The position numbers and the translations under genes were made by a program. From an uncultured Euryhalocaulis sp. (GTDB taxonomy: Bacteria; Pseudomonadota; Alphaproteobacteria; Caulobacterales; Maricaulaceae): a stretch of DNA of 64,000 bases. The DNA lies in contig CAJXKJ010000001.1 of the NCBI GenBank assembly GCA_913055605.1, positions 62,001 through 126,000 on the forward strand. Reading direction: 5' to 3'. This document shows, piece after piece, positions 1-64,000 of the stretch. The first letter of the stretch is position 1; each line of letters begins with the position of its first letter. The notes beneath the pieces were generated by a model, which did no database searches, had not been told where the DNA came from, and saw nothing but the letters and a program-made list of their open reading frames with translations.

Positions 1-1285
1 TCCAGAACCCGGTCGAGTCCGACCCCGCGGCCACGTTGCCGATGTAGTCGTTGGAGGGGTTGGTGATCCAGAACGTCGACACCGTGTTGTCGGAAGGAAG
101 CAGGACGTCCTCGGACTGCTGGCCTTGCCCGCCGGGATCCGACGGAATCCCGAGATTTGTGGGCACGCAATCCTTGGTCGGGTGGCACTTGGTCTGGATG
201 CCCAGATTACGAACGATCTGGTTCCCCGTCTCGATGCCGTCTTCCATGAAGTAGCAATGGCCGACGGTGTTGTAGGCCACGTTGTTCTCCACGCGCAGAT
301 TGTGCGTGCCGTGCACCGTGACGCAGCGATTATAGGTGTCGTGGATCGCGGCGTTCTTGATGTACTGCCCCGCCACATCGTCGTTGATGTGCCAGTGGAT
401 GGGGTAGCGGGCGAGCTCCAGATGCTGGCCCATGCGGGTCAGCTCGACGCCGGACACCTGCATCCGGGATCCGGCCATCGCCATGATGTGCCCGCCGAAA
501 TAGGTCTCTTCGGCGTCCGCGGAGGCTTGGACCTTGATGTTGCGCGTCAGCAGGCCGACTTCGCCGCGCTCGTCGACGTCGTAGGTGATCTCGCCGAAAT
601 GCATGTATTCCAGCGGTGCATCCAGCGTGATCGCATCGCCGTCGATCGCCGCGATATGCCGGCGCTCCGCCTGCCGCGGATTGAAGTCGGTGGAGGCCAG
701 GACGATTTCGTCGCCCACGCGCCAGCCGCTGGCGTCGAGCACCTGGATGCTGTCCGCGCCGGCCTCCGCCGTTTCGGCCAGCTTGGTCCAGGAATTCTCC
801 CGGTCGCCGTGCAGGCTCAGTTCGCCGCCCACCATCAGGACGCCCCGGTCGCCCATGCCGTTGATATTCTCGCCCGGCACATTGTCCGTCAGGGTGATCG
901 TCGCGTTGCGCGTGTGCGGATTGGCCTGGGTCCCGGCCTGCAGCGCCCCGCGCACTAGAACCCACTCGGTGGTGAGTTCGACGTCCGCGTCATCGGAAAA
1001 GCTGAGCGTGCCGTCCAGATTGATCCCGTGCAGCGCCGCCGTGTCGACGTCGAGGACGACGTCCATGCCTTCGCCAATGGTGACCGTGTCGCCATCCGCC
1101 GGGACGGTCCCGCCCCAGGTCGATGCATCGGACCACAGTCCGCCCGCGACAGCCGAAGGGCCGTGCCCCTGTGCGCCGGCGGTCATGTCGTGATCGGCAT
1201 GCTCCTGCGCGTATGCGCCGCCGCCGACGGCGAAACAGGCTGGAACAAATACTGAAAGAAGCCGCGCGCGGTTGGTTGCTCGCAT
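1..1285 (-). CDS. G8-domain / parallel beta-helix secreted protein, paralogue 1 (3' end outside window)
   Basis: The first 428 codons of a large secreted protein are visible; the C-terminal half lies beyond the window edge. An ATG follows a GGAGGG ribosome site and opens a Sec signal peptide ending in an A-Y-A-Q-like site. A G8 domain follows (LWSDASTWGG, then DGDTVTI and a D-V-D-T-A-A-L-H-G strand pattern), then beta-helix sequence with YPIHWH, CVTVHGT and an EDGIE-type motif. It reads in register with the three complete copies at 1493-4063, 4789-7443 and 8677-11358. Similarity to animal fibrocystin-L, CEMIP and TMEM2 is recognised from memory of those motifs. The substrate is unknown; carbohydrate or glycan processing is an inference. 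Confidence 0.85.
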   Translation of the reverse strand, partial: MRATNRARLLSVFVPACFAVGGGAYAQEHADHDMTAGAQGHGPSAVAGGLWSDASTWGGTVPADGDTVTIGEGMDVVLDVDTAALHGINLDGTLSFSDDADVELTTEWVLVRGALQAGTQANPHTRNATITLTDNVPGENINGMGDRGVLMVGGELSLHGDRENSWTKLAETAEAGADSIQVLDASGWRVGDEIVLASTDFNPRQAERRHIAAIDGDAITLDAPLEYMHFGEITYDVDERGEVGLLTRNIKVQASADAEETYFGGHIMAMAGSRMQVSGVELTRMGQHLELARYPIHWHINDDVAGQYIKNAAIHDTYNRCVTVHGTHNLRVENNVAYNTVGHCYFMEDGIETGNQIVRNLGIQTKCHPTKDCVPTNLGIPSDPGGQGQQSEDVLLPSDNTVSTFWITNPSNDYIGNVAAGSDSTGFW

Positions 1286-1307
1286 GATGTCAAACCCTCC
1301 CAGGTTC

Positions 1308-1325
1308 CGGGATTATCGAATTCCC
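1308..1325 (-). promoter_or_regulatory. Imperfect inverted repeat upstream of G8 paralogue 1
   Basis: GGGA and TTCCC arms with an AT-rich centre lie about 23 bp before the start codon at 1285. The position and half-sites match the better-formed repeats ahead of the other three G8 genes, so this may be a shared operator or 5' leader hairpin. This copy is imperfect. Confidence 0.35.
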
Positions 1326-1440
1326 ACTTTGATAGGCAGGATAAGGCGACGATCCGAGGTCAGGCAAGCATTGGAGGGTGCGACAACCCTGCGGCCTCGC
1401 CTGGACAGCCGCCCGCCGCGACGGGACTCGCGCGCCAACG

Positions 1441-1467
1441 AAAAAGCCCCCGGCTTGCGCCGGAGGC
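1441..1467 (-). terminator. Intrinsic terminator of G8 paralogue 2
   Basis: On the minus strand GCCTCCGGC and GCCGGGGGC pair as a 9-bp stem (one G-U) around a GCAA tetraloop and are followed directly by five T residues. It sits 26 bp beyond the stop codon at 1493. Confidence 0.88.
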
Positions 1468-1492
1468 TTATCTTCGCTTCGCAGCGCGGACC

Positions 1493-4063
1493 TTACCGGC
1501 TGACGGTCACGCCGTTCGGAATCGGCGCCCCGGTCTCCGGACCGCCGGGACCGAACGGGGCCGGCGGCGGGACATTGGCGTCCGCGACCACCAGTTTGAC
1601 CCACAGGGCCTCGTCATCCTTGTAGTAGGAGGTCTGGTTGGCCTCCCGCAGCGCATCCATGCTGGATGTCTCCGCGGCGTCGGCGGCGCTGGTGAATTCG
1701 GGAAGCTCCAAGATCACGAAAGACCCTTCGTCCATTTCCCGCAGGGAAACGGACAGCGTGTCCCGGGCCGTCTCGACGCGGAGCTCCGCGCCGCTGCCGA
1801 GCGTGGTTTCCCCGGTATATTCGAACCGCTTGCCGTCCCGCTGGAGTATGATCGGGTTGGTGATGGGGCCGGTCTGGAACCCGCTGAACTGACCGGAAAT
1901 GTTGAAGCGGCCCATATCGCCCGTGCAGATGGCGGCGTTCCAGGCCGCCTTGATTTCGCACGAGTTTTCGTCGGCCGCGATTCCGTTGTCGATGACGACA
2001 TAGGAATCGGGAACGCCGGTGACCGAGCCGTCCAGGTCGTGGAACGCCGCGCTCTTATAGGCGGCGCTGCGGCCATAGTCGGACGCCCAGCGCTTCTGGA
2101 TCGGCGGGAAGCTGACCGGCTGGGCGTTGACGAATTCCAGGCCCTCAACCGAGTTCGAGGTGCTCATGCCGAAGCTGGTGAACAGCAGGTAGGAGATCGC
2201 TCCCGCATCGCGGAGCTGGTTCGGCACGAAGTTCACGAACGTCGTGTTCTCCACCTCGTGATGGAAATCGTAATATTCATAGCCGCGGATAGGAAAATCC
2301 GGGGCCGCCGACGGCAGGCTGCGGCCATAGGCGATTTCCTCGGGCGTGGTGGGGTTCCCGATATTGTCGCTCTCCCCCACGAACAGCGAGTCGACGACCC
2401 GCGAGGTGTAGGGCGCAAGGCCCGGAGAGCCGGACGCATGGGTGAAGCCGATGGCGTTATCGGCCAGCTTCAGTCCCGTATACATGTGCATCTCGCCGCG
2501 GCCCCAGACCGCGCCGTTGCGGTTCTTGTAGCCGGTGAAATCCTCGAACACCGCCGGCACGACCTCGCTCTCGGTATCGGCCGGGTCGGCGTAGCTGGTC
2601 AGGTTGGGGCCGGCGATGCCGAACTTGCCGTCCGGGCCGGGGCCGCGGTCCAGCATCAGCCCGTCGAAATTGGAGTGGGCGGTATTGCCGCTGAATTCCC
2701 GCAGCCGGGTCCGGCCGGGCCAGGTATTGGCGCTGATCTCCGTGCCTTCGAACGCGCCTGTCGGGTGCGTCGGGAAGGCCATCCAGAAACCGACCTGATC
2801 GGAGCCCGCCGCGACATTGTCGCGATAGATATTGTCCGGGTTCGTGATCCAGAACGTGGAGACGGTGTTGTCCGACGGGATCAGCACATGCTCGGACGAC
2901 TGCCCGTCCGTGGACTGGTGCGCCAGGAACAGGTTCGTCGGCTCGCAGGGCAGGGTGGGGTGGCACTTGGTCTGGATGCCGAGATTGCGGATGAACTGGT
3001 TCCCGCTCTCGATGGCGTCTTCCATGAAATAGCAGTGGCCGACATTGTTGTAGGCCACGTTGTTTTCCACCCGCAGATTGTTCGTGCCGTGCACGGTGAC
3101 GCAGCGATTGTACGTGTCGTGGATCGCGGAATTTTCGATGTACTGGCCCGTCACGTCGTCATTGATGTGCCAGTGGATCGGGTAGCGGGCGAGGGTCAGA
3201 TGCTGGCCCATGCGATACAGTTCGACGCCCGAGACCTGCATCCGGGAGCCGGCCATCGCCATGATGTGCCCGCCGAAATACGACTCCTCGGCGTCGTCCG
3301 AGGCCTGGACGCGGATATTTCGCGTCAGCAGGCCGACCTCGCCGCGCTCGTCGACGCCATAGGTGATCTCGCCGAAATGCATCCATTCCAGCGGTTCATC
3401 CAGCGTGATGGTGTTGCCGTCGATCGCCGCGATGTGGCGGGTCTCCGCCTGCCGCGGATTGAAGTCGGTGGAGGCCAGGACGATTTCGTCGCCGGCGCGC
3501 CACTGGCTGGCGTCCAGAACCTCGATGTTCGTGCTGCCGGCCTCGGCGGTCCGGGCCAGCTTGGTCCAGGCGTTCTCCCGGTCGCCGTACAGGCCCAGCG
3601 CGCCGCCCACGATCAGGACGCCGCGGTCGCCCATCCCGTTGATATTCTCGTCCGGGACAGTGTCGGTGAGGGTGATCGTCGCGTTGCGCGTATGGGGATT
3701 GTCCGCGCTGCCGATGCCCAGCGCGCCGCGCACCAGCACCCATTCGGTCGTGAGTTCGAGGTCGGCCGCGTCCGAGAAGACCAGCGATCCGTCGAGATTG
3801 ATGCCGTGCAGGGCCGGCGTGTCGACGTCGAGGACGACGTCCATGCCTTGGCCGATCGTGACGATGTCGCCGTCCGCAGGGACCGCGCCGCCCGCCCAGG
3901 TCGCCGCATCGGACCACAGGCCGCCCTGAACCGCCGACGGGCCGTCCGCCTGGGCCGCGGCCATCTCGTGCCCTTCGTGCTCTTGGGCATGGGCGACGCC
4001 GCCCGCGGCGACGCAGGCCGGAATAAGCGCCGACAGAAGGAACGCACGATGATTCACACGCAT
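1493..4063 (-). CDS. G8-domain / parallel beta-helix secreted protein, paralogue 2
   Basis: An 856-residue protein. The chosen ATG at 4063 opens the signal peptide MRVNHRAFLL...AHAQ; an upstream in-frame start would put 22 polar residues ahead of it. Residues about 49-165 form a G8 domain (LWSDAATW, GDIVTI). Residues about 180-620 look like right-handed beta-helix coils. Conserved marks are FGGHIMAM (263-270), RYPIHWH (293-299), CVTVHGT (321-327), GHCYFMEDAIE (342-352) and ITNPDN (406-411). These match motifs of fibrocystin-L and of the hyaluronan-depolymerising proteins CEMIP and TMEM2. The C-terminus ends in VTVSR, a tail shared by the complete paralogues in closely similar form. Probably periplasmic or secreted. 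A glycan-active role is inferred, not shown. Confidence 0.88.
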   Translation of the reverse strand: MRVNHRAFLLSALIPACVAAGGVAHAQEHEGHEMAAAQADGPSAVQGGLWSDAATWAGGAVPADGDIVTIGQGMDVVLDVDTPALHGINLDGSLVFSDAADLELTTEWVLVRGALGIGSADNPHTRNATITLTDTVPDENINGMGDRGVLIVGGALGLYGDRENAWTKLARTAEAGSTNIEVLDASQWRAGDEIVLASTDFNPRQAETRHIAAIDGNTITLDEPLEWMHFGEITYGVDERGEVGLLTRNIRVQASDDAEESYFGGHIMAMAGSRMQVSGVELYRMGQHLTLARYPIHWHINDDVTGQYIENSAIHDTYNRCVTVHGTNNLRVENNVAYNNVGHCYFMEDAIESGNQFIRNLGIQTKCHPTLPCEPTNLFLAHQSTDGQSSEHVLIPSDNTVSTFWITNPDNIYRDNVAAGSDQVGFWMAFPTHPTGAFEGTEISANTWPGRTRLREFSGNTAHSNFDGLMLDRGPGPDGKFGIAGPNLTSYADPADTESEVVPAVFEDFTGYKNRNGAVWGRGEMHMYTGLKLADNAIGFTHASGSPGLAPYTSRVVDSLFVGESDNIGNPTTPEEIAYGRSLPSAAPDFPIRGYEYYDFHHEVENTTFVNFVPNQLRDAGAISYLLFTSFGMSTSNSVEGLEFVNAQPVSFPPIQKRWASDYGRSAAYKSAAFHDLDGSVTGVPDSYVVIDNGIAADENSCEIKAAWNAAICTGDMGRFNISGQFSGFQTGPITNPIILQRDGKRFEYTGETTLGSGAELRVETARDTLSVSLREMDEGSFVILELPEFTSAADAAETSSMDALREANQTSYYKDDEALWVKLVVADANVPPPAPFGPGGPETGAPIPNGVTVSR

Positions 4064-4084
4064 GGAACTCGATCTCCCCAGTCC

Positions 4085-4104
4085 GCGGGACTCTGCGGTC
4101 CCGC
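4085..4104 (-). promoter_or_regulatory. Inverted repeat upstream of G8 paralogue 2
   Basis: GCGGGAC and GTCCCGC arms separated by 6 bp, 22 bp before the start codon. It is the counterpart of the repeats at 7466-7483 and 11378-11395: a GCGGGA/TCCCGC theme with different centres. Either an operator or a 5' leader hairpin. Confidence 0.45.
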
Positions 4105-4182
4105 ATCTTCTATTCACGTCATTTAGCAAGACGGATTAGCGCGATTGTCACGCGTCTGCCCCTAGTCAGGCAATGGCGTGAT

Positions 4183-4207
4183 GACGGGTCAACATAAATT
4201 CTTGTCA
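4183..4207 (-). promoter_or_regulatory. 25-bp conserved island upstream of G8 paralogue 2
   Basis: These 25 bp are identical to 7564-7588 although the flanking DNA has diverged, and both lie 120-121 bp before their start codons. On the gene strand the core reads TGACAAGAATTTATGTTGAC, with GACAA and TTGAC as near-inverted half-sites. The sequence alone does not say whether this is an activator site, repressor site or promoter element. Confidence 0.55.
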
Positions 4208-4323
4208 TTTGCAGCCGCGCGCCGGATCGGTATCAGATCGTCCACGCTTTGCAGTTGCGCCGGTTCGATCGTCCGCCCGGCCGCGATACGCTATCACCGC
4301 CCCCCGAAACTCAGGACAGCACC

Positions 4324-4731
4324 GTGCGGGACCAACGCCAGTCATTCTTCGCCAGCGCCATGCTCATCTCCGGACTCTTCATCGCCGCCGCCTGCGCGCC
4401 GGTCGCGTCGGCGGGTGAGGAGCCCGCCGACCTGCAGACCACGCCGATCCCGGCGTCCGAGGCGGAGGCCGACCTGATGACCGGCCCGCAGGTCTACAGC
4501 GCCGTCTGTATCGCCTGCCACGCCCCGCCGGGCATCGGCGGCGCCCCGGCGCTCGGCGACAGCGAGGCCTGGGCCCCGCGCCTGGACCAGGGGGCCGAGA
4601 CGCTGATCGACCACGCCCTGCACGGATATAGCGGCGAGACCGGCCTGATGCCGATGAAGGGCGGGCGCCTCGACCTCGCGGACGAGGAAGTCATCCGGGC
4701 GGTCGAATATATGATCGAGCTGGCCGAATAA
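4324..4731 (+). CDS. Small class I cytochrome c
   Basis: A 135-residue protein. The GTG at 4324 is preferred because AGGA lies 7 bp before it and the N-terminus then becomes an export signal (LISGLFIAAACAP), possibly a lipoprotein signal with Cys after AAA. The mature part carries one haem-binding CIACH motif and a later G-L-M-P-M that can supply the axial Met. The fold size suits a small electron carrier in the periplasm. It lies between two G8 genes on the opposite strand and converges with paralogue 3. Redox partner unknown; no oxidoreductase is adjacent. Confidence 0.8.
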   Translation: MRDQRQSFFASAMLISGLFIAAACAPVASAGEEPADLQTTPIPASEAEADLMTGPQVYSAVCIACHAPPGIGGAPALGDSEAWAPRLDQGAETLIDHALHGYSGETGLMPMKGGRLDLADEEVIRAVEYMIELAE

Positions 4732-4742
4732 TACGGGGCTGC

Positions 4743-4764
4743 GCCCCCGGCCTGGGCCGGGGGC
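4743..4764. terminator. Bidirectional hairpin between convergent genes
   Basis: A perfect 10-bp stem GCCCCCGGCC / GGCCGGGGGC lies 12 bp after the cytochrome stop and 25 bp after the stop of the opposing G8 gene. There is no T-tract on either side, so terminator strength is uncertain. Confidence 0.6.
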
Positions 4765-4788
4765 TGACCGTCGTCCGGCGGGCCGGAC

Positions 4789-7443
4789 CTACCGGCTGAC
4801 GTCGATGCTGGCGCCGCCGCGGAAGCCGAAGGGACCGGCGTCGGTCTCCGCCGCCACCAGCTTCACCCACAGCGCGTCGTCATCCTTGTAATAGGCGGTG
4901 TCGCTGGCGGCGCGCAGCGCCTCCAGGCTGCTCGTCTCCGCGCCCGCCGCGGCGGACGAGAAGCCGGGCAGTTCGAAGATCACCCAGGAGCCTTCGTCCA
5001 TTTCCCGCAGGCTGAGGGATGCGTCGGCCCGGTCGGTGGTCAGCGTGACCTCGGTGCCGCCGCGGATCGTGCTCTGGTTCCGCGTGACGGGGAAGTCCTT
5101 GCCATTGCGGCTGAGGACGACCGGCGGCTCTTCGACCCGGGGGCGTCCGCCGACCGCTCCGAGAGAGCTGCGGCCGCTCGTCCCGGCGCCGGCCGCCGGG
5201 GCGGCGGCGCGGCTGGCCGCGGCGCCGATGATCAGGCGCCCGACATCGCCGGTGCACACCGCCGCGTTCCAGTCCGGCTTGACCTCACAGGCCTCGGCGT
5301 CCGCCGCGACGCTGTCATAGACCCCGTCATTGATGAGAATGTAGGAATCGGGGACGCCGCCGACCGAGCCGTCCTTGTCGTGGAACACCGCGGTCTTCCA
5401 GGCGACGCCGCCCAGATGGTCGTTGCCCCATTTGTATTCCATCGGCGGGTAATAGACCGGCTTGGCGTCGATGAATGTCGTGCCCTCGATGGCGTTCTCG
5501 GTGCTGACCCCCGCGCTCGTGTACATCAGATAGGACAGCGCGCCCGTCTTGCGGGTGGCGTTGTCCTCGTAGTTCACGAAGGTCGTGTTCTCCACGTCGT
5601 GACGGTAGTCGTAATACTCATAGCCGCGGATCGGGAAGTCCGGCATCTCCGGCTTCGGCAGGCTGCGGCCATAGGCGATTTCCTCGGGCGTGGTGGGGTT
5701 GCCGACATTGTCGGTCTCCCCCACGAACAGCGAGTCCACGACCAGCGACGTATAGGGGTCGCTGCCGAACGCGCCGGAGGCGTGCGTATAGCCCATGGCG
5801 TTATCGGCCAGCTTCACGTTGCGGAAGATGTGCATCTCGCCGCGGCCCCAGATGCCGCCATTGCGGTTCATATAGGCGGTCAGATTCTCGAAGACCGTCT
5901 CCACCGTCCGGCTGTTTTCGTCTTCGGGGTCCTCTTTCGGCATATGCGCATTGCCGGTGACGCCGAACGTGCCGTCCGGATTGACGTTCCGGTCGAACAT
6001 GAACCCGTCATAGTTGGAGTGGGCGACATTGCCCCGGAACTCGCGGAACGCCGTCCGGCGCGGCCAGACGGCCTGGCTGATTTCGGTGCCCTCGAACGCG
6101 CCCGTCGGGTGCTCCGGCAAGGACATCCAGAAGCCGGTCGAGTCGGAGCCCGCGGCCACATTGTCCACGTAGATATTGTCCGGATTGGTGATCCAGAACG
6201 TCGCCACCGTGTTGTCGGAGGGGATCAGGACGTCCTTGGAGGCCTGGCCGTTCGCCCGGACTTCGTAGCGGTCCTCGTAGTCCGGGTCCTCTCCGGCTGC
6301 GGCGAGCCGGGTCGAGATACAGGGCAGGGTCGGGTGGCACTTGGTCTGGATGCCCAGATTGCGGACGAACTGGTTCCCGCTCTCGATGGCGTCTTCCATG
6401 AAGAAGCAGTGACCGACCGTGTTGTAGGTCACATTGTTCTCGACGCGTAGATTGTCGGTGCCGTGCACCGTCACGCAGCGATTATAGGTGTCGTGGATGG
6501 CGGAGTTCTTGATGTACTGCCCCGCCACGTCGCCATTGATGTGCCAGTGGATGGGGTAGCGGGCGAGGGTGAGGTGCTGGCCCATCCGGGTCAGCTCCAC
6601 GCCGGACACCGTCATTTCGGACCCGTCCATCGCCATGATGTGCCCGCCGAAATAGGTCTCTTCGGCGTCGGGCGACGCCTGAACCTTGATGTTGCGCGTC
6701 AGCAGGCCGACCTCGCCGCGTTCATCGACGTCATAGGTGACCTGGCCGAAATGCATGTATTCGAGCGGCGCATCCAGGGTCAGCGTATTGCCGCTGACGC
6801 CCGCGATGCGGCGCGTCTCGGCCTGCCGCGGATTGAAATCGGTGGAGGCCAGGACGATTTCGTCGCCCACGCGCCAGCCGCTGGCGTCCAGAACCGCAAT
6901 GCTGGTGCTGCCCGCCTCGGCGGTTTCCGCCAGCTTGGTCCAGGAATTTTCCCGGTCCCCGTGCAGGCTCAGCGTTCCGCCCACGACCAGAATCCCCCGG
7001 TCGCCCATGCCGTTGATGTTCTCGTCAGGCACCGCATCGGTCAGCGTGATCGTGGCGTTGCGCGTATGGGGGGCGGCCTCGCTGCCGGCCTGCAGCGCCC
7101 CGCGCAGCAGGACCCATTCGGTGGTCAGTTCGACATCGTTCGCGTCGGAAAAGCTGAGCGTGCCGTCCACGTTCAGCCCGTGCAGAGCCGGCGTGTCGAC
7201 GTCGAGGACCACGTCCATGCCCTCGCCGATGGTGACCGCGTCGCCCTCGGCCGGGACCGCGCCGCCGGACCAGGTCGCGGAATCGGACCACAGGCCGTCC
7301 TGGACCGCCGCCGGACCGTCCGCCGGCGCGCCGGCCATGCTGTGACCGTCGTGATCCTGCGCTTGCGCGCCGGCAGCGCCGCCGATGGCGAAACAGATTG
7401 GAGCAAGCGTCGAAAGAAGACGCGCGCGATTGGTTGCCCACAT
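4789..7443 (-). CDS. G8-domain / parallel beta-helix secreted protein, paralogue 3
   Basis: An 884-residue protein starting at the ATG at 7443, behind GGGAGGG and in front of a signal peptide ending AGAQAQ. The order is a G8 domain (LWSDSATWSGG), then a long beta-helix with YPIHWH, CVTVHGT, HCFFMEDAIE and FWITNPDN, then a C-terminal region with YYKDDDALWVKLV. Relative to paralogue 2 it has an Ala/Gly/Ser-rich insertion of about 30 residues near residue 775 (after CTGDVGR) and a longer segment after the LPCIST region. Cys pairs at TKCHPTLPC and CEVK...AAVCTGD are kept, suggesting disulphides in the periplasm. The enzymatic role of bacterial members is unknown to me. Confidence 0.88.
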   Translation of the reverse strand: MWATNRARLLSTLAPICFAIGGAAGAQAQDHDGHSMAGAPADGPAAVQDGLWSDSATWSGGAVPAEGDAVTIGEGMDVVLDVDTPALHGLNVDGTLSFSDANDVELTTEWVLLRGALQAGSEAAPHTRNATITLTDAVPDENINGMGDRGILVVGGTLSLHGDRENSWTKLAETAEAGSTSIAVLDASGWRVGDEIVLASTDFNPRQAETRRIAGVSGNTLTLDAPLEYMHFGQVTYDVDERGEVGLLTRNIKVQASPDAEETYFGGHIMAMDGSEMTVSGVELTRMGQHLTLARYPIHWHINGDVAGQYIKNSAIHDTYNRCVTVHGTDNLRVENNVTYNTVGHCFFMEDAIESGNQFVRNLGIQTKCHPTLPCISTRLAAAGEDPDYEDRYEVRANGQASKDVLIPSDNTVATFWITNPDNIYVDNVAAGSDSTGFWMSLPEHPTGAFEGTEISQAVWPRRTAFREFRGNVAHSNYDGFMFDRNVNPDGTFGVTGNAHMPKEDPEDENSRTVETVFENLTAYMNRNGGIWGRGEMHIFRNVKLADNAMGYTHASGAFGSDPYTSLVVDSLFVGETDNVGNPTTPEEIAYGRSLPKPEMPDFPIRGYEYYDYRHDVENTTFVNYEDNATRKTGALSYLMYTSAGVSTENAIEGTTFIDAKPVYYPPMEYKWGNDHLGGVAWKTAVFHDKDGSVGGVPDSYILINDGVYDSVAADAEACEVKPDWNAAVCTGDVGRLIIGAAASRAAAPAAGAGTSGRSSLGAVGGRPRVEEPPVVLSRNGKDFPVTRNQSTIRGGTEVTLTTDRADASLSLREMDEGSWVIFELPGFSSAAAGAETSSLEALRAASDTAYYKDDDALWVKLVAAETDAGPFGFRGGASIDVSR

Positions 7444-7465
7444 GGACCTAGACCCTCCCAGTATT

Positions 7466-7483
7466 CGGGAATTTGAATTCCCG
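7466..7483 (-). promoter_or_regulatory. Perfect inverted repeat upstream of G8 paralogue 3
   Basis: CGGGAATT-tg-AATTCCCG is a perfect 8-bp dyad beginning 23 bp before the start codon. It is the best-formed of four related dyads, one ahead of each G8 gene. Confidence 0.5.
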
Positions 7484-7563
7484 CATTTTTTTGGTTTCCG
7501 CATTCAAGCGGGACGAATTGGCGGGATTATCCCGCGTTTCGCCCAGTCAGGCGAGGGCGCCCG

Positions 7564-7588
7564 GACGGGTCAACATAAATTCTTGTCA
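7564..7588 (-). promoter_or_regulatory. 25-bp conserved island upstream of G8 paralogue 3
   Basis: Identical over 25 bp to 4183-4207 and at the same distance from its gene (121 bp). A shared GTCAGGC box lies next to both copies. Sequence between the island and the gene is only loosely alike, so the island appears to be under separate constraint. Confidence 0.55.
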
Positions 7589-7713
7589 CCCGGCGGCAGG
7601 GATAGCCGCTTTGAAGAATGGCTCGGCGGGCCGAAGCAATCGACAGGAGGCTGCGGACACGGGCCGGAATTCTGCATACGATAGGCGCTAAGAATCCAGG
7701 GAGGCACGCCACA

Positions 7714-8598
7714 ATGAAAACCAAGAACCAACGGGCCAATCGCCCGTCAAAGCCCGTTCGGGCCGCAATCACGCTCTGCCCGATCGTCCTCGCCGGCGCG
7801 GCCCTCCCGGCAAACGCCTGGGCGGAATGCAGCCGCGAGATGCTTCAGGGCCTGACCGACGCCTATGTCGCCGCGCAATCGGCCGGCCAGCCCGGCATGC
7901 TGCCCCTCGCGGATGGCGCATATTATGGGGAGAATGACGCGCCGCTGGACATTGCCGAGGGCGTTCTGGCCGAAGCCCTGACGGTGGATTTCACCCGCAG
8001 CTTCCATGACACGACGCAATGCGCCGCCTTTACCGAGTTGGTGGCGGCCACGCACCCCCACCCGTACGTGATCCACACGCGCATGGAGGCGACCGAGGAG
8101 GGCGAGGTGACCACGATGGAGTCCGTCGTCACGGATGAGGGCGACTGGGTGTTCGGCGCGGACGTGCACCTTGAGGTCACGCGGGACGAGAACTGGGGCG
8201 AAATCCCCGAGGATCAGCGCGACAGGCGCGGGGTCCTCCAGGCGGCGGCCGAGGCGTACATCAATAATTGGGGCGACCCGGATCTGCCGGTGCCGCACGG
8301 CACGCCGTGCTCCCGGCTCGAGGGCCGCGTGTCCACGGCCGCCAGGGACCCGGAGGGCCAGACCTGCACGATGGGAGCGTTCCCCCAGCCGATCAAAACC
8401 GGCAGCCGCCGCTACGTCATCGACGAGACCATCGGCGCCGTCAGCATCTTCCACAATTTTTCCTGGATTGACGCCGGGCTGGGCCCCTATCACCCGGGAA
8501 CGCCGGCCAGCCAGACGTTCCGGGTCGAGGGCGGCATGAACCGCTATATCCACGAAGTGACGGCATGCACGACGCCGAAATGCGGGAGAAATTTCTAG
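7714..8598 (+). CDS. Secreted DUF8021-like protein with two NTF2-like halves
   Basis: A 294-residue protein. The ATG at 7714 follows GGGAGG at good spacing and opens a signal peptide (TLCPIVLAGAALPANAWA). Two related halves begin at CSREMLQGLTDAYVAAQ and GVLQAAAEAYINN. Marks are HDTTQCAAFTEL, GDWVFGA, HGTPCSRLEG, RRYVID and FRVEGG. From memory these resemble a family of fungal secreted proteins (DUF8021) and, more distantly, the NTF2-like proteins at 19368, 20402 and 52879. Cys residues occur in likely pairs. No catalytic motif is evident. It converges on G8 paralogue 4 and sits inside the G8 array, so a joint extracellular role is possible but unproven. Confidence 0.75.
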   Translation: MKTKNQRANRPSKPVRAAITLCPIVLAGAALPANAWAECSREMLQGLTDAYVAAQSAGQPGMLPLADGAYYGENDAPLDIAEGVLAEALTVDFTRSFHDTTQCAAFTELVAATHPHPYVIHTRMEATEEGEVTTMESVVTDEGDWVFGADVHLEVTRDENWGEIPEDQRDRRGVLQAAAEAYINNWGDPDLPVPHGTPCSRLEGRVSTAARDPEGQTCTMGAFPQPIKTGSRRYVIDETIGAVSIFHNFSWIDAGLGPYHPGTPASQTFRVEGGMNRYIHEVTACTTPKCGRNF

Positions 8599-8676
8599 GA
8601 CCGGGAACGGGTCTCGGTATCCGGCGGCTTGACCCCGGCCTCCCGCCAAAGGCTAGCCGGTTCGTAAAAACGCCGC

Positions 8677-11358
8677 CTATCTGCTGACCGTTATGCTGGC
8701 TTGCATATCGGTTGGACGAACCGGCTGGACGGGCGCCCGGGCGACGACCAGTTTGACCCAGAGGCCGCTCTCGTCTCTGAAATAGGACGTCTCGCTCGCG
8801 CCGCGTAATGCGTCCAGGCTGTCCTGCGGCGTCCCGGACGCCGCGCTGGTGAAACCCGGCAGGTCAAAGATGACCCATGAGCCCTGGTCCATTTCACTCA
8901 TGCCGAGGGAGACTTCCGGTCTTTCGGTTTTCACCTGGATTTCGGCGCCGGCGCGCACAGTGCTCTGGTTGGCCGTGATGTGAAATTCCTTGCCATCGCG
9001 AACAAGCGCGACGGGCGCCGGCGGAGCGGGCGGCGCCGGCCGGGCGGCCCCGGGAGGCGGAAAAGTCGGGCGGACATATCCGAATCCGAATCCTCCTCTC
9101 AGTCCCCCGGGGGCGGGGGTCAGGCCTGCGGACTGACCCGCCGCGAGAGACAGGCGCCCGACATCGCCCGTGCACACGGAGGCGTTCCAGTTGGGCTGAA
9201 TTTCACAGGCTGCTTCATCCGTGGCGACGCTGTCGTTTTCGCCGTCATGGATCAGGATGTAGGCGTCGCCCATGCCGCCCACCGAGCCGTCGAGATCGTG
9301 GATCGCGGCTGTCCGGTAGGCGCTGCCCCCCCTGTTGTCGTTATCGAACCGGGGATCGATGTTCGGAAAATAGACGGGCTTGGCGTTGACGAATTGGGCG
9401 CCCTCGACCGTGCTTTCGGTCGTGACCCCCGCGCCCGTGAACAGCAGCCAGGAAAGCGCGCCGGTCTTTCGCCGGTCGTTGTCCTGATAATTCACGAATG
9501 TCGTGTTCACCACTTCATGACGGTAGTCATAGAATTCGTAGCCGCGGATCGGGAAATCCGGGATTGGCGGCTTCGGGAGGCTGCGCCCATAGGCGACTTC
9601 CTCAGGCGTTGCGGGATTGCCTGTGTTGCCGGTTTCGCCGACGACCAGCGAGTCGATCAGCCGCGAGGTAAACCGTTCGCTGCCGAACGTGGCGGTTGAA
9701 TGCGTCATGCCGATGGCGTTGTCGGCGAGTTTTGCGTTGCTGAAGACGTGGAGCTCGCCCCGGCCCCAAATCCCGCCATTGCGGTTCTTGTAGCTGGTCA
9801 AATCCTCGAAGTGCGTTTCCACCATCTCGCTATAGGGGTCGGCAGGATCTTCCAGCGGCGTGAACCCGCTGAAGGACAGGTCGAAAGTGTTGTCTTCATT
9901 GATGTTCCGGTCGAACATGAACCCGTCGAAATTGGAATGGGCCACGTTGCCTCTGAATGCGCGGATCGGCGTCCGGCGCGGCCAGATGTTCGCCGCGACC
10001 TCGGTGCCCGCGAACGCGCCCTGCGGGTGCTCCGGCAAGGAAAACCAGAAACCGGTCTCGTCGGAACCTGCCGCGACATTGTCGATGAAGACATTGTCCG
10101 GGTTCGTGATCCAGTAGGACGCCACCGTATTGTCCGAAGGCAGCAAAGTGTGCTCGCCGGAAAAACTGATTTCCCGGAGGGCGCGACGGTTTTCGGCGTC
10201 GATCTCGCCGTTTGCGGCGAGGTTCACGGGCACACAGTCCCGGGTCGGGTGACACTTGGTCTGAATGGCCAGGTTCCCGACGAACGCGTTGCCGGTCTCG
10301 ATGCCGTCTTCCAGGAAAAAGCAATGGCCGACCGTGTTGTAGGTGACGTTGTTCTCGACGCGCAGATTGTCCGTGCCGTGCACGGTCACGCAGCGGTTAT
10401 AGGTGTCGTGGATCGCCGAGTTCCTGATGTACTGGCCGGCCACGTCGCCATTGATGTGCCAGTGGATCGGGTAGCGCGCGAGTTCCAGATGCTGGCCCAT
10501 GCGGGTCAGCTCGACGCCGGAGACCGTCATCGTGGAGCCGTCCATCGCCATGATGTGGCCGCCGAACCAGGACTCCTCGGCGTCGGCGGACGCCTGAACC
10601 TTGATGTTGCGCGTCAGCAGGCCGACCTCGCCGCGCTCGTCGACGTCATAGGTGATCTGGCCGAAATGCATGTACTCGAGCGGCCCGTCGAACGAGACCG
10701 CATTCCCGTCGATCGCCGCGATGGTGCGCGTCTCGGCCTGGCGCGGGTTGTAGTCGGTGGACGCCAGGACGATTTCGTCGCCCACGCGCCAGCCGCTGGC
10801 GTCGAGAACCTCGATGCCGGTGGCGCCCGCCTCGGCGGTCCGGGCCAGCTTGGTCCAGGAATTCTCCCGGTCGCCGTGCAGGCTCAGCGTGCCGCCCGCC
10901 AGCAGGATCCCGCGGTCGCCCATGCCGTTGATGTTCTCGCCGGGGACAGTGTCGGTCAGGATGATCGTCGCATTGGCCGTATGCGGCTCGGCCTCGCTGC
11001 CGGCGGCAAGCGTCCCGCGCAGCAGCACCCATTCGGTAGTGAGCTCGACATCCGCGTCATCGGAGAAGCTGAGCGACCCGTCGAGAGTGATCCCGTGCAG
11101 CGCCGGCGTGTCGGCGTCGAGCACGACGTCCATGCCCGCCGCGATGCTGACGATGTCGCCCGCCGCGGGAACCGTCCCGCCCCAGGTCGCCGGGTCGGAC
11201 CACAGCCCGGATTCGACCGCTGAAGGGCCGTCGGCCGGCGCTACGGCGGTCCTGTCATGATCGGCGTGCTCCTGAGCCTGGGCGGCGGCGACGCCGCCAA
11301 TGGCGAAGCAGGCTGACGCAAGCAATGAAAGATGGAACAGGCGATTATTGAATCGCAT
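8677..11358 (-). CDS. G8-domain / parallel beta-helix secreted protein, paralogue 4
   Basis: An 893-residue protein, the longest of the array. The ATG at 11358 opens MRFNNRLFHLSLLAS...AQAQ; GGGAGG lies upstream. The same order is seen: G8 domain, beta-helix with YPIHWH, CVTVHGT, HCFFLEDGIE and YWITNPDN, and a C-terminal domain ending ITVSR. It carries a Gly- then Pro-rich insert of about 50 residues (GGLRGGFGFGYVRP...PPAPPAPV) near residues 760-810 where paralogue 2 has almost nothing, perhaps a linker. Its upstream DNA runs into a tRNA 90 bp away and lacks the 25-bp island of paralogues 2 and 3, so its expression may differ. Confidence 0.88.
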   Translation of the reverse strand: MRFNNRLFHLSLLASACFAIGGVAAAQAQEHADHDRTAVAPADGPSAVESGLWSDPATWGGTVPAAGDIVSIAAGMDVVLDADTPALHGITLDGSLSFSDDADVELTTEWVLLRGTLAAGSEAEPHTANATIILTDTVPGENINGMGDRGILLAGGTLSLHGDRENSWTKLARTAEAGATGIEVLDASGWRVGDEIVLASTDYNPRQAETRTIAAIDGNAVSFDGPLEYMHFGQITYDVDERGEVGLLTRNIKVQASADAEESWFGGHIMAMDGSTMTVSGVELTRMGQHLELARYPIHWHINGDVAGQYIRNSAIHDTYNRCVTVHGTDNLRVENNVTYNTVGHCFFLEDGIETGNAFVGNLAIQTKCHPTRDCVPVNLAANGEIDAENRRALREISFSGEHTLLPSDNTVASYWITNPDNVFIDNVAAGSDETGFWFSLPEHPQGAFAGTEVAANIWPRRTPIRAFRGNVAHSNFDGFMFDRNINEDNTFDLSFSGFTPLEDPADPYSEMVETHFEDLTSYKNRNGGIWGRGELHVFSNAKLADNAIGMTHSTATFGSERFTSRLIDSLVVGETGNTGNPATPEEVAYGRSLPKPPIPDFPIRGYEFYDYRHEVVNTTFVNYQDNDRRKTGALSWLLFTGAGVTTESTVEGAQFVNAKPVYFPNIDPRFDNDNRGGSAYRTAAIHDLDGSVGGMGDAYILIHDGENDSVATDEAACEIQPNWNASVCTGDVGRLSLAAGQSAGLTPAPGGLRGGFGFGYVRPTFPPPGAARPAPPAPPAPVALVRDGKEFHITANQSTVRAGAEIQVKTERPEVSLGMSEMDQGSWVIFDLPGFTSAASGTPQDSLDALRGASETSYFRDESGLWVKLVVARAPVQPVRPTDMQASITVSR

Positions 11359-11377
11359 GGAACCAGACCTCCCCAAC

Positions 11378-11395
11378 GCGCGAGATTTTTCCCGC
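11378..11395 (-). promoter_or_regulatory. Imperfect inverted repeat upstream of G8 paralogue 4
   Basis: GCGCGA and TCCCGC arms (one mismatch) around GATTTT, 20 bp before the start codon. Fourth member of the dyad set in front of the G8 genes. Confidence 0.35.
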
Positions 11396-11428
11396 ATTGA
11401 GAGGCAGGGTAGGCGGGCGGGAGACTTA

Positions 11429-11454
11429 TGGAAATGGTGGGTGGAAATGGTGGG
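11429..11454. repeat. 13-bp tandem duplication of the tRNA 3' end
   Basis: Two perfect back-to-back copies (11429-11441 and 11442-11454) of the 13-mer read on the tRNA strand as CCCACCATTTCCA. One copy contains the last acceptor bases plus CCA of the tRNA; the other lies directly downstream. Confidence 0.85.
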
Positions 11455-11524
11455 CCCGGCAGGACTCGAACCTGCAACCAGACCGTTATGAGCGGTCGGC
11501 TCTAACCAGTTGAGCTACAGGCCC
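11448..11524 (-). tRNA. tRNA with CAT anticodon (Ile2 or elongator Met)
   Basis: The full cloverleaf is visible: acceptor GGGCCTG pairs with CGGGCCC (one U-G), D-arm GCTC/GAGC, anticodon stem GACCG/CGGTC with loop CTCATAA, T-arm GCAGG/CCTGC, discriminator A and an encoded CCA. It lacks the C1-A72 mismatch of initiator tRNA. A CAT anticodon is used both by lysidine-modified tRNA-Ile2 and elongator tRNA-Met. The acceptor and D-arm look like alphaproteobacterial tRNA-Ile, so Ile2 is slightly favoured. Confidence 0.92.
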
Positions 11525-11587
11525 CCGGCGAAGGCATAGCAACCGGCGGCGCGCGGCGCAGCCCTTTGTCGCGCCCGGCGCAGGATT

Positions 11588-12757
11588 TCAGGCGCGGTCC
11601 TCGTCATAGGCCTCGATGCTTTCCAGTAGGGCGGTGACCAGCGTGCGCTCGGTCGCTGTCAGTTCGGGCCGCCAGATATCGAACAGCAGGACCACGCGCA
11701 TCTGGTCGCTGCGATTCCAGGCCTCGTGCTCGATCGTGTCGTCGAAGATCAGGGTCCGGCCCTGGACCCATTCCCGCGTGAACGCGCCGACGCGCAGGGC
11801 GCAGTCCGGCGGCGTGATCAGCGGCAGGTGGCAGATCAGGCGCGTATTCAGAAAGCCGTTATGCGGCGGGATATGCGCGCCCGGCCGCAGCAGGGAGAAC
11901 AGCACCGACGGCGTCTGTCCCGCGATGCGGTCCAGCGGCGCATCCGCGAGCGCGGCCAGCGTGCGCGGGCATCGCCCGGCGTTCGCCGCGACGGTCTCGC
12001 CATTACGGATCAGGTGGCAGGAGCTCCAGTCCCGGTTGCCCAGCATGCCGTGGTCGTCCGCCACGGCCTGACCGGCCGTCGCCTCCAGATAGGGGGAGAA
12101 ACTGGCCGGGTCGGCGAGCAGGGCCTCGGCCTCCTCGCGGATCTCATCGGTCGCCGCCTCCAGCGTGCGCAGCCAGTCGCCGAACATCTCCCGCTCATAG
12201 AAGGCGATCTGGGGCAGTTCCGGGAAATAGAAGCGGCGCGGCTCCTGCGAATAGATGCGGGCCTGGCCGAACAGGATGTCCATGGCCAGGGCGAAGCGCG
12301 GCTCGTCCGCGCTGGCCGCGTCCCCCGACAGGCGCTCGCGGATATAGGTCTTGTACCGGGCGGCGTAGTCGGCGCAGCGCGCCGCGCCGCGGCGCAGCAT
12401 CTCCTGCAGGTCCGGCGGTACGCGCGCCGGATCGGGGACCAGATTGTTCGCCACCAGATAGAAGGACGCCGCCTGCCGCGTCCGCCCGGCGCGGTCCATC
12501 CAGTCGCCCTTCATCAGCAGGGCGCGCAGCTGGCGCGGCTCGATCGCCAGCGTCCGGTCCAGCGCCTCCAGCTCCCCCGCCTCGTCGGACAGGGCGCGGC
12601 AGGCGGCGGCGAGGCCCAGCCAGGCCCGCGTGCCGGTGGCGCCGGTCTCCGCCAGGGCGCGGAAGCGCGTCCGCGCGCCCGCCGCGTCGCCGGCCTGGAA
12701 CCGCGCGGCGGCGGCCTGGAGCTCGGCCTCGGGATCGCCGCCGGACGCCATGCTCAT
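11588..12757 (-). CDS. TPR protein with aspartyl/asparaginyl beta-hydroxylase domain
   Basis: 389 residues, cytoplasmic. Residues about 10-100 look like TPR units (alternating A/G/W/L positions, e.g. AWLGLAAACRALSDEAGELEALDRT). The C-terminal 180 residues match the AspH/LpxO fold of Fe(II)/2-oxoglutarate oxygenases: RPGAHIPPHNG, then CALRVG, FDDTIEHEAWN with the second iron His, and a late Arg in MRVVLLFDIWRPEL. The ATG at 12757 is chosen for AAGGA upstream; an ATG two codons on is possible. Family members hydroxylate Asp/Asn in proteins or lipid A acyl chains; the target here is unknown. Divergent from the DUF6152 fusion gene. Confidence 0.82.
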   Translation of the reverse strand: MSMASGGDPEAELQAAAARFQAGDAAGARTRFRALAETGATGTRAWLGLAAACRALSDEAGELEALDRTLAIEPRQLRALLMKGDWMDRAGRTRQAASFYLVANNLVPDPARVPPDLQEMLRRGAARCADYAARYKTYIRERLSGDAASADEPRFALAMDILFGQARIYSQEPRRFYFPELPQIAFYEREMFGDWLRTLEAATDEIREEAEALLADPASFSPYLEATAGQAVADDHGMLGNRDWSSCHLIRNGETVAANAGRCPRTLAALADAPLDRIAGQTPSVLFSLLRPGAHIPPHNGFLNTRLICHLPLITPPDCALRVGAFTREWVQGRTLIFDDTIEHEAWNRSDQMRVVLLFDIWRPELTATERTLVTALLESIEAYDEDRA

Positions 12758-12900
12758 CGCTGTCGGTCCTTTCAGCGCTGCCTGCCCCGCCAAGCCTAGC
12801 GTCTCGCCGCCGCGGCGCACGGAAAATACGCCCCGTGCCGCGCGCACTTCGCGCCCGCGCGGGCTCGCGCTATGCTGGCGAAAACCCTGGGGAGGGAACC

Positions 12901-14070
12901 ATGAAGCGTACGCTCAAAACTGCGGCGCTCGCCGCGCCTGCCGCTCTGGCCACGGCATTCGCCGGCGCCGTGCCGGCCTTCGCCCATCACGGCTTCGGGA
13001 CCTACGACCTGAACGCCGACATGCGGGTGGAGGGGGTGCTGGTCGGGCTGGATTTCGTCAATCCGCACTCCTGGCTGCATATCGAGGCGCCCGGGCCGGA
13101 CGGTGAGACGGCGACCTATCACTGCGAAATGCGCGCGGCTTCGGTCCTGCGCCGCTCCGGCTGGTCGCGGGAGATGTTCACGGTCGGCGACGCCATCGTC
13201 ATGGACGGCGCGCCCGATCGGCGGAATGCGCTCGGCTGCTATGTCGGCTCGGTGACCTTCGCCGACGGATCGACCATCGACCGTTACGGCCAGATCACCC
13301 CGCCCGAGGAACAGCACGACGTGGCGCGCGAATGGCGCCGCCCCGACGGGCGCCCGAATTTCGAGGGCGACTGGGCGCTGGAGCAATCGGTGATGACCGA
13401 TTCGCGCGGCCTGGTCGGCGCGCTGGTCCCGGTCACCATCGCGCAGGAGCTGGACGGCCAGCTGCCGCCCGGCATGAATCCCTTCCCGGGCAGCCGGGGC
13501 GCCGACGAATCCCTGACCTCCTTTGCCCCCGACACGGTGCGGGTGGAGCTGACGGAGAAGGGCCAGGCCGCCGCCGACGCCTATGACGACCAGTCGCCGG
13601 CGATGAACCCGCGCCTGCGCTGCGACGTCACCTCCATCGTCTTCGACTGGACGTTCGACCAGCCGATCCACCGCGTCGGCCAGAGCGAGGATCTGATCAC
13701 GCTGGCCTATGGCGACCACGGCATGGTGCGCGAGATCCATCTGGATCAGGACTCCCATCCGGACGATCTGGCGCCCAGCCGTGCCGGCCATTCCATCGGT
13801 CATTGGGAGGGCGACGTTCTGGTCGTCGACACGGTCGGGTTCGAGCCGGGCATCCTGTATCCGCCGGTCCATCACGGCGGCCAGCTGCACGTCGTGGAAC
13901 GGTTCAGCCTGGACGAGGAGGGCGGCTATCTGCGCCGGGAGTACGAGGCGACCGATCCGGAATACTGGACGGGCGTCTATACCGGCGCCGACGCCATCCG
14001 CCCCTCCGCGGCCGAGTTCAGCACCGAGCCATGCCGGGAGCCCGACTTCCGCGAATATTCCGGCGACTAG
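12901..14070 (+). CDS. Secreted DUF6152 fusion protein
   Basis: 389 residues, with GGGAGG before the ATG and a signal peptide ending PAFAHHG. Residues about 23-130 are a DUF6152 domain (AHHGFGTYDL...VEGVLVGLDFVNPHSW), as in the separate gene at 41163-41582. The C-terminal half (GHSIGHWEGDVLVVDTVGF, TDPEYWTG) matches the separate gene at 40350-41150. The protein is therefore a natural fusion of a pair that is adjacent elsewhere in this window, implying that the two parts act together in the periplasm. Function unknown. A GC-rich hairpin at 14102-14119 lies just past the stop. Confidence 0.8.
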   Translation: MKRTLKTAALAAPAALATAFAGAVPAFAHHGFGTYDLNADMRVEGVLVGLDFVNPHSWLHIEAPGPDGETATYHCEMRAASVLRRSGWSREMFTVGDAIVMDGAPDRRNALGCYVGSVTFADGSTIDRYGQITPPEEQHDVAREWRRPDGRPNFEGDWALEQSVMTDSRGLVGALVPVTIAQELDGQLPPGMNPFPGSRGADESLTSFAPDTVRVELTEKGQAAADAYDDQSPAMNPRLRCDVTSIVFDWTFDQPIHRVGQSEDLITLAYGDHGMVREIHLDQDSHPDDLAPSRAGHSIGHWEGDVLVVDTVGFEPGILYPPVHHGGQLHVVERFSLDEEGGYLRREYEATDPEYWTGVYTGADAIRPSAAEFSTEPCREPDFREYSGD

Positions 14071-14101
14071 GCTCCAGCCCGTCCATCCAGCCAGATGCGG
14101 G

Positions 14102-14119
14102 GCGGCGCTTCGGCGCCGC
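14102..14119 (+). terminator. GC-rich hairpin after the DUF6152 fusion gene
   Basis: A perfect 7-bp stem GCGGCGC / GCGCCGC with a stable TTCG tetraloop, 31 bp after the stop codon at 14070. It has no T-tract, so it may be a 3' stabilising hairpin or a weak terminator. Confidence 0.5.
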
Positions 14120-14127
14120 GCCCGCCC

Positions 14128-14169
14128 GTGGCCGCCCACCTGTGGCCGCCCATCTGTGGCCGATTATCC
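14128..14169. repeat. 14-bp tandem repeat, about three units
   Basis: GTGGCCGCCCA-C/T-CT occurs twice exactly except one base, then a third degenerate unit beginning GTGGCC runs into a TTATCCACA box. It lies between the DUF6152 fusion gene and the siderophore receptor. Confidence 0.7.
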
Positions 14170-14172
14170 ACA
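14164..14172 (+). promoter_or_regulatory. Consensus DnaA box (isolated)
   Basis: TTATCCACA matches the DnaA 9-mer exactly. No second box, AT-rich unwinding region or replication gene is nearby, so it is not an origin call; it may be a titration or regulatory site, or chance. Confidence 0.35.
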
Positions 14173-14204
14173 GCTGGGATTTTCGTCGGCTCACCGCTTG
14201 TTCT

Positions 14205-14219
14205 TGCGAATTATTCGCA
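14205..14219 (+). promoter_or_regulatory. Fur box upstream of siderophore receptor
   Basis: TGCGAAT-T-ATTCGCA is a perfect 7-1-7 dyad, the architecture of Fur sites. It lies 112 bp before the ATG of the TonB-dependent receptor, in an otherwise GC-rich gap. Iron repression of the receptor-piuC-exbBD-tonB genes is the natural reading. Confidence 0.75.
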
Positions 14220-14330
14220 TTAACAGTCCGCCTCGAGCCGCGCGGGGGACGTCCATGCGGCCGTTTTGACGACCAGCAATGCGAGTGCGCCGCATTCGCG
14301 TTCTTAATAAGAGCGGGGGAACCCATCACC

Positions 14331-16556
14331 ATGACGTCTTTCGGAATTTCTTCGTCGCAGGGCTGGACGCGCGATCACGCGCGCCGCGCCACGCTGCTGA
14401 CCGCCGCATCCGCCGCCGCCCTGACGGCCGCCGCCGCCGCGCCGGCCCACGCGCAAACCGAACTGGCCCCGATCGACGTGATCGGCGAGGCCGAGACCTA
14501 TCGCGCAGAGGAGCTGGACAGCCCGAAATTCCCGAAATCGATCCAGGAAACGCCCAAGAGCGTCACCGTCATCACCGAAGAGGTGCTGCAGGACACCGCC
14601 GCCGCGTCGCTGACCGAGGCGCTGCGCACCGTGCCCGGCATCACGATGGCGATGGGCGAAGGCGGCCAGCCCTTCGCCGACCGTCCGTTCCTGCGCGGCT
14701 ATGAATCCACGTCCGGCCTTCTGGTCGACGGCCTGCGCGACACCGGCTCCCAGAACCGCGACACGTTCAATCTGGAAAGCATCACGGTGGCCAAGGGCGC
14801 CGGCGGCGCCTATGGCGGCCGCGGCGGCGCCGGGGGCACGATCGACCTGGGCACCAAGGCGCCCCGCGCCGAGGACTTCGTCAATCTGACCGGCCGGGTC
14901 GGCGATCCGTCCTATGTCCGCTCCGTGCTGGACGCCAACCAGATGCTGTCCGAGACGATCGGCGTGCGCGCAGTGATGATGTTCCAGGAGGCCGACGTGC
15001 CGGGCCGCGACGAAGTCTTCGACGACCGCTGGGGCTTCGCGCCGTCCATCACGTTCGGCCTGAACCGTCCGACCCAGGTCACGGCCAGCTATTACCACTT
15101 CGAAAGCGACGGCCTGGCCGATTACGGCCATCCGCTCGAGCCCAATACCGGCCAGGCGCAGCGCGGGCCGCAGCCGGGTCTGGAGCAGGAGAATTTCTAC
15201 GGCCTGGTGAACCGTGACCACCAGATCAACGAAGTCGACTCCGGCACGTTCGAGGTCTCGCACGAGTTCGAAAACGGCTTCCGCCTGCGCAACATCACGC
15301 GCTACGCCGAGACGCTGAACGACTATATCGCGACCAATCCGGACGACAGCCAGGGCAACGTCCAGAACGGCCTTGTCGCGCGGAACGTGAAGAGCCGGTA
15401 CGAGGAAAACGAGACCTTCGTGAACCAGACCGACCTCGCCGGCACGTTCAATACCGGCCGCCTGGTCCACAATATCTCGACCGGCTTCGAATTCTCGGAC
15501 GAGGAAACCGTGGCCGACGCCTATAGCGTCGACACCACCACGGCCGCCGACGGCACCACGATCGGCCGCGGCGATTGCGACCTGTACGGCGCGGGCGAGC
15601 CCAGCGGCTATAACTGTACGGACCTGTACAGCCCGTCCCCGAACGATCCCTGGTCGGGCGTCACGCCGCTGCGCGGCAGCGCGACCACGACCGAGGTCGA
15701 CACCGCGGCGGTCTATCTGTTCGACACGATCGATTTCAGCCCGCGCTGGTCGGTCAATCTGGGCGTCCGCTGGGACGACTACAGCACCGAGACGTCGTCC
15801 GGCCTGTCGAACGAATCCGATTTCTTCTCCTACCAGGCCGGTCTGGTGTTCAACCCGACCGACAGCGCCTCGCTCTATGCCTCGGCCAGCTCGTCCTCCA
15901 GCCCGTCGGGCGTGACCGCCGGCGCCGGCGGCCAGAATCTCGGCGCCAGCAACGAGGACCTGAAGCCGGAGAAGAACTACACCTACGAAGTCGGGGCCAA
16001 ATGGGGCCTGTTCGACGACCGCCTTCTGGCCACCGTGGCGGTGTTCCGCAACGAGCAGCAGGACGGCCACGTCGCCGTCGCCGCTGGCCGCGGCGCGCCG
16101 CAGCAGGCGATCGGGGAATCCCGCGTCGACGGCATCGAACTGTCGGCCAGCGGCCAGATCACCGACCGCTGGAGCATCTTCGCCGGCTATTCCTATCTGG
16201 ACAGTGAGATCATCGACGACGGTCCGATCGGCACGGACGAGGGCAACCGCATGCCCAACACGCCGGAGCACAGCTTCACGCTGTGGACCACCTATCAGGT
16301 CACGCCGGACTTCGCGCTGGGCGGCGGCGCCCGCTACCAGGACGAGCGCTTCGGCAACACCGCGAACTCCACCTATGTGGAGGACTATTGGGTGGTCGAC
16401 GCCTTCGCCGAATACCAGGTCACCGACCGGTTCGGACTCCAGCTGAATGTTAACAACCTGCTGGATGAGTTCTATTACGACCGGGTCTATACGACGCACA
16501 TGGCCACGGTCGGGCAGGGCCGTCAGATCCTGCTCAGCGGCCTGTTCGAGTTCTAG
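14331..16556 (+). CDS. fiu: TonB-dependent catecholate siderophore receptor (Fiu-like)
   Basis: 741 residues. The ATG at 14331 opens a signal peptide ([20 protein letters not shown]). A plug domain spans about residues 65-180 (KSIQETPKSVTVITEEVL, RPFLRGYESTSGLLVDGLRDTG), followed by an outer membrane barrel whose last strand ends in Phe (LLSGLFEF). The N-terminal LAPIDVIGEAETY probably serves as TonB box. The size and the adjoining piuC, exbB, exbD and tonB fit the Fiu/PiuA group that takes up catecholate siderophores. A DCDLYG-to-NCTDLY pair may form a loop disulphide. The Fur dyad upstream supports iron control. The exact siderophore cannot be read from the sequence. Confidence 0.92.
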   Translation: MTSFGISSSQGWTRDHARRATLLTAASAAALTAAAAAPAHAQTELAPIDVIGEAETYRAEELDSPKFPKSIQETPKSVTVITEEVLQDTAAASLTEALRTVPGITMAMGEGGQPFADRPFLRGYESTSGLLVDGLRDTGSQNRDTFNLESITVAKGAGGAYGGRGGAGGTIDLGTKAPRAEDFVNLTGRVGDPSYVRSVLDANQMLSETIGVRAVMMFQEADVPGRDEVFDDRWGFAPSITFGLNRPTQVTASYYHFESDGLADYGHPLEPNTGQAQRGPQPGLEQENFYGLVNRDHQINEVDSGTFEVSHEFENGFRLRNITRYAETLNDYIATNPDDSQGNVQNGLVARNVKSRYEENETFVNQTDLAGTFNTGRLVHNISTGFEFSDEETVADAYSVDTTTAADGTTIGRGDCDLYGAGEPSGYNCTDLYSPSPNDPWSGVTPLRGSATTTEVDTAAVYLFDTIDFSPRWSVNLGVRWDDYSTETSSGLSNESDFFSYQAGLVFNPTDSASLYASASSSSSPSGVTAGAGGQNLGASNEDLKPEKNYTYEVGAKWGLFDDRLLATVAVFRNEQQDGHVAVAAGRGAPQQAIGESRVDGIELSASGQITDRWSIFAGYSYLDSEIIDDGPIGTDEGNRMPNTPEHSFTLWTTYQVTPDFALGGGARYQDERFGNTANSTYVEDYWVVDAFAEYQVTDRFGLQLNVNNLLDEFYYDRVYTTHMATVGQGRQILLSGLFEF

Positions 16557-16582
16557 GACCGGACAGCCGCGTTACGGGGTTG

Positions 16583-16612
16583 GCGTCCCCGGTCCGGAAG
16601 GGCCGGGGACGC
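16583..16612 (+). terminator. Hairpin between siderophore receptor and piuC
   Basis: A perfect 10-bp stem GCGTCCCCGG / CCGGGGACGC with a 10-nt loop, followed by GCCCGTTT. It lies 26 bp past the receptor stop and 42 bp before the piuC start, so it may terminate partially and lower piuC-tonB expression relative to the receptor. Confidence 0.55.
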
Positions 16613-16654
16613 GCCCGTTTCCAGGGTGCGTAAAAGGCTCGAGAGGTTCGTTCC

Positions 16655-17335
16655 GTGCTGCTCAGCATTCCCGACGTCCTGACCGCCGACCAGGTGGCGC
16701 GCTGCCGCCAGGTGCTGGACGCCGCCGAATGGGTCGATGGAGGGGTCACCGCCGGCGCCCAGTCGGGCATGGTGAAACGCAACATGCAGCTGCCCGAGGG
16801 GTCGGAGGCGCACCGCAAGCTGGGCGAGGCGGTTCTGGACGCGCTTGGCCGCTGCCCGCATTTCATTTCCGGCGCGCTGCCGGCGCGGGTCTTCCCGCCG
16901 CTGTTCAACCGCTATGAAGGCGGGCAGGAGTTCGGCGCCCATGTCGACAACGCCATCCGCCAGATTCCGGGCGGCGGGGGGCGCATCCGCACCGACCTGT
17001 CCGCCACGCTCTTCTTCAGCGCCCCCGACGAATATGACGGCGGGGAGCTGGTGGTGGAGGACACCTATGGCGAGCACACCGTGAAGCTGCCGGCGGGCAG
17101 CATGGTGCTCTATCCCTCCACCAGCCTGCACCGCGTCACCCCTGTCACGCGCGGGGCGCGCATCGCCTCCTTCTTCTGGATCCAGTCCATGGTCCGGGAC
17201 GATGGCCAGCGCACGATGCTGTACAATCTCGACACGACCATCCAGAAACTGCGCGACGATGGCGCGGCCGAGGACCGTCTGGTCGAACTGACGGCCCATT
17301 ATCACAATCTGCTACGCCGCTGGGCGGACGCCTGA
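16655..17335 (+). CDS. piuC: PKHD-type Fe(II)/2-oxoglutarate hydroxylase PiuC
   Basis: 226 residues, GTG start at 16655 after AGAGG. A cytoplasmic dioxygenase of the PiuC/YbiX family with iron ligands H96 and D98 (GAHVDN) and H159 (STSLHRV), and R169 (RGARI) to bind 2-oxoglutarate. Length fits the family. PiuC genes commonly sit next to Fiu/PiuA receptors, as here. The substrate is not established; a part in processing imported iron-siderophore complexes or in iron homeostasis is usually supposed. exbB follows after 25 bp. Confidence 0.93.
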
Positions 17336-17360
17336 GCCGGCGCGAGGACTTAGCCGAACC

Positions 17361-18119
17361 ATGATCCTTCTCACCGCCGCAGCCCCCCTTGCGCCCGAGG
17401 CGCCCGCCGCCGCGCCAATTCCCGCGCCCGCGCTGGAGGCGCCGATTCTGCCCGACCTGACGCCCTGGGGCATGTTCATGGGCGCGGACATCGTGGTGAA
17501 GCTGGTCATTATCGGCCTGCTCGTCGCGTCGGTGGTCACCTGGACGATCTATCTGGCCAAGAGCGCGGAGCTGCGCTCCGCCCAGCGCCGCCTGCGCGAC
17601 GCCATCGACGACGTGAATTCCGCCAGCTCCGTTCAGGACGCCGCGACCCGCGTCGGCGAGGCCGGTGCCCCGGGCGCCCTGGCCCAGGCGGTGGCGGAGG
17701 AGCGCGCGATCTCCCGCTCCACCGGCGCGGCCGACAAGGAAGGGGTGAAGGAGCGCGCGGTCTCCCGCCTGGAGCGGATCCAGGCCGGGGCCAACCGGCG
17801 CATGACGGCCGGGGTCGGCATCCTGGCCACGATCTCCAACACCGCGCCCTTCGTCGGCCTGTTCGGCACGGTCTGGGGGATCATGAACGCCTTTATCGGC
17901 ATCTCGGAATCGCAGACGACGAACCTCGCCGTCGTCGCGCCGGGCATCGCGGAGGCGCTGCTGGCGACCGCGCTGGGTCTGGTTGCGGCGATCCCGGCTA
18001 CGGTGATCTATAATCATTTCAGCCGGGCGGTCGGCGGCTGGCGCGCGAACCTGATGGATTTGTCCGCCGCGCTGCTGCGCCTGCTGTCGCGTGAACTGGA
18101 TTCGGACGGAGCGCGGTAA
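17361..18119 (+). CDS. exbB: TonB-system proton channel protein ExbB
   Basis: 252 residues. The N-terminus is Ala/Pro-rich; TM1 lies at about residues 45-67 (VVKLVIIGLLVASVVTW), TM2 and TM3 at about 153-178 and 195-215, with GLFGTVWGIMNAF and ALLATALGLVAAIPA. It belongs to the MotA/TolQ/ExbB family and forms the pentameric inner membrane channel that energises TonB. Its stop overlaps the exbD start (TAATG), so the two are translationally coupled. TolQ is excluded by the piuC and TonB neighbours. Confidence 0.95.
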   Translation: MILLTAAAPLAPEAPAAAPIPAPALEAPILPDLTPWGMFMGADIVVKLVIIGLLVASVVTWTIYLAKSAELRSAQRRLRDAIDDVNSASSVQDAATRVGEAGAPGALAQAVAEERAISRSTGAADKEGVKERAVSRLERIQAGANRRMTAGVGILATISNTAPFVGLFGTVWGIMNAFIGISESQTTNLAVVAPGIAEALLATALGLVAAIPATVIYNHFSRAVGGWRANLMDLSAALLRLLSRELDSDGAR

Positions 18120-18541
18120 TGGGCATCAAGCTCAGCGGCGACAGCGACGAGCTTGAAGAAAGCCACGACATCAACGTCACGCCCATGCTGGACGTGATGC
18201 TGGTGCTGCTCATCATTTTCATGGTCGCCGCGCCGCTGGCCACCGTGTCGGTCCCCGTCGACCTGCCGGACTCCAATGCGCCGGCCGACCCGCGCCCGGA
18301 CAAGCCGATCTATCTGTCCATCCGCGCCGACTCTACGCTCGCGCTCGGCGAGACCGACGTGACGATGGAGGGGCTGGGCGAGGCGCTGGCCGCCGAGACC
18401 GGCGGCGACACCGAGACGCGCGTCTATATCCGCGGCGACCGCGCGGTGGCCTATGGCGAGCTGATGGGCGTGATGAACGCCTTGCGGGCCGAGGGCTACA
18501 GCCAGGTTGGTCTGGTGGGGCTGGAGGACGTGGCACCCTGA
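18119..18541 (+). CDS. exbD: TonB-system protein ExbD
   Basis: 140 residues. A short cytoplasmic start ([26 protein letters not shown]) carries the membrane Asp needed for proton translocation, within the single TM at about residues 25-45. A periplasmic domain follows ([11 protein letters not shown]...[12 protein letters not shown]). Overlaps exbB by one base and tonB by one base. Works with ExbB to transmit the proton motive force to TonB. Confidence 0.95.
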
Positions 18542-19245
18542 TGCTGCGGCAGTTCACCGATCCGGCCCGGCGTGTGTGGTCGATCTGCTTCTGCGTCGCA
18601 ATCTTGATGCACGCGGGGGCGGCCGCCGCGCTGCTGGTGTCCCAGCCCTTCAAGGCGCAGGACGCGACCTCGCCAATGCAGATCGCGCTGCTGCCGCCGC
18701 CGCCGACGCCCGAGCCTGAGCCCGAACCGGAGCCGGAGCCCGAGCCGGAACCTGAGCCCGAGCCCGAACCGGAGCCGGAACCTGAACCCGAACCGGAGCC
18801 CGAGCCGGAACCGATCCCGGAGCCCGAGCCCATTCCCGAGCCGGTGACCCAGCCGGCCCCGCCGCCGCCGCCCCGGCCCACGCCTCCGCCGCCGCCGCGT
18901 CAGGCGACGGTCGCTCCCGCGCCGCCGGCGCCACCCGCGCCCCCGGCCAAGACCCAGGGCGAGATCAGCTGGGAGGCGCGCGTGGTCGCGCATGTGAAGC
19001 GCCACCAGCGCTATCCGCGCGAGGCCCGCTTCAACCGGGAGGAAGGCACGGTGCGCGTGCGTTTCACCGTGGACCGCGGCGGCGCCGTGCGCCTGCGCGA
19101 AGTGGTGGAGGGCAGCGGCCATCCCGATCTGGACGCGGAGGCGCTGGCCATGTTCGACCGCGCCTCGCCGGTGCCGCGCCCGCCCGAGGAGATGCGGGGC
19201 GCCCAGTTCACCTATGTCATCCCGGTGAATTTCGACCTGCACTGA
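18541..19245 (+). CDS. tonB: Energy transducer TonB
   Basis: 234 residues. One N-terminal TM ([22 protein letters not shown], His in the membrane as in TonB), a long rigid Pro linker with about 19 Glu-Pro units (residues about 57-100) followed by Pro/Ala repeats, and a C-terminal TonB domain with [18 protein letters not shown] and [11 protein letters not shown]. It spans the periplasm to contact the TonB box of receptors. The start overlaps the exbD stop (TGATG). The linker DNA is a repeat tract that could vary in length between strains. Confidence 0.95.
18709..18840 (+). repeat. Glu-Pro codon repeat tract in tonB
   Basis: About 22 copies of the 6-bp unit GA(A/G)CC(N), broken twice by ATCCCG/ATTCCC. 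It encodes the EP-rich linker of TonB. Codon choice is mixed (GAGCCC, GAACCG, GAGCCG), which lowers but does not remove slippage risk. Confidence 0.9.
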
Positions 19246-19367
19246 CCGGTCCGGTCATTGTAGCCCGCTCATTTCGGGCGGCCGGAATTTCTGGCCGCTC
19301 CCCTCCCGCGCCGCTAGCATGGGCGAAAGCGCGGCCGTCAGAGCCGCGCGGGACCGGGAGGACATCG

Positions 19368-20405
19368 ATGCCGCTTCGCCTGACGCTGGCGGCCTGCGCC
19401 GCGCTGGCCGCGTATGCGGGCGCCGCGCACGCCCAGACGCAACAGCCCTCCGACGCGCTCGCCGCCGAATGCGGCCGCGACTGTCTGGAGGCGCTGGTCG
19501 ACGACTATCTGGAGGCGTTGGCGGCGAACGACCCGTCCCGCCTGACGGTCACCGGCGATGTCCGTTTCACCGAGCAGGGCGTGGAGCTGCCGCTCGGCCA
19601 TGGCCTCTGGAAGACGGCGAGCGGGATCGGGACCTATCGCCATATCTTCGCCGACCCGCAAATGGGCCAGGTCGGCGCCTATATGTCGGTGCGGGAGAAC
19701 GGCCAGCCGGCGATGCTGGAGCTGCGCATGAAGCGCGAGCCCGGCGGCGCGGTCAGCGAGATCGAGACGCTGGTGATCCGCAACGCCGGCCAGGTCACCC
19801 GGATGGAGGAGGGCGGCTTCCCGCTGCCGCTCTGGACAGAGCCCGTGCCGGAGAGCGAGCGCCTGACGCGCGAGCAGCTGGTGCGCGCGGCGAATTCCTA
19901 TTTCAGCGCGCTGGAGAACCAGGACGGGCGCGGAATCTACGCCTTCAGCGACGACTGCAACCGGCTGGAAAACTCCAACTACACGTCCAACGCCCAGGGT
20001 ACGAGCTTCGAGGGTTCGCTGGACGACGCGCCGACCTATGCGGAGCTGAATATCGGCGCGCTCGGCTGCCGCGAGCAGTTCGAGACCGGCTATTTCGCCA
20101 TCGACACCGAGCTGCACGGCCGCCGCTTCCCGGTCGTGGATATCGAGCGCGGCGCGGTCTTCGCCTGGGTGTTTTTCGACCATGACGGCAAGTCGAAGGA
20201 GATCACGCTGGCCGACGGCTCGAAGCGGCCGACCGGCAATGCGCTCTGGACCTGGCAGATGGGCGAGTCGTTCAAGATCGAACGCGGCCTGATCACCCAT
20301 ATCGAGGCCTGGATGGTGGAGGCCCAGTACCACCAGTCCGGCGGCTGGGACAATTTCGACCGCGATCATTATGGCATCGTCGACGCCGGGGGGATCGGCA
20401 AATGA
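19368..20405 (+). CDS. Secreted protein with two NTF2-like halves
   Basis: 345 residues. GGGAGGA precedes the ATG and a signal peptide (LAACAALAAYAGAAHAQ) follows. Half one begins ECGRDCLEALVDDYLEALAANDPSRL; half two begins TREQLVRAANSYFSALENQDGRGIYAFSDDCNRLEN. Both have the helix-then-strand pattern of NTF2/SnoaL-like domains. LGCREQFETGYF and GRRFPVVDIERG are shared almost word for word with the protein at 52879-53784. Exported, probably with disulphides. Overlaps the next gene by 4 bp. Function unknown; NTF2-like folds bind small hydrophobic ligands or act as isomerases/dehydratases. Confidence 0.78.
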   Translation: MPLRLTLAACAALAAYAGAAHAQTQQPSDALAAECGRDCLEALVDDYLEALAANDPSRLTVTGDVRFTEQGVELPLGHGLWKTASGIGTYRHIFADPQMGQVGAYMSVRENGQPAMLELRMKREPGGAVSEIETLVIRNAGQVTRMEEGGFPLPLWTEPVPESERLTREQLVRAANSYFSALENQDGRGIYAFSDDCNRLENSNYTSNAQGTSFEGSLDDAPTYAELNIGALGCREQFETGYFAIDTELHGRRFPVVDIERGAVFAWVFFDHDGKSKEITLADGSKRPTGNALWTWQMGESFKIERGLITHIEAWMVEAQYHQSGGWDNFDRDHYGIVDAGGIGK

Positions 20406-21244
20406 CCGCGCTTCTGAAAGCCGCCGCCGGGGCGCTGTGCGCCGCTGCGCTCGCCCCGGCCGCCGTCGCCGCGCCGTCCGAATGCGACCGGGACTGCCTG
20501 GTCGAAACGGCCCAGGATTTCCTGGACGCCGTGGCGGCGCACGACGCCTCGCTGCTGGACTGGAACGCCTATGCCCGCTGGACCCTGAACGGGATCGAGC
20601 TGCCGTTCAGCGAGGCGGTCTGGGCGCTGGAGAACGGCGTTTCGGATTCCTATCAATACATCGTGCCGGACGCGGAGACGGGCGAGGTCGGGATCGTCAC
20701 GACCTGGACGTTCGACGGCACGCCGGCCCTGATGGCCGCGCGGCTGAAGGTCGAATGGGGCCGGCCGTCGGAGGCCGAGCTGATCGTGAACACCCAGGCC
20801 CGCGATGCGGAGACGGACTATGCGGCGCTGGCCAATCCGCTGCTGGGCGCCTCCACGGCGATCCCGGAGGCCTCGCGCCTGTCTCGCGATGATCTGGCCG
20901 GCTTCGCGGACTCCTATTTCGACGGGTTGGAGGCGCAGGCCTTCGGCCCCGTGGCGACCTCCTGCGCCCGCATCGTGAACGGCGCGCCGATGGAGTCCTG
21001 CGGCCTGTTCGAACCGGAACATACGGACACGGTCTCGCCGCGCCGCTTCGCCGCCGTCGACCCGTCGCGCGGCCTGGTCTTCGCCATCGTGCGCTATAAC
21101 GACGACGGCGTGCGGGAGGGCGGCGCGCCGAACTCCACGCTGGCCGCGACCGTCCTGCGCATCACCAATAGCGAGATCACCCGGATCGAGACGGTGGCCG
21201 AGGGCGTGCACTATATGGCGCCGACCGGCTGGGACGGGGACTGA
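20402..21244 (+). CDS. Secreted protein with two NTF2-like halves, second copy
   Basis: 280 residues, a shorter paralogue of the preceding gene and coupled to it by ATGA. Signal peptide LLKAAAGALCAAALAPAAVAA. Conserved start ECDRDCLVETAQDFLDAVAAHD and second half SRDDLAGFADSYFDGLEAQ. RRFAAVDPSRGLVFAIV replaces the GRRFPVVD block. Ends GWDGD, like the GGWDN and SPWDD ends of its relatives. Probably works with its neighbour. No catalytic residues can be assigned. Confidence 0.75.
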   Translation: MTALLKAAAGALCAAALAPAAVAAPSECDRDCLVETAQDFLDAVAAHDASLLDWNAYARWTLNGIELPFSEAVWALENGVSDSYQYIVPDAETGEVGIVTTWTFDGTPALMAARLKVEWGRPSEAELIVNTQARDAETDYAALANPLLGASTAIPEASRLSRDDLAGFADSYFDGLEAQAFGPVATSCARIVNGAPMESCGLFEPEHTDTVSPRRFAAVDPSRGLVFAIVRYNDDGVREGGAPNSTLAATVLRITNSEITRIETVAEGVHYMAPTGWDGD

Positions 21245-21262
21245 CCCCGTCCCGGCGGCCGT

Positions 21263-21997
21263 CTATCGGTGACTGATCACCAGCGCTTCGGAAAACTCGC
21301 GCCGGCTCACCCGGCCGTCGCCATTGCTGTCCAGCGCTTCGACACCGTCGCCCTCGCCGAGCGCCAGCGCGCCGTCGCCGTTCTCGTCCAGCAGAGCGAA
21401 CGCGCGTTCCGCGGCGTCGCCCAATGCGGTCTCCACCTCGTCCATGGAGATAATGCCGTCTCCGTCAGAGTCGAAGGCGGCGAATACGCCGTCGGCGTTC
21501 TGCGGCGCGGGATGAACGGTCTCGTCATGGACCGCTGCCAGCGACACGTTGCCGAAGGCCAGAAACATGTCTGGCCCGGCGTCTTCGGCTTTCAGGCGGA
21601 TCATCGCGTCTGACTTCACGCCGATTGCGGCGCTCTGGTATTCGTCCCGGCTGATCGCGCCGTCGCCATTGGCGTCCAGGGTCTCGAAAAAGGGCCGCAG
21701 ATCGGGCGCGGCCCCGGCGGGGAGGGTGCTGGTCAGAAGGGCGGAAACCCCGGCCGCGCCGATCACGGCGGCGAAGGCGGGGCGGGGATGTTTGCGGATG
21801 GCGGTCATGGCGGTCTCCACTGTCAGGTTGGCCTTGGGACGCGCCGGCCGCCGCACATAGTCCGCCATGAATTCCCGGAACAGGGCGCTGGCGGGACGGC
21901 CCTCCCTGCGGGCCCTGGCGAGGAAATCCCGCTTCAGGCTCCAGGGGACGCGGACCTTGATCGTCTCGCTCTTTTTCTCGTTCCGTTCGGGTTTCAC
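21263..21997 (-). CDS. RHH domain, membrane segment and EF-hand protein (copy A)
   Basis: 244 residues. Residues about 8-48 (SETIKVRVPWSLKRDFLARA... ASALFREFMADYV) have the strand-helix-helix pattern of CopG/Arc-type DNA-binding domains. After a basic stretch (RKHPRP) comes one hydrophobic segment at about 73-95, ending PAGAAPD, which could be a stop-transfer anchor or an AxA signal peptidase site. Four EF-hand loops follow: DANGDGAISRDE, DSDGDGIISMDE, DENGDGALALGE and DSNGDGRVSRRE. Predicted topology: DNA-binding part inside, Ca-binding part in the periplasm. This suggests a membrane-tethered calcium-responsive regulator, an inference. The next gene upstream is its paralogue. Confidence 0.78.
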   Translation of the reverse strand: MKPERNEKKSETIKVRVPWSLKRDFLARARREGRPASALFREFMADYVRRPARPKANLTVETAMTAIRKHPRPAFAAVIGAAGVSALLTSTLPAGAAPDLRPFFETLDANGDGAISRDEYQSAAIGVKSDAMIRLKAEDAGPDMFLAFGNVSLAAVHDETVHPAPQNADGVFAAFDSDGDGIISMDEVETALGDAAERAFALLDENGDGALALGEGDGVEALDSNGDGRVSRREFSEALVISHR

Positions 21998-22071
21998 GTG
22001 GCGGCTCCATGCGGCGCGGCGCGCGCCGAACAGCGCACGCCGCCAGCCTCAGGAAAACCGCAAAGCCGTGC

Positions 22072-22093
22072 GCACACAATGCGTTTCGTGTGC
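22072..22093 (-). promoter_or_regulatory. Inverted repeat upstream of RHH/EF-hand copy A
   Basis: Arms GCACAC and GTGTGC enclose a 10-bp centre (AATGCGTTTC). It lies 75 bp before the start codon at 21997. The same layout is found before copy B at 23052-23073, with matching changes in both arms. It could be an autoregulatory operator, or a weak terminator of the gene upstream. Confidence 0.5.
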
Positions 22094-22126
22094 CCACGGC
22101 CTTTGCCCGCGATCACGGGGCGATGG

Positions 22127-22972
22127 TCAGACGGCGTCCTCGTATTCCGCCCGGGTGACGGCGCCGTCGCTATCGGCGTCGGCGCGCTTCAGGGCCTCCG
22201 CGACGCGTTCGCCGCCGTCCGGCGAGCCCAGCGGGTTGGCGGTCATCTCCGCCTCGGAAATCACGCCGTCGCCGTCGGAATCCAGCGTGTCGAAGGACCG
22301 GGTGCGCATGGTCAGCCACCGCGCCTCGAACTCTGCGAAGGACAGCGCGCCGTCGCCGTCCGCATCGCCTGCCATGAACTCGGCCAGCAGCGGCCGGGGC
22401 GGGCCGGAATCCAGCGGCGTCTGCGTCTGCTCCTGCCCGGTCCGGCGCATCGAATACAGGATCATGGTGCGCTCTTCGCCCTCGGGCGTCGTCATGGGCA
22501 GGAAGATCGGCCCGACATTCTGCTCCCCGGCGGACGGCGGGGTGAAGTCGGGCGATTCCGGCCGGCGCTCCAGGCGGATTTCGCGGGTCTCGCCGCCGCT
22601 GCGGTCCCGGCCGATCTCCTCAAGCGTGACTGCGCCGTCGCCGTCGGCGTCCAGGCGGTCGAAGGCCGCGCGCAGGTCGGGCGCGGCGCCGGCGGGGATC
22701 GTGCTGGCCAGAAGGGCGGATATTCCCGCCGCCCCCAGGACGGCGGCGAAGGCGGGGCGGGGATGTTTGCGGACGGTGTGCATGGCGGACTCCAGCGTTT
22801 GGGTTGCGGTGCGATGCGCTGGCCGCCGCACATAGTCCTCCATCAGCCGGCGCAGCGCTTCGCTGGCCGGAACGCCTTCGCTGCGCGCCTTCGCCATGAA
22901 CGCCTGTTTCAGGCGCCAGGGCACACGCGCTTCGATCGTTTCGGACTTCTTCTGGGGCTTGTCGGTCTTCAC
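22127..22972 (-). CDS. RHH domain, membrane segment and EF-hand protein (copy B)
   Basis: 281 residues, same architecture as copy A: RHH-like KKSETIEARVPWRLKQAFMA and ASEALRRLMEDYV (about residues 8-50), basic VRKHPRP, hydrophobic AFAAVLGAAGISALLAST ending AGAAPD, and four EF-hands (DADGDGAVTLEE, DADGDGALSFAE, DSDGDGVISEAE, DADSDGAVTRAE). The third position of the last loop is Asp and the fifth is Asp, so Ca binding is still plausible. Between loops one and two sits an 80-residue insert (about 130-200) absent from copy A, with no recognised fold. The RHH and membrane parts are the most alike between the two copies. Confidence 0.78.
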   Translation of the reverse strand: MKTDKPQKKSETIEARVPWRLKQAFMAKARSEGVPASEALRRLMEDYVRRPAHRTATQTLESAMHTVRKHPRPAFAAVLGAAGISALLASTIPAGAAPDLRAAFDRLDADGDGAVTLEEIGRDRSGGETREIRLERRPESPDFTPPSAGEQNVGPIFLPMTTPEGEERTMILYSMRRTGQEQTQTPLDSGPPRPLLAEFMAGDADGDGALSFAEFEARWLTMRTRSFDTLDSDGDGVISEAEMTANPLGSPDGGERVAEALKRADADSDGAVTRAEYEDAV

Positions 22973-23051
22973 CGGATCGGCTCCGTCTGCGGCGGTTCAC
23001 GCCCGCCGAAACAGACACGCCGCCAGCATCACTCAAAGCCGCAAGTGGCCG

Positions 23052-23073
23052 GGACACAAGGGTTTTCGTGTCC
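23052..23073 (-). promoter_or_regulatory. Inverted repeat upstream of RHH/EF-hand copy B
   Basis: Arms GGACAC and GTGTCC enclose AAGGGTTTTC, 80 bp before the start codon at 22972. Compared with the element before copy A, the second base of the left arm and its partner on the right both changed, so pairing is kept. Confidence 0.5.
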
Positions 23074-23096
23074 GGACACCGATCCCCGCGAAACGC

Positions 23097-24101
23097 CTAG
23101 GCCAGGTGGAAGACCCGGGCGGCGTTTTCGCCATAGACGAGAGCTTTGGTCTCTTCGTCCAGCGGGGCGTCGTCCATGAACTGCACCGCCGGGGCGGTCG
23201 GCTGGTAGGGATAGTCGATCGCCCACATCACCCGGTCCGCGCCCAGCATGTCGATGGAGTACTGGAGCGCCAGCGGGTTTTCCTGTCCGGACGTGGTGAT
23301 CCAGAAATTGCGCTTGAAATATTCGCTGGGCGTCAGCTCCAGCTTCGGCGCCACGCCGGATTTCAGGGCGCTGTTCTTGTGCATGTAGTCGAGGCGCCAG
23401 AGCCAGAAGGGGATGCCTTCCCCCATATGGCCGATCACGATCTTCAGCTTCGGGAAGCGGTCGAACAGGCCGCTGAAGATCAGGCGCAGGCAGTGGGTGC
23501 TGACCTCCACGCCATAGCCCCACAGGGCGTTTTCCATGCCGAACGTGTCGAACCCGCCGGCCATGTCCCAGCGCGGCGCGCGGGGATGGATATAGATCGC
23601 GGCGTCCAGCGCCTCGGCGGCCTCGAAGATCGAGAAATATTTCGCCTGGTCGTACCACTCATTGTGCGTGTGGCTGTTCACGACCAGGCCGTGCAGCTTC
23701 AGCTGGGTGATCGCCCGCTCGATCTCTTTGGCGGCGCCCTCCGGATCCTGCGGCGCGAAACTGGCCAGACCCGCGAACCGGGTCGGGTTCTTCGCGATTT
23801 CCACCACCAGCGCGTCGTTGGCGGTGGCGGCGAGGGCGGTGGCGGTCGGGGCGTCGAACATCTGCACGCCGGGGGCGGTCAGGGACAGGACGTGCATGTC
23901 GACGCCGCATTCGTCCATCACGCGGATGCGTTCATCCCAGTCCAGCAGGCCGTCCAGCGTGTATTGCCGCGGCGGGTTGTCGCCATAGACGTCGCGCACC
24001 AGGCGCATGTCCAGGCTTTGCTGGCCGGATTTCGAGATGCGGTTCAGCTCCGCCGCGACCTCGGGAATCGAAAACGCCTCCTCCGTCGCGATCCTGCGCA
24101 C
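23097..24101 (-). CDS. Amidohydrolase, 2,3-dihydroxybenzoate/gamma-resorcylate decarboxylase type
   Basis: 334 residues. The GTG at 24101 follows GGGGAGGA and gives the family start RRIATEEAF; a longer frame upstream adds an unlikely basic tail. TIM-barrel metal enzyme of the AHS ACMSD-like group: E8 in ATEEAF, YIHPRAP (metal His), GHMGEG and the late Asp in WAIDYPY. The position that is His in EEHF-type members is Ala, as I recall for 2,3-dihydroxybenzoate decarboxylases. Likely a non-oxidative decarboxylase or hydrolase of an aromatic acid. It lies apart from the main catabolic cluster at 44-55 kb. Substrate not determinable. Confidence 0.85.
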   Translation of the reverse strand: MRRIATEEAFSIPEVAAELNRISKSGQQSLDMRLVRDVYGDNPPRQYTLDGLLDWDERIRVMDECGVDMHVLSLTAPGVQMFDAPTATALAATANDALVVEIAKNPTRFAGLASFAPQDPEGAAKEIERAITQLKLHGLVVNSHTHNEWYDQAKYFSIFEAAEALDAAIYIHPRAPRWDMAGGFDTFGMENALWGYGVEVSTHCLRLIFSGLFDRFPKLKIVIGHMGEGIPFWLWRLDYMHKNSALKSGVAPKLELTPSEYFKRNFWITTSGQENPLALQYSIDMLGADRVMWAIDYPYQPTAPAVQFMDDAPLDEETKALVYGENAARVFHLA

Positions 24102-24231
24102 CGCGAGTCCTCCCCAGCCAGAATTTCGACGACAAGCGCCCCAACAGCCGAGGGTTATAAGGTTATCACGTTCCCGCCCGGCATCGCGCTTATATCGGGC
24201 CAAAACCCCTTGTGCGAGTGAGACTTAGGCG

Positions 24232-24253
24232 CACAACATTAATCTCTTGTCAT
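24232..24253 (-). promoter_or_regulatory. Element related to the G8 upstream island
   Basis: On the gene strand ATGACAAGA and ATGTTG are kept as in 4183-4207 and 7564-7588, with one extra base between them. It lies 131 bp before the amidohydrolase start, close to the 120-bp spacing seen before the G8 genes. It touches the T-tract of the csbD terminator, so part of the likeness may be coincidence. Confidence 0.35.
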
Positions 24254-24288
24254 AAAAGAACGCGCCCTCCGGGGGAGAGGGCGCGTTC
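24254..24288 (-). terminator. Intrinsic terminator of the CsbD-like gene
   Basis: A perfect 12-bp stem GAACGCGCCCTC / GAGGGCGCGTTC with a 7-nt loop, followed on the minus strand by TTTTAT. It starts 28 bp past the stop codon at 24317. Confidence 0.9.
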
Positions 24289-24316
24289 GGGTGCTTTTCA
24301 GCGACGGGTGAGGGGA

Positions 24317-24526
24317 TCAAACCCGGTCGCGCACCTTATCGGCGGCCTTGTCGACCGCTTTTCCTGCCTTGGTCTGGGCCTTGCCGGCCGCTTTCTGGGC
24401 CTTGCCTTCGGCTTCGCCCGACTTGTTGCCGGTCAGCTTCGCCGCGCCTTCCTTGAGGGCGCCGGCCGCCTGATTTTTGGCGCCGGCCGCCTTGGTCTTC
24501 GTTGCGGCTTTTTTCATGTCGCCCAT
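24317..24526 (-). CDS. CsbD-like stress protein
   Basis: 69 residues, very rich in Lys, Ala and Gly (KGKAQ, KAAGKAQTKAGKAVDKAADKV), with the GxxKxxxGKxxgd-like core of the CsbD family (AAGALKEGAAKLTGNKSGEAEGKAQ). The ATG at 24526 follows GGAGAG; an upstream in-frame ATG would add 29 unrelated residues. A small, soluble, probably disordered protein. Homologues are general-stress induced in several bacteria; the molecular role is unknown. It has its own terminator at 24254-24288. Confidence 0.8.
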   Translation of the reverse strand: MGDMKKAATKTKAAGAKNQAAGALKEGAAKLTGNKSGEAEGKAQKAAGKAQTKAGKAVDKAADKVRDRV

Positions 24527-24566
24527 GGCGATCTCTCCGTCTCGTTTGACGGTCTTTAAACGGGAA

Positions 24567-24599
24567 GGGGCGCGCCGCAGTTCCCCTGCGGCGCGCCCC
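24567..24599 (-). terminator. Hairpin terminator after folD
   Basis: A perfect 14-bp stem GGGGCGCGCCGCAG / CTGCGGCGCGCCCC with a 5-nt loop, followed on the minus strand by TTCCCGTTT. It lies 36 bp past the folD stop. Confidence 0.82.
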
Positions 24600-24634
24600 T
24601 CTTGCATAGACAAAAATCAATCTGCCGGACGGCG

Positions 24635-25531
24635 TCAGACGCCCTCGGGCACGTCCCAGCCGCGGCGGTGGCAGGCCGCCAGCAGCGTGTTGCGCAGCAG
24701 GCCCGCGATGGTCATCGGGCCGACCCCGCCGGGGACCGGTGTGATGCTGCCCGCAACCTCGCTGGCCGAGGCGAAATCGACATCGCCGACCAGCTTGGTC
24801 TTGCCTTCGCCCTTTTCCGGCGCCGGCACGCGATTGATGCCGACATCGATCACGCAGGCGCCGGGCTTCACATGCTCCCTTGTCAGCATTTCGGGGCGGC
24901 CGACGGCGGCGACCAGGATGTCCGCCGTCTGGCACACCGCCGCCAGGTCCGCGGTGCGCGAATGGGCGATGGTGATCGTGCAGTTCTTTTCCAGGAACAG
25001 CAGCGCCGCCGGCTTGCCGACCAGGATGGAGCGGCCGACCACGACGCAATGCTTGCCGCTCAGGTCGCCCAGAGTCTCTTCCGCCAGGATGACGCAGCCC
25101 GCCGGGGTGCAGGGGCGCAGGCCCGGCTGGCCCAGGACCAGCCGTCCGGCGCTGGCCTCGGTCAGGCCGTCGACGTCCTTGTCCGGATGGATCGCGGCGA
25201 TCACCCGGTCGCTGGAAATATGCTTGGGCAGCGGCAGCTGGACCAGGATGCCGTCCACCTCCGGATCGGCGTTCAGGCGGGCGACCAGATCCACGACCGC
25301 TTCCTCGGTCGTGTCGGTGGGCAGCTTGTGCTCCAGGCTGCGCATGCCGGCGGCCTCGGTCTGCTCCACTTTGTTTCGGACATAGACCTTGCTGGCCGGA
25401 TCCTCGCCCACCAGCACCACCGCCAAAGCGGGGGCCGCGCCATGGGCGGCCGTCAGGGCCTTCGCCGCCTCGCCCACGCGGGCGCGGACGCTCGCCGCCA
25501 CGGCCTTGCCGTCGATAATGCTCGCGGTCAT
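24635..25531 (-). CDS. folD: Methylenetetrahydrofolate dehydrogenase/cyclohydrolase FolD
   Basis: 298 residues, the usual length. Interconverts 5,10-methylene-THF, methenyl-THF and 10-formyl-THF in one-carbon metabolism. Y50 and K54 (KVYVRNK) are the catalytic pair. QLPLPKH, DVDGL, PCTPAG and GRSILVGKP (NADP loop) are intact, and the C-terminal GDVDF and [11 protein letters not shown] signature is present. ATG overlaps the DUF167 stop (ATGA), so it is last in a YggT-DUF167-FolD operon. Confidence 0.97.
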
Positions 25532-25845
25532 GGATTTCCTCCTGTTGTGTTGTCCAGCAGCGTGCGCGCCCGGGCCAGCGTTTCCGCCCCCGCCGTCACC
25601 GCCACCGTTTTGAGTCTCGATTTGCCGCCGCGCGTCACGGACACCGCGCGTTTCGGCGCGCCCAGCGCCTTGGCCAGCAGCGCCTCAAGCGCCGCGTTCG
25701 CCTTGCCGTTTTCCGGTTTCGCCCGCACCCGCGCGGCCAGATAGCCGTCGCCCGGCCCGTCGACCCGGTCAAACGCCGCGCCGGGCGTCAGACGGACGCG
25801 CAGCAGGAATCCCTCGGCCGTCACGGTCAGCGCGCCGTCGCTCAA
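25528..25845 (-). CDS. DUF167 (YggU) family protein
   Basis: 105 residues if translation starts at the TTG at 25845, which overlaps the YggT stop (TTGA). A GTG a few codons later is possible. Family marks are [37 protein letters not shown] and [15 protein letters not shown] small cytoplasmic alpha/beta protein of unknown function that is very often encoded beside YggT. Overlaps folD by 4 bp. Confidence 0.88.
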
Positions 25846-26129
25846 TAGCCGAGCAGCAGCCGCCGGCAGATCAGCTTGACCAGTTGCAGGGCGATCAGGG
25901 CCAGGATCGGGGTGATGTCGACCCCGCCGATCGGGGGAATCACCCGGCGGAACGGCCGCAGCAGCGGCTCGGTCAGCGCGTTGGAAAAGCTCCAGAAGGA
26001 CTGGACGATCTGGTTGTACCGGTTGATCACGTCGAACGCGATCAGCCAGGACAAGACCGCCTGGATAATGATGACCAGCTGGACGAGCCCGATCAGGGTG
26101 CTGATGAGCCAGTAGAGAATTCCGGCCAC
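25842..26129 (-). CDS. YggT family membrane protein
   Basis: 95 residues with two hydrophobic segments (LYWLISTLIGLVQLVIIIQAVLSW and ITPILALIALQLVKLI) around a loop bearing the family motif NALTEPLLRPFRRVIPPIGGVD. Inner membrane. Homologues have been linked to osmotic or ion stress and cell envelope maintenance, without a firm biochemical role. First gene of the YggT-DUF167-FolD operon. Confidence 0.92.
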   Translation of the reverse strand: MAGILYWLISTLIGLVQLVIIIQAVLSWLIAFDVINRYNQIVQSFWSFSNALTEPLLRPFRRVIPPIGGVDITPILALIALQLVKLICRRLLLGY

Positions 26130-26206
26130 GGTCCGCGGCTCCCGTTCTGCGTTGGGCCGCTTTTAGCGCGCCGGGGCGAAAGCGCAAACCGCCGTGAGGC
26201 GCTTGC

Positions 26207-26237
26207 TTGACGCACAAAGGCGGCCCGGCCATATAGC
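26207..26237 (+). promoter_or_regulatory. Promoter of tRNA-Ala
   Basis: A -35 box TTGACG (26207-26212) and a TATAGC-like -10 at 26232-26237 lie 16 bp before the tRNA. The spacing of 19 bp is slightly long; ATATAG one base earlier gives 18. Confidence 0.6.
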
Positions 26238-26253
26238 CGCCCACGCTTGCGAT

Positions 26254-26329
26254 GGGGCCGTAGCTCAGTTGGGAGAGCGCGACGTTCGCAATGTCGAGGT
26301 CAGGGGTTCGATTCCCCTCGGCTCCACCA
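26254..26329 (+). tRNA. tRNA-Ala (CGC anticodon)
   Basis: Complete cloverleaf: acceptor GGGGCCG / CGGCTCC, D-arm GCTC/GAGC, anticodon stem CGACG/TGTCG with loop TTCGCAA (anticodon CGC, reads GCG), T-arm AGGGG/CCCCT, and an encoded CCA. GCG is a favoured Ala codon in this GC-rich DNA. Confidence 0.96.
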
Positions 26330-26336
26330 ATCCTCC

Positions 26337-26356
26337 GCCGGCCCGGCCGGCTTCCC
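26337..26356 (+). terminator. Probable terminator after tRNA-Ala
   Basis: GCCGGC pairs with GCCGGC across a 3-nt loop and is followed by TTCCC, 8 bp after the tRNA CCA. The T-run is short, so confidence is moderate. Confidence 0.5.
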
Positions 26357-26359
26357 TTG

Positions 26360-26387
26360 AAACTTGCCCGTCCGGGCCGCGAAGTTT
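26360..26387 (+). promoter_or_regulatory. Inverted repeat upstream of the metal efflux genes
   Basis: AAACTT and AAGTTT arms flank a GC-rich inner dyad (GCCCG-tc-CGGGC). It ends 39 bp before the ATG of the His-rich leader gene, in the only gap where the efflux promoter can be. A metal-responsive operator is plausible; no regulator gene is adjacent. Confidence 0.4.
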
Positions 26388-26426
26388 AGGTCTGTAGCCG
26401 GATTTCCGGCGAAGGACCGGTTTGCG

Positions 26427-26774
26427 ATGGCGTGGTTGCGGCGATTCGGGCGCGTGCGGGCGGGGGCATGGCTGTGCCTTGCGTTGTCGCTGTGCCTGCT
26501 GGCCGCGCCGCTGGCGGGCGAGGCCGTGGCCGAGCTGGTCCCGGACGACTGCGCCAGCGTTTCGGCGGACGCCGGGGTCCACCAGCCGGGCCATTCCGGC
26601 GCCGGTCACAAGCATCACGCCCATAGCTGCGGCGGCTGCCATGTCCATTTCATGGGCGTGCGGCTTTCCACGCCGCCGGCCGCGTCCGCCCCGGCGGGCC
26701 GGGTCCGGCCGCCTCTGTACGCCGCGCCGCCGCAGGCCGCGCCGCCCGGGCTTTTCCGTCCTCCCCGCGTCTGA
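26427..26774 (+). CDS. Small His-rich secreted protein heading a metal efflux operon
   Basis: 115 residues, ATG after AAGGA. The N-terminal hydrophobic stretch AGAWLCLALSLCLLAAPLAGEAVA is a signal peptide. The mature part has a His/Cys cluster (HQPGHSGAGHKHHAHSCGGCHVHFMG), suited to bind Cu, Zn or related ions, then a Pro/Ala tail. It resembles the short CopL-like/DUF2946-like proteins often found ahead of heavy-metal RND genes, though I cannot place it firmly. czcB starts 57 bp downstream, so a periplasmic metal buffer or sensor role is inferred. Confidence 0.68.
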   Translation: MAWLRRFGRVRAGAWLCLALSLCLLAAPLAGEAVAELVPDDCASVSADAGVHQPGHSGAGHKHHAHSCGGCHVHFMGVRLSTPPAASAPAGRVRPPLYAAPPQAAPPGLFRPPRV

Positions 26775-26831
26775 CGGCCATACGGGCGCCTGCGCCCGCA
26801 CTTCCGTCCGCCGGACACGAGGAATCCGTTT

Positions 26832-28106
26832 ATGCGAAATCTGTTTGCGCGCGCATTTTGCGCGCCGCTTGCCCGTCCGCGCCGCGGCCGGGCGATGCTC
26901 GTCGCGTCCGCCTGCCTGCTGATCGCCGCCTGCGGCGAGCCGGAGGCCGCCGCCGAAGACCATAACGAGGAAGCCGCTCACGCCGAGGCCGCTCATGATG
27001 CCGGTCATGAGGCCGGCCATGAAGAAGGCCATGAGGATGTCGTGCGCCTGCCGGAGGCGGATTTGCGCGCCGCCGGCGTCGTGGTGGAACAGGCGGCCGC
27101 TGGCCCAATGGCCCATGCGATCAGCCTGCCGGCGGAGATCGGGTTCGACCCCGACCGGCTCGCCCGCATCTCGGCCCCCGTCGGCGGCATCGCGCGGGAG
27201 ATTCCGGTGTCGGAGGGCGATCATGTCTCGCCCGGCGACATCCTGGCCGTCATCTCTAGCCGCGACCTGGCCGATCTGAAGGCGGAGTTTCTGTCCGCCC
27301 AGGCGGTGGAGACGCTGGCGCGAACCGAATTCGCCCGCGCCGGGGAATTGTTCGAGGCCGACGCCGTCTCGGAGTCCGAATATCTGGCGGACCGCGCCGA
27401 TTACGACCGCGCCATCGCGGCGCGCGCCGCGGCGGAGACCAAGCTGCACGCGCTGGGCCTGGGGCACGAGATCATCGACCGGCTGCGCCAGGCCGACGAC
27501 GGGGAGCATTCGCTGTTCCGCCTGACCTCGCCCATCGCGGGGCGGGTCGTGCGCCGCTCCCTGACGCTGGGCGAGGCGATCGAGCCGGAAGAGGGCGTGG
27601 GCCAGCCGCTGTTCGTCGTGGCGGACACCGGCGTAGTCTGGGCCGACATCACCGTGTTCGAGGCCGATCTCGCCCGGGTGTCGGAGGGCGACCCGGTGAC
27701 GCTGGCCGGCGATTCCGGCCCGGCGCTGGCGGACGGGATGGTCAGCTTCGTCTCGCCTTTGATCGACCCGGATTCGCGCACCGGAACGGCGCGCGCGGTG
27801 CTGGACAATCCGGACGGCGCGCTGCGCCCCGGCCAGTTCCTGACCGCGCGGATCGAGACGGGCGCGGGGGCGAGCGCCCTGCGCGTGCCGGCCGATGCAG
27901 TGCAGACGGTGGAGGGCCGCCAGGCGGTGTTCACCCCGCATGAGGACGGCTTCGCGCCGCGCCCGGTCGCCACGGGCCGCGCCGCGGACGGCTATGTCGA
28001 GATCCTGTCCGGCCTCGAAGCCGGGGAGGCCTATGTCGCCGCCGGGGCCTTCACCCTGAAGGCGGAACTCGAAAAGTCGTCCTTCGGCGACGGCCACGCG
28101 CATTAG
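26832..28106 (+). CDS. czcB: Heavy-metal RND membrane fusion protein CzcB-like
   Basis: 424 residues. Lipoprotein signal ending LLIAAC, so the mature protein is anchored by Cys. A His/Glu-rich stretch (residues about 45-70, repeated HAEAAHDAGHEAGHEEGHED) probably gathers metal ions. Barrel-sandwich and hairpin regions follow (GGIAREIPVSEGDHVSPGDILAVI, ARTEFARAGELFEADAVSESEY), and the C-terminus again ends GHAH. Links the RND pump at 28116 to an outer membrane channel. A His-rich N-terminus is typical of the Czc/Cnr group. Confidence 0.9.
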   Translation: MRNLFARAFCAPLARPRRGRAMLVASACLLIAACGEPEAAAEDHNEEAAHAEAAHDAGHEAGHEEGHEDVVRLPEADLRAAGVVVEQAAAGPMAHAISLPAEIGFDPDRLARISAPVGGIAREIPVSEGDHVSPGDILAVISSRDLADLKAEFLSAQAVETLARTEFARAGELFEADAVSESEYLADRADYDRAIAARAAAETKLHALGLGHEIIDRLRQADDGEHSLFRLTSPIAGRVVRRSLTLGEAIEPEEGVGQPLFVVADTGVVWADITVFEADLARVSEGDPVTLAGDSGPALADGMVSFVSPLIDPDSRTGTARAVLDNPDGALRPGQFLTARIETGAGASALRVPADAVQTVEGRQAVFTPHEDGFAPRPVATGRAADGYVEILSGLEAGEAYVAAGAFTLKAELEKSSFGDGHAH

Positions 28107-28115
28107 GAGGCGGCG

Positions 28116-31100
28116 ATGCGAAACCTGATGCACCGGGTCGCGGGCGGACGCCTGCTGGCCATCGTCGCGGCGCTGGCGGCCTCGGCCGGTGGCCTGTTCG
28201 CCTTCCGCGCCCTGCCGGTGAACGCCTTTCCGGACGTGACGCCGTCTCTCGTCCAGGTCTTCACGGAGACCGAGGGCCTGGCCCCCGAAGAGGTCGAACG
28301 CTACGTCACCTATCCGGTGGAGACCGCGATGGCCGGCCTGCCGCGGCTGGACCGCATCCGGTCGGTGTCCAATTTCGGCCTGTCCGTCGTGAACGTCTAT
28401 TTCGAGGACGGCACGGATATCTATTTCGCACGTCAGGTCGTGGCCGAGCGCCTGGCCGAGGCGCGCGCCGCCATCCCCGAGGGGTTCGGCGAGCCGCAGA
28501 TGGGCCCGATCTCCACCGGGCTCGGCATCGTCATGTATTTCCGCCTGATCGACGAGACGGGCGCCCGCTCCCTGGTGGAGCTGCGGGAGATCCAGGACTG
28601 GATCGTCAAATACCAGCTGCAGACCGTTTCGGGCGTCACCGAGGTGCTGTCGCTGGGCGGCTATGAAAAGGAATACCAGGTCAGCGCCGCGCCGGACGCG
28701 CTGCTGCGCTACGGGCTGGAGATCGGCGACGTGGTGCGGGCGCTGGAGCGCGGCAACCGGACCGAAGGCGCGCAATTCCTGGAGGTCGGGGCGGAGCAAT
28801 ATACCGTGCGCGGCGTCGGCCTCGCCCGTGACGCGGAGGATCTGCGCCAGACCGTGCTGAAGGTGGAGGACGGCCGCCCGGTGCGCGTCGGCGATGTGGC
28901 GCAAGTGGCGGTCGGCGGCGGCGTGCGGCAGGGCCTGGCTACGGCCGACGGCGAGGGCGAAGTCGTCGCCGGCCTGGTGCTGAAGCTCTACGGCGCCAAT
29001 ACCTCGGACGTGATCGCGCGCGTGCATGAGCGGTTCGACTCGATCAACGCCGCCCTGCCGGACGGCGTGCGCGCCGAGCCCTATTACGATCAGGCGGAGC
29101 TGGTGAACCGCGCCGCCTCGACCGTCACCACCGCGCTGTGGCAGGGCGCGCTGCTGGTCGCGCTGGTCATCTTCGCCTTTCTGCGCGGCTGGCGGCCGGG
29201 TCTGGTCGTCGTCGCCTCCATCCCGTTTTCCGCCGGGTTCGCCTTTATCGGCATGGGAGTTCTGGGCATTTCCGCCGACCTGATGTCGCTCGGCGGGGTC
29301 GCCATCGCCATCGGCATGATGGTCGATGGCGCCATCGTGATCGCGGAGAACGTCGACCGCGCTCTGCGCGCATCGAATAGCCGCCCGATGCGGGAGGTCG
29401 TGGCCGAAGCCTCTGCGGAGGTGATCGCGCCGCTGGCCGCCGCGGTGGCGGTCGTCATCGTCGTCTTCCTGCCGCTGTTCTCCCTGCAGGGGGGGGAGGG
29501 CAAGACCTTCCGCCCGCTGGCCGCGTCCGCGGCGCTCGCCATGACCGGATCGCTGATCTACGCGGTGTTCATCGCGCCGGCGCTGTCCGCCGCGCTGATG
29601 CGGGCCGGACGGGGCGCGGACGGCGGGGCGGGGCGGTTCGGCGCCTGGGCCCAGCGCGGGGCGCAGGTCTTCGTGCGCAACCGGCTGGCCGCCGTGGCGC
29701 TGGCCGTCGGCATGCTGGCGCTGGGAGGGCTGGCCGCCTCGCGTCTGGGGTCGGAATTCACCCCGGCGCTGGAGGAAGGCGACATCCTGGTCCGCGTCAC
29801 CATGGCGCCGTCGATCTCCCTGACCGAGGCGCGCGAGACCATGACGCGCATCGAGGCGCGGCTGCTGGACACGTTCCCGGAGATCGAGACCGTCGTGTCC
29901 CGCATCGGGCGGGGGGAGGTCGGCGCCCATGCCGACCCGACCAACAGCTCGGAATCCTTCGTCGCCACCAAGCCCCGCGGCGGGTGGCGGCCGGGCATGA
30001 CGCCGGCGCGCCTGCGTGCGGAGATTTCCGAGACGCTGGAATCCTGGCCGGGCGTCGTCGCCAATGTGGGCCAGCCCATCGCCATGTCGGTCGACGAATT
30101 GCTGACCGGCACAAAGGCGGAGCTGGCGGTGAAGATTTTCGGGCCGGACACCGACGTGCTGCTGGAAAAATCGGCGGAGGTTCAGGCCTTGCTGACCGAT
30201 GTGCGCGGCGCGGCGGACGTGCAGGCGGACCAGATCACGGGCGCGCCCCAGCTTGTGGCGCGCGTGGATCGCGCCGCCATCGGCCGCTACGGCATGGATG
30301 TGGAGGACGCGCTGGACGCGCTGCGCGCCGCCATCGGCGGGGCGGAGGCCGGCGTGCTGTTCGAAGGCGTGCGCCAGTTCCCGGTCGTGGTCCGCTTCCG
30401 CGAGGACGCGCGCGACTCGGTGGACGCCGTGCGCCGCCTGGTCCTGACCGCGCCGGACGGCGCTCAGGCGCCGCTGGAGGCGGTGGCGGATATCCAGACC
30501 GTCGTCGGCCCGCGCCAGATCACGCGCGAGGACGGGGAGCGGTTCATCTCCGTCCAGGCCAATGTGCGCGGGCGGGACATCGGCTCCTTCGTCGCGGAGG
30601 CGCAGGAGGCGGTGGCGGACGCCGTATCCCTGCCGCCCGGATACCGCATCGCCTGGGGCGGCCAGTTCGAGCTGCAGCAGCAGGCCAACGCCCGCTTCGC
30701 CGTCGTGCTGCCGGTGACCCTGGGCGTGGTGTTCGTGATCCTGCTGCTGGCCTTCGGGCGGCTGAAATCGGCCTGCCTGATCCTGTTGAACGTGCCGCTG
30801 GCGCTGACCGGCGGGGCGATGGCGCTGTGGATCGCGGGCCTGCCGCTGTCGGTGCCGGCGACCGTGGGTTTCATCGCGCTGTTCGGCGTGGCGCTCGGCA
30901 ACGCCATGGTGCTGGTCAGCTTCATGGACGAGTTCGCCCGGTCGGGCCGGCCGCTGGATACGCTGGCGGTGGAGGCGGCGGGGCGGCGGGCCCGCCCGGT
31001 CCTGATGACCGCGACCACCACCGCGCTCGGCCTCGCGCCGCTGCTGTTCGCCAGCGGCGTGGGGGCGGAGGTTCAGCGGCCGCTGGCCACCGTGGTGATC

Positions 31101-31229
31101 GGAGGGCTGGTGACCTCCACGGCGCTGACCCTGCTGATCCTGCCGGCGCTGCACCGCTGGTTCGCACCCGTCCCTGCCGGGGACGCGCAGCCGGCGGCGC
31201 AGGCGCAGGCGGATCCTGCGGTCACCTGA
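28116..31229 (+). CDS. czcA: Heavy-metal RND efflux pump CzcA-like
   Basis: 1037 residues, usual length, with 12 predicted membrane segments and two large periplasmic loops. Proton/cation antiporter of the HME-RND family (DGVRAEPYYDQAELVNRA, TKPRGGWRPGMT, PLALTGGAMALWIAGLPLSVPATVGFIALFGVALGNAMVLVSF). The TM4 motif reads AIGMMVDGAIVIAEN: the central Asp and the Glu are kept, but the first Asp of the DFG form found in Zn/Co/Cd pumps is Ala, closer to CusA. The ion is therefore uncertain. No outer membrane factor follows; the gene ends overlapping a convergent DUF1993 gene by 8 bp. Confidence 0.93.
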   Translation: MRNLMHRVAGGRLLAIVAALAASAGGLFAFRALPVNAFPDVTPSLVQVFTETEGLAPEEVERYVTYPVETAMAGLPRLDRIRSVSNFGLSVVNVYFEDGTDIYFARQVVAERLAEARAAIPEGFGEPQMGPISTGLGIVMYFRLIDETGARSLVELREIQDWIVKYQLQTVSGVTEVLSLGGYEKEYQVSAAPDALLRYGLEIGDVVRALERGNRTEGAQFLEVGAEQYTVRGVGLARDAEDLRQTVLKVEDGRPVRVGDVAQVAVGGGVRQGLATADGEGEVVAGLVLKLYGANTSDVIARVHERFDSINAALPDGVRAEPYYDQAELVNRAASTVTTALWQGALLVALVIFAFLRGWRPGLVVVASIPFSAGFAFIGMGVLGISADLMSLGGVAIAIGMMVDGAIVIAENVDRALRASNSRPMREVVAEASAEVIAPLAAAVAVVIVVFLPLFSLQGGEGKTFRPLAASAALAMTGSLIYAVFIAPALSAALMRAGRGADGGAGRFGAWAQRGAQVFVRNRLAAVALAVGMLALGGLAASRLGSEFTPALEEGDILVRVTMAPSISLTEARETMTRIEARLLDTFPEIETVVSRIGRGEVGAHADPTNSSESFVATKPRGGWRPGMTPARLRAEISETLESWPGVVANVGQPIAMSVDELLTGTKAELAVKIFGPDTDVLLEKSAEVQALLTDVRGAADVQADQITGAPQLVARVDRAAIGRYGMDVEDALDALRAAIGGAEAGVLFEGVRQFPVVVRFREDARDSVDAVRRLVLTAPDGAQAPLEAVADIQTVVGPRQITREDGERFISVQANVRGRDIGSFVAEAQEAVADAVSLPPGYRIAWGGQFELQQQANARFAVVLPVTLGVVFVILLLAFGRLKSACLILLNVPLALTGGAMALWIAGLPLSVPATVGFIALFGVALGNAMVLVSFMDEFARSGRPLDTLAVEAAGRRARPVLMTATTTALGLAPLLFASGVGAEVQRPLATVVIGGLVTSTALTLLILPALHRWFAPVPAGDAQPAAQAQADPAVT

Positions 31230-31728
31230 CCCCGAGATAGTCCAGCTTGCCCAGTGTCACGCCGTTGGAGCGCAGGATCGCGTAGGCGGTCGTGACGTGG
31301 AAGAACAGGTTCGGCAGGGCGAAGGTCAGCAGATAGTCCTGGCCCCGGAACGAATAGGTGTTCGGGCCGGCCTTCAGCGAGACCTCGCGGTCCTCGCTGC
31401 CGTCGATCTGCTCGGGCGTTACGCCGTCGAAGAAGGCGATGGTGCGCGCGATGCGCTCCTGCAGCTCGGGGAATGTCGTCTCGACGTCCGGCCACGATTC
31501 GGGCTCCTGACCGGCGAGGCGGGACAGGCACAGCCGGCCGGCGTCGGCGGCGACGAAGACCTGGCGGAGCAGCGGAAACATGTCGGGCGCCAGGCGCAGC
31601 TGCAGCATCACCGCCGGGTCGATCTTCCTGTCGGCGCAATGCGCCTCCGCCTTTTTCAGGATGGCGGACAGATTGGTCAGATAGGCCCGGAACACCGGGA
31701 CCGAGGCCTGATACATCGAAAGTGTCAT
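31222..31728 (-). CDS. DUF1993 family protein
   Basis: 168 residues, cytoplasmic, helical. Family marks are MTLSMYQASVPVFRAYLTNLSAIL, APDMFPLLRQVF and FHVTTAYAILRSNGVTLGKLDYLG. The four-helix layout resembles DinB-like proteins. Widespread in Proteobacteria with no known activity. Its 3' end overlaps czcA on the other strand. Confidence 0.88.
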   Translation of the reverse strand: MTLSMYQASVPVFRAYLTNLSAILKKAEAHCADRKIDPAVMLQLRLAPDMFPLLRQVFVAADAGRLCLSRLAGQEPESWPDVETTFPELQERIARTIAFFDGVTPEQIDGSEDREVSLKAGPNTYSFRGQDYLLTFALPNLFFHVTTAYAILRSNGVTLGKLDYLGVR

Positions 31729-31811
31729 GGACGTTTCCCCGCCGGCGTCCGCCGCGCCCCGTGCGCGGCCCGCTCTGGCGGCGGGAATTTGGCCGCGCGC
31801 GGCGGGTCTGG

Positions 31812-33761
31812 CTAGGCCCGCGGGGCGGCGTCGCCGCGCACGACCTGCAGGCGGGGCGATTCCGCGCCCGGCATGCGCACGCGCTGGACTTCGTCGAACA
31901 GGCGGTTGCGCACGGCCTCGCCCTTGCTCGCGGTGCAGAAGCGGCAGAGCGCGTCGACATCGGCATAGGACAGGTTCACCGCGCGGCGGCCGCGAACCTC
32001 CAGCACGCCTTCGGTGGAATAGATCGTCTCTTCGTCGCTATCGACCAGCTCCTCGGAGAGCTTCTCGCCGGGCTGCAGGCCGATCAGCTTGATCTCGATA
32101 TTCGGCGCGACGGCCGGCGGCGCCAGCAGGTCGATCATCCGCCGGGCCATGTCCATGATCTTCACCGGCGCGCCCATTTCCAGCACGAACACGCCCGGGT
32201 CGCGCTCGCCGCGCTCCTCGGCCACGTCCGCGGCGTGCAGGACCAGCTGCACGGCCTCCGGAATGGTCATGAAATAGCGTTCGACCTCCGGGTGGGTCAC
32301 GGTGACCGGCCCGCCGGCCTCGATCTGGCGGCGGAAGATCGGCACGGCCGAGCCGTTGGAGTTCAGCACATTGCCGAAGCGCACGACGGAGAAATGCGTG
32401 TCGCCGTCGGCGTTCAGCCCGCGCACCAGCGTCTCGGCCAGCCGCTTGGTCGCGCCCATGACGCTGGACGGGTTCACCGCCTTGTCGGTGGACAGCAGCA
32501 CCATCTGGCCGACGCCAAGCGACTGCGCGGCCTTCGCCACGTTCGCGGTGCCGGCGATATTGGTCAGGATGGCGTCGCGCGGGTGGGTCTCCATCAGCGA
32601 GACGTGTTTCAGCGCGGCGGCGTGATAAATCCGCTCCGGCCGCTGTTCCTCGATCCCCGCGGCCACGGCCTTTTCGTCGCGCACGTCGCACAGCGCCGCG
32701 CGCCGCGACAGAGACGGGTAGTTGGAGCCGATCTCGCGGTCGATCTCGAACAGCGGGGTCTCGGCGATGTCCAGCATGGTCAGGTGGCTGCAGCCGAGCG
32801 CCGCCAGCTGGCGGGAGATTTCGGAGCCGATGCTGCCGCCCGCACCGGTGACCAGCACGCGCTTGCCGCGCACGCCGGGCACGAATTCGGGGCTGTTCAG
32901 GTTCACCGGCTGGCGCGACAGCAGCTCTTCCAGCCGCACCTTGCGGAACTGCAGCGCCTTGCGGTCCTGCTCCGTCAGTTCGGTGACCTTGGGCAGGCGC
33001 AGGATCGGCGCCTCGGTCCGGCGCAGCTTGGCCAGCACCGTCTCGTCCACCCCGGCCATGGAGGTCGGGGAGTCGACGAAGACGAGGGAGAAATTCAGCC
33101 GGTCGCGATGGGTCAGCGTCTCGACGATGCCGACCAGCTCATGCGTCGATCCCATGACCCGGGCGCCGATGATGGCGCTCTTGGACGGCAAATCCTCCAG
33201 GATCACGCCGATCGGGCGATAGGGGGCGTTGGTGTCGCGGATGTCGAACAGGGCCCGCTGCACCCGCACGCTGTGGCCGACCAGAACGACCATCGGCTTG
33301 GCGCTCATCTGGCTGGGGCTGCGGAACGGGGCCACGATGTCCAGCAGCCAGCCCTCGGCCCGGGCGCGCACGACCAGGCGCGCGGCGGCCATCGCGCCGG
33401 TGGTCAGGAACCAGCTGACGACAAGGACGGAGCGGGGCAGGACCGCCGCCCGGCTGGTCAGGAAGGCCAAGATCAGGAAGGCCAGCGCGCCGACCACGGT
33501 CATGCGGATGACCAGGCCGACATCGTGCGCCGAAACGGTGCGCCATTGGCGCCGCTCAACCTTGCCGGCGATGAAGACCCCGGCGATGGAGGCCGAATAC
33601 AGCAGGCCGAGGCTCAGAATGCCCCGGCCGAGCTCGCTGCCGAGCCACCAGGACAAAGGCTGGTCCACCACGACCGCGCAGGCGCACAGATAGGCCGCAA
33701 ACGCGATGACGGCGTCGAAAGCCAGCCGCGCCGCCCAGTCTCCGAACCGATTTCCCACCAT
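31812..33761 (-). CDS. Membrane nucleotide-sugar 4,6-dehydratase (PglF/CapD type)
   Basis: 649 residues. The ATG at 33761 is preferred over a TTG three codons upstream. Four N-terminal membrane segments (about residues 10-130) are followed by a CoA-binding-like Rossmann region and a C-terminal extended SDR domain: GAGGSIGSEISRQL for NAD, and LSTDKAVNPSSVMGATKR, where the catalytic Tyr is Met as in PglF-type enzymes. Converts UDP-GlcNAc or a similar sugar to a 4-keto-6-deoxy sugar for surface polysaccharide or glycan synthesis. No glycosyltransferases are adjacent in the window, so it appears alone. Confidence 0.92.
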   Translation of the reverse strand: MVGNRFGDWAARLAFDAVIAFAAYLCACAVVVDQPLSWWLGSELGRGILSLGLLYSASIAGVFIAGKVERRQWRTVSAHDVGLVIRMTVVGALAFLILAFLTSRAAVLPRSVLVVSWFLTTGAMAAARLVVRARAEGWLLDIVAPFRSPSQMSAKPMVVLVGHSVRVQRALFDIRDTNAPYRPIGVILEDLPSKSAIIGARVMGSTHELVGIVETLTHRDRLNFSLVFVDSPTSMAGVDETVLAKLRRTEAPILRLPKVTELTEQDRKALQFRKVRLEELLSRQPVNLNSPEFVPGVRGKRVLVTGAGGSIGSEISRQLAALGCSHLTMLDIAETPLFEIDREIGSNYPSLSRRAALCDVRDEKAVAAGIEEQRPERIYHAAALKHVSLMETHPRDAILTNIAGTANVAKAAQSLGVGQMVLLSTDKAVNPSSVMGATKRLAETLVRGLNADGDTHFSVVRFGNVLNSNGSAVPIFRRQIEAGGPVTVTHPEVERYFMTIPEAVQLVLHAADVAEERGERDPGVFVLEMGAPVKIMDMARRMIDLLAPPAVAPNIEIKLIGLQPGEKLSEELVDSDEETIYSTEGVLEVRGRRAVNLSYADVDALCRFCTASKGEAVRNRLFDEVQRVRMPGAESPRLQVVRGDAAPRA

Positions 33762-33904
33762 CCGACTCAATCTACTCGCACATGCACAATGAAGGATAGA
33801 CCAAATCTTTCACACGGTTAGGAAATCCTTCCCGCGGCCGGAGCCAATCCCCCGAACGGGGGAGTGGCTTTATCGAACGCGAGTAGAACAGTTCTGACTG
33901 CAAG

Positions 33905-35371
33905 TCAGGTTGTAGGCATGTTTTCGGCCGGCGCCCAGTTCCCGTGCACGCCGGAGCGCAGCATGAAGGGCAGGCTGATCGTGGTCTGCGGACCCTCCGC
34001 CAGCCGCAGCGGATCGAAGATCAGCAGGTCGGTGCGCCGCGAATTGCCGTGATTGGCCAGCGCCAGCAGCCAGCCTTCGCCCTCCGGCGCGTCCTTGGAC
34101 TTCGGCACGAACTGCATTTCCTGGAACACGATGTCCGGCCCGCCCCAATAAGTCTGCGGCGCGCCGGTCATGAAGTCCTGGTGCACCAGCGTGTTGACGA
34201 AGAACAGGCCGATATCGGCAGGCGTGGAGGGCAGATCGACCGGCTTGGTCGGATCGGCGGTGTGGTACCAGCCATGGCGGTAGGGGTGCATGGCGTAGCG
34301 GTCGTCGATCCGCGGCAGTTCGCCCGGGATCGGCGCGATCGGGGCGGACTGTTCGAACCCGTCGCTGTTGGAGCCCATGTCCACGGTCCAGCGGATCATC
34401 ATCGGCGCGGCGGTTTCGGGATTGAACGGCGCCCCGGTGACGTCCGGGAAGAACGGCATGCCGTTCGACTGGCCGACCGGCAGGTCGATATGGACATTCT
34501 GGCCCTCGTTGAAGGCGTTCAGCACGTGGGCGTTGAAACAGGCCGGGGCGCTGAACCAGCGCACGTCCTTGGCGTCGCCGCCGCGCGGCATCACGCCCAG
34601 ATACATCTCCTTGTTCGGGTCATAGCCGAAATGCGGCAGGCCGGCCTCCAGCCGCTGCCAGCTGCCGATCACCGGCAGGACCGGGAAGACGACATAATCC
34701 TCGGTCACCGCGAAATCATGGATCATCGAGTAATAGGGCGGCTCCAGATAGACCTCGCGCTCCAGCGTCCCGTCCGGGGCGATCTCGATATAGGCGATGG
34801 AGGCGGTGCAGAGCCCCTTCGCGGCATAGGAGAAGGCGATCATCTGCCCGGTCTTCGGGTCGATCTTCGGGTGGGCGGTGAAGGTCTGGGCCGTCAGCTT
34901 GCCGTCCAAATCGGTGTAGCCTTCGGTCTCCAGCGTCCAGGGGTCCATCAGGACCGGCGGGCTGTCTTCCTTCAGCGCCCACAGCTTGCCGCCATGCACC
35001 AGGACATTGGTGTTGGCGGTGCCGCGATATTTGCCTTTGACGGACTCGTCGTCGCCCAGCGGATTGCGGTAGGCGCCGAACAGCGCCTCGCCCGCCTTTT
35101 CCTCGGCGACATATTTGTCGGTCCGCACATAGCGGTGTTTGAAATGGACCCGGCCGTGATCGAAATAGAAGGCCGAAACCGCGCCGTCGCCGCCGAAATA
35201 GATATCGTCGCCGAATTTCGGCGGATAGTGCGGGTCGGGCCGGACATGGAAGAAGGCGCCGTTCATGTCGGCCGGGACCTCGCCCTCGACCTCCAGATCC
35301 ACGAGGTCGGCCTCGAACCGCATGGGCTCGTTATAGCCGGCGAACGTCGGCGTATCCGGAAACTTGACCAT
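33905..35371 (-). CDS. Carotenoid oxygenase family dioxygenase (lignostilbene-type possible)
   Basis: 488 residues. Seven-bladed propeller iron enzyme of the CCD/lignostilbene dioxygenase family. The four iron-binding His are visible in TAHPKID, SMIHDFAVT, FNAHVLNAF and the C-terminal SGVHGNW. FHVRPDPHYPPKFGDDIYFGGDGAVSAF is the family start region. No signal peptide, so cytosolic. It cleaves C=C bonds of carotenoids or stilbenes; the surrounding phenolic catabolism genes favour a lignin-stilbene substrate, but the residues visible do not settle it. A cytochrome c gene follows 57 bp downstream on the same strand. Confidence 0.92.
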   Translation of the reverse strand: MVKFPDTPTFAGYNEPMRFEADLVDLEVEGEVPADMNGAFFHVRPDPHYPPKFGDDIYFGGDGAVSAFYFDHGRVHFKHRYVRTDKYVAEEKAGEALFGAYRNPLGDDESVKGKYRGTANTNVLVHGGKLWALKEDSPPVLMDPWTLETEGYTDLDGKLTAQTFTAHPKIDPKTGQMIAFSYAAKGLCTASIAYIEIAPDGTLEREVYLEPPYYSMIHDFAVTEDYVVFPVLPVIGSWQRLEAGLPHFGYDPNKEMYLGVMPRGGDAKDVRWFSAPACFNAHVLNAFNEGQNVHIDLPVGQSNGMPFFPDVTGAPFNPETAAPMMIRWTVDMGSNSDGFEQSAPIAPIPGELPRIDDRYAMHPYRHGWYHTADPTKPVDLPSTPADIGLFFVNTLVHQDFMTGAPQTYWGGPDIVFQEMQFVPKSKDAPEGEGWLLALANHGNSRRTDLLIFDPLRLAEGPQTTISLPFMLRSGVHGNWAPAENMPTT

Positions 35372-35428
35372 GAACTCCCTCCCGTCGGCGGTCTTGCCGC
35401 CATCATAGCCGTCTGCGCGGCCTGCCTT

Positions 35429-35767
35429 CTATTGCTGGATCGATTGCAGATACACGATCAGCGCGTCCACCGTGCGCGGATCGAAGGTGAAGCGGGGCAT
35501 GTCCGCATGGCCCACGCGCATCCCGTCCATCAGGTCCATTTCCAGCGTCGCGGTGTTGTAGCTGGCCAGCACCGTGCGCAGGGGCGGCGCGCCCTCCAGC
35601 GGGCTGGCGCCCGACGGGCCGATGGAATGGCAGGTCGCGCATTCGGTCGCGGCGATGATCTGGCCGCGCTGGGCGCGCGTCTCCGTCACCGGCGTCTCGT
35701 CGGCGCTTGCGCAGGCGCCGAGCAGCGCTGCGCCAGCCAAGGCGGAAGCGGAAAAAAGACGGATCAT
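35429..35767 (-). CDS. Cytochrome c lipoprotein
   Basis: 112 residues. GGGAGG lies before the ATG at 35767; a longer open frame upstream lacks sense. Lipoprotein signal LAGAALLGAC, then one CATCH haem motif and a possible Met ligand in HADMPRF. A small single-haem periplasmic electron carrier, membrane-tethered by its lipid. It lies downstream of the carotenoid oxygenase, which itself needs no electron donor, so the partner is unclear. Confidence 0.85.
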   Translation of the reverse strand: MIRLFSASALAGAALLGACASADETPVTETRAQRGQIIAATECATCHSIGPSGASPLEGAPPLRTVLASYNTATLEMDLMDGMRVGHADMPRFTFDPRTVDALIVYLQSIQQ

Positions 35768-35858
35768 TGCGGCCTCCCGAAGACGTTCGAGCGAGGGGGG
35801 CAGTCTAGCGCGTCCGCGCGCCGCACCGCCTGCGACGAATTGGCGGCCGACGGCCACC

Positions 35859-36545
35859 TCAGCCGGAATAGAGGACCAGTCCCAGCACCGCCAGCGCCCC
35901 CAGCGCCAGCAGCAGAAAGGCCAGCTTTCCGGAGGCGCGGGGCGCCGGACGGCCCCCGGCATGGCCCCGCATCATGTCCAGACCCTTGCCAGCCGCCGCG
36001 ATCAGCAGTTTGCGCCGGGTTTCCGGCGCCGCCATCCGCTCCAGCTCCGCCCGGCGGCGCGCGTATTCGTCCGCGTCGAAAGCGCTGACGCGCGCCATGC
36101 CCAGTTGCGGATCGGCCAGCCAGCCGTCGATGGCGTCCCGGGCCTCGCCGGCGTTCCTGAGCTGCAGGTCGAGGCCGAACGCGGCGCTCTGCATCCTCTC
36201 CACCACCTCCGGCGCAAGCGGCCGGGTGTCCAGCCGGCTGTAGCGGTCGTATGCGGCGAGATCGGCGCGCAGCGTGCGCAGGGCCGTGTTCAGTTCCTCA
36301 TACCGCTTGCCCTGCTCGACGACGAGCAGGCTGAGCGCGCTCTTCGGGCCGGCGGGCGGCTTGGGCGGTTTCTTTTCCGGGAATGGCGGGGCGGCGGCCG
36401 GCGCCGGTTTCGACCCGGCGTGGTTGCGCGCCTGGCTGCCCTGCTGGCTGCCCATCGTCTCGGCGCCGTTTGAGTCGTAGGTGGGCAGGCCGGCCGCCGC
36501 GCGGGCTCGCTCGGTCTGGAATTTCACTTCGTCCCATTTCGCCAT
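35859..36545 (-). CDS. Hypothetical tail-anchored protein
   Basis: 228 residues. Not recognised. A Pro/Lys/Ala-rich disordered region (about 50-75, KKPPKPPAGPKS) precedes a helical middle (VEQGKRYEELNTALRTLRADLAAYDRY) with coiled-coil character. A single hydrophobic segment at the extreme C-terminus (LAFLLLALGALAVLGLVLYSG) follows, with no N-terminal signal, so the bulk should face the cytoplasm. It lies upstream of the DNA ligase reading direction by 72 bp but is separately spaced. Confidence 0.62.
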   Translation of the reverse strand: MAKWDEVKFQTERARAAAGLPTYDSNGAETMGSQQGSQARNHAGSKPAPAAAPPFPEKKPPKPPAGPKSALSLLVVEQGKRYEELNTALRTLRADLAAYDRYSRLDTRPLAPEVVERMQSAAFGLDLQLRNAGEARDAIDGWLADPQLGMARVSAFDADEYARRRAELERMAAPETRRKLLIAAAGKGLDMMRGHAGGRPAPRASGKLAFLLLALGALAVLGLVLYSG

Positions 36546-36617
36546 CGCGCCGCTCCGGCCTGATGCGTCCCCGGGAAAAGACTAATGGCGCCCCGTGCAG
36601 CGTCAAACCGCGCGCGG

Positions 36618-38213
36618 TTAGACGATCAGGGCCTTCAGCGTCTCCACGCGGTCGGCCTCGGCCGCCGGCTTGTCGGTGCGGATCCGGGCGATGCGGGGGA
36701 AGCGCATGGACAGGCCGGATTTGTGGCGCGTGGATTCGTGGATGGAGTCGAAGGCGACCTCCAGAACCAGCGTCTTTTCGACCTCCCGCACCGGGCCGAA
36801 CCGCCCGACCGTGTTGGCGCGCACGAATTTGTCCAGCCAGGCCAGCTCCTCGTCCGTGAAGCCGAAATAGGCCTTGCCGACAGGCAGCAGGCCGCCCTCG
36901 GAATCCCACGCCCCGAACGTGTAGTCGGAATAGAAGCTGGACCGTTTGCCGTGGCCCCGCTGGGCGTACATCAGCACGCAATCGGCGGTCAGCGGATCGC
37001 GTTTCCATTTGTACCAGAGGCCCGCCTTGCGCCCGGCGACATATTCGCTGTCCCGCCGCTTCAGCATCACGCCCTCGATCGCCGATTCGCGCGCGCCCTC
37101 GCGCAGGCGGGCCAAATCGTCGAAATCCTTCGCCGTGATCAGCCGCGACACGTCGAACCGCTCGGGGTCCAGCCCCTCGGCGAACGCCTCCAGCCGCGCC
37201 CGCCGCTCCGTCCAGGGCCGGGTGCGGACATCCCGCTCGCCGTCGATCAGCAGGTCGTACAGCCGGACAAAAGCCGGGTGCTCGGCCAGCATCTTCTTCG
37301 TCACCGTTTTGCGGTTCAGCCGCTGCTGCAGCGCGTTGAAGCTCGCCGCCGCGCCGCCATGCGCGTCCGCGCCCTGGCCGGCGCCGCGCACCAGCAATTC
37401 GCCGTCCGCCACGCCCTCGCGCAGGAAGGCTTCGGCGACCTCCGGAAAGCTGCCGGTGATGTCGTCGCCGGCGCGGCTGTACAGCCGGGTCTGGCCGCCG
37501 GCGCGCACCAGCTGGACCCGCACGCCGTCCCATTTCCATTCGGCGGCGTAGTCGGACAGGTCCGCCTCGCCCTCCAGCGGCTGGGCCAGCATGAAGGGGC
37601 GGAAGACCGGCAGGCCGCGCGCGTCGGGCCGCTTGCCGTCTCCGGCGCCCCAGGCGAACAGCGCCGGGTAGGGGGCGTCGATCCCGTGCCAGACCTCTTC
37701 GACATCCTCCACCGGCAGGTCGACCGCCTGCGCAAACGCCGTCTTGGCCAGCCGGGCGGACACGCCGACGCGCATTCCCCCGGTCGCCAGTTTCAGCACG
37801 GCGTAGCGTTCGGAAGCGTCCAGCCGATCCAGCATGGCCGACAGCGCCGCCGGGGCGTCCAGCCGGGTCAGACGCGACAGCCGCTCCACCGTCTCGCCCA
37901 GGCTCAACGCCTCGGGCTTCGCGTCCAGCACGGCGTCCGGCGGGGCGGGCCAGATCAGCGCCACCGTCTCGGCCAGGTCGCCGACATAGTCATAGCTCAT
38001 GGCGAACAGGTCCGGGTCGACCCGCTCGGTGACCATCTGGCGGATCACGCCGGCCTTCACCCCCGGTAGGCTCAGCTCCCCGGTCAGCGCGGCCAGCGCC
38101 CAGCCCCGGTCGGGGTCCGGCGCGGAGCGCAGATAGTCGCCGATCAGTTTCAGCTTGGCGTTGCGGCTGCGCGTATAGACCAGCCGCTCCAGCAATTCGG
38201 CGAAGGCGCGCAT
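36618..38213 (-). CDS. ATP-dependent DNA ligase
   Basis: 531 residues. N-terminal DNA-binding region (about 1-190), then the nucleotidyltransferase core with EWKWDGVRVQ (motif I, AMP-accepting Lys), LYSRAGDDITGSFPEV, DGELLVRG, VMLKRRDSEYVAGRK and WYKWKRD (motif V), and a C-terminal OB fold. Matches bacterial LigC/LigB-type enzymes encoded with an MBL-fold exonuclease, as here at 38262-39260. Presumably DNA repair or end processing; the replicative NAD-dependent ligase would be elsewhere. The Lhr helicase and PdeM phosphoesterase often found in this locus are absent from the window. Confidence 0.93.
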   Translation of the reverse strand: MRAFAELLERLVYTRSRNAKLKLIGDYLRSAPDPDRGWALAALTGELSLPGVKAGVIRQMVTERVDPDLFAMSYDYVGDLAETVALIWPAPPDAVLDAKPEALSLGETVERLSRLTRLDAPAALSAMLDRLDASERYAVLKLATGGMRVGVSARLAKTAFAQAVDLPVEDVEEVWHGIDAPYPALFAWGAGDGKRPDARGLPVFRPFMLAQPLEGEADLSDYAAEWKWDGVRVQLVRAGGQTRLYSRAGDDITGSFPEVAEAFLREGVADGELLVRGAGQGADAHGGAAASFNALQQRLNRKTVTKKMLAEHPAFVRLYDLLIDGERDVRTRPWTERRARLEAFAEGLDPERFDVSRLITAKDFDDLARLREGARESAIEGVMLKRRDSEYVAGRKAGLWYKWKRDPLTADCVLMYAQRGHGKRSSFYSDYTFGAWDSEGGLLPVGKAYFGFTDEELAWLDKFVRANTVGRFGPVREVEKTLVLEVAFDSIHESTRHKSGLSMRFPRIARIRTDKPAAEADRVETLKALIV

Positions 38214-38261
38214 CAGGCCCGGTCCCGGCCCAGAGAAGGGCGGGGAGAGGGGGGGCGAGGC

Positions 38262-39260
38262 TCAGTCATCCTCGTCCTCCAGCCCCGACAGATGCAGCGC
38301 GCGCGCCTTTTTCTGCTGGCTGCGCCGCCAGTGGACCAGCGCGTCGTCGCGGCCGTGGGTGACCCAGAGTTCCTCGGGGTCCAGCTCGGTCACCGTGGCG
38401 GTCAGCTCGTCCCAGTCGGCGTGGTCGGAGATCACCAAAGGCAGCTCCACATTCCGCTGCCGCGCCCGCTGGCGCACCCGCATCCAGCCCGACGCCATGG
38501 CCGTGATCGGGTCGGGCAGGCGGCGGCTCCAGCGGTCGTTCAGGGCCGACGGCGGGCACAGCACGATTTCGCCTTTCAGGTCCGCCTTCTTCGCGTCCGC
38601 GACGGGGCGGAGGTCGCCCAGATCGATCCCGTGCGCCCGGTACAGGTCGCACAGCCGCTGCAGCGCGCCATGGATATGGATCGGCCGGTCCCAGCCGGCG
38701 GACCGCAGCTCCAGGATCAGGCGCTGCGCCTTGCCCAGCGCATAGGCCCCGGCCAGCACGCAGCGGTCCGGATTGGCGCGCGCCGCCGCGATCAGCTTGC
38801 GCGCTTCGTCCGCCGCGTCCGGGTGGCGAAAGACGGGCAGGGCGAAGGTCGCCTCGGTCACGAACACGTCGCAGGGGACCGGCTCGAAGGGCGGGCAGGT
38901 CGGGTCCGGCCGCCTTTTGTAATCGCCGGAGACCACGACGCGCTCGCCGTCCTTCTCCATCACGATCTGGGCCGAGCCCAGGATGTGCCCGGCCGGAACG
39001 AAGCGGACGTCCACCCCGCCCAGCCGCAGCGTCTCGCCATAGCGGACCGGCTGGCCGGACTGCGGGCCGTACCGGCATTCCATAATGTCGAGGGTTTCCG
39101 GCGTGGCCAGCACCGCGCCGTGCCCGCCGCGGGCGTGGTCGGCATGGCCATGGGTCACCAGCGCGCGGTCGCGCGGGGCCGATGGATCGATCCAGAAATC
39201 GCCGTCGGGAATATGAATCCCGTCAGGATGGGCGTGTACCCAGGAGCCGAGCGCGGTCAT
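38262..39260 (-). CDS. Ligase-associated MBL-fold DNA exonuclease
   Basis: 332 residues. Metallo-beta-lactamase fold of the SNM1/CPSF type: THGHADHARGGHG supplies HxHxDH metal ligands; FVPAGHILGSAQIV and VSGDYKRRPDP continue the site; SDHADWDEL and WVTHGRDDALV are further beta-CASP-like marks. Paired with the ATP-dependent ligase (48 bp apart, same strand). Predicted to trim DNA ends before ligation. Confidence 0.9.
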   Translation of the reverse strand: MTALGSWVHAHPDGIHIPDGDFWIDPSAPRDRALVTHGHADHARGGHGAVLATPETLDIMECRYGPQSGQPVRYGETLRLGGVDVRFVPAGHILGSAQIVMEKDGERVVVSGDYKRRPDPTCPPFEPVPCDVFVTEATFALPVFRHPDAADEARKLIAAARANPDRCVLAGAYALGKAQRLILELRSAGWDRPIHIHGALQRLCDLYRAHGIDLGDLRPVADAKKADLKGEIVLCPPSALNDRWSRRLPDPITAMASGWMRVRQRARQRNVELPLVISDHADWDELTATVTELDPEELWVTHGRDDALVHWRRSQQKKARALHLSGLEDEDD

Positions 39261-39342
39261 GGGCAGGATATAGGCCGCCCGCCGCGCCCCGCCATGTTCT
39301 CCGCCGCCTTCCCTACAGCGGCGGCGGAGAATCGGGCGCGGG

Positions 39343-39549
39343 TCAGGCCGCCCTGATGTGCCCTTTGGATTTGGTCCGACTCAAGGCCGCGCCGAGCATG
39401 CGGTGGGCCTGCTCGGCGTCGCTCTGCGTCAGGACGCAGTGGAGGGTGTGTTTGCCGGCAATCGCGGTGACCCGGACCAGATCTTCGCAGATGCTGACAT
39501 CGGTGATCTCGTCAAAATAGACGGCAGGAAAGGGAGTACGCTGCCCCAT
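39343..39549 (-). CDS. Small hypothetical protein
   Basis: 68 residues from the ATG at 39549, chosen for AAGGGGG upstream. Not recognised. The sequence has alternating hydrophobic strands (AVYFDEITDVSICEDLVRVTAIAG) and a helix (DAEQAHRMLGAAL), ending in a basic tail (SRTKSKGHIRAA). No signal peptide or membrane segment. A good sigma70-like promoter and stacked palindromes precede it, which argues that it is a real, regulated gene. Confidence 0.6.
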   Translation of the reverse strand: MGQRTPFPAVYFDEITDVSICEDLVRVTAIAGKHTLHCVLTQSDAEQAHRMLGAALSRTKSKGHIRAA

Positions 39550-39572
39550 GATGCCCCCTTGGCTTCTTGGAA

Positions 39573-39598
39573 TCACCGGATATCGGTGACTGCAGTCA
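39573..39598 (-). promoter_or_regulatory. Stacked palindromes in the leader of the small hypothetical gene
   Basis: TCACCG-N5-CGGTGA (39573-39589) overlaps the perfect 12-bp palindrome TGACTGCAGTCA (39587-39598). Both lie between the predicted -10 box and the start codon, in a position where a bound protein or RNA hairpin would block expression. Confidence 0.5.
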
Positions 39599-39602
39599 AT
39601 TT

Positions 39603-39631
39603 AACATACGTAGGTATTGCGCAGGGGTAAA
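39603..39631 (-). promoter_or_regulatory. Predicted promoter of the small hypothetical gene
   Basis: TTTACC (39626-39631) and TATGTT (39603-39608) with a 17-bp spacer on the minus strand. The start codon lies 54 bp beyond the -10 box. A TACGTA palindrome straddles the edge of the -10 box. Confidence 0.5.
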
Positions 39632-39663
39632 GATTTGCGCCGATTGTTAGGCAATGCTCAAGG

Positions 39664-39690
39664 GCCAGGCGCGCCTAGGGGGCGCCTGGC
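39664..39690 (-). terminator. Hairpin at the 3' end of the YqhA gene
   Basis: A perfect 9-bp stem GCCAGGCGC / GCGCCTGGC with an 8-nt loop overlaps the stop codon of the yqhA-like gene. No T-tract follows. Confidence 0.45.
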
Positions 39691-40280
39691 TCGTCCTCTT
39701 CCTTTTTCTCGCCGGTCGCCTGCTCCAGCGAGGGACGCTGGGGCTTGGGGTGCAGCTGGACCAGGCGCAGGGACAGGCCAAGCAGCAGCGTGCAGAGCGG
39801 CAGCAGCAGGATGCCGCCCATCTGCAGCCAGCTGAGCGTGACGTCCGGATCCTGGAACACCTGCAGCGCGACGCGCAGGAACAGGACGAACAGGATGACG
39901 ATGATGACCTCGGCCACGACCTGTTTCAGCTGGCCGATCTGTTTGACCCGCAGCCATTCGGGCAAAGACAGCTCCCGCTCCCGCTGCTCGGGCCGGATGA
40001 ACAGGGAATAGACGCCGTAGGAGAAGTACAGCAGTACGATCGCGATCAGGAACCGGTCCAGCCCCTCGATCACGCTGATCACCGACAGGCTCTCGACGAT
40101 TTCCGGGCCGCCTTCGGTCTGCTCCGGCGGGGACCGGAACGCCACCATGAAGGCGTCGCCGATATTAATCAGGCCCAGACAGAACATCAGCAGCGACCCG
40201 CCCAGCGAGCCGATCACGGCCGCCAGGGTCATGTACCGCGTGCCGATAACGATCCGGCGTTCGAGTGTTCTGAGATTCAC
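39675..40280 (-). CDS. YqhA family (UPF0114) membrane protein
   Basis: 201 residues with about four membrane segments: MTLAAVIGSLGGSLLMFCLGLINIGDAF, FLIAIVLLYFSYGVYSLFI, VVAEVIIVILFVLFLRVAL and MGGILLLPLCTLLLGLSL. LERRIVIGTRYMTL and GLDRFLIAIVLLYFSYGVY are typical of the family. Inner membrane, unknown function. The C-terminal tail is charged (EKKEEDE). Confidence 0.85.
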   Translation of the reverse strand: MNLRTLERRIVIGTRYMTLAAVIGSLGGSLLMFCLGLINIGDAFMVAFRSPPEQTEGGPEIVESLSVISVIEGLDRFLIAIVLLYFSYGVYSLFIRPEQRERELSLPEWLRVKQIGQLKQVVAEVIIVILFVLFLRVALQVFQDPDVTLSWLQMGGILLLPLCTLLLGLSLRLVQLHPKPQRPSLEQATGEKKEEDEPGAP

Positions 40281-40349
40281 GGCCGTCCACCTTTCCCGCC
40301 CGCCTGAAAAAGCCGGGGGAAAGGCGGAAGTTCCAAAACTTTCCGACGT

Positions 40350-41150
40350 TTAATCGTCTTCGAGATCGATGGTCAGGGTCGCAGCCCCGGACGCGGCGTC
40401 CGCGCCCCACAGATTATCCTCGCAGACATATTCCTGCATCTTGTAGCCGGGCCAGCGCTTGTACATCCAGGTCCAGCTCCACGGCCCGGTCAAATATTCC
40501 GGGTCGGTCACCGTGATCTCGTTCTGCATGTATTCGGGGTCGTCCAGCAGGCTGATCCGCTCGGTGATCCGCATGTTCATTGAGTGCGGCACGTTGCGGT
40601 AGCCGACATAGTCCTTCACGCCCGTGGTCTCCACGACCAGCGTGTCGCCCTCCCAGTGCGCGCCGGAATGGCCGGCGAAGCGGGGCTCGGCGTCCTCCGG
40701 CTCGGGCGGGGCCTCGTCCATATAGATGCGGCGGACCTGGTTATAGGCTTCCTGGATGATGGTGACTTGGTCGGTCCCGTCCGGCCGGTCGTTGACCAGC
40801 ACCTCCATCGGGAACATGCCCATCATCATTCCGGGCATGCCTTCGCCGATACAGTGGGTGTAGTTCGTGGCCGGCGGCAGGCCGGCCTCGGTCAGGGCTT
40901 CGGCCTCTTCTTGTTCGGCTTTCCAGGCGGGGAAATATTCGGCCTTCAGCGGAGGGTCGGGGACCGGCTGCGGGCCGACCGGCGCCTCGCTGTCGCTGCC
41001 CAGACCGGAAAAGGCGGACGGATAGCGCTCCCACGTCCCGCCGATATCGCGCGGGCCGTATTCGGACTCTTCCTGCGCCACGGCCGGGGCGGCCAGCAGC
41101 AATGCCGGCGCGGCCAGCAGGACGAGGCGGCGCTTGGCGGTGCGGGTCAT
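40350..41150 (-). CDS. Secreted protein paired with DUF6152
   Basis: 266 residues, ATG after GGGAGGGA, signal peptide LLAAPALLLAAPAVAQ. Marks are GTWERYPSAFSGLG, a Met-rich GMPGMMMGMFPME, GHSGAHWEGDTLVVETTG and TDPEYLTGPW. The last two also occur in the C-terminal half of the fusion protein at 12901-14070. Starts 13 bp after the DUF6152 gene stop, so the pair is an operon. Function unknown; the Met/His content could bind metal. Confidence 0.72.
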   Translation of the reverse strand: MTRTAKRRLVLLAAPALLLAAPAVAQEESEYGPRDIGGTWERYPSAFSGLGSDSEAPVGPQPVPDPPLKAEYFPAWKAEQEEAEALTEAGLPPATNYTHCIGEGMPGMMMGMFPMEVLVNDRPDGTDQVTIIQEAYNQVRRIYMDEAPPEPEDAEPRFAGHSGAHWEGDTLVVETTGVKDYVGYRNVPHSMNMRITERISLLDDPEYMQNEITVTDPEYLTGPWSWTWMYKRWPGYKMQEYVCEDNLWGADAASGAATLTIDLEDD

Positions 41151-41162
41151 GCTCGTCCCTCC

Positions 41163-41582
41163 CTAGTTTTCCAGCGAGATCGTGGCCGGGCCGGCGGGGC
41201 CGCCATTGCCGTGGATCTCGCCATTGGGAAGCTTGATGGCTTTCAGCAGCGCGGCGGGCTGACCGTTGCGCATCGGGGCGACCGCGATGTCGATCACGTC
41301 GCCTTCCTTGACCATGTTGAACTTCCAGCCGACCCGGTTGAGGATTCCGGGATTGGCGCATTCGATCAGCCAGATTTCGGTCTCGGCGGCCTCGTTGCCC
41401 GCTTCGGCGCCTTCCAGCTCGATATAGACGTGCGGATTCTGCCAGGTGAACTTGGTCACCGTGCCGTGCAGGCGGATCTGCATGTCCGGCTCGTACGGCG
41501 CGAAAGAATGGTGCGCGGATGCTGTTCCCGCGGCGGCAAGGGCCGCGATTGCGAGCGTCCAGCCCAAAAGGCGTGAAGTCAT
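41163..41582 (-). CDS. DUF6152 family secreted protein
   Basis: 139 residues from the ATG at 41582 (GGGGAGGA upstream); signal peptide LAIAALAAAGTASA directly before the family start HHSFAPYEPDMQIRLHGTV. FTWQNPHVYIELEG and the late KLPNGEIHGN are typical. A small beta-rich periplasmic domain of unknown role. The same domain is fused to its operon partner in the gene at 12901-14070. A palindrome lies about 88 bp upstream. Confidence 0.8.
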   Translation of the reverse strand: MTSRLLGWTLAIAALAAAGTASAHHSFAPYEPDMQIRLHGTVTKFTWQNPHVYIELEGAEAGNEAAETEIWLIECANPGILNRVGWKFNMVKEGDVIDIAVAPMRNGQPAALLKAIKLPNGEIHGNGGPAGPATISLEN

Positions 41583-41669
41583 AACGATACGTCCTCCCCA
41601 GGTCGTTATGAGGCCGCCGGTCCCGTCCGGCGGCGTTTCGCGGACCATATCGCACAGCCGCCGGAAGAC

Positions 41670-41688
41670 GCTAGGCATTAATGCTAGC
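41670..41688. promoter_or_regulatory. CTAG/CATTAATG palindrome upstream of the DUF6152 pair
   Basis: The perfect palindrome CATTAATG is flanked by GCTAG and CTAGC with one extra G on the left. It stands in the gap between the DUF6152 gene start (41582) and the BKACE stop (41716), where a TetR- or LacI-like repressor site would fit. Confidence 0.45.
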
Positions 41689-41715
41689 GCCCTTGGTGAC
41701 AGGATGGGGTTTGCG

Positions 41716-42561
41716 TCAGGCGGCGGCCTGCGCCGCCTGCGGCAGGCCCAGGATCGCCCGCGCCTCCGCCGGGCTCGCCGCGTGACGGCCGTATTCGCCG
41801 CACAGATCGGCGACCCGCGCCACCAGCTCGGCGTTGGACGCCGCCAGCCGGTCGCGGTCGAACTTGATATTGTCCTCCAGCCCGGTGCGGCAGTGGCCGC
41901 CGCGCGACAGCGCCCAGCGGTTCACCTCCAGCTGGTGGCGGCCGATCCCGGCGGCGACCCAGGTCGCGTCCGGCAGGATCCGTTTCAGCTCGCCCAGCTC
42001 GAAATCCAGAATATGCTCCAGCGCCGGCTGCGCGCCCGGAATGCCCATCACGAACTGGACGTGCAGGGGGGCTTTCAGCTTGCCGGCCTTCACCAGGGCG
42101 GCGGCGTTATAGAGCATGGCCAGGTCGAAGACCTCGATCTCCGGCTTGATGTCGTGCTCCATCATCCGCCCGGCCAGGTCGTCGATCAGCTCCGGCGAGT
42201 TCTCATAGATGATGCTGGCGAAATTGACCGAGCCCGTGGACAGCGACGCCATGTCCGGCTTGTGGTGCAGCATGCCGCCGCGCTCCGCGCCCTTGCCGGA
42301 GCGCCCGCCGGTGGAGAATTGCACGATCATGCCCGGGCAGTGCCGGTTCACCCCCTCCTTGAACGCGGCGAATTTCTCGGGGTCGGAGCTGGTGGACCCG
42401 TCGTCGTTGCGGACGTGGACATGAACCAGCGCGGCGCCGGCCTCGAACGCCTCGTGCGTCGACTCGACCTGTTCAGGCACGGTCACGGGAACGGCGGGGT
42501 TGTCGCCTTTCTTGGGAACCGAGCCGGTGATGGCCACGGAGATGATGCAGGGGTCCGACAT
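41716..42561 (-). CDS. BKACE family (DUF849) beta-keto acid cleavage enzyme
   Basis: 281 residues. TIM-barrel zinc enzyme that condenses a beta-keto acid with acetyl-CoA and splits it. HVHVRNDDG supplies the two metal His; ISVAITGSVPKKGDNPAVP and QFSTGGRSG match the family. GRHQLEVNRWALSRGGHCRTGLEDN is the C-terminal signature. Cytosolic. The beta-keto substrate differs between subfamilies and is not clear here. Divergent from the ATP-grasp gene at 42718. Confidence 0.9.
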   Translation of the reverse strand: MSDPCIISVAITGSVPKKGDNPAVPVTVPEQVESTHEAFEAGAALVHVHVRNDDGSTSSDPEKFAAFKEGVNRHCPGMIVQFSTGGRSGKGAERGGMLHHKPDMASLSTGSVNFASIIYENSPELIDDLAGRMMEHDIKPEIEVFDLAMLYNAAALVKAGKLKAPLHVQFVMGIPGAQPALEHILDFELGELKRILPDATWVAAGIGRHQLEVNRWALSRGGHCRTGLEDNIKFDRDRLAASNAELVARVADLCGEYGRHAASPAEARAILGLPQAAQAAA

Positions 42562-42717
42562 GTTTCCTCGCTACGCTGTTATCGGGCCGTCCGAGCGGCC
42601 GCGTTTGGCGGCAATCTATCCGACGCCCGCGCTTTTTGGGAGGGTGGCAAGGGAACCGGCGGGGCGGGATTCGCGTCTTGCGGCTGACCGGGACGACGGG
42701 CGAGGGCGGCGGAGCCG

Positions 42718-44037
42718 ATGAGCGACAATCTGGAAAACGGACGCGTGATCGTCACCTACGGGCGCAGCCTGATGGCGCTGACCGTGGCCCATTCGCTGGC
42801 CGAGCGCGGGGTGGAGGTGATCGGCTGCGACGACATCGATTTCACCGTGCTCAGCTTCTCCCGCAACGTGAAGAAGCATTTCGTCCATCCCTCGCCGGAG
42901 AAGGATCTGGAAGCCTATCTGGCGGAGATGGAAAAGCGCGTCCGCAAGTACAAACCGGACGACGGCCGGCCCTATGTGCTGATGCCGATCTTCTGCGACA
43001 CGCGCATCATCGCCGAGCACCGGGACCGGTTCGAGGGGCTGTGCACCGTCGCCGCGCCGCCCTTCGCCGCAATCGACAAGGTCGATCCAAAGGACCGGCT
43101 GGCCGAAACGGCGCAGGACATGGGCGTCCACGTCCCCCCGACCGTGCATTTCCATGACGCCGACGAACTGGCGGAAGCCGCAAAGACGGTCGGCTTTCCG
43201 GCCCTGATCAAGCCGCGCGACGGGGTCGGCGGGCGCGGCATCAAGAAATTCGACTCCGAAGCCCCGCTGCTGGCCTTCTGGAAGGAGAATTCGGACCGCT
43301 ACAGGGGCGGCGCGCTGCTCCAGAAGGCGGTGGACGGTGAGGATTACTGCCTGACCGCTTTGTTCGAGAAGGGCCAGCTGAAGGCCCATATGGCCTATCG
43401 CAATCTGCGCCAGTTTCCGGCCACGACCGGCGCCGGGGTGGTGCGCGAGACCGTGCCCGATGAGGCGTTTGCGGAGATCGCGCAGGCTTTGCTGGGCCCG
43501 CTGGAATGGAACGGCGTGGCGGAGCTGGATTTCCGCTGGAACGGCAAGGATTCCGAAAAGCCCTGGCTGATCGAGGTGAACCCCCGTTTTTGGGCCGGCC
43601 TGTTCCATTCGGTCGAGTCGGGGATCGATTTCCCCTGGCTGAACTACGAGCTGGCCGTCACCGGCCACGCGCCCGAGGTCGCGCCGGCGGAGATCGGCAG
43701 CCGCTCCAAGGTGCCGGCGGTGTGGCTGGTCTCGGCGATCGAGGACATCGCCCGCTCCGACGTGCATTTCAGCCAGGTCGAGACCGCCTTCAAGGAGGCG
43801 CTGACCAGCATGAAGGACCGCAATCTGCTGGAGGGGCTGAAATCCGCCGGATCGGCCCTCGGCAAGGTGTTCAACGCCAATGACGCCGCCCACCGCCTGA
43901 AGGTCGCGCGCCGTCAGGCCATGGGCGCGGACAGCGAGGTCGTGCTGCGGGAAGACCCGATGATCAGCCTGGGCGCGCTGTTTGTGCTCGGCTCCCTCTT
44001 GCGTCATGGCAAGCTGCCGCCTGAACTGATGCGGTAA
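42718..44037 (+). CDS. ATP-grasp family ligase
   Basis: 439 residues, cytosolic. N-terminal pre-ATP-grasp fold (RVIVTYGRSLMALTVAHSLAERGVEVIGCDD), then the ATP-grasp domain: ALIKPRDGVGGRGIKKF (nucleotide loop) and PWLIEVNPRFWAGL (Mg-binding Glu and Asn). A C-terminal extension of about 110 residues has mixed helices (HFSQVETAFKEALTSM). Forms an amide or thioester by acyl-phosphate chemistry; substrates unknown. 33 bp ahead of an amidotransferase gene on the same strand, suggesting a synthesis/hydrolysis pair. Confidence 0.85.
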   Translation: MSDNLENGRVIVTYGRSLMALTVAHSLAERGVEVIGCDDIDFTVLSFSRNVKKHFVHPSPEKDLEAYLAEMEKRVRKYKPDDGRPYVLMPIFCDTRIIAEHRDRFEGLCTVAAPPFAAIDKVDPKDRLAETAQDMGVHVPPTVHFHDADELAEAAKTVGFPALIKPRDGVGGRGIKKFDSEAPLLAFWKENSDRYRGGALLQKAVDGEDYCLTALFEKGQLKAHMAYRNLRQFPATTGAGVVRETVPDEAFAEIAQALLGPLEWNGVAELDFRWNGKDSEKPWLIEVNPRFWAGLFHSVESGIDFPWLNYELAVTGHAPEVAPAEIGSRSKVPAVWLVSAIEDIARSDVHFSQVETAFKEALTSMKDRNLLEGLKSAGSALGKVFNANDAAHRLKVARRQAMGADSEVVLREDPMISLGALFVLGSLLRHGKLPPELMR

Positions 44038-44070
44038 CGCCGCCGCCGGACGGAATCACCGGACAGGACC

Positions 44071-44796
44071 ATGAGCGACCGACCGCTGATCGGCATCACC
44101 AAGCCCACGCGGGGCGACAATTTCGCCTTTCTCTGCATCTGCGCAGCGGTATGGCTGGCGGGCGGCAGCCCTTTGCGGATCACCGCGGAGCAGCCGCGCC
44201 TGAAGCGCAATATCGACGGCCTGATCCTGGGCGGCGGGTCGGACGTGTTTCCGGGCCTGTACGCCTTCAAGCCCAAGCGCGGATACCGCTACGACCGGGC
44301 GCGGGACGAGATGGAGATCGCCTGGGCCAGGCGCGCCCGGGAGGCGAAAATCCCGGTGCTGGGAATCTGCCGCGGGGCGCAGCTGATGAACGTCATCAAT
44401 GACGGCACGCTGCATCTGGAGGTGGGGGAGGCGTATGAGGACGTGGATTATCCCTCCACGCTGCTCGGCCATATCTTCTATCGCAAATTCATCGCCATCG
44501 CGCCGGGCTCGCATCTGGAAACGGCGATCGGAAATGGCGAGGCCTTCGTAAACTCCATGCACAAACAGGCCATCGACCAGGTGGGCGAGGGGCTGGTGGT
44601 CACGGCGCGGGAGAAGAACGGCGTCGTCCAGGCCATCGAGAACCCGGCCCGCCGCTATTATCTGGGCGTCCAGTTCCACCCGGAATTCCTGATCCACCGG
44701 GCGCGCTTCCGCGGCATCTTCCGCCAGTTCGTGGAGGCCGCCCGCTCCATGCCGCCGATGGAGGGCGGGCCGTCGCCCAGCGCGGTGGGCGCCTAG
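44071..44796 (+). CDS. Class I glutamine amidotransferase-like hydrolase (peptidase C26)
   Basis: 241 residues. GLILGGGSDVFP, catalytic Cys in GICRGAQLMN, NSMHKQAI and QFHPEF give the Cys-His-Glu triad of gamma-glutamyl-hydrolase/PuuD-like enzymes. Cytosolic. In PuuD the enzyme frees GABA from gamma-glutamyl-GABA; here the partner is an ATP-grasp ligase, so removal of a gamma-glutamyl-type blocking group is a reasonable guess. Its stop overlaps the end of the convergent SDR gene by 4 bp. Confidence 0.85.
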   Translation: MSDRPLIGITKPTRGDNFAFLCICAAVWLAGGSPLRITAEQPRLKRNIDGLILGGGSDVFPGLYAFKPKRGYRYDRARDEMEIAWARRAREAKIPVLGICRGAQLMNVINDGTLHLEVGEAYEDVDYPSTLLGHIFYRKFIAIAPGSHLETAIGNGEAFVNSMHKQAIDQVGEGLVVTAREKNGVVQAIENPARRYYLGVQFHPEFLIHRARFRGIFRQFVEAARSMPPMEGGPSPSAVGA

Positions 44797-45659
44797 CTGT
44801 CCTTGCCGGGCAGCACGACGGACTGCGCCCCGCCCAGCATCACCGGGTTGCGTTCGTCCCAGGGCTGAAGCTCGGCCAGCATCCGGTCCAGATCGTAGGA
44901 CGGCTCCAGATATTTGCCGGACAGCGCATGGTATTTGCCGCTGGCCAGATCCACGCACATCTCGGCGCAGCGGTCGAAGGCGGCCTGGCTGTCGGCGTTC
45001 TCCATCCAGTGCTTCACCACCTCGACCATGCCGGGCAGGTGTTTCTGCGCGTCGGGATCGTTCACGGTCGCGTCCGACATGCCGGTATGGGCGTCGCCGG
45101 GCTGGATGGAGAAGACGGCGACGCCGGTGCCGTCCACCTCGCGCCCCGCCAGTTCGCTCAGCCGGATTTCGCTCGCCTTGCCGACGCAATAGCCGGGCAG
45201 GCCGGGCTGCAGCATCAGGCCGCCGCGCGAGGCGACATTGATGATCGCGCCATGGCCGCGCTCCTGCATCCCGGGCAGGACCGCGTGCATGAAGCGGAAC
45301 GGGGCCAGGACGTGGATCTTCTGCGCGTCCCACCAGACGTCCGGATCGACCTCGGAAATCGGGCCGAACGGGCCGGGCACCCCGGCGTTGTTGATCATGA
45401 TGCTGACGGGGCCGAGCGTGGTCTCCGTCGCCTCGACAATATGCTCCACGTCCTTGCGCTTGGTGACGTCGCCCTCGATCGGCAACGCCCGCACGCCAAG
45501 CGCCTGGACCTCCTTGGCGACGGCCTTCACCTGTTTCTTGGTGCGCGCGCAGACCGCGACATTGGCGCCTTCCGCGGCGAGTCCCAGCGCGATGGCGCGG
45601 CCGAAGCCGCGCCCGCCGCCGGTGATCAGCGCGGTTTCGCCTGTCAGACGTCCAGCCAT
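44793..45659 (-). CDS. Short-chain dehydrogenase/reductase
   Basis: 288 residues. Rossmann glycine motif TGGGRGFG, NNAG, and the catalytic Ser with Y-C-V-G-K (NVASRGG...PGYCVGKAS). Classical SDR with an added C-terminal section (ALSGKYLEPSYDLDRML). NAD(P)-dependent oxidation of an alcohol or ketone reduction. Last gene of the minus-strand catabolic block; 10 bp after the DUF1080 lipoprotein gene, probably co-transcribed. Confidence 0.9.
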   Translation of the reverse strand: MAGRLTGETALITGGGRGFGRAIALGLAAEGANVAVCARTKKQVKAVAKEVQALGVRALPIEGDVTKRKDVEHIVEATETTLGPVSIMINNAGVPGPFGPISEVDPDVWWDAQKIHVLAPFRFMHAVLPGMQERGHGAIINVASRGGLMLQPGLPGYCVGKASEIRLSELAGREVDGTGVAVFSIQPGDAHTGMSDATVNDPDAQKHLPGMVEVVKHWMENADSQAAFDRCAEMCVDLASGKYHALSGKYLEPSYDLDRMLAELQPWDERNPVMLGGAQSVVLPGKDS

Positions 45660-45669
45660 CGCGAAGCCC

Positions 45670-46290
45670 CTAGAGTTCGCGCACTTTGACGTTGCGGAAG
45701 CGCACCTCGCCGGGGCCGGCGCCCGGGCCGACCTGCAGGGCCAGCACGCCCTCGCCGAACATGTCGTCGTCGACGTCCACCGTCTGCTCGCCGTTCAGCA
45801 CGACGCTCAGATGTTCGCCTTCGGCGCGGATGACATAGGTGTTCCACTGGCCGCCGGCGTCGATGGTCGCCATCGGCGGGGCGATATGCACGATCGCGCC
45901 GGTGCGGCCTGACTGGTCGGGGCGGTTGTCGAAGATGTTCGCCTCGTAACAGGACGTGTCGGTGATCTCCCCGGCGTTCTGGCAGCGCAGGAAGACGCCG
46001 CTATTGCCTTCCGGATTGATCCAGAACTCCAGGCTGATCTCGACATCGTCATAGGTCCGCGGGCTGACCAGGAAGCTGGCGGCCGCGTCGGCGCGGCCGA
46101 CGATTTCCCCGTCCTCCATGGTCCAGACATCGTCGCCGAGCACGGTCCAGTCGGTGATCTGGTTCAGTTCCTCGGTCTCGGCCTCCATCGCCGCCGTGGC
46201 GCCGTCGCCCGGCTGCGCCGGGTCATCGCTGCAGCCCGCCGCCAGAACCAGAACCGCAATCGAGGCTGCGCCCGCCAAAGCCCGTGTCAT
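45670..46290 (-). CDS. DUF1080 lipoprotein (3-keto-disaccharide hydrolase fold)
   Basis: 206 residues from the ATG at 46290 with GGGAGGA upstream. Lipoprotein signal ending LVLAAGC. The mature part is a concanavalin-like beta-sandwich: WTMEDGEIVGRAD, YDDVEISLEFWINPEGNSGVFLRCQ, NTYVIRAEGEHLSVVLNGEQTV. Some relatives act on 3-keto-glycosides; others only bind carbohydrate. Placement in an aromatic catabolism block may mean removal of a sugar from a phenolic glycoside, which is inference. Confidence 0.82.
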   Translation of the reverse strand: MTRALAGAASIAVLVLAAGCSDDPAQPGDGATAAMEAETEELNQITDWTVLGDDVWTMEDGEIVGRADAAASFLVSPRTYDDVEISLEFWINPEGNSGVFLRCQNAGEITDTSCYEANIFDNRPDQSGRTGAIVHIAPPMATIDAGGQWNTYVIRAEGEHLSVVLNGEQTVDVDDDMFGEGVLALQVGPGAGPGEVRFRNVKVREL

Positions 46291-46333
46291 CGTCACTATC
46301 CTCCCGCTATGTCCAGAATCGCCGCCCGCTCTA

Positions 46334-46738
46334 TCACGGCCGCGGGCGGGACAGATAGGCGGCAAGGTCCGCCAGTTGGTCGTCGCTGACCTCGGTCTTG
46401 CGATAGGGCGCCATGGCGCCCGACCCGTTGCGCACGAAGAATTCCACCAGTTCCGGCGTCAGGTCCGTCCGCTCCTCGATCAGGGCCGGGATGGCCGGCG
46501 CCGTGTCCTGGTATTTGACGGCGAGGGAGGATGTACCGGGCATGCCGCGGCCGGGACCGTGGCAATGCTCGCACGTGGTGCGGAACACGTCCTGTCCGCG
46601 CATCTGCGCCGCGTTCAGCCCGTCCGACGGGACGGCGTGCTGCAACGGCGGAATCGGCAGGGCCTGCTGCGCCAGCGCGGAGCCGGCCAGAACGGCGCAG
46701 CCGAGTGCGCCGGCGAACGCGATCTTCGTCATGCTCAT
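46334..46738 (-). CDS. Cytochrome c partner of flavoprotein 1
   Basis: 134 residues. GAGGA stands 8 bp before the ATG at 46738. Signal peptide FAGALGCAVLAGSALAQ; single haem motif CEHCH; possible Met ligand in GAMAPYRK. Directly follows the 4-cresol-dehydrogenase-like flavoprotein gene (11 bp), as the PchC cytochrome accompanies PchF. Its likely task is to take electrons from that flavoprotein in the periplasm. Confidence 0.88.
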   Translation of the reverse strand: MSMTKIAFAGALGCAVLAGSALAQQALPIPPLQHAVPSDGLNAAQMRGQDVFRTTCEHCHGPGRGMPGTSSLAVKYQDTAPAIPALIEERTDLTPELVEFFVRNGSGAMAPYRKTEVSDDQLADLAAYLSRPRP

Positions 46739-46749
46739 CGCGCCGGTCC

Positions 46750-48270
46750 TCACGTCTGCCGCAGATGTTTCGGCCAGACGCCATAGCGCCCGGCGGAGAT
46801 GATGCCGTTGGGGTCGATGGCGTCCTTCAGCGTCTCGCGCAGCCGGCGCAGGGCGTGGTCGTTGAAGGAATAGGTGTCCGCCACCTCGTCCATGAAGGCG
46901 ACAGGGGAGCGGTACTCCGCCCAGCCGCGCTCGGCCGCCAGCTCCACCCAGCGGGTGAAGGCGGCGCGCATCTTCCGGTTCATCTCCACGTCGCGGCCGA
47001 TCGGGAACATGATCAGGGCGACCAGCGACCGCTCCCAGTTCGTCATGAAGACCGGACCGACGATTCCCAGATTCTCGCCCTGCGTGACCTCTTCCAGATT
47101 GTCCCTGTAGAAGTCGCGGAACTCCAGCAGGCCTTCGCCCGTGCGCGGGATCAGCGGCGAGAAGCCGATATGCCCGCCGGCTGGGTTCGGGTTCATCGGG
47201 CTGCGCGTCAGCATGGCGAAGGTGGACAGGTTCGGGATGCCGAAATTGACCAGCCGCACCTGCTCGTACTGTTCGGGCGTCAGCGGCGTGCGGATCAGCT
47301 CGCCGACATTCACCGTGGCGCCCGGAATTTCCTCGAACTTCGCCTTGGCGAAGGCCATCTGCTCCCGGATCACCCGCTCGGGGCCATAGATCGGGACGGT
47401 GCAGCTCCAGGCTCCGCCGCCGCCGAACCCCGCGCCCAGGCCCGTGGACCCGTTCACCTGGTGCATGTTCTCCAGCAGGTTCAGCGTATCCATCATCGGA
47501 ATGACGTCCTGGTCATTCTGGACGCTGACATTGGCGGAGATGAAAGCCTCCGGCCGCGGCATCAGATGGAAGCCCATCTTGGTGACGATGGCGAAGTTCG
47601 ACTGGCGGAACAGGCCGTCTACCCACGGCCCGCAGCCCCAGCGGTTCTGCTGCCAGGTCTTGGAGCCGGGCACCGCGCCCATGCCGGTGCGCACGACCTC
47701 GCCATTGGCCAGCACCACTTCCATGCCGCAATGCGCGCCGAAATGGTCGCGGAACGGATAGGCGGTCCAGCCGCCGCCGCCGTCCAGCGCGTTGCCGATC
47801 ACGCTGCCCCAGCCCGGATCGGGCGGATCGATCCACACGTCCAGCCCGCGCTCGGTAATGTGATTGTACAGGTCGAAATAGGACACGCCCGGCTCGACCA
47901 GCGCATAGGCGCCCCGCTCGTCGACCTCCAGCACGCGGTTCATGCGCTTCAGGTCCAGCACGACGCTGCCCGAATAGGGCGGCGCCGACCCGCCATAGGC
48001 GAGGTTACGGCCCGTGGAGATCGGATAGATCGGGATGTGCAGCTCGTTGGCGATGCGCGCGACGGCCTGCACTTCCTCCGTCGTGGCCGGCGCCACGGCG
48101 GCGGAGGCCAGCTTCTCCTCCGGCTCGCCCCAGAAGGGGGAGTAGGCGTCGCGGTACAGCGCGACGTCCTCGTCGCTGGAATAGACATTGTCGCCGCCGA
48201 CGGCCTCGCGGAAGCGGGCCAGCGCCTGGTCGAAGGTTTCCTGGCTTATGCCGGGGGGCAGCATGGGCAT
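46750..48270 (-). CDS. 4-cresol dehydrogenase-like flavoprotein 1 (VAO family)
   Basis: 506 residues. VAO/PCMH-fold FAD enzyme: PISTGRNLAYGGSAP in the FAD-binding domain, DPPDPGWGSVIGNALDGGGG, and C-terminal YSFNDHALRRLRETLKDAIDPNGIISAGRYGVWPK, close to PchF and eugenol/vanillyl-alcohol enzymes. Oxidises para-alkylphenols or 4-hydroxybenzylic alcohols. No signal peptide although its cytochrome partner is exported. Preceded by a Tat-signal protein gene (1-bp gap) and followed by a cytochrome c, an arrangement repeated at 48898-51392. Confidence 0.9.
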   Translation of the reverse strand: MPMLPPGISQETFDQALARFREAVGGDNVYSSDEDVALYRDAYSPFWGEPEEKLASAAVAPATTEEVQAVARIANELHIPIYPISTGRNLAYGGSAPPYSGSVVLDLKRMNRVLEVDERGAYALVEPGVSYFDLYNHITERGLDVWIDPPDPGWGSVIGNALDGGGGWTAYPFRDHFGAHCGMEVVLANGEVVRTGMGAVPGSKTWQQNRWGCGPWVDGLFRQSNFAIVTKMGFHLMPRPEAFISANVSVQNDQDVIPMMDTLNLLENMHQVNGSTGLGAGFGGGGAWSCTVPIYGPERVIREQMAFAKAKFEEIPGATVNVGELIRTPLTPEQYEQVRLVNFGIPNLSTFAMLTRSPMNPNPAGGHIGFSPLIPRTGEGLLEFRDFYRDNLEEVTQGENLGIVGPVFMTNWERSLVALIMFPIGRDVEMNRKMRAAFTRWVELAAERGWAEYRSPVAFMDEVADTYSFNDHALRRLRETLKDAIDPNGIISAGRYGVWPKHLRQT

Positions 48271-48271
48271 G

Positions 48272-48796
48272 TCAGACGCTCCCCGCCGTGCGGGCCCGGC
48301 TCGCGGCCGGCGCGATGATCCAGCTGTACAGATGCGGCGCGTCGTCCAGCGTGTCGGCCATGGTCAGCATTTCCGGCGCCGGGCCGTCCAGCCGGCGCGA
48401 CAGCAGGCCCTGCGCCGCATAGGCCGGCCAGTCCTGGCCCTGTTCGTTCACATGCGCCTCGCGGAAGGCCACGCGCATGCCGGCGTCCCAAGCCAGCTGC
48501 TCCAGACAGAACAGCGGCTGCCGCGTGGTCATGCCGGCGATGACGGCCGATCCGCCCCGCCACATCTGGCGCAGCTCGCCGGACCACAGCGCGGTGATGT
48601 CGGCGGCGGAGATGCGCCGCACCCGCGCGCCCAGCGCCAGCGCCGCGCGGCCGAAGGCCCGCGAGTCCGGCAGCGCGTCCTCATATACGACCAGATCGAC
48701 GGATGGCGCGGCGGCGTTGGCGGACCCAGCCGCCCCGACGGCGGGCGCGGCGGACAACGCGGCGGCGGCTTGCAGGAAGCGCCGGCGGTTCGGCAT
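48272..48796 (-). CDS. Tat-exported protein of the flavoprotein cassette, copy 1
   Basis: 174 residues. Tat signal NRRRFLQAAAALSAAPAVGA. The mature part (VDLVVYEDALPDSRAFGRAALALGARVRRI, ITALWSGELRQMWRGG, PLFCLEQLAWDAGMRV, SWIIAPA) has no known family to me; an alpha/beta fold is likely. A second copy stands before the second flavoprotein. Because the flavoprotein lacks its own signal, this partner could carry it through the Tat system or act in cofactor loading. p-Cresol operons described in Pseudomonas contain an unassigned gene (pchX) in a similar position. Confidence 0.72.
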   Translation of the reverse strand: MPNRRRFLQAAAALSAAPAVGAAGSANAAAPSVDLVVYEDALPDSRAFGRAALALGARVRRISAADITALWSGELRQMWRGGSAVIAGMTTRQPLFCLEQLAWDAGMRVAFREAHVNEQGQDWPAYAAQGLLSRRLDGPAPEMLTMADTLDDAPHLYSWIIAPAASRARTAGSV

Positions 48797-48851
48797 GGTT
48801 TTTCCTCCCCGGCCGCGATCGTTGCGCGGCCAATTCTTATGGTCCTATCGT

Positions 48852-48871
48852 CCCCGGCTTGGCCGCCGGGG
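48852..48871 (-). terminator. Hairpin after the second cytochrome c gene
   Basis: A perfect 7-bp stem CCCCGGC / GCCGGGG with a 6-nt loop, 26 bp past the stop at 48898. There is no T-run, so read-through into the next cassette is possible. Confidence 0.45.
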
Positions 48872-48897
48872 GCAAGGGCGGATCGGCGGAATTGCGG

Positions 48898-49293
48898 CTA
48901 GCGGTCCCGCGTCAGATAGGCGGACAGATCGTCCAGATCCGCATCGCTGATTTCGGTCTTGCGGAAATGCGGCATCACCGAAATCCCGTTGCGGACGTAG
49001 AATTCGACCAGCTCGGGCGTCAGGTCCGCGCGCTCCTCGACCAGGGCCGGGATCTGGCCGCCATATTTGGCCTCCAGCGCCTGCGTGCCGGGCATGCCGG
49101 GCGCATCGCCGTGGCAGGCCGAGCACCATTTGCCGAACACCTCATGCCCGCGTCGCTGGGCGGGGTCGGACAGCGAGGCCGGATCGACCGCCGGTTGGAT
49201 CGGCGACATCGGCGGCGGGGCGTAGTCCGCCCCCTGCGCCAAGGCGGCGCCGCAGACGGCGAAGGCGGACAGACAGATCAGCGCGTATCGCAT
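48898..49293 (-). CDS. Cytochrome c partner of flavoprotein 2
   Basis: 131 residues from the ATG at 49293. Signal peptide LICLSAFAVCGAALAQ, haem motif CSACH, Met ligand candidate in ISVMPHFRK. Clearly paralogous to the cytochrome at 46334-46738 (PALVEERADLTPELVEFYVRNG). 4 bp behind flavoprotein 2, so translationally linked to it. Confidence 0.88.
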   Translation of the reverse strand: MRYALICLSAFAVCGAALAQGADYAPPPMSPIQPAVDPASLSDPAQRRGHEVFGKWCSACHGDAPGMPGTQALEAKYGGQIPALVEERADLTPELVEFYVRNGISVMPHFRKTEISDADLDDLSAYLTRDR

Positions 49294-49297
49294 CGGC

Positions 49298-50884
49298 TCA
49301 GGTCCGCAAATGCCGCGGCCAGACGCCATAGCGCCCGGCGGACAGGATGCCGTTCGGATCGACCGCGTCCTTCAGCCGCTCGTGGAAACGGCGCAAGGCG
49401 TGGTCGTTGAAGCTGTAGGTATCGCCCACATCGTTCATGAAGGCCGGCGCGGTGCGGTATTCGCCCAGGCCATTCTCGGCGCAGATCTTCACCAGCTTGC
49501 GGAAGGCCTCCCGTGTCTGCCGGTTCGCGTCCTTGTCCCGGTAGATCGGGAAATTGATCAGGAAGATGAAGGTGCGCTGCCAGTTCGCGAACGGCATCGG
49601 CAGCACGCTCAGATTATAGGGCTTCAGCTGCTCGGCCGCCTCGAACAGCACTTTCTGCGCGGCCAGCAGGCCTTCGCCCGTGCGCGGCAGGATCGGGCTG
49701 AACCAGACATGGCCGGAGGTCGGCATGTCGTTGAATTCCGACCGCGCGCCAATGGAAAACCGGCCCAAATTCGGAATGCCGAACGAGACTTTCTCGGTGC
49801 CCAGCGCCTCGGCCTGTTCGGGCGTCAGCGGCAGGTCGTATTCCTCCCCCCGCTGGAAGGTGGCGCCGGGGATCGCGGCGGCGAACTGCTCCTGACAATA
49901 TTCCCACTGTGCTTCGTTGACCTTGCGGCCGCCATAGAATTGCAGGCGGCAGGTCCAGACCGGCTGGCCGCTGGCGCGCGCCTGCGCCTCCAGCTCTTCC
50001 GGCGCGGCGCCGGCCCCGGCCTGGAACAGGACCGGGCTGCCGACCTGCGGATAGCCGGTGAAGGCGCCGATATTCTCCAGCCGGTTCATCACGTCGATCA
50101 GGGGGATGACGTCCTGATGGCGGTGCGCGGCAATCGTGCCGGACAGATAGGCGTCCGGCGCCGGCATCAGCCAGAACCCCATCTTGGTGACGATGCCATA
50201 GTTCGACTGGCTGAAAATGCCGTCGACCCAGGGGCCGTAGCCATAGCGGTTCTGTTGCCAGGTATTGGCGCCCGGCATCGCGCCCATGCCGGTGCGGATG
50301 ATGTCGCCGTCGGCCAGCACGACCTCCATCCCGCAATGGCTGCCGAAATGGTCGCGATAGGCGCCGGTGGTGACGCCGCCGCCGCGGTCCATGGCGTTGC
50401 CGATGACGCTGCCCCAGCCGGGATCGGGACAGTCGATCCACAACTTCAGCCCGTTATCGACGATGTGCCGGTACAGGTCGAAATAGGACACGCCCGGCTC
50501 CACCAGCACGGTCGCGTCGCGCTCGCTGATGTCCAAGATGCGGTTCATCCGCTTCAGGTCCAGCACGACGCTGCCGGACAGGACCGGGGCCGAGCCGCCA
50601 TAGCCGAGATTGCGCCCCGTGGAGACCGGATAGAGCGGGATGCGCAGCTCGTTCGCGATGCGCGCGACGGCCTGCACTTCCTCGGCGCTGGCCGGGGCGA
50701 CCGCCGCGCTGGCCAGCTTTTCCTCCCGCTCGTCCCACAGCGGCGAATAGGCGTCGCGGTACAGCGCGACGTCTTCCTCCTCGGAATAGACGTTCTCCGC
50801 CCCGACAACGCCGGCGAACCGGTTCAGCGCATCGGCGAAGACCGCTTCGCTGACGCCCGGCGGGGTCGCGGCCGCGCCGGCCAT
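49298..50884 (-). CDS. 4-cresol dehydrogenase-like flavoprotein 2 (VAO family)
   Basis: 528 residues, paralogue of flavoprotein 1 with an extra stretch of about 25 residues in the middle (QAGAGAAPEELEAQARASGQ region). STGRNLGYGGSAP, DCPDPGWGSVIGNAMDRGGG and YSFNDHALRRFHERLKDAVDPNGILSAGRYGVWP are kept. Divergence in the substrate domain suggests a different phenolic substrate from copy 1. The ATG overlaps the stop of the Tat-protein gene (TGATG) and the cytochrome follows after 4 bp. Confidence 0.9.
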   Translation of the reverse strand: MAGAAATPPGVSEAVFADALNRFAGVVGAENVYSEEEDVALYRDAYSPLWDEREEKLASAAVAPASAEEVQAVARIANELRIPLYPVSTGRNLGYGGSAPVLSGSVVLDLKRMNRILDISERDATVLVEPGVSYFDLYRHIVDNGLKLWIDCPDPGWGSVIGNAMDRGGGVTTGAYRDHFGSHCGMEVVLADGDIIRTGMGAMPGANTWQQNRYGYGPWVDGIFSQSNYGIVTKMGFWLMPAPDAYLSGTIAAHRHQDVIPLIDVMNRLENIGAFTGYPQVGSPVLFQAGAGAAPEELEAQARASGQPVWTCRLQFYGGRKVNEAQWEYCQEQFAAAIPGATFQRGEEYDLPLTPEQAEALGTEKVSFGIPNLGRFSIGARSEFNDMPTSGHVWFSPILPRTGEGLLAAQKVLFEAAEQLKPYNLSVLPMPFANWQRTFIFLINFPIYRDKDANRQTREAFRKLVKICAENGLGEYRTAPAFMNDVGDTYSFNDHALRRFHERLKDAVDPNGILSAGRYGVWPRHLRT

Positions 50885-51392
50885 CAGACGGTCCTCGCGC
50901 GGGCGGGGGCCGGGGCGATGATCCAGCTGAACAGCGTGTGTTCGTCGGCGGCGCTTTCGGCCAAAGCTGGCGCGCCGGACGCGGCGCCGGTGGGCAGGGG
51001 CGCGGCCAGCAGGGTCTGCGCGGCTTCGGCGGCCCAGTCGGGCGCGGCCTCCTCCGTCTGCGGATGGGCCATGCGGTAGACCACGCGCATGCGCGCGTCG
51101 CGGGCCAGCTGCTCCAGACAGAACAGCGCCATGCGGTCGGTCATCCCGGCCAGGGCGAAGGGCGCGGACCGCCAGCGGTCGTACAGCTCCCCGTACCAGA
51201 GGCCGGTGATGTCGCCGCTGATGCGCCGCACCGATGCGCCCTGGCGCAGCGCCGCCCGGCCGAAGGCGCGGGCCGGCGCATAGCGTTCGTCATAGACGGC
51301 AAGGTCCGCGGCCCGGCCAGCGCCGCCGTTCCCACGGCCGGCGCGGCGGACAGGACCGCGGCCGCCTGCATGAAGCGCCGGCGGTTGGGCAT
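50884..51392 (-). pseudogene. Tat-exported protein of the flavoprotein cassette, copy 2 (frameshifted)
   Basis: Starts MPNRRRFMQAAAVLSAAPAVG in one frame, then continues in another frame as DLAVYDERYAPARAFGRAAL...LFSWIIAPAPARARTV, matching copy 1 along its length. The span of 509 bp is one base short of whole codons. Adding a single C near 51310, in a GGGCC run on the gene strand, restores an uninterrupted reading (AGPADLAVYDE). It is either a real single-base loss, which would remove the export signal from the rest, or a sequencing error in a GC run. The rest of the frame is intact with no further stops. Confidence 0.82.
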
Positions 51393-51535
51393 CGTATCCT
51401 CCCCCGGGACCGGTTCGCGGTTCCGGGGTCGGCGGCTTCGTACGGCTACCGGATCCCGGAGCCTGTCGGCCCCACTGCTACGATAACCAGCATCACTCTG
51501 ATTGGATCGTTAGGCAAGAGCCGGGCGCAAGGCGG

Positions 51536-52879
51536 TCAGAGCGCGGCCTCCTTCGGCGCAACTCGCGGCAGCAGGAGGGAGCCCACCGCCGCGATCCCGA
51601 TCGGCACGATCAGCATGTTGAGGACCGCCGTCGGGCCGAAGCCCATGGCCAGCAGGAAGCCACCGGCCAGCGGGCTGACCGCCGCGGCGAAGCGCGACAC
51701 GCCGACCATGTAACTGAGCCCCGTCGCCCGCATCGTGGCCGGGTACACGCCCCCGGCCACGGCGATCAGCGCGAACAGCGCGCCGGAGACGCCGCCGCCC
51801 AGCGCCACCATGACCAGGCTCCACGCCAGATAGGTCGGTGGCGCGACCCAGAAGGCGATGATGGACACCGCCGACAACGCCATCGCCGCGATCAGCGCGT
51901 AATGGGGCTGTCCCTTGCGGACATAGAAGGCATAGGCGACCCCGCCCATGATCCCGCCCAGCTGGATCAGCACGCCGCCGCGCTGCGCGGCGGCCAGCGG
52001 CCAGCCCGCATCGGTCAGAAGCGTCGGCAGCCAGGAAATCAGCAGATACAGGACGAAGCTGACCAGCGTGTATCCGGCCCACAGCAACAGCGTCGCGGGC
52101 AGGTAATTGCGCTCGAACAGCGCGGCCACCGGCGCCTTGGTCGCGGGGCCTTTGGTCCCCGGAACCACGCTGACCGGCCCGGCGCCGATCCGCGCCAGGA
52201 AGCGTCCGATGCGCGGATCCTCCCATCTGCGCACGGCCAGAAGGCGCGGCGATTCGGGCAGTAGCACGGCCAGCAGGACGCAGATGATGAGGGGCAGGAC
52301 CCCGCCGGCATAGAAGACCATGCGCCAGCCGCCGGCCTCCATCAGCCAGGGCGCGGTGAACCCGGCCACCAGCGCGCCCCCGGCCACGGCGCTGGCCATC
52401 GCCACCAGGACCGGGCTGCGCATCCGCGCCGGCGCCAGCTCCGTGGACAGGGCGTAGGCGTTCGGCATCCCGGCGCCCAGGCCCAGCCCGGTGACGAAGC
52501 GCAGCGCGGTCAGCGTCGTCATGTCGCTGGTGAACGGAACGGCGAGCGTGCTGACCGAAACGACCAGCAGCGCGCCCAGCGCCAGCGGCTTGCGCCCGAC
52601 ATAGTCGCCCACCGGCCCGATCAGGAAGGAGGCGACCAGAATCCCCCACAGCGAGGCGGACAGCGGCCCGCCGAACGCGGCGCGGTCGACGCCGAACTCC
52701 GCGGCCATGGACGGCACGGCCAGGGCCATCGTCTGGATGTCGAACCCGTCCAGGAACAGGATCGTGCCGCACATGATCAGGGCGGCCATCTGGAAGCCGG
52801 ACAGACCGCGCGCGTCGATCACCTGATCGACGGTGCGGCCCCCCGCCGGATGGGCGCCCGCCGCGCCGGCCCCGCTCAT
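51536..52879 (-). CDS. MFS transporter, aromatic acid:H+ symporter type
   Basis: 447 residues, 12 membrane segments. The ATG at 52879 overlaps the stop of the NTF2-like gene. FLDGFDIQTMALAVPSMAAEFGVDRAAFGG is the DGFD signature of the AAHS family in TM1; GDYVGRKPLALGA is the loop 2-3 motif; LPESPRLLAV follows TM6. Imports aromatic acids or related compounds in symport with protons. It lies between the aldehyde dehydrogenase group and the flavoprotein cassettes, which fits uptake of their substrate. Confidence 0.92.
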   Translation of the reverse strand: MSGAGAAGAHPAGGRTVDQVIDARGLSGFQMAALIMCGTILFLDGFDIQTMALAVPSMAAEFGVDRAAFGGPLSASLWGILVASFLIGPVGDYVGRKPLALGALLVVSVSTLAVPFTSDMTTLTALRFVTGLGLGAGMPNAYALSTELAPARMRSPVLVAMASAVAGGALVAGFTAPWLMEAGGWRMVFYAGGVLPLIICVLLAVLLPESPRLLAVRRWEDPRIGRFLARIGAGPVSVVPGTKGPATKAPVAALFERNYLPATLLLWAGYTLVSFVLYLLISWLPTLLTDAGWPLAAAQRGGVLIQLGGIMGGVAYAFYVRKGQPHYALIAAMALSAVSIIAFWVAPPTYLAWSLVMVALGGGVSGALFALIAVAGGVYPATMRATGLSYMVGVSRFAAAVSPLAGGFLLAMGFGPTAVLNMLIVPIGIAAVGSLLLPRVAPKEAAL

Positions 52880-53784
52880 CACTTGGCCCCGAAGTCCGGA
52901 TCGTCCCAGGGCGAGGGCATGTGATAGGGGACGGAGATGAAGTCGGCCTCGATCTGCTCGATCGCGCCGTCCTTCACCTTGAACAGCTCCATCAGGTTCA
53001 GCGTCTGGGGCCGCAGGAACGGGCTCTTGGCCGGCGTCCCGTCGCTCAGCGTAAAGTCGCGCAGCTTGCCGGCGTGGTCGATGAAGCCGCAGCCCAGCGC
53101 CAGGCCGCGCTCCTCATCCACGATGGGGAAGCGGCGCCCGCGCAGCCGGTCGTCGAACTTGTAATAGCCCTTCTCGAACTGCTCCTGGCAGCCCAGGCCG
53201 CACACCGCGATATGCTGGGCCAGTTCGGGGTTGTTGGTGGTCTGATAGCCGTTCTCCACCCGGTTCGCGTCGGGATGGAATTTGGTGAACAGCGTGCCGT
53301 CGTTCAGCTGCAGCGTGTCGAAATAACCGTCGGCGAAGCTGATCAGCCGTTCGCGCGGGGTGCGCTTTTCCGGCGGCAGCATCTCGTTCATCTGCGGCTT
53401 GTCCCAGAATTTGGGCTCGCGGAACGGCATCGTGTGGTCGACCGCGCGCACCACCAGCGCCTCGACCTCGCAGATCCCGCCCTTCTCATCGACCTTCAGG
53501 CGGAGGGAGAAGGGGGATTCCTCCTCCGTCGTCTCGAAGACCGAGCCGAAAAAGCCGACCGCGCGCTGCTCAGGATCGCAATAGCGCAGGTCGTAGCCGC
53601 CGCGCTTGGTCACCGTCACCCACATGCCGTCGCCGACCATCAGGGCGACGTTGTTCTCGGTGTTGAAGACGGTGTCGGACCATTTCACCTTGGTCGGATC
53701 GTTGGTCTCCAGCGCGGCCAGATAGCTGTCCAGCACGGCGTAGAGGTCGTCGCGCGTCATGCGCGCGGGGGCGGCGTTCTTCAT
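52879..53784 (-). CDS. NTF2-like two-half protein, cytosolic
   Basis: 301 residues. Homologous along its length to the secreted protein at 19368-20405 (CGLGCQEQFEKGYYKF, GRRFPIVDEERGLALGCGFIDHAGK, ending SPWDDPDFG) but without a signal peptide. Half one MTRDDLYAVLDSYLAALETNDP, half two PRERLISFADGYFDTLQLNDG. Likely binds or converts a small organic acid or aromatic intermediate of the pathway. Overlaps the transporter gene (TGATG) and follows the EthD-like gene by 24 bp. Confidence 0.78.
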   Translation of the reverse strand: MKNAAPARMTRDDLYAVLDSYLAALETNDPTKVKWSDTVFNTENNVALMVGDGMWVTVTKRGGYDLRYCDPEQRAVGFFGSVFETTEEESPFSLRLKVDEKGGICEVEALVVRAVDHTMPFREPKFWDKPQMNEMLPPEKRTPRERLISFADGYFDTLQLNDGTLFTKFHPDANRVENGYQTTNNPELAQHIAVCGLGCQEQFEKGYYKFDDRLRGRRFPIVDEERGLALGCGFIDHAGKLRDFTLSDGTPAKSPFLRPQTLNLMELFKVKDGAIEQIEADFISVPYHMPSPWDDPDFGAK

Positions 53785-53808
53785 CGAAGTCTCCGGTTCG
53801 GCGTCTGG

Positions 53809-54114
53809 TCAGGCCGTCGTGATCGGGAAATGGAACAGCATCGGCGGCGGGCTGGCGAAATTGCCGACATCGGCGGCCGTGGCCTGCCCCTCGGGGGAGG
53901 CCATCGCCGCGCCCATCGCCTCGGCGCTCTCGAAATCGCAGGTGAACACGCATCCCCACGGGCCGCCGCCGTTCAGCGCGGTGACGTCGAAGCCCCAGCT
54001 CATCGCCTTCACGCCCGGCATGGTCGCGGCCAGCTTCGTATGGGTGTTGGCGTAATAGTCCCGGAAATGCTCCGGGTCGTCCTGCGCCGGATATAGCACA
54101 AGCAGTCGGTACAT
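53809..54114 (-). CDS. EthD-domain protein
   Basis: 101 residues. MYRLLVLYPAQDDPEHFRDYYANTHTKLAATMPGVKAMSW is the start of an EthD-like ferredoxin-fold dimer domain; DFESAEAMGAAMASPEGQATAADVGNFA completes it. A small cytosolic protein often found in catabolic operons, where members act as decarboxylases, cyclases or accessory factors. The activity here is unknown. Confidence 0.85.
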   Translation of the reverse strand: MYRLLVLYPAQDDPEHFRDYYANTHTKLAATMPGVKAMSWGFDVTALNGGGPWGCVFTCDFESAEAMGAAMASPEGQATAADVGNFASPPPMLFHFPITTA

Positions 54115-54172
54115 CGTTTCCTCCCCCGCCTCCGGCGGCCGGTTGGCCCGGCCTGCCGGTTTTCAGGCGTCC

Positions 54173-55651
54173 TTACTGCAGGTGACTGGGCGCGCCGTCC
54201 AGCAGAACGGTCTTGGTCTCCAGATACGCCATCATGCCTTCCGCCCCGCCTTCGCGGCCCACGCCCGACAGCTTGAAGCCGCCGAAGGGCAGGTTGAAGT
54301 CCGCGCGCATACCGTTCTGGCCGATCACCCCGGTGCGCACCCGGCGCGACACGCGATAGGCCTCGTCGGGGTTGTTGGTCATCACAGCGCCGGACAGGCC
54401 GTACTGGGACTCGTTGGCGATGCGGATCGCATCGTCCAGGTCGTCGGCGGGGATCAGCGACAGCACGGGGCCGAAGATTTCCTCCTGCGCGATGGTCGAC
54501 CGGTTATCGACGTTCGCGAACAGGGTCGGCTCCATGAAATAGCCGTGGTTCAGATGGCTCGGCCGGTGGCCGCCCTGGACCAGCTCGGCGCCTTCGGCCT
54601 GACCCTTTTCGATATAGCCCTCGACGCGCTCCAGCTGACGCTTCATGGCCAGCGGCCCCATCATCGTGTCCTCGGCGTCGGAATAGCCGACCTTGATGGT
54701 CTGCATCTCGCTGGCGATGGCCTCGGCCATCTCGTCATGCCGGCTCTTGGGCACGATGGCGCGTGACAGCATGGCGCAGACCTGGCCGCTGAACACGGTG
54801 ATGGTGTTGGCCAGGATCTTGGCCGCGATCTCGGTCGGGAAATCGTCCAGCACGATGGCGGCGGACTTGCCGCCCAGCTCCAGCGTATAGCGCGCCATGC
54901 GGTCGCCGCAGACCGTGGCGATGCGCCGGCCCGCGACGGTGGAGCCGGTGAAGGCGACCTTGTCGATATTCGGATTGTTGACCAGATGGTCGGCCGCGTC
55001 GCGCTCGGACGGGACCAGGTTCAGCACGCCCGGCGGCAGGCCCGCGGCCTCGGCCGCCTCCATGATCAGATAGGCCTCCATCGGCGTCTCGGGCGACGGC
55101 TTCATCACCACGGTGCAGCCGGCGGCCAGCGCCGGGCCGATCTTGTTGCACATGATCGGGAAGGGGGCGTTCCAGGGCGTGATCGCCGCGACGACGCCCA
55201 CCGGCTCGCGCACGATCATCGCGCATTCGGCGACCGGCGACTGGGCCCGGCGCTCGAACTCGAACGTTTCGGCCAGTTCGGCGGAGCCGCGCAGGCCGTT
55301 CACGCCTTCGCCCACGATCATCGGGGCGATCTTCGGCAGGGCGCCGATCTGCGCGGTCCAGGCCGCGCCCAACTCGCCCGCGCGCCCCTCCAGCCAGTCG
55401 GCCATGGCGCGCAGATATGTGCCGCGCTCCTTTGGCGACATGTTCGGCCAGGGACCGGTCTCGAACGCTTCGCGCGCCGCGGCGGCGGCGGCGTCCATGT
55501 CGGAATTGCCCGCGGCGGCGACGGTGGCGACGACGGATTCGCTGTTCGGGTTGACGATGTCGATCGTCCCGCCTTCGGCCGGCGAGACCCATTTGCCGCC
55601 GATATGCAGCTTGTCCGGATGGGCGATATTCACCCCGGCCTGTTCGGGCAT
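54173..55651 (-). CDS. NAD(P)-dependent aldehyde dehydrogenase
   Basis: 492 residues, full length. TPWNAPFPIM, KPSPETP, FTGSTVAG (nucleotide loop), ELGGKSA (catalytic Glu) and FSGQVCAM (catalytic Cys), then EEIFGPVLS and LPFGGFKLSGVGREGG. Cytosolic. Probably oxidises the aromatic or acyl aldehyde made by the flavoproteins. First gene of a minus-strand series with EthD, NTF2-like and transporter genes. Confidence 0.95.
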   Translation of the reverse strand: MPEQAGVNIAHPDKLHIGGKWVSPAEGGTIDIVNPNSESVVATVAAAGNSDMDAAAAAAREAFETGPWPNMSPKERGTYLRAMADWLEGRAGELGAAWTAQIGALPKIAPMIVGEGVNGLRGSAELAETFEFERRAQSPVAECAMIVREPVGVVAAITPWNAPFPIMCNKIGPALAAGCTVVMKPSPETPMEAYLIMEAAEAAGLPPGVLNLVPSERDAADHLVNNPNIDKVAFTGSTVAGRRIATVCGDRMARYTLELGGKSAAIVLDDFPTEIAAKILANTITVFSGQVCAMLSRAIVPKSRHDEMAEAIASEMQTIKVGYSDAEDTMMGPLAMKRQLERVEGYIEKGQAEGAELVQGGHRPSHLNHGYFMEPTLFANVDNRSTIAQEEIFGPVLSLIPADDLDDAIRIANESQYGLSGAVMTNNPDEAYRVSRRVRTGVIGQNGMRADFNLPFGGFKLSGVGREGGAEGMMAYLETKTVLLDGAPSHLQ

Positions 55652-55715
55652 GTCTGATCCTCCGCCATTCGTGTGCGCGCCTGTGCGCGCGTCTTGGCGG
55701 CGATCATAGTCATGC

Positions 55716-55738
55716 GCGCCGCCCCGTCGAGGCGGCGC
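55716..55738 (-). terminator. Hairpin between the efflux operon and the aldehyde dehydrogenase gene
   Basis: A perfect 8-bp stem GCGCCGCC / GGCGGCGC with a 7-nt loop, 20 bp beyond the outer membrane factor stop on the minus strand. No T-tract. Confidence 0.5.
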
Positions 55739-55757
55739 AATGTGACGGTATCGGGCC

Positions 55758-57215
55758 CTAGCGTTCGGCCAGCGAGGCGGCTTCCGGGTCGCCGGTCCAG
55801 CCGCCGCCCAGCGCCGCGAACAGGCCCACCGCCGCGTTCAGCCGCGCCTGGCGCGCCTGGACCAGCTGGTCGGAGGCGTCCAGCAATGTACGCTGGGCGT
55901 CGATCACCGACAGCAGGTCGTCCGCTCCGGCCTCGTAGCGCGCCTCGGACAGGTCGAAGGCGCGCTGCGCCTCGTCGGAGGCGATCTGCTGCAGCGCCTC
56001 CGCCTGTTCGGCGGTGCGCAGGGTGACCAGCGCGTCGTCCACATCCTTCACCGCGCTCAGCACGGACTGGCGATAGGTCAGCGCCAGTTCGCGATAGCGC
56101 GCCTCGGTCCGGTCCAGCTGGCCTTCCAGACGGCCGCCGGAAAAGATCGTCGCCGCGATGCCGCCGCCGAAGGATTCGGCCACGTTGAACGCGCCGAACA
56201 GATCGGTGACCGACACGCCGGCGTTCAGGTCGAAGGTCGGGAAGAAGGCCGCGCGCGCCGCCGCGATGTCGGCTTCCGCGCCGGCCAGCCCGGCTTCGGC
56301 CGCCAGCAGGTCCGGGCGCCGGTACAGCAGGTCCGACGGCAGGCCCGCGTCCACCGGCGGGGGCAGGATCTCGCCGATCTCGCCGGCCGGGGGCTCGAAC
56401 TCTTCGGGGAACATGCCCAGCAGCAGCGCTAGCGCGCTCTCGGCGGTGCCCAGCTGCTGTTCGATATTCGGGATGCGCGCCTGCGCTGTGGCCAGGGCGC
56501 TGCGCTGGCGCGACACGTCGAAGCCGCTGACCGCGCCCTCGTCATACTGGCGCTGCACCAGGTCGGTCACCCGCTCGACATAGCCCAGATTGCGGCGTGC
56601 GGTTTCCAGCCGCTGCTGCAGCGACAGGATGTTGAAATAGAAATTCGCGACGTCCGCCTGGACCGACAGCTCCAGCGCCCGCTGGTTATAGATCTGCGCG
56701 GCCAGCGCGGCGCGGGAGCTGCGCAGGCTGGCGCGGTTGCCGCCGAACAGGTCGACCTCATAGCTGGCCGACAGCCGCCCGGTGCTGTTCTCCGTATAGT
56801 CGCCGGAGCCGCCCCCGCCGCCGGTGAAGGTGTCGACCACGCCGTCGCCGTCGGTGTCGATCCCGCCGCTGAAGCCGCCGCCGCCGCTCTCGCTGAACGT
56901 CGTCGACTCGCTGGCGCTGACCTGGGGCAGGAAGGGCGCGCGGCTCTGGCGGACGGATGCCCGGGCCTGCAGGACGCGCTCCAGACCGGCCTGCAGATTG
57001 TTGTTCGCCAGCATGGCCTGCGCTTCCAGCGCGTTCAGCGACTCGTCGCCGAAGGCCGCCCACCATTGCGGGTCGGGCGCGTCGCCGGCCTCGGTCTCCA
57101 GATATTCGTACGCGCCCGGCATGGCCAAAGGCTGCGTGTCGATGTCGCTGGGCTCCAGCGCCGCGCAGGCGGTGACCAGAGGCAGGGCGGAAAGCAGCAG
57201 GATACGACGCGTCAT
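55758..57215 (-). CDS. Outer membrane efflux lipoprotein (NodT family)
   Basis: 485 residues. Lipoprotein signal LLLSALPLVTAC. TolC-like trimeric channel: two repeats with ALEAQAMLANNNLQAGLERVLQARASVRQSRAPFLPQVSASES and RRPDLLAAEAGLAGAEADIAAARAAFFPTFDLNAG. A Gly-rich insert at about residues 112-142 contains DTDGDGVVD, a calcium-type loop that is unusual in this family. 4 bp behind macB, so it is the outer channel of this MacAB system. Confidence 0.92.
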   Translation of the reverse strand: MTRRILLLSALPLVTACAALEPSDIDTQPLAMPGAYEYLETEAGDAPDPQWWAAFGDESLNALEAQAMLANNNLQAGLERVLQARASVRQSRAPFLPQVSASESTTFSESGGGGFSGGIDTDGDGVVDTFTGGGGGSGDYTENSTGRLSASYEVDLFGGNRASLRSSRAALAAQIYNQRALELSVQADVANFYFNILSLQQRLETARRNLGYVERVTDLVQRQYDEGAVSGFDVSRQRSALATAQARIPNIEQQLGTAESALALLLGMFPEEFEPPAGEIGEILPPPVDAGLPSDLLYRRPDLLAAEAGLAGAEADIAAARAAFFPTFDLNAGVSVTDLFGAFNVAESFGGGIAATIFSGGRLEGQLDRTEARYRELALTYRQSVLSAVKDVDDALVTLRTAEQAEALQQIASDEAQRAFDLSEARYEAGADDLLSVIDAQRTLLDASDQLVQARQARLNAAVGLFAALGGGWTGDPEAASLAER

Positions 57216-57218
57216 TCT

Positions 57219-59156
57219 CTACTCCGAAGCCAGCGCGGCGACCGGGTCCATCCGGCTTGCCTTACGCGCGGGCAGATAACCAAACAACAGCCCTGTCGCC
57301 AAAGCGCAGGAAAAGGCCAGGATCGCCGGGCCCGGCGTGATCGCGGTTTCGATCACCCCGCTGCGCCCGACGCCGAGCGCGACGGCAATGCCGAGGCCGA
57401 CACCGATCAGCCCGCCCAGCGCGCCGACGACCAGCGCCTCGGTATTGAACTGCACCATGATGTCGCTTCTTCGCGCCCCGGTCGCCATCCGCACGCCGAT
57501 CTCGCGCGTCCGCTCGCTGACGCTGACCAGCATGATGTTCATCACACCGATGCCCCCGACCAGCAGCGAGATCGCCGCGATGGAGGCCAGCAGCACGGTG
57601 AACACCTGGGATGCGCTCTGCACCGTCTCAAGGATCGAGGCGGTGTTGCGGATCTGGAAATCCTCGGTGCCGTGGCGCTGCATCAGCAGCTCGTGCACCT
57701 CGGCCTCCGTCTGGTCCATCAGGTCGGCGTCGGCCACCGACAGCGTGATGTTGGACAGATATTGCCGGCCGAACAGGCGGATGAAGCCGGTCGTGACCGG
57801 GATCGCCGCGATATTGTCCTGGTCCTGGCCGAACCCGGCGGCGCCCTTGGCGGCCAGCACGCCGATCACCTCATAGGGGGAATCGCCGGCCAGCACGATT
57901 TCGCCGATGGGCGAGGTCTCCGGGAACAGGTCGCCCGCCACCGTGGCGCCCAGCACCATGACCGGGGCGTAGCGGTCGACATCGTCTTCGGTGAAGAAGC
58001 CGCCCTCGGCCATCGTCCAGTCGCGCGCCTGCGGGAAATCCTCGGTCACGCCCTGCACCTGCACGCGGCTGTCGACGCTGCCGGCGCGCAGCGTGGTGTA
58101 GCTTTCGCGCGTCGGCACGGCGTAGGTGACGTTCGGCAGTTCGATCTGGATCGCTTCGGCGTCCTCCATGGTCAGCGTCGCCACCGCGTCGCCGCGGAAG
58201 CGCGTGCCGGGCGCGCCCGGATTCACGAACAGCAGGTTCGATCCCATGGTGGAGATCCGGTCCACGATCTGCCGCTGGCTGCCTTCGCCCAGCGCCAGCA
58301 TCGCCACCACGGCGGCGACGCCGATGACCACGCCCAGCAGGGTGAGGGCGGTTCGGAACAGATTGGCGCGCAGGCTGCGGAACGCCATCTTCACCGACTC
58401 CAGAATCTGGATCAGCGGCTTGGGGCTGCGCGCCGTCTGCGGCGCAGCGGCGGCGTGACGGGCGCCGGCCTTCGGCCCGGTGTCCTCCACGATCCGGCCG
58501 TCGCGGAACTCGATCTGGCGGTCGGCGTGCTCGGCCACATGGGCGTCGTGGGTGATCAGGATGATGGTGCGGCCGGATTCGTGCAGCCGGCGCAGCAGCT
58601 TCAGCAGCTCTTCCGACGAGGCGCTGTCCAGCGCCCCGGTCGGTTCGTCGGCCAGGATGATCTCCGCGCCGTTCATCAGCGCCCGCGCGACGGACACGCG
58701 CTGCTGCTGGCCGCCGGACAGCTGGTTCGGCTTGTGGTCCAGCCGGTCGCCCAGGCCCAGCTCGGTCAGCAGCTCATAGGCGCGCTGTTCGCGCTCCTCC
58801 AGCGACTTGCCGGCATAGACCGCCGGGATCTCCACATTCTCCAGCGCGGTCAGCGAGGACAGCAGGTTATAGCGCTGGAAGACGAAGCCGAACGTGTCGC
58901 GGCGCAGCGCGGCCAGCTCGTCGGCGCTCATCTTGGCGGTGTCGCGGCCGCGCACGCGATAGGCGCCCATGCTCGGCCGGTCGAGACAGCCCAGGATGTT
59001 CATCAGGGTCGACTTGCCCGACCCCGACTGGCCCATGATGGCGACATACTCGCCGGCTTCGATGGTCAGGGACACGTCGTCCAGCGCGCGGATCACCGTG
59101 TCGCCCGACGGATAGAGCCGGGAGACGCTGCGGAGGTCGATCAGGGGCGCATCCAT
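57219..59156 (-). CDS. macB: MacB-type ABC transporter (ATPase plus permease)
   Basis: 645 residues. N-terminal ATPase: GQSGSGKST (Walker A), LSGGQQQRVSVARAL (signature), ILADEPTGALD (Walker B). Four membrane segments: one at about 285-305 (LTLLGVVIGVAAVVAMLALG), then a large periplasmic domain, and three at the C-terminus (IAAISLLVGGIGVMNIMLVSVSERTREIGVRMATGAR). Exports a drug, peptide or siderophore-like compound across the envelope with MacA and the outer membrane factor. Substrate unknown. Confidence 0.95.
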   Translation of the reverse strand: MDAPLIDLRSVSRLYPSGDTVIRALDDVSLTIEAGEYVAIMGQSGSGKSTLMNILGCLDRPSMGAYRVRGRDTAKMSADELAALRRDTFGFVFQRYNLLSSLTALENVEIPAVYAGKSLEEREQRAYELLTELGLGDRLDHKPNQLSGGQQQRVSVARALMNGAEIILADEPTGALDSASSEELLKLLRRLHESGRTIILITHDAHVAEHADRQIEFRDGRIVEDTGPKAGARHAAAAPQTARSPKPLIQILESVKMAFRSLRANLFRTALTLLGVVIGVAAVVAMLALGEGSQRQIVDRISTMGSNLLFVNPGAPGTRFRGDAVATLTMEDAEAIQIELPNVTYAVPTRESYTTLRAGSVDSRVQVQGVTEDFPQARDWTMAEGGFFTEDDVDRYAPVMVLGATVAGDLFPETSPIGEIVLAGDSPYEVIGVLAAKGAAGFGQDQDNIAAIPVTTGFIRLFGRQYLSNITLSVADADLMDQTEAEVHELLMQRHGTEDFQIRNTASILETVQSASQVFTVLLASIAAISLLVGGIGVMNIMLVSVSERTREIGVRMATGARRSDIMVQFNTEALVVGALGGLIGVGLGIAVALGVGRSGVIETAITPGPAILAFSCALATGLLFGYLPARKASRMDPVAALASE

Positions 59157-59166
59157 CGGCGGCGTC

Positions 59167-60624
59167 CTAGAACGGGCGGAAGCCGCCCGGCGGGCCGCGG
59201 AAGCCGCCGGAATCGCCGGCCGACGCGGCGGCCATGCCCAGCACGATCTCCTCGCCCTGTTCGAGGCCGGAGATCACCTCCGCCTCGGTGCGGCTGACCA
59301 GCCCGACCTGGATCGTGCGCGGGGAGGGGCCGTTCGGCGTCAGCACCAGCACGACATGCGCCTTCGGCCCGCCGCGCCCGTCGCTCATCCAGTCCGGCTG
59401 GTCGGAGCCGCCCTGGGCGAAACGCGCCGCGGGACCGTCCTCGCCGCCCTCGGCGCCGCCGGGCACGCCGCCGCCCTGCTGGAAGCGGGCGCGCATCTGC
59501 GCGCGCTCCTCATCGGACATATTGGCGATACGCTGGCGCATTTCCTCGGACGGCTGGAAGCCGCCCGGGCCTCCGCCGTCGCCCGGGCCCATGGCGGCCG
59601 CGCCGGCGTCCGCGACCGGCTGGCCGCCTGCCGCAATGATCATGCTGGCCGGAATCTGCAGCGCCGCGGCCGGCACGCGCAGCACGTTGCGCGCCTGGCC
59701 CAGCACGAAGCTGACCTGGGCCGACATCTGGGGCAGCAGCGCGCGGTCCTCGTTCTGCACGTCCAGCAGCGCCTTGTAGAGCACCACGTCGTTGACGACT
59801 TCCGGCTCCGGCAGGATCTGGCGCACCGTGGCGCGCCAGCGCCGGTCCGGATCGCCCAGCGTGGTGAAATAGGCCGGCAGCCCCTCGCGCAGGCGCGGCA
59901 CGTCGGCCTCCGACACGTCGGCGCTGACCGTCATCACGGTCAGGTCCGCGATCCGCATGATCACCGGCGCGGTCTGGTTGGCGTTCAGGGTCTGGCCCTC
60001 GACGGCGCTGTGGCTGATCACCGTGCCGGTCATGGGGGCGTAGATCTTGGTGTAGTTCAGGCTGGTCAGGTCGCCTTCCAGCGTCGACTGCGTGCGGTCG
60101 ATCTGGGCTTCCAGCTGCGCCAGCTGGGCCTCGGCGACCTGAAGCTGGGCGTCGTCGGCTTCCCATTCGGCCTGGCTGATCGCGTCGGCGGTCAGCAGCG
60201 CCTGGCTGCGCTTGGCCGCCGCGCGCGCCAGCGCCAGTTGCGCGGTCTGCTGGCGGTGGCTGGCTTGCAGCTCGCGCAGCTGCGCCTGGTCGGCGTCGAC
60301 GCGCGACTGCGCCAGCTGCGGATCGATCTCCGCCACCAGCTCGCCCTGCTGGACCTGATCGCCGACGTCATAGTGCAGGCGCAGAAGCTGCCCCGACACC
60401 TGCGCGCCGACATCGACATAGTTTTTCGGCTCCACGGTCCCCAGCGCCACGATGGCGCTTTCGATATCGCCGCGCGTCACCGTTGCGGTGCGGTAGCTCG
60501 GCGCGGGGTCGGAGCCCGCAAAGCGCATCGCCACGAAGCCGACAATGGCCAGCAGAACAACGCCAATGACCGCGCGCGTTACGATACGTCTGCGCCGCGC
60601 GCGTTTCTGGATCAGGTCGGACAT
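59167..60624 (-). CDS. macA: MacA-type periplasmic adaptor
   Basis: 485 residues. One N-terminal membrane anchor (VIGVVLLAIVGFVAMRFAG), lipoyl-like half-motifs (RGDIESAIVALGTVEP, KIYAPMTGTVISH), a long helical hairpin (about 100-165) and beta-barrel region. An insert of about 65 residues after ASMIIAAGGQP is rich in Gly, Met, Gln and charged residues (EEMRQRIANMSDEERAQMRARF), reminiscent of Spy/LTXXQ-type helices. First gene of macA-macB-omf. Confidence 0.93.
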   Translation of the reverse strand: MSDLIQKRARRRRIVTRAVIGVVLLAIVGFVAMRFAGSDPAPSYRTATVTRGDIESAIVALGTVEPKNYVDVGAQVSGQLLRLHYDVGDQVQQGELVAEIDPQLAQSRVDADQAQLRELQASHRQQTAQLALARAAAKRSQALLTADAISQAEWEADDAQLQVAEAQLAQLEAQIDRTQSTLEGDLTSLNYTKIYAPMTGTVISHSAVEGQTLNANQTAPVIMRIADLTVMTVSADVSEADVPRLREGLPAYFTTLGDPDRRWRATVRQILPEPEVVNDVVLYKALLDVQNEDRALLPQMSAQVSFVLGQARNVLRVPAAALQIPASMIIAAGGQPVADAGAAAMGPGDGGGPGGFQPSEEMRQRIANMSDEERAQMRARFQQGGGVPGGAEGGEDGPAARFAQGGSDQPDWMSDGRGGPKAHVVLVLTPNGPSPRTIQVGLVSRTEAEVISGLEQGEEIVLGMAAASAGDSGGFRGPPGGFRPF

Positions 60625-60808
60625 TCTGCTGACTGCTCTCTCTGGAGTGGTGACGCCTGGCCTTCAACGGCCGGGCGGGCATAAGCCGTCGCATCTGCGA
60701 ACATCTTTATGCACTGCACGCTTAAACCCAGTCTGAACGCCGGGAAAGTTACAGTCAGTTTAGCTCAAACCGGCCGGAAGTCCTTGTGCGGTCAAGCAAA
60801 GCCGGTGT

Positions 60809-62353
60809 TCAGCGCCGGTCCAGACGCGGCCTTTCCTCGTCGACGTCGATCACCCGCGCCGTGCGCCGGGCGGGCGGGTCGTATTCGTCTTCCCAGTGGT
60901 GGCCTTCGGGCTGGGCGTAGCGGGCGCGGCTGCGCCGGCGGTCGTATCCGGCCACCGCGGCCAGCGCGATCCAGACCCATGGGCCGAAATCCACCGCGAT
61001 GGCGATCACCCAGGGCAGGATCGCCTGCTCCCAGCTCTGGAACAGAACCAGAAGCGGCGACTGATAGGCGATGTCCGGTGGGCGCGGGGCCTCCTCCTCG
61101 ATCGCTCGCTCCAGCTCGTCCTGGACGATCTGCTGGCCGTTGGCGAGATAGGCGCTGACCTGTCCCTGCGCCTGGCGCTGGGCGTCGGCCACGGTCGCGC
61201 TGTCGCTGACCCCGCCGCGCATGATCAGGGCGTCCAGCATGGACAGCTGGCCCAGCGCCGCGCGCACATAGGCGCGGCTGGCGGTGTCCTCCCATTCCCG
61301 CCGCAAGGCACGTTCCTGCGCCTGCACCTTGTCCTGCCAGTCCCGCACCGGCAGGGGCTCGCCCGCCGGCGTCTCGAAGAACGCGCCGTCCAGAATGTCG
61401 TCGCGTGTGTCCTCGATCTGGTCCGCCATGGCTTCGACGGAGGTCTCGCGCGCCTCGGTCTCGCGCCGGATCAGCTGCGCCCCGGCCTCCAGATCGTCGG
61501 CGGCGACCGAAAGCTGGGCCACCACCGCGCCGCGCCCGGCGTATCCGGTGATCGCGCCGGTGTCGGCCTCCTGCGCCGACAGCTGGTCCATCCGCCCGGC
61601 GAACGTCTCCAGCGACAGCGCCGCGCTCTCGGTCTCCCGCACATAGGCGGACAGGTCGCCCAGCGCGTCGGAATATTCGTCCAGCCAGCCCAGCAGGCGG
61701 CGCTCCAGAATGCGCGGCCCGGCCAGGCCCAGCGCGCTGGTCGTGGTGGACACTGCAAAGATCGGCGGGGCGGCCAGAAGCGGGATCAGCAGGGCGATCA
61801 TCGCCCGGCGCCGCGGCTCCGACCGGATCACCAGGTCGAACGTCCAGCTCCAGGTCAGATAGACGAACAGGAAGGCGTACAGGAAGACGATGACCGGGAA
61901 GATGCGATAGCGGATGAAGCCTTGGCTCGGGTCCAGGAATTCGATGATCACGCCATAGGTCGTGGTGTAGCCGCTGATCAGCGCCGCCACGAGGGTGAAC
62001 AGGACATAGGTCCGGTAGGGCGCGGAAAAGGTCGGGTCCATCGCCCGCCGGATGGCGCTGACGATCAGGATCGCGGCGGCCAGCGCGCCGAACCCGATCA
62101 GCATCAGGATGAACAGCAGGCCGAAGGATTCCGGCGACAAATCCGCGAACGATGTCGGGATGTCCGGGCGCAGCCAGCCGGGCAGGGGATTGCCGCTGGC
62201 GATCCATGCGCCCAGCGCGGCGGCCAGCAAGCCCAGCGTCAGGATCGCGCCGAAGACCAGCTTCCCCAGCCGCGTGCGCAGGAAGGCGCGCGTCCGCGAT
62301 TCCGGCTTTTTGCTGTCCGGATCGACCGCGCGAAAGCGGAAGGGCTCGGCCAT
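60809..62353 (-). CDS. Large hypothetical membrane protein
   Basis: 514 residues from the ATG at 62353. Not recognised. About five N-terminal to central membrane segments (LVFGAILTLGLLAAALGAW, LLFILMLIGFGALAAAILIVSAI, TYVLFTLVAALISGYTTTYG, FPVIVFLYAFLFVYLTWSW, AMIALLIPLLAAPPIFAVS), a long helical soluble region (about 245-430, rich in Glu, Ala, Gln; coiled-coil-like), a further membrane segment (AILPWVIAIAVDFGPWVWIALAAVAGY) and a charged C-terminal tail. Likely an inner membrane protein with a large periplasmic helical domain. Confidence 0.68.
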   Translation of the reverse strand: MAEPFRFRAVDPDSKKPESRTRAFLRTRLGKLVFGAILTLGLLAAALGAWIASGNPLPGWLRPDIPTSFADLSPESFGLLFILMLIGFGALAAAILIVSAIRRAMDPTFSAPYRTYVLFTLVAALISGYTTTYGVIIEFLDPSQGFIRYRIFPVIVFLYAFLFVYLTWSWTFDLVIRSEPRRRAMIALLIPLLAAPPIFAVSTTTSALGLAGPRILERRLLGWLDEYSDALGDLSAYVRETESAALSLETFAGRMDQLSAQEADTGAITGYAGRGAVVAQLSVAADDLEAGAQLIRRETEARETSVEAMADQIEDTRDDILDGAFFETPAGEPLPVRDWQDKVQAQERALRREWEDTASRAYVRAALGQLSMLDALIMRGGVSDSATVADAQRQAQGQVSAYLANGQQIVQDELERAIEEEAPRPPDIAYQSPLLVLFQSWEQAILPWVIAIAVDFGPWVWIALAAVAGYDRRRSRARYAQPEGHHWEDEYDPPARRTARVIDVDEERPRLDRR

Positions 62354-62605
62354 TTCGCCAGCATCCCTGTCTGGGAGAGCCCTCGCGCCGCCCCGCGGGC
62401 CCGGCGCATGCTCGGACTCTCGGGGCGCCCCCACGTCCCCGTCCGGCGCCTGCGCGCCGTATAGTCTTATTATCCGCGTGTGCGTGGCGCGAAAACCCGG
62501 CTTTCGCAGGTCGCGGCGAATGAAAATCCAGCGCATCGCCCGGCTGTCCTTGTCCGGGCCAAGTCTATCGGCGTTCCGCGACGGCAGAAATACGCCGCCG
62601 CCCGC

Positions 62606-62923
62606 CTATTCGCGCGTGTCCTCGGACAGGGTGACGACCAGGCCGTCTATGCTCTCGTCGGGGCGGATCTGGCAGGACAGGCGGGAATTGGGCCGCACGT
62701 CGCCGGACTGGCTCAGCGTGTCTTCCTCCACGTCGCTGCGCGGCGGCAGGCGGTCCATCCAGTCCGGGTCGACATAGACGTGACAGGTGGAGCAGGCGCA
62801 GCCGCCCCCGCACATCGCCAGGATCGGGACCCCCGAATCCTTGATGTTCTCCATCAGGGTCAGCGTCGGGTCGATCTCGACCTCGTTCCGCGCGCCCTCC
62901 AGATCGATCACGACAACCTTCAC
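62606..62923 (-). CDS. 2Fe-2S ferredoxin (adrenodoxin type)
   Basis: 105 residues, GTG start overlapping the ccmD stop (GTGA). The four cluster Cys are in CGGGCACSTCHVYV and LSCQIRP. The Cys spacing (C-x5-C-x2-C, then a distant fourth) fits vertebrate-type ferredoxins that serve P450s, hydroxylases or Fe-S assembly. Cytosolic. Coupling to ccmD is unusual and may be only transcriptional. Confidence 0.9.
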   Translation of the reverse strand: MKVVVIDLEGARNEVEIDPTLTLMENIKDSGVPILAMCGGGCACSTCHVYVDPDWMDRLPPRSDVEEDTLSQSGDVRPNSRLSCQIRPDESIDGLVVTLSEDTRE

Positions 62924-63093
62924 GCCGCCGCCCCGCGCTGATCAGCGCGTTGCTGGGCGCGTTTCAGGCGCGCCTTCGCGCGGGCCCGCTCGGCGATCAC
63001 GAACGCGGTCAGCCCGCCAAGGCCCAGCGCGCTGATCGCCCAGCCGGACCACAGGAAGGCCGCGTACTGGCCCATGTCGAACAGCTCAGCCAT
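62920..63093 (-). CDS. ccmD: Haem exporter protein CcmD
   Basis: 57 residues, short and easily missed. MAELFDMGQYAAFLWSGW then one membrane segment (AISALGLGGLTAFVIAE) and a basic tail (RARAKARLKRAQQR), the standard CcmD layout. Overlaps ccmC by 8 bp and the ferredoxin by 4 bp. In the CcmABCD complex it helps release holo-CcmE during cytochrome c maturation. Confidence 0.88.
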   Translation of the reverse strand: MAELFDMGQYAAFLWSGWAISALGLGGLTAFVIAERARAKARLKRAQQRADQRGAAA

Positions 63094-63889
63094 GGGCGGG
63101 CTCCTCTCCGCCGGACGCGGCCGGGCCGGGCTCCAGCACTGCGCGGCTGGGCTGGGCGCCCAGATTGCGCCGCTCGGCGGCTTCGGCCTTGCGCATGTCG
63201 ATGGCCGAGCGCATCCGCGTCAGCAGCATCCAGACATAGAGCGCGGTATAGGCCAGGCACATGATCAGCGCCGGCCACAGCATGCTGATCGCCATATTGG
63301 TCTGCAGCTTGCCGTCCTCCAGCGCGACCATGGTCGGGCCCTGGTGCAGCGTCGCCCACCATTCGACGGAAAAATGGATGATCGGGATGTTCACCACCCC
63401 GGCCAGCGCCGCGACGCCGGCCAGGCGCGCCCCGCGCTGGGGATTGTCGGCGGCCGCCCAGATCGCGATCAGCGCCAGATACAGCAGGAACAGGACCAGC
63501 ACCGAAACCAGCCGGGCGTCGCCCCAGACCCAGTAGGCGCCCCACATCGGCTTGCCCCAGATCATGCCGGTGGCCAGCGCCAGGGCGCAGAACACCGCCC
63601 CGATGGGCGCGCTGGCGCGCGCGGCAATGTCGGCCACCGGATGGCGCCAGATCAGGCCGACCAGCGCCGCCACGGCGATGCCGACATAGACCATCATCGC
63701 CAGATAGGCGGCCGGGATATGGACGAAGATCAGGCGGTAGCCGTCGCCCATCTCCGAATCCAGCGGCGCGATCCACAGGCTCCACACCGTGCCGACGGCA
63801 AGGCTGACCGCCGCGATCACGCCGGCGACCGGCGCGGCGACGCGCGCAAATCCCTCGAACCGCGCCGGATTGGCGAACTGGGTGACCAT
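63086..63889 (-). CDS. ccmC: Haem handling protein CcmC
   Basis: 267 residues, six membrane segments. Conserved His in FVHIPAA and in IPIIHFSVEWWATLHQG, and the tryptophan-rich WGKPMWGAYWVWGDARL. An extra Gly stands before the Asp of that motif compared with the WVWDARLT form I know from E. coli. Delivers haem to CcmE in cytochrome c biogenesis, which the several cytochromes in this window require. The ATG follows GGGAGGA. ccmA and ccmB are not visible and may lie beyond the window. Confidence 0.94.
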   Translation of the reverse strand: MVTQFANPARFEGFARVAAPVAGVIAAVSLAVGTVWSLWIAPLDSEMGDGYRLIFVHIPAAYLAMMVYVGIAVAALVGLIWRHPVADIAARASAPIGAVFCALALATGMIWGKPMWGAYWVWGDARLVSVLVLFLLYLALIAIWAAADNPQRGARLAGVAALAGVVNIPIIHFSVEWWATLHQGPTMVALEDGKLQTNMAISMLWPALIMCLAYTALYVWMLLTRMRSAIDMRKAEAAERRNLGAQPSRAVLEPGPAASGGEEPAHG

Positions 63890-64000
63890 TTGGGACGTCC
63901 TCCCGGCGTCTCTTCTGCGATCCTATCTAGTCTCTGCCGGCCCGGGGCGCAGCAGGGCATGGACTCTATTTAATCAACTATTCGCCGCGCGCAGCGCCGC

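Follow-up and report, generated by a model that had tools for sequence, protein, structure and literature searches.

Ribbon-helix-helix proteins with a signal-peptide-like segment in Caulobacterales: candidate repressors of their own genes or of lepB

Two adjacent genes in an uncultured Euryhalocaulis species, designated P2 and P1, raise the question of what a DNA-binding domain does on the chain of a protein that looks fit for export. They lie in a window of 64,000 nucleotides, which is the whole stretch of DNA that was analyzed. A DNA-binding head and a signal-peptide-like segment occur here in one chain, and by using two starts one gene would yield a membrane-tethered regulator as well as a protein for export. 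We think it probable that these proteins are repressors whose DNA-binding head precedes the signal peptide of an exported domain in the same chain, and that they control either their own gene or lepB, the gene for signal peptidase I. Sequence comparison establishes the ribbon-helix-helix (RHH) identity of the head, its operator, the covariation of that operator with strand residues of the head, a ribosome-site signal inside the gene, and linkage to lepB; repression, cleavage, the use of both starts, and a response to export or signal-peptide processing are inferred from these.

The gene pair and its relatives

Both open reading frames described in an earlier sequence-only reading of the window are present on the minus strand, where an amidohydrolase-like gene (named by reading) is followed by P2 and then by its paralogue P1. 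The features of the two proteins are as follows.

22127 to 22972, minus strand: P2, 281 amino acids, GTG start; RHH head, linker, signal-peptide-like segment and four EF-hands
22823 to 22951, minus strand: RHH head of P2, residues 8 to 50
22703 to 22753, minus strand: hydrophobic segment of P2, residues 74 to 90, followed by AGA-A
22145 to 22651, minus strand: four EF-hand loops of P2, at 22616-22651, 22331-22366, 22247-22282 and 22145-22180
21263 to 21997, minus strand: P1, 244 amino acids, GTG start; same layout as P2
21848 to 21976, minus strand: RHH head of P1, residues 8 to 50
21728 to 21778, minus strand: hydrophobic segment of P1, residues 74 to 90, followed by AGA-A
21296 to 21676, minus strand: four EF-hand loops of P1, at 21641-21676, 21437-21472, 21353-21388 and 21296-21331

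The order of parts is the same in both proteins: an RHH head within some 50 N-terminal residues that include KKSET..R, a basic linker, a hydrophobic segment, and four EF loops. The sequence-only reading had described a single membrane segment after a basic stretch and four canonical EF-hand loops in each protein, and both descriptions hold. Canonical loops begin at residues 108, 176, 204, and 223 of P1 and at residues 108, 203, 231, and 265 of P2, and Pfam EF-hand_5 scores over its cut-off in both (1.5e-19 and 1e-18, respectively). RKHPRP directly precedes the hydrophobic segment, which was identified by hydropathy, and AGA-A follows it, in P1 and P2 alike. The features of a Sec signal peptide (basic n-region, hydrophobic core, and AxA site) are visible by eye in both, and signal peptides throughout this work were assessed by eye and by hydropathy; a cleavage-site regular expression matched 98 of 102 family members and does not discriminate. 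The basic linker predicts an N-in tether, which agrees with the earlier proposal that the DNA-binding part would lie inside the cell and the EF-hands on the far side of the membrane.

This is a widespread regulator family within one order. A search with residues 1 to 113 of P2 hit 57 of 137 genomes in its own family (E up to 0.01), and a profile of head plus segment (A2) finds matches in 159 of 398 Caulobacterales genomes, in 34 of 59 genera (E up to 1e-6; the weakest matches, near 1e-7, may be other RHH proteins). When A2 was applied at 1e-8 to a class-wide sample, six of 337 genomes matched: two of Caulobacterales, two others with the full layout (L205 and L206), and two short ones. The set of 102 members used below leaves out L059, L092, L045, duplicates, and false anchors; L083 was removed for a weak RHH, and L045 had been removed from a first count of operators in 65 members, as it lies at a contig end.

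The passengers behind the shared head and segment vary. A strict EF loop, by our own pattern, is present in 59 of the 102 members and absent from 43, and L169 carries a TonB_C domain together with the same head and operator. A Pfam scan of ten members left six without any match beyond the head.

The head and the operator that it would read

A full-length Pfam scan of P1 and P2 did not detect the N-terminal RHH, and the N terminus of P2 alone reached only an E value of 0.13 against RHH_1. Among the N termini of 50 relatives (E up to 1), RelB was matched by 24, RHH_1 by 23, and RHH_9 by 22, with a best RHH_1 value of 5.6e-7; four relatives (L043, L058, L193, and L071) passed the RHH_1 cut-off. 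A profile of the 50 heads, searched against PDB sequences, identified DinJ (4e-4), ORF56 (0.0036), and VapB26 (0.004), and R16, K22, and R41 are invariant across the 50. AlphaFold2 modeling of P2 residues 1 to 56 as a single chain (four sequences, mean pLDDT of 77) gave helices at 19 to 31 and 36 to 49, with the strand unassigned. The structural neighbors of this model are nearly all RHH proteins (PutA, Arc, CopG, NikR, and TacA), at weak scores (best Z of 5.1, Foldseek E of 0.59); the full-length P2 model was poor (pLDDT of 48) and was left unused. By sequence profile match the head is a member of the RHH (MetJ/Arc/CopG) superfamily, and the CopG/Arc-like start that the earlier reading had recognized is borne out by the matches among relatives and in the PDB-sequence search.

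Candidate operators were located upstream of both genes.

23069 to 23078, minus strand: operator copy 1 of P2, TGTCCGGACA
23047 to 23056, minus strand: operator copy 2 of P2, TGTCCCGGCC, 22 bp on
23031 to 23059, minus strand: putative P2 promoter, from a -35-like element (23054-23059) to a -10-like element (23031-23036), deduced from 95 aligned upstream regions
22089 to 22098, minus strand: putative operator copy 1 of P1, CGTGGGCACA, with a diverged core, placed by alignment with the P2 upstream region
22067 to 22076, minus strand: operator copy 2 of P1, TGTGCGCACG

The upstream dyads pointed out in the sequence-only reading are real and conserved. With at most one mismatch, TGTCCGGACA occurs within 250 nt upstream of 77 of the 102 members, and it is exact in 45; in the first 65 members, 45 had the site with at most one mismatch, compared with 40 of 2,458 random windows from the same loci. 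Of the 25 members with no site upstream within one mismatch, 17 are Caulobacteraceae genes, out of 20 whose own promoters were examined. A laxer criterion, five of the six bases of TGT....ACA, selected 95 members, but about a third of random windows also satisfy it (28.6% with five bases and 5.4% with six), so we use 77 of 102 rather than 95 of 102 as the frequency of the operator. In choosing sites, the program scored palindromic and C..G cores slightly higher, a preference applied equally to every member.

Alignment of the 95 laxly selected upstream regions on the site shows the palindrome, a CGAWTTT run, a -35-like element at +19 to +24, the second copy at +22 to +31, a -10-like element at +42 to +47, and little else; the -35-like and -10-like positions rest on base frequencies. 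At +22, the second copy averages 5.54 of 10 matches, compared with about 2.5 at other offsets. Since copy 2 covers the -35 element and the spacer, the arrangement suggests the geometry of a repressor: from inside the cell the head would occupy both palindromes, which stand in tandem around the -35 region at a spacing of 22 bp, and repression of the target promoter would be the most likely effect. RHH autorepressors and antitoxins such as CopG, Arc, ParD, and RelB/DinJ have palindromic operators repeated about two helical turns apart at their own promoters. The P1/P2 family resembles them in its RHH head and in a repeated palindromic operator at its own promoter, but differs in that the head continues into a segment of membrane or signal-peptide type and then into a domain for export, and in that no toxin partner was seen. 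No toxin-like ORF adjoins P1 or P2 or is found among the 25 largest neighbor clusters of 62 loci (ORFs named by reading), and on this reading of the neighbors a toxin-antitoxin system was provisionally set aside.

The 15-bp form of the site, TGTCCGGACACGAAA, is nearly confined to the family. In the 137 family genomes it occurs 11 times, and all 11 sites lie ahead of a member, by 91 to 127 bp; L126, one of the members concerned, is weak, with a stop codon interrupting it. The 398 genomes of the order contain 21 sites, of which 17 are before a member, three are at Caulobacter lepB, and one (L209) is elsewhere; 15 of the 17 are on the same strand as the member, and in the other two (L207 and L220) the palindrome is read from the other strand. 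No calcium-related gene was seen as a target of the exact 15-bp sites in the family and order genomes. Relaxed patterns were less specific: TGTCCCGACACGAAA lies before a member at two of its six sites, TGTCCGGACAGGAAA at one, and TGTCCCGACAGGAAA at none, the other sites being away from members. In the genome of P1 and P2 itself, allowing up to two mismatches gave nine sites, compared with five for a reversed control, so most two-mismatch sites there are attributable to chance. On the evidence of the exact 15-bp site, which is nearly restricted to family genes and, in Caulobacter, lepB, a large regulon was rejected.

The four core bases of the operator vary with strand residues 12 and 14 of the head (P2 numbering). 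Counted in the 95 members with sites accepted at five of six flanking bases, K12 occurs with CATG in seven of eight members (CATG in none of the 87 others), R12 plus E14 with ACGG/CCGT in 10 of 10 (none of 85 others), R12 plus D14 with CCGG in four of four, and T12 plus D14 with ACCG in three of three; P1 is the only member with T12 plus K14, and its core is GCGC. The count was repeated for the 76 members that have all six flanking bases and gave four of five for K12 and CATG (0 of 71 others), seven of seven for R12 plus E14 (0 of 69), and three of three for R12 plus D14 and CCGG. Mutual information between the residue pair and the core in these 76 members was 1.489 bits, compared with a maximum of 0.987 in 5,000 shuffles. 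For 40 representatives of less than 60% identity it was 1.633, compared with at most 1.554 in 5,000 shuffles, none of which reached it; the single positions were weaker, position 12 being reached by 20 and position 14 by 12 of 5,000 shuffles.

Common descent was examined with a tree built with both residues masked, which has few columns and many open forks. K12 and CATG change together in an average of 2.8 of three well-supported independent pairs and never in opposite directions, and within the K clade an R-bearing member, L080, has CCGG, as does L049 with a weaker site. Three K12/CATG pairs and one R12-plus-E14 pair are too few for significance in a sign test. The pattern of covariation is that of RHH strand residues that read a palindromic operator. 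The operator code is readable from sequence. For studies of protein-DNA specificity, the family supplies naturally occurring RHH proteins together with their matching operators.

lepB in Caulobacteraceae and a candidate second start within the gene

The family member lies beside a signal peptidase gene in Caulobacteraceae. We took 20 Caulobacteraceae loci, out of the 34 genomes of this group with profile matches listed; in 19 of them, lepB and the RHH gene are convergent (tail to tail, on opposite strands), at a distance of at most 162 nt in 18 loci and 1.8 kb in L223. The copy at L210 was identified as signal peptidase I (NCBIfam TIGR02227, 6.5e-45). The operator precedes all 19 neighboring lepB genes by 50 to 96 nt (17 exact, two with one mismatch), and a second copy (at least seven of 10 bases) is present before 17 of the 19; random 300-nt windows of the same loci contain an exact site in 73 of 2,000 cases. 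Sites with no more than one mismatch precede the RHH gene itself in three of the 20 loci (L233, L234, and L235). Nine of ten Caulobacteraceae genomes searched have at least two lepB copies, and the site was found before none of the nine other main copies. Two genomes are exceptions: in G434, which lacks a neighboring copy, the sole lepB (L277) and the RHH gene are each preceded by an exact site, and in G402 a distant third lepB copy (L290) has a one-mismatch site.

Outside Caulobacteraceae, none of 44 lepB copies in 30 genomes (33 + 11) has a site with at most one mismatch, so the lepB link belongs to one family, and a general link across the order was rejected. The target would be the family member's own promoter in most of the order and the neighboring lepB in Caulobacteraceae. 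If the link means what it suggests, it would be a directly testable signal peptidase I feedback in Caulobacter, which is in standard laboratory use. Apart from lepB, the commonest neighbor is a GyrA-like ORF (named by reading), present within 5 kb at 15 of 62 loci in several genera and not adjacent in one case inspected; it is probably old gene order.

Between head and segment, P1 and P2 each contain a candidate second start.

22790 to 22793, minus strand: internal Shine-Dalgarno-like GGAG of P2
22781 to 22783, minus strand: internal in-frame ATG of P2 (M64), predicted short product of 218 amino acids
21815 to 21818, minus strand: internal Shine-Dalgarno-like GGAG of P1
21806 to 21808, minus strand: internal in-frame ATG of P1 (M64), predicted short product of 181 amino acids

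TGGAG precedes the M64 codon in both genes, and the predicted short products start like signal peptides. Of the 102 members, 80 have an ATG in frame after the head and before the hydrophobic segment, compared with 47.9 expected from methionine frequency. The best internal ATG per member has a mean Shine-Dalgarno energy of -5.57 kcal/mol, compared with -5.59 at the best candidate primary starts, and synonymous codon shuffling, likewise evaluated by the best ATG per member, gave a mean of -3.56, with none of 200 shuffles equally strong. Taken over all 113 internal ATGs, the mean is -4.12, compared with -1.87 for other in-frame ATGs (n = 417) and -1.92 for out-of-frame ATGs (n = 740). The internal start passes -4 kcal/mol in 70 of 102 members. 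GGA stands 10 nt before the internal ATG in 41 cases and 11 nt before it in 15; its codon phase thus varies, and no single phase accounts for its presence. From the same mRNA, the internal start would yield a head-less protein exported in the ordinary way, and we infer that both starts are used. In Caulobacteraceae, 18 of 20 members have no methionine before the segment (by eye), so the second start and the lepB link are largely mutually exclusive. In a SER/TER subgroup, 11 of 13 members are without a strong internal start and have the appearance of simple membrane anchors.

Calcium, export, and related systems

The sequence-only reading proposed that the proteins pass a periplasmic Ca2+ signal on to transcription. 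In this model, EF-hands outside the cell would bind Ca2+, and the uncleaved, tethered RHH head would alter its grip on DNA. P1 and P2 themselves may sense calcium. Four canonical EF loops in each, a basic linker before the segment, and a subgroup that resembles a plain anchor followed by EF-like loops fit the model. The family at large does not support this as the purpose of the layout. Passengers vary and a strict EF loop is absent from 43 of 102 relatives, so calcium is not the common signal of the family; at least one subgroup, that of L169, carries TonB_C on the same head with the same operator. The exact 15-bp operator occurs almost only at the family's own genes or at Caulobacter lepB, with no calcium-related target seen, the internal starts of 70 of 102 members would yield the EF-hand protein without its head, and AGA-A suggests cleavage. 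We therefore regard a one-component periplasmic calcium sensor as quite improbable. Proteolytic release at the AGA-A site, which the earlier reading had offered only as an alternative, gains weight, since the segment has the look of a signal peptide and, in Caulobacteraceae, the operator-bearing neighbor is signal peptidase I.

The head could also be a plain autorepressor that only holds the level of the exported protein constant, tethering and cleavage carrying no signal and the head being a passenger lost with the signal peptide. The exact operator before the family's own gene at 11 of 11 sites in family genomes fits this explanation, as do the varied passenger domains. Against it, in Caulobacteraceae it is lepB that has the operator upstream (19 of 19), and in the members examined the head shares its chain with a membrane segment that a plain repressor would not need; we consider it unlikely. 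Far less probable still is that the internal ATG is the sole real start and the upstream RHH-like frame a relic or a functionless translation. The internal ribosome site is as good as the primary one and P1 and P2 begin with GTG, but strand residues that covary with the operator, R16, K22, and R41 invariant in 50 heads, and normal Shine-Dalgarno energies at the primary starts all speak against it.

Our preferred reading remains that of a repressor built onto a signal peptide. Through its hydrophobic segment the protein would reach the membrane, the head staying within the cell and the passenger (EF-hand, TonB_C, or other) facing outward, and on that outer side signal peptidase could cleave the AxA site. 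A signal-peptide-bearing regulator beside an operator-bearing signal peptidase gene suggests a report on signal-peptide processing or export, and the sensed quantity would be one of these rather than calcium. A more specific form of this idea can be put forward tentatively, as a possibility that we do not lean toward: that the family senses signal-peptide processing, with the regulator's own signal peptide as the sensing element and the uncut fraction reporting on the capacity of signal peptidase or the translocon. The head might then adjust lepB in Caulobacteraceae, or the output of its own exported protein in the rest of the order, and the internal start would supply the head-less exported protein.

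The sequence-only reading had known of no described system of this design, and in the open-access papers searched we likewise found no description of such an RHH-segment-EF-hand system and no paper that combines ribbon-helix-helix and EF-hand. The operator palindrome, searched as text in the same literature, returned no bacterial regulator by title among the matches listed. The export sensors SecM and VemP act through translation arrest on their mRNA. As with them, in the P1/P2 family the export of a secreted protein would signal the state of the export machinery and thereby regulate a gene of that machinery; the family would differ in working on transcription, through a DNA-binding domain carried by the exported chain itself.

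Transmembrane transcription regulators have been defined as a DNA-binding domain plus at least one transmembrane region (PMC10269533). By this definition the uncut long form would be such a regulator, and a cleaved segment would not stay a transmembrane region. ToxR, CadC, and TcpP (PMC10269533) resemble the P1/P2 family in combining a DNA-binding domain inside, one membrane segment, and a domain outside in one protein. Helix-turn-helix domains predominate in that class, and the main text of the same source contains no occurrence of ribbon or RHH (PMC10269533); the P1/P2 family has an RHH head instead. Its segment, unlike theirs, reads as a cleavable signal peptide, with an internal start for a putative exported short form, and its operator lies at its own gene or at lepB.

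Predicted operators at lepB and away from family members

The Caulobacteraceae genome G434 carries an exact TGTCCGGACA 106 nt upstream of its only lepB (locus L277), the signal peptidase I gene; a neighbouring second lepB is absent, and another exact TGTCCGGACA lies upstream of the genome's RHH gene. Of the 21 exact sites of the 15-bp operator form, one (L209; genome G146, group f3) showed no family member and no lepB in its vicinity.

In the genome that carries P1 and P2, the operator form recurs with one mismatch as TGTCCGGACAGGAAA (G000:C16:46675-46689; about 1480-1520 of locus L099), with TGCCGGGACG 21 bp beyond. A small exported-protein-like ORF follows this pair closely on the other strand; one of its two flanking ORFs is trigger-factor-like and the other ClpP-like, as named by reading. 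The small ORF is a possible second target.

Clustered RHH-membrane genes

Closely spaced RHH-membrane genes within a single genome
L088, 4942-7600: three genes
L086, 4900-6600: two genes

Every gene in these clusters has a separate operator, and the cores differ (CCGG, ACCG); the arrangement resembles that of P1 and P2, which are likewise neighbouring genes with their own operators and differing cores.

Neighbouring genes

In 15 of 62 loci, from several genera (listed: L038-L047, L052, L053, L055, L057, L063 and L076), the RHH gene has a GyrA-like ORF no more than about 5 kb away.

Window genes convergent with P1/P2
19368-20405: exported-looking protein, 345 aa
20402-21244: exported-looking protein, 280 aa

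These two genes overlap by 4 bp, and their products are alike, as judged by eye. We take 17361-19245 to be an ExbB/ExbD/TonB-like trio (named by reading); its TonB-like protein has a long EP repeat.
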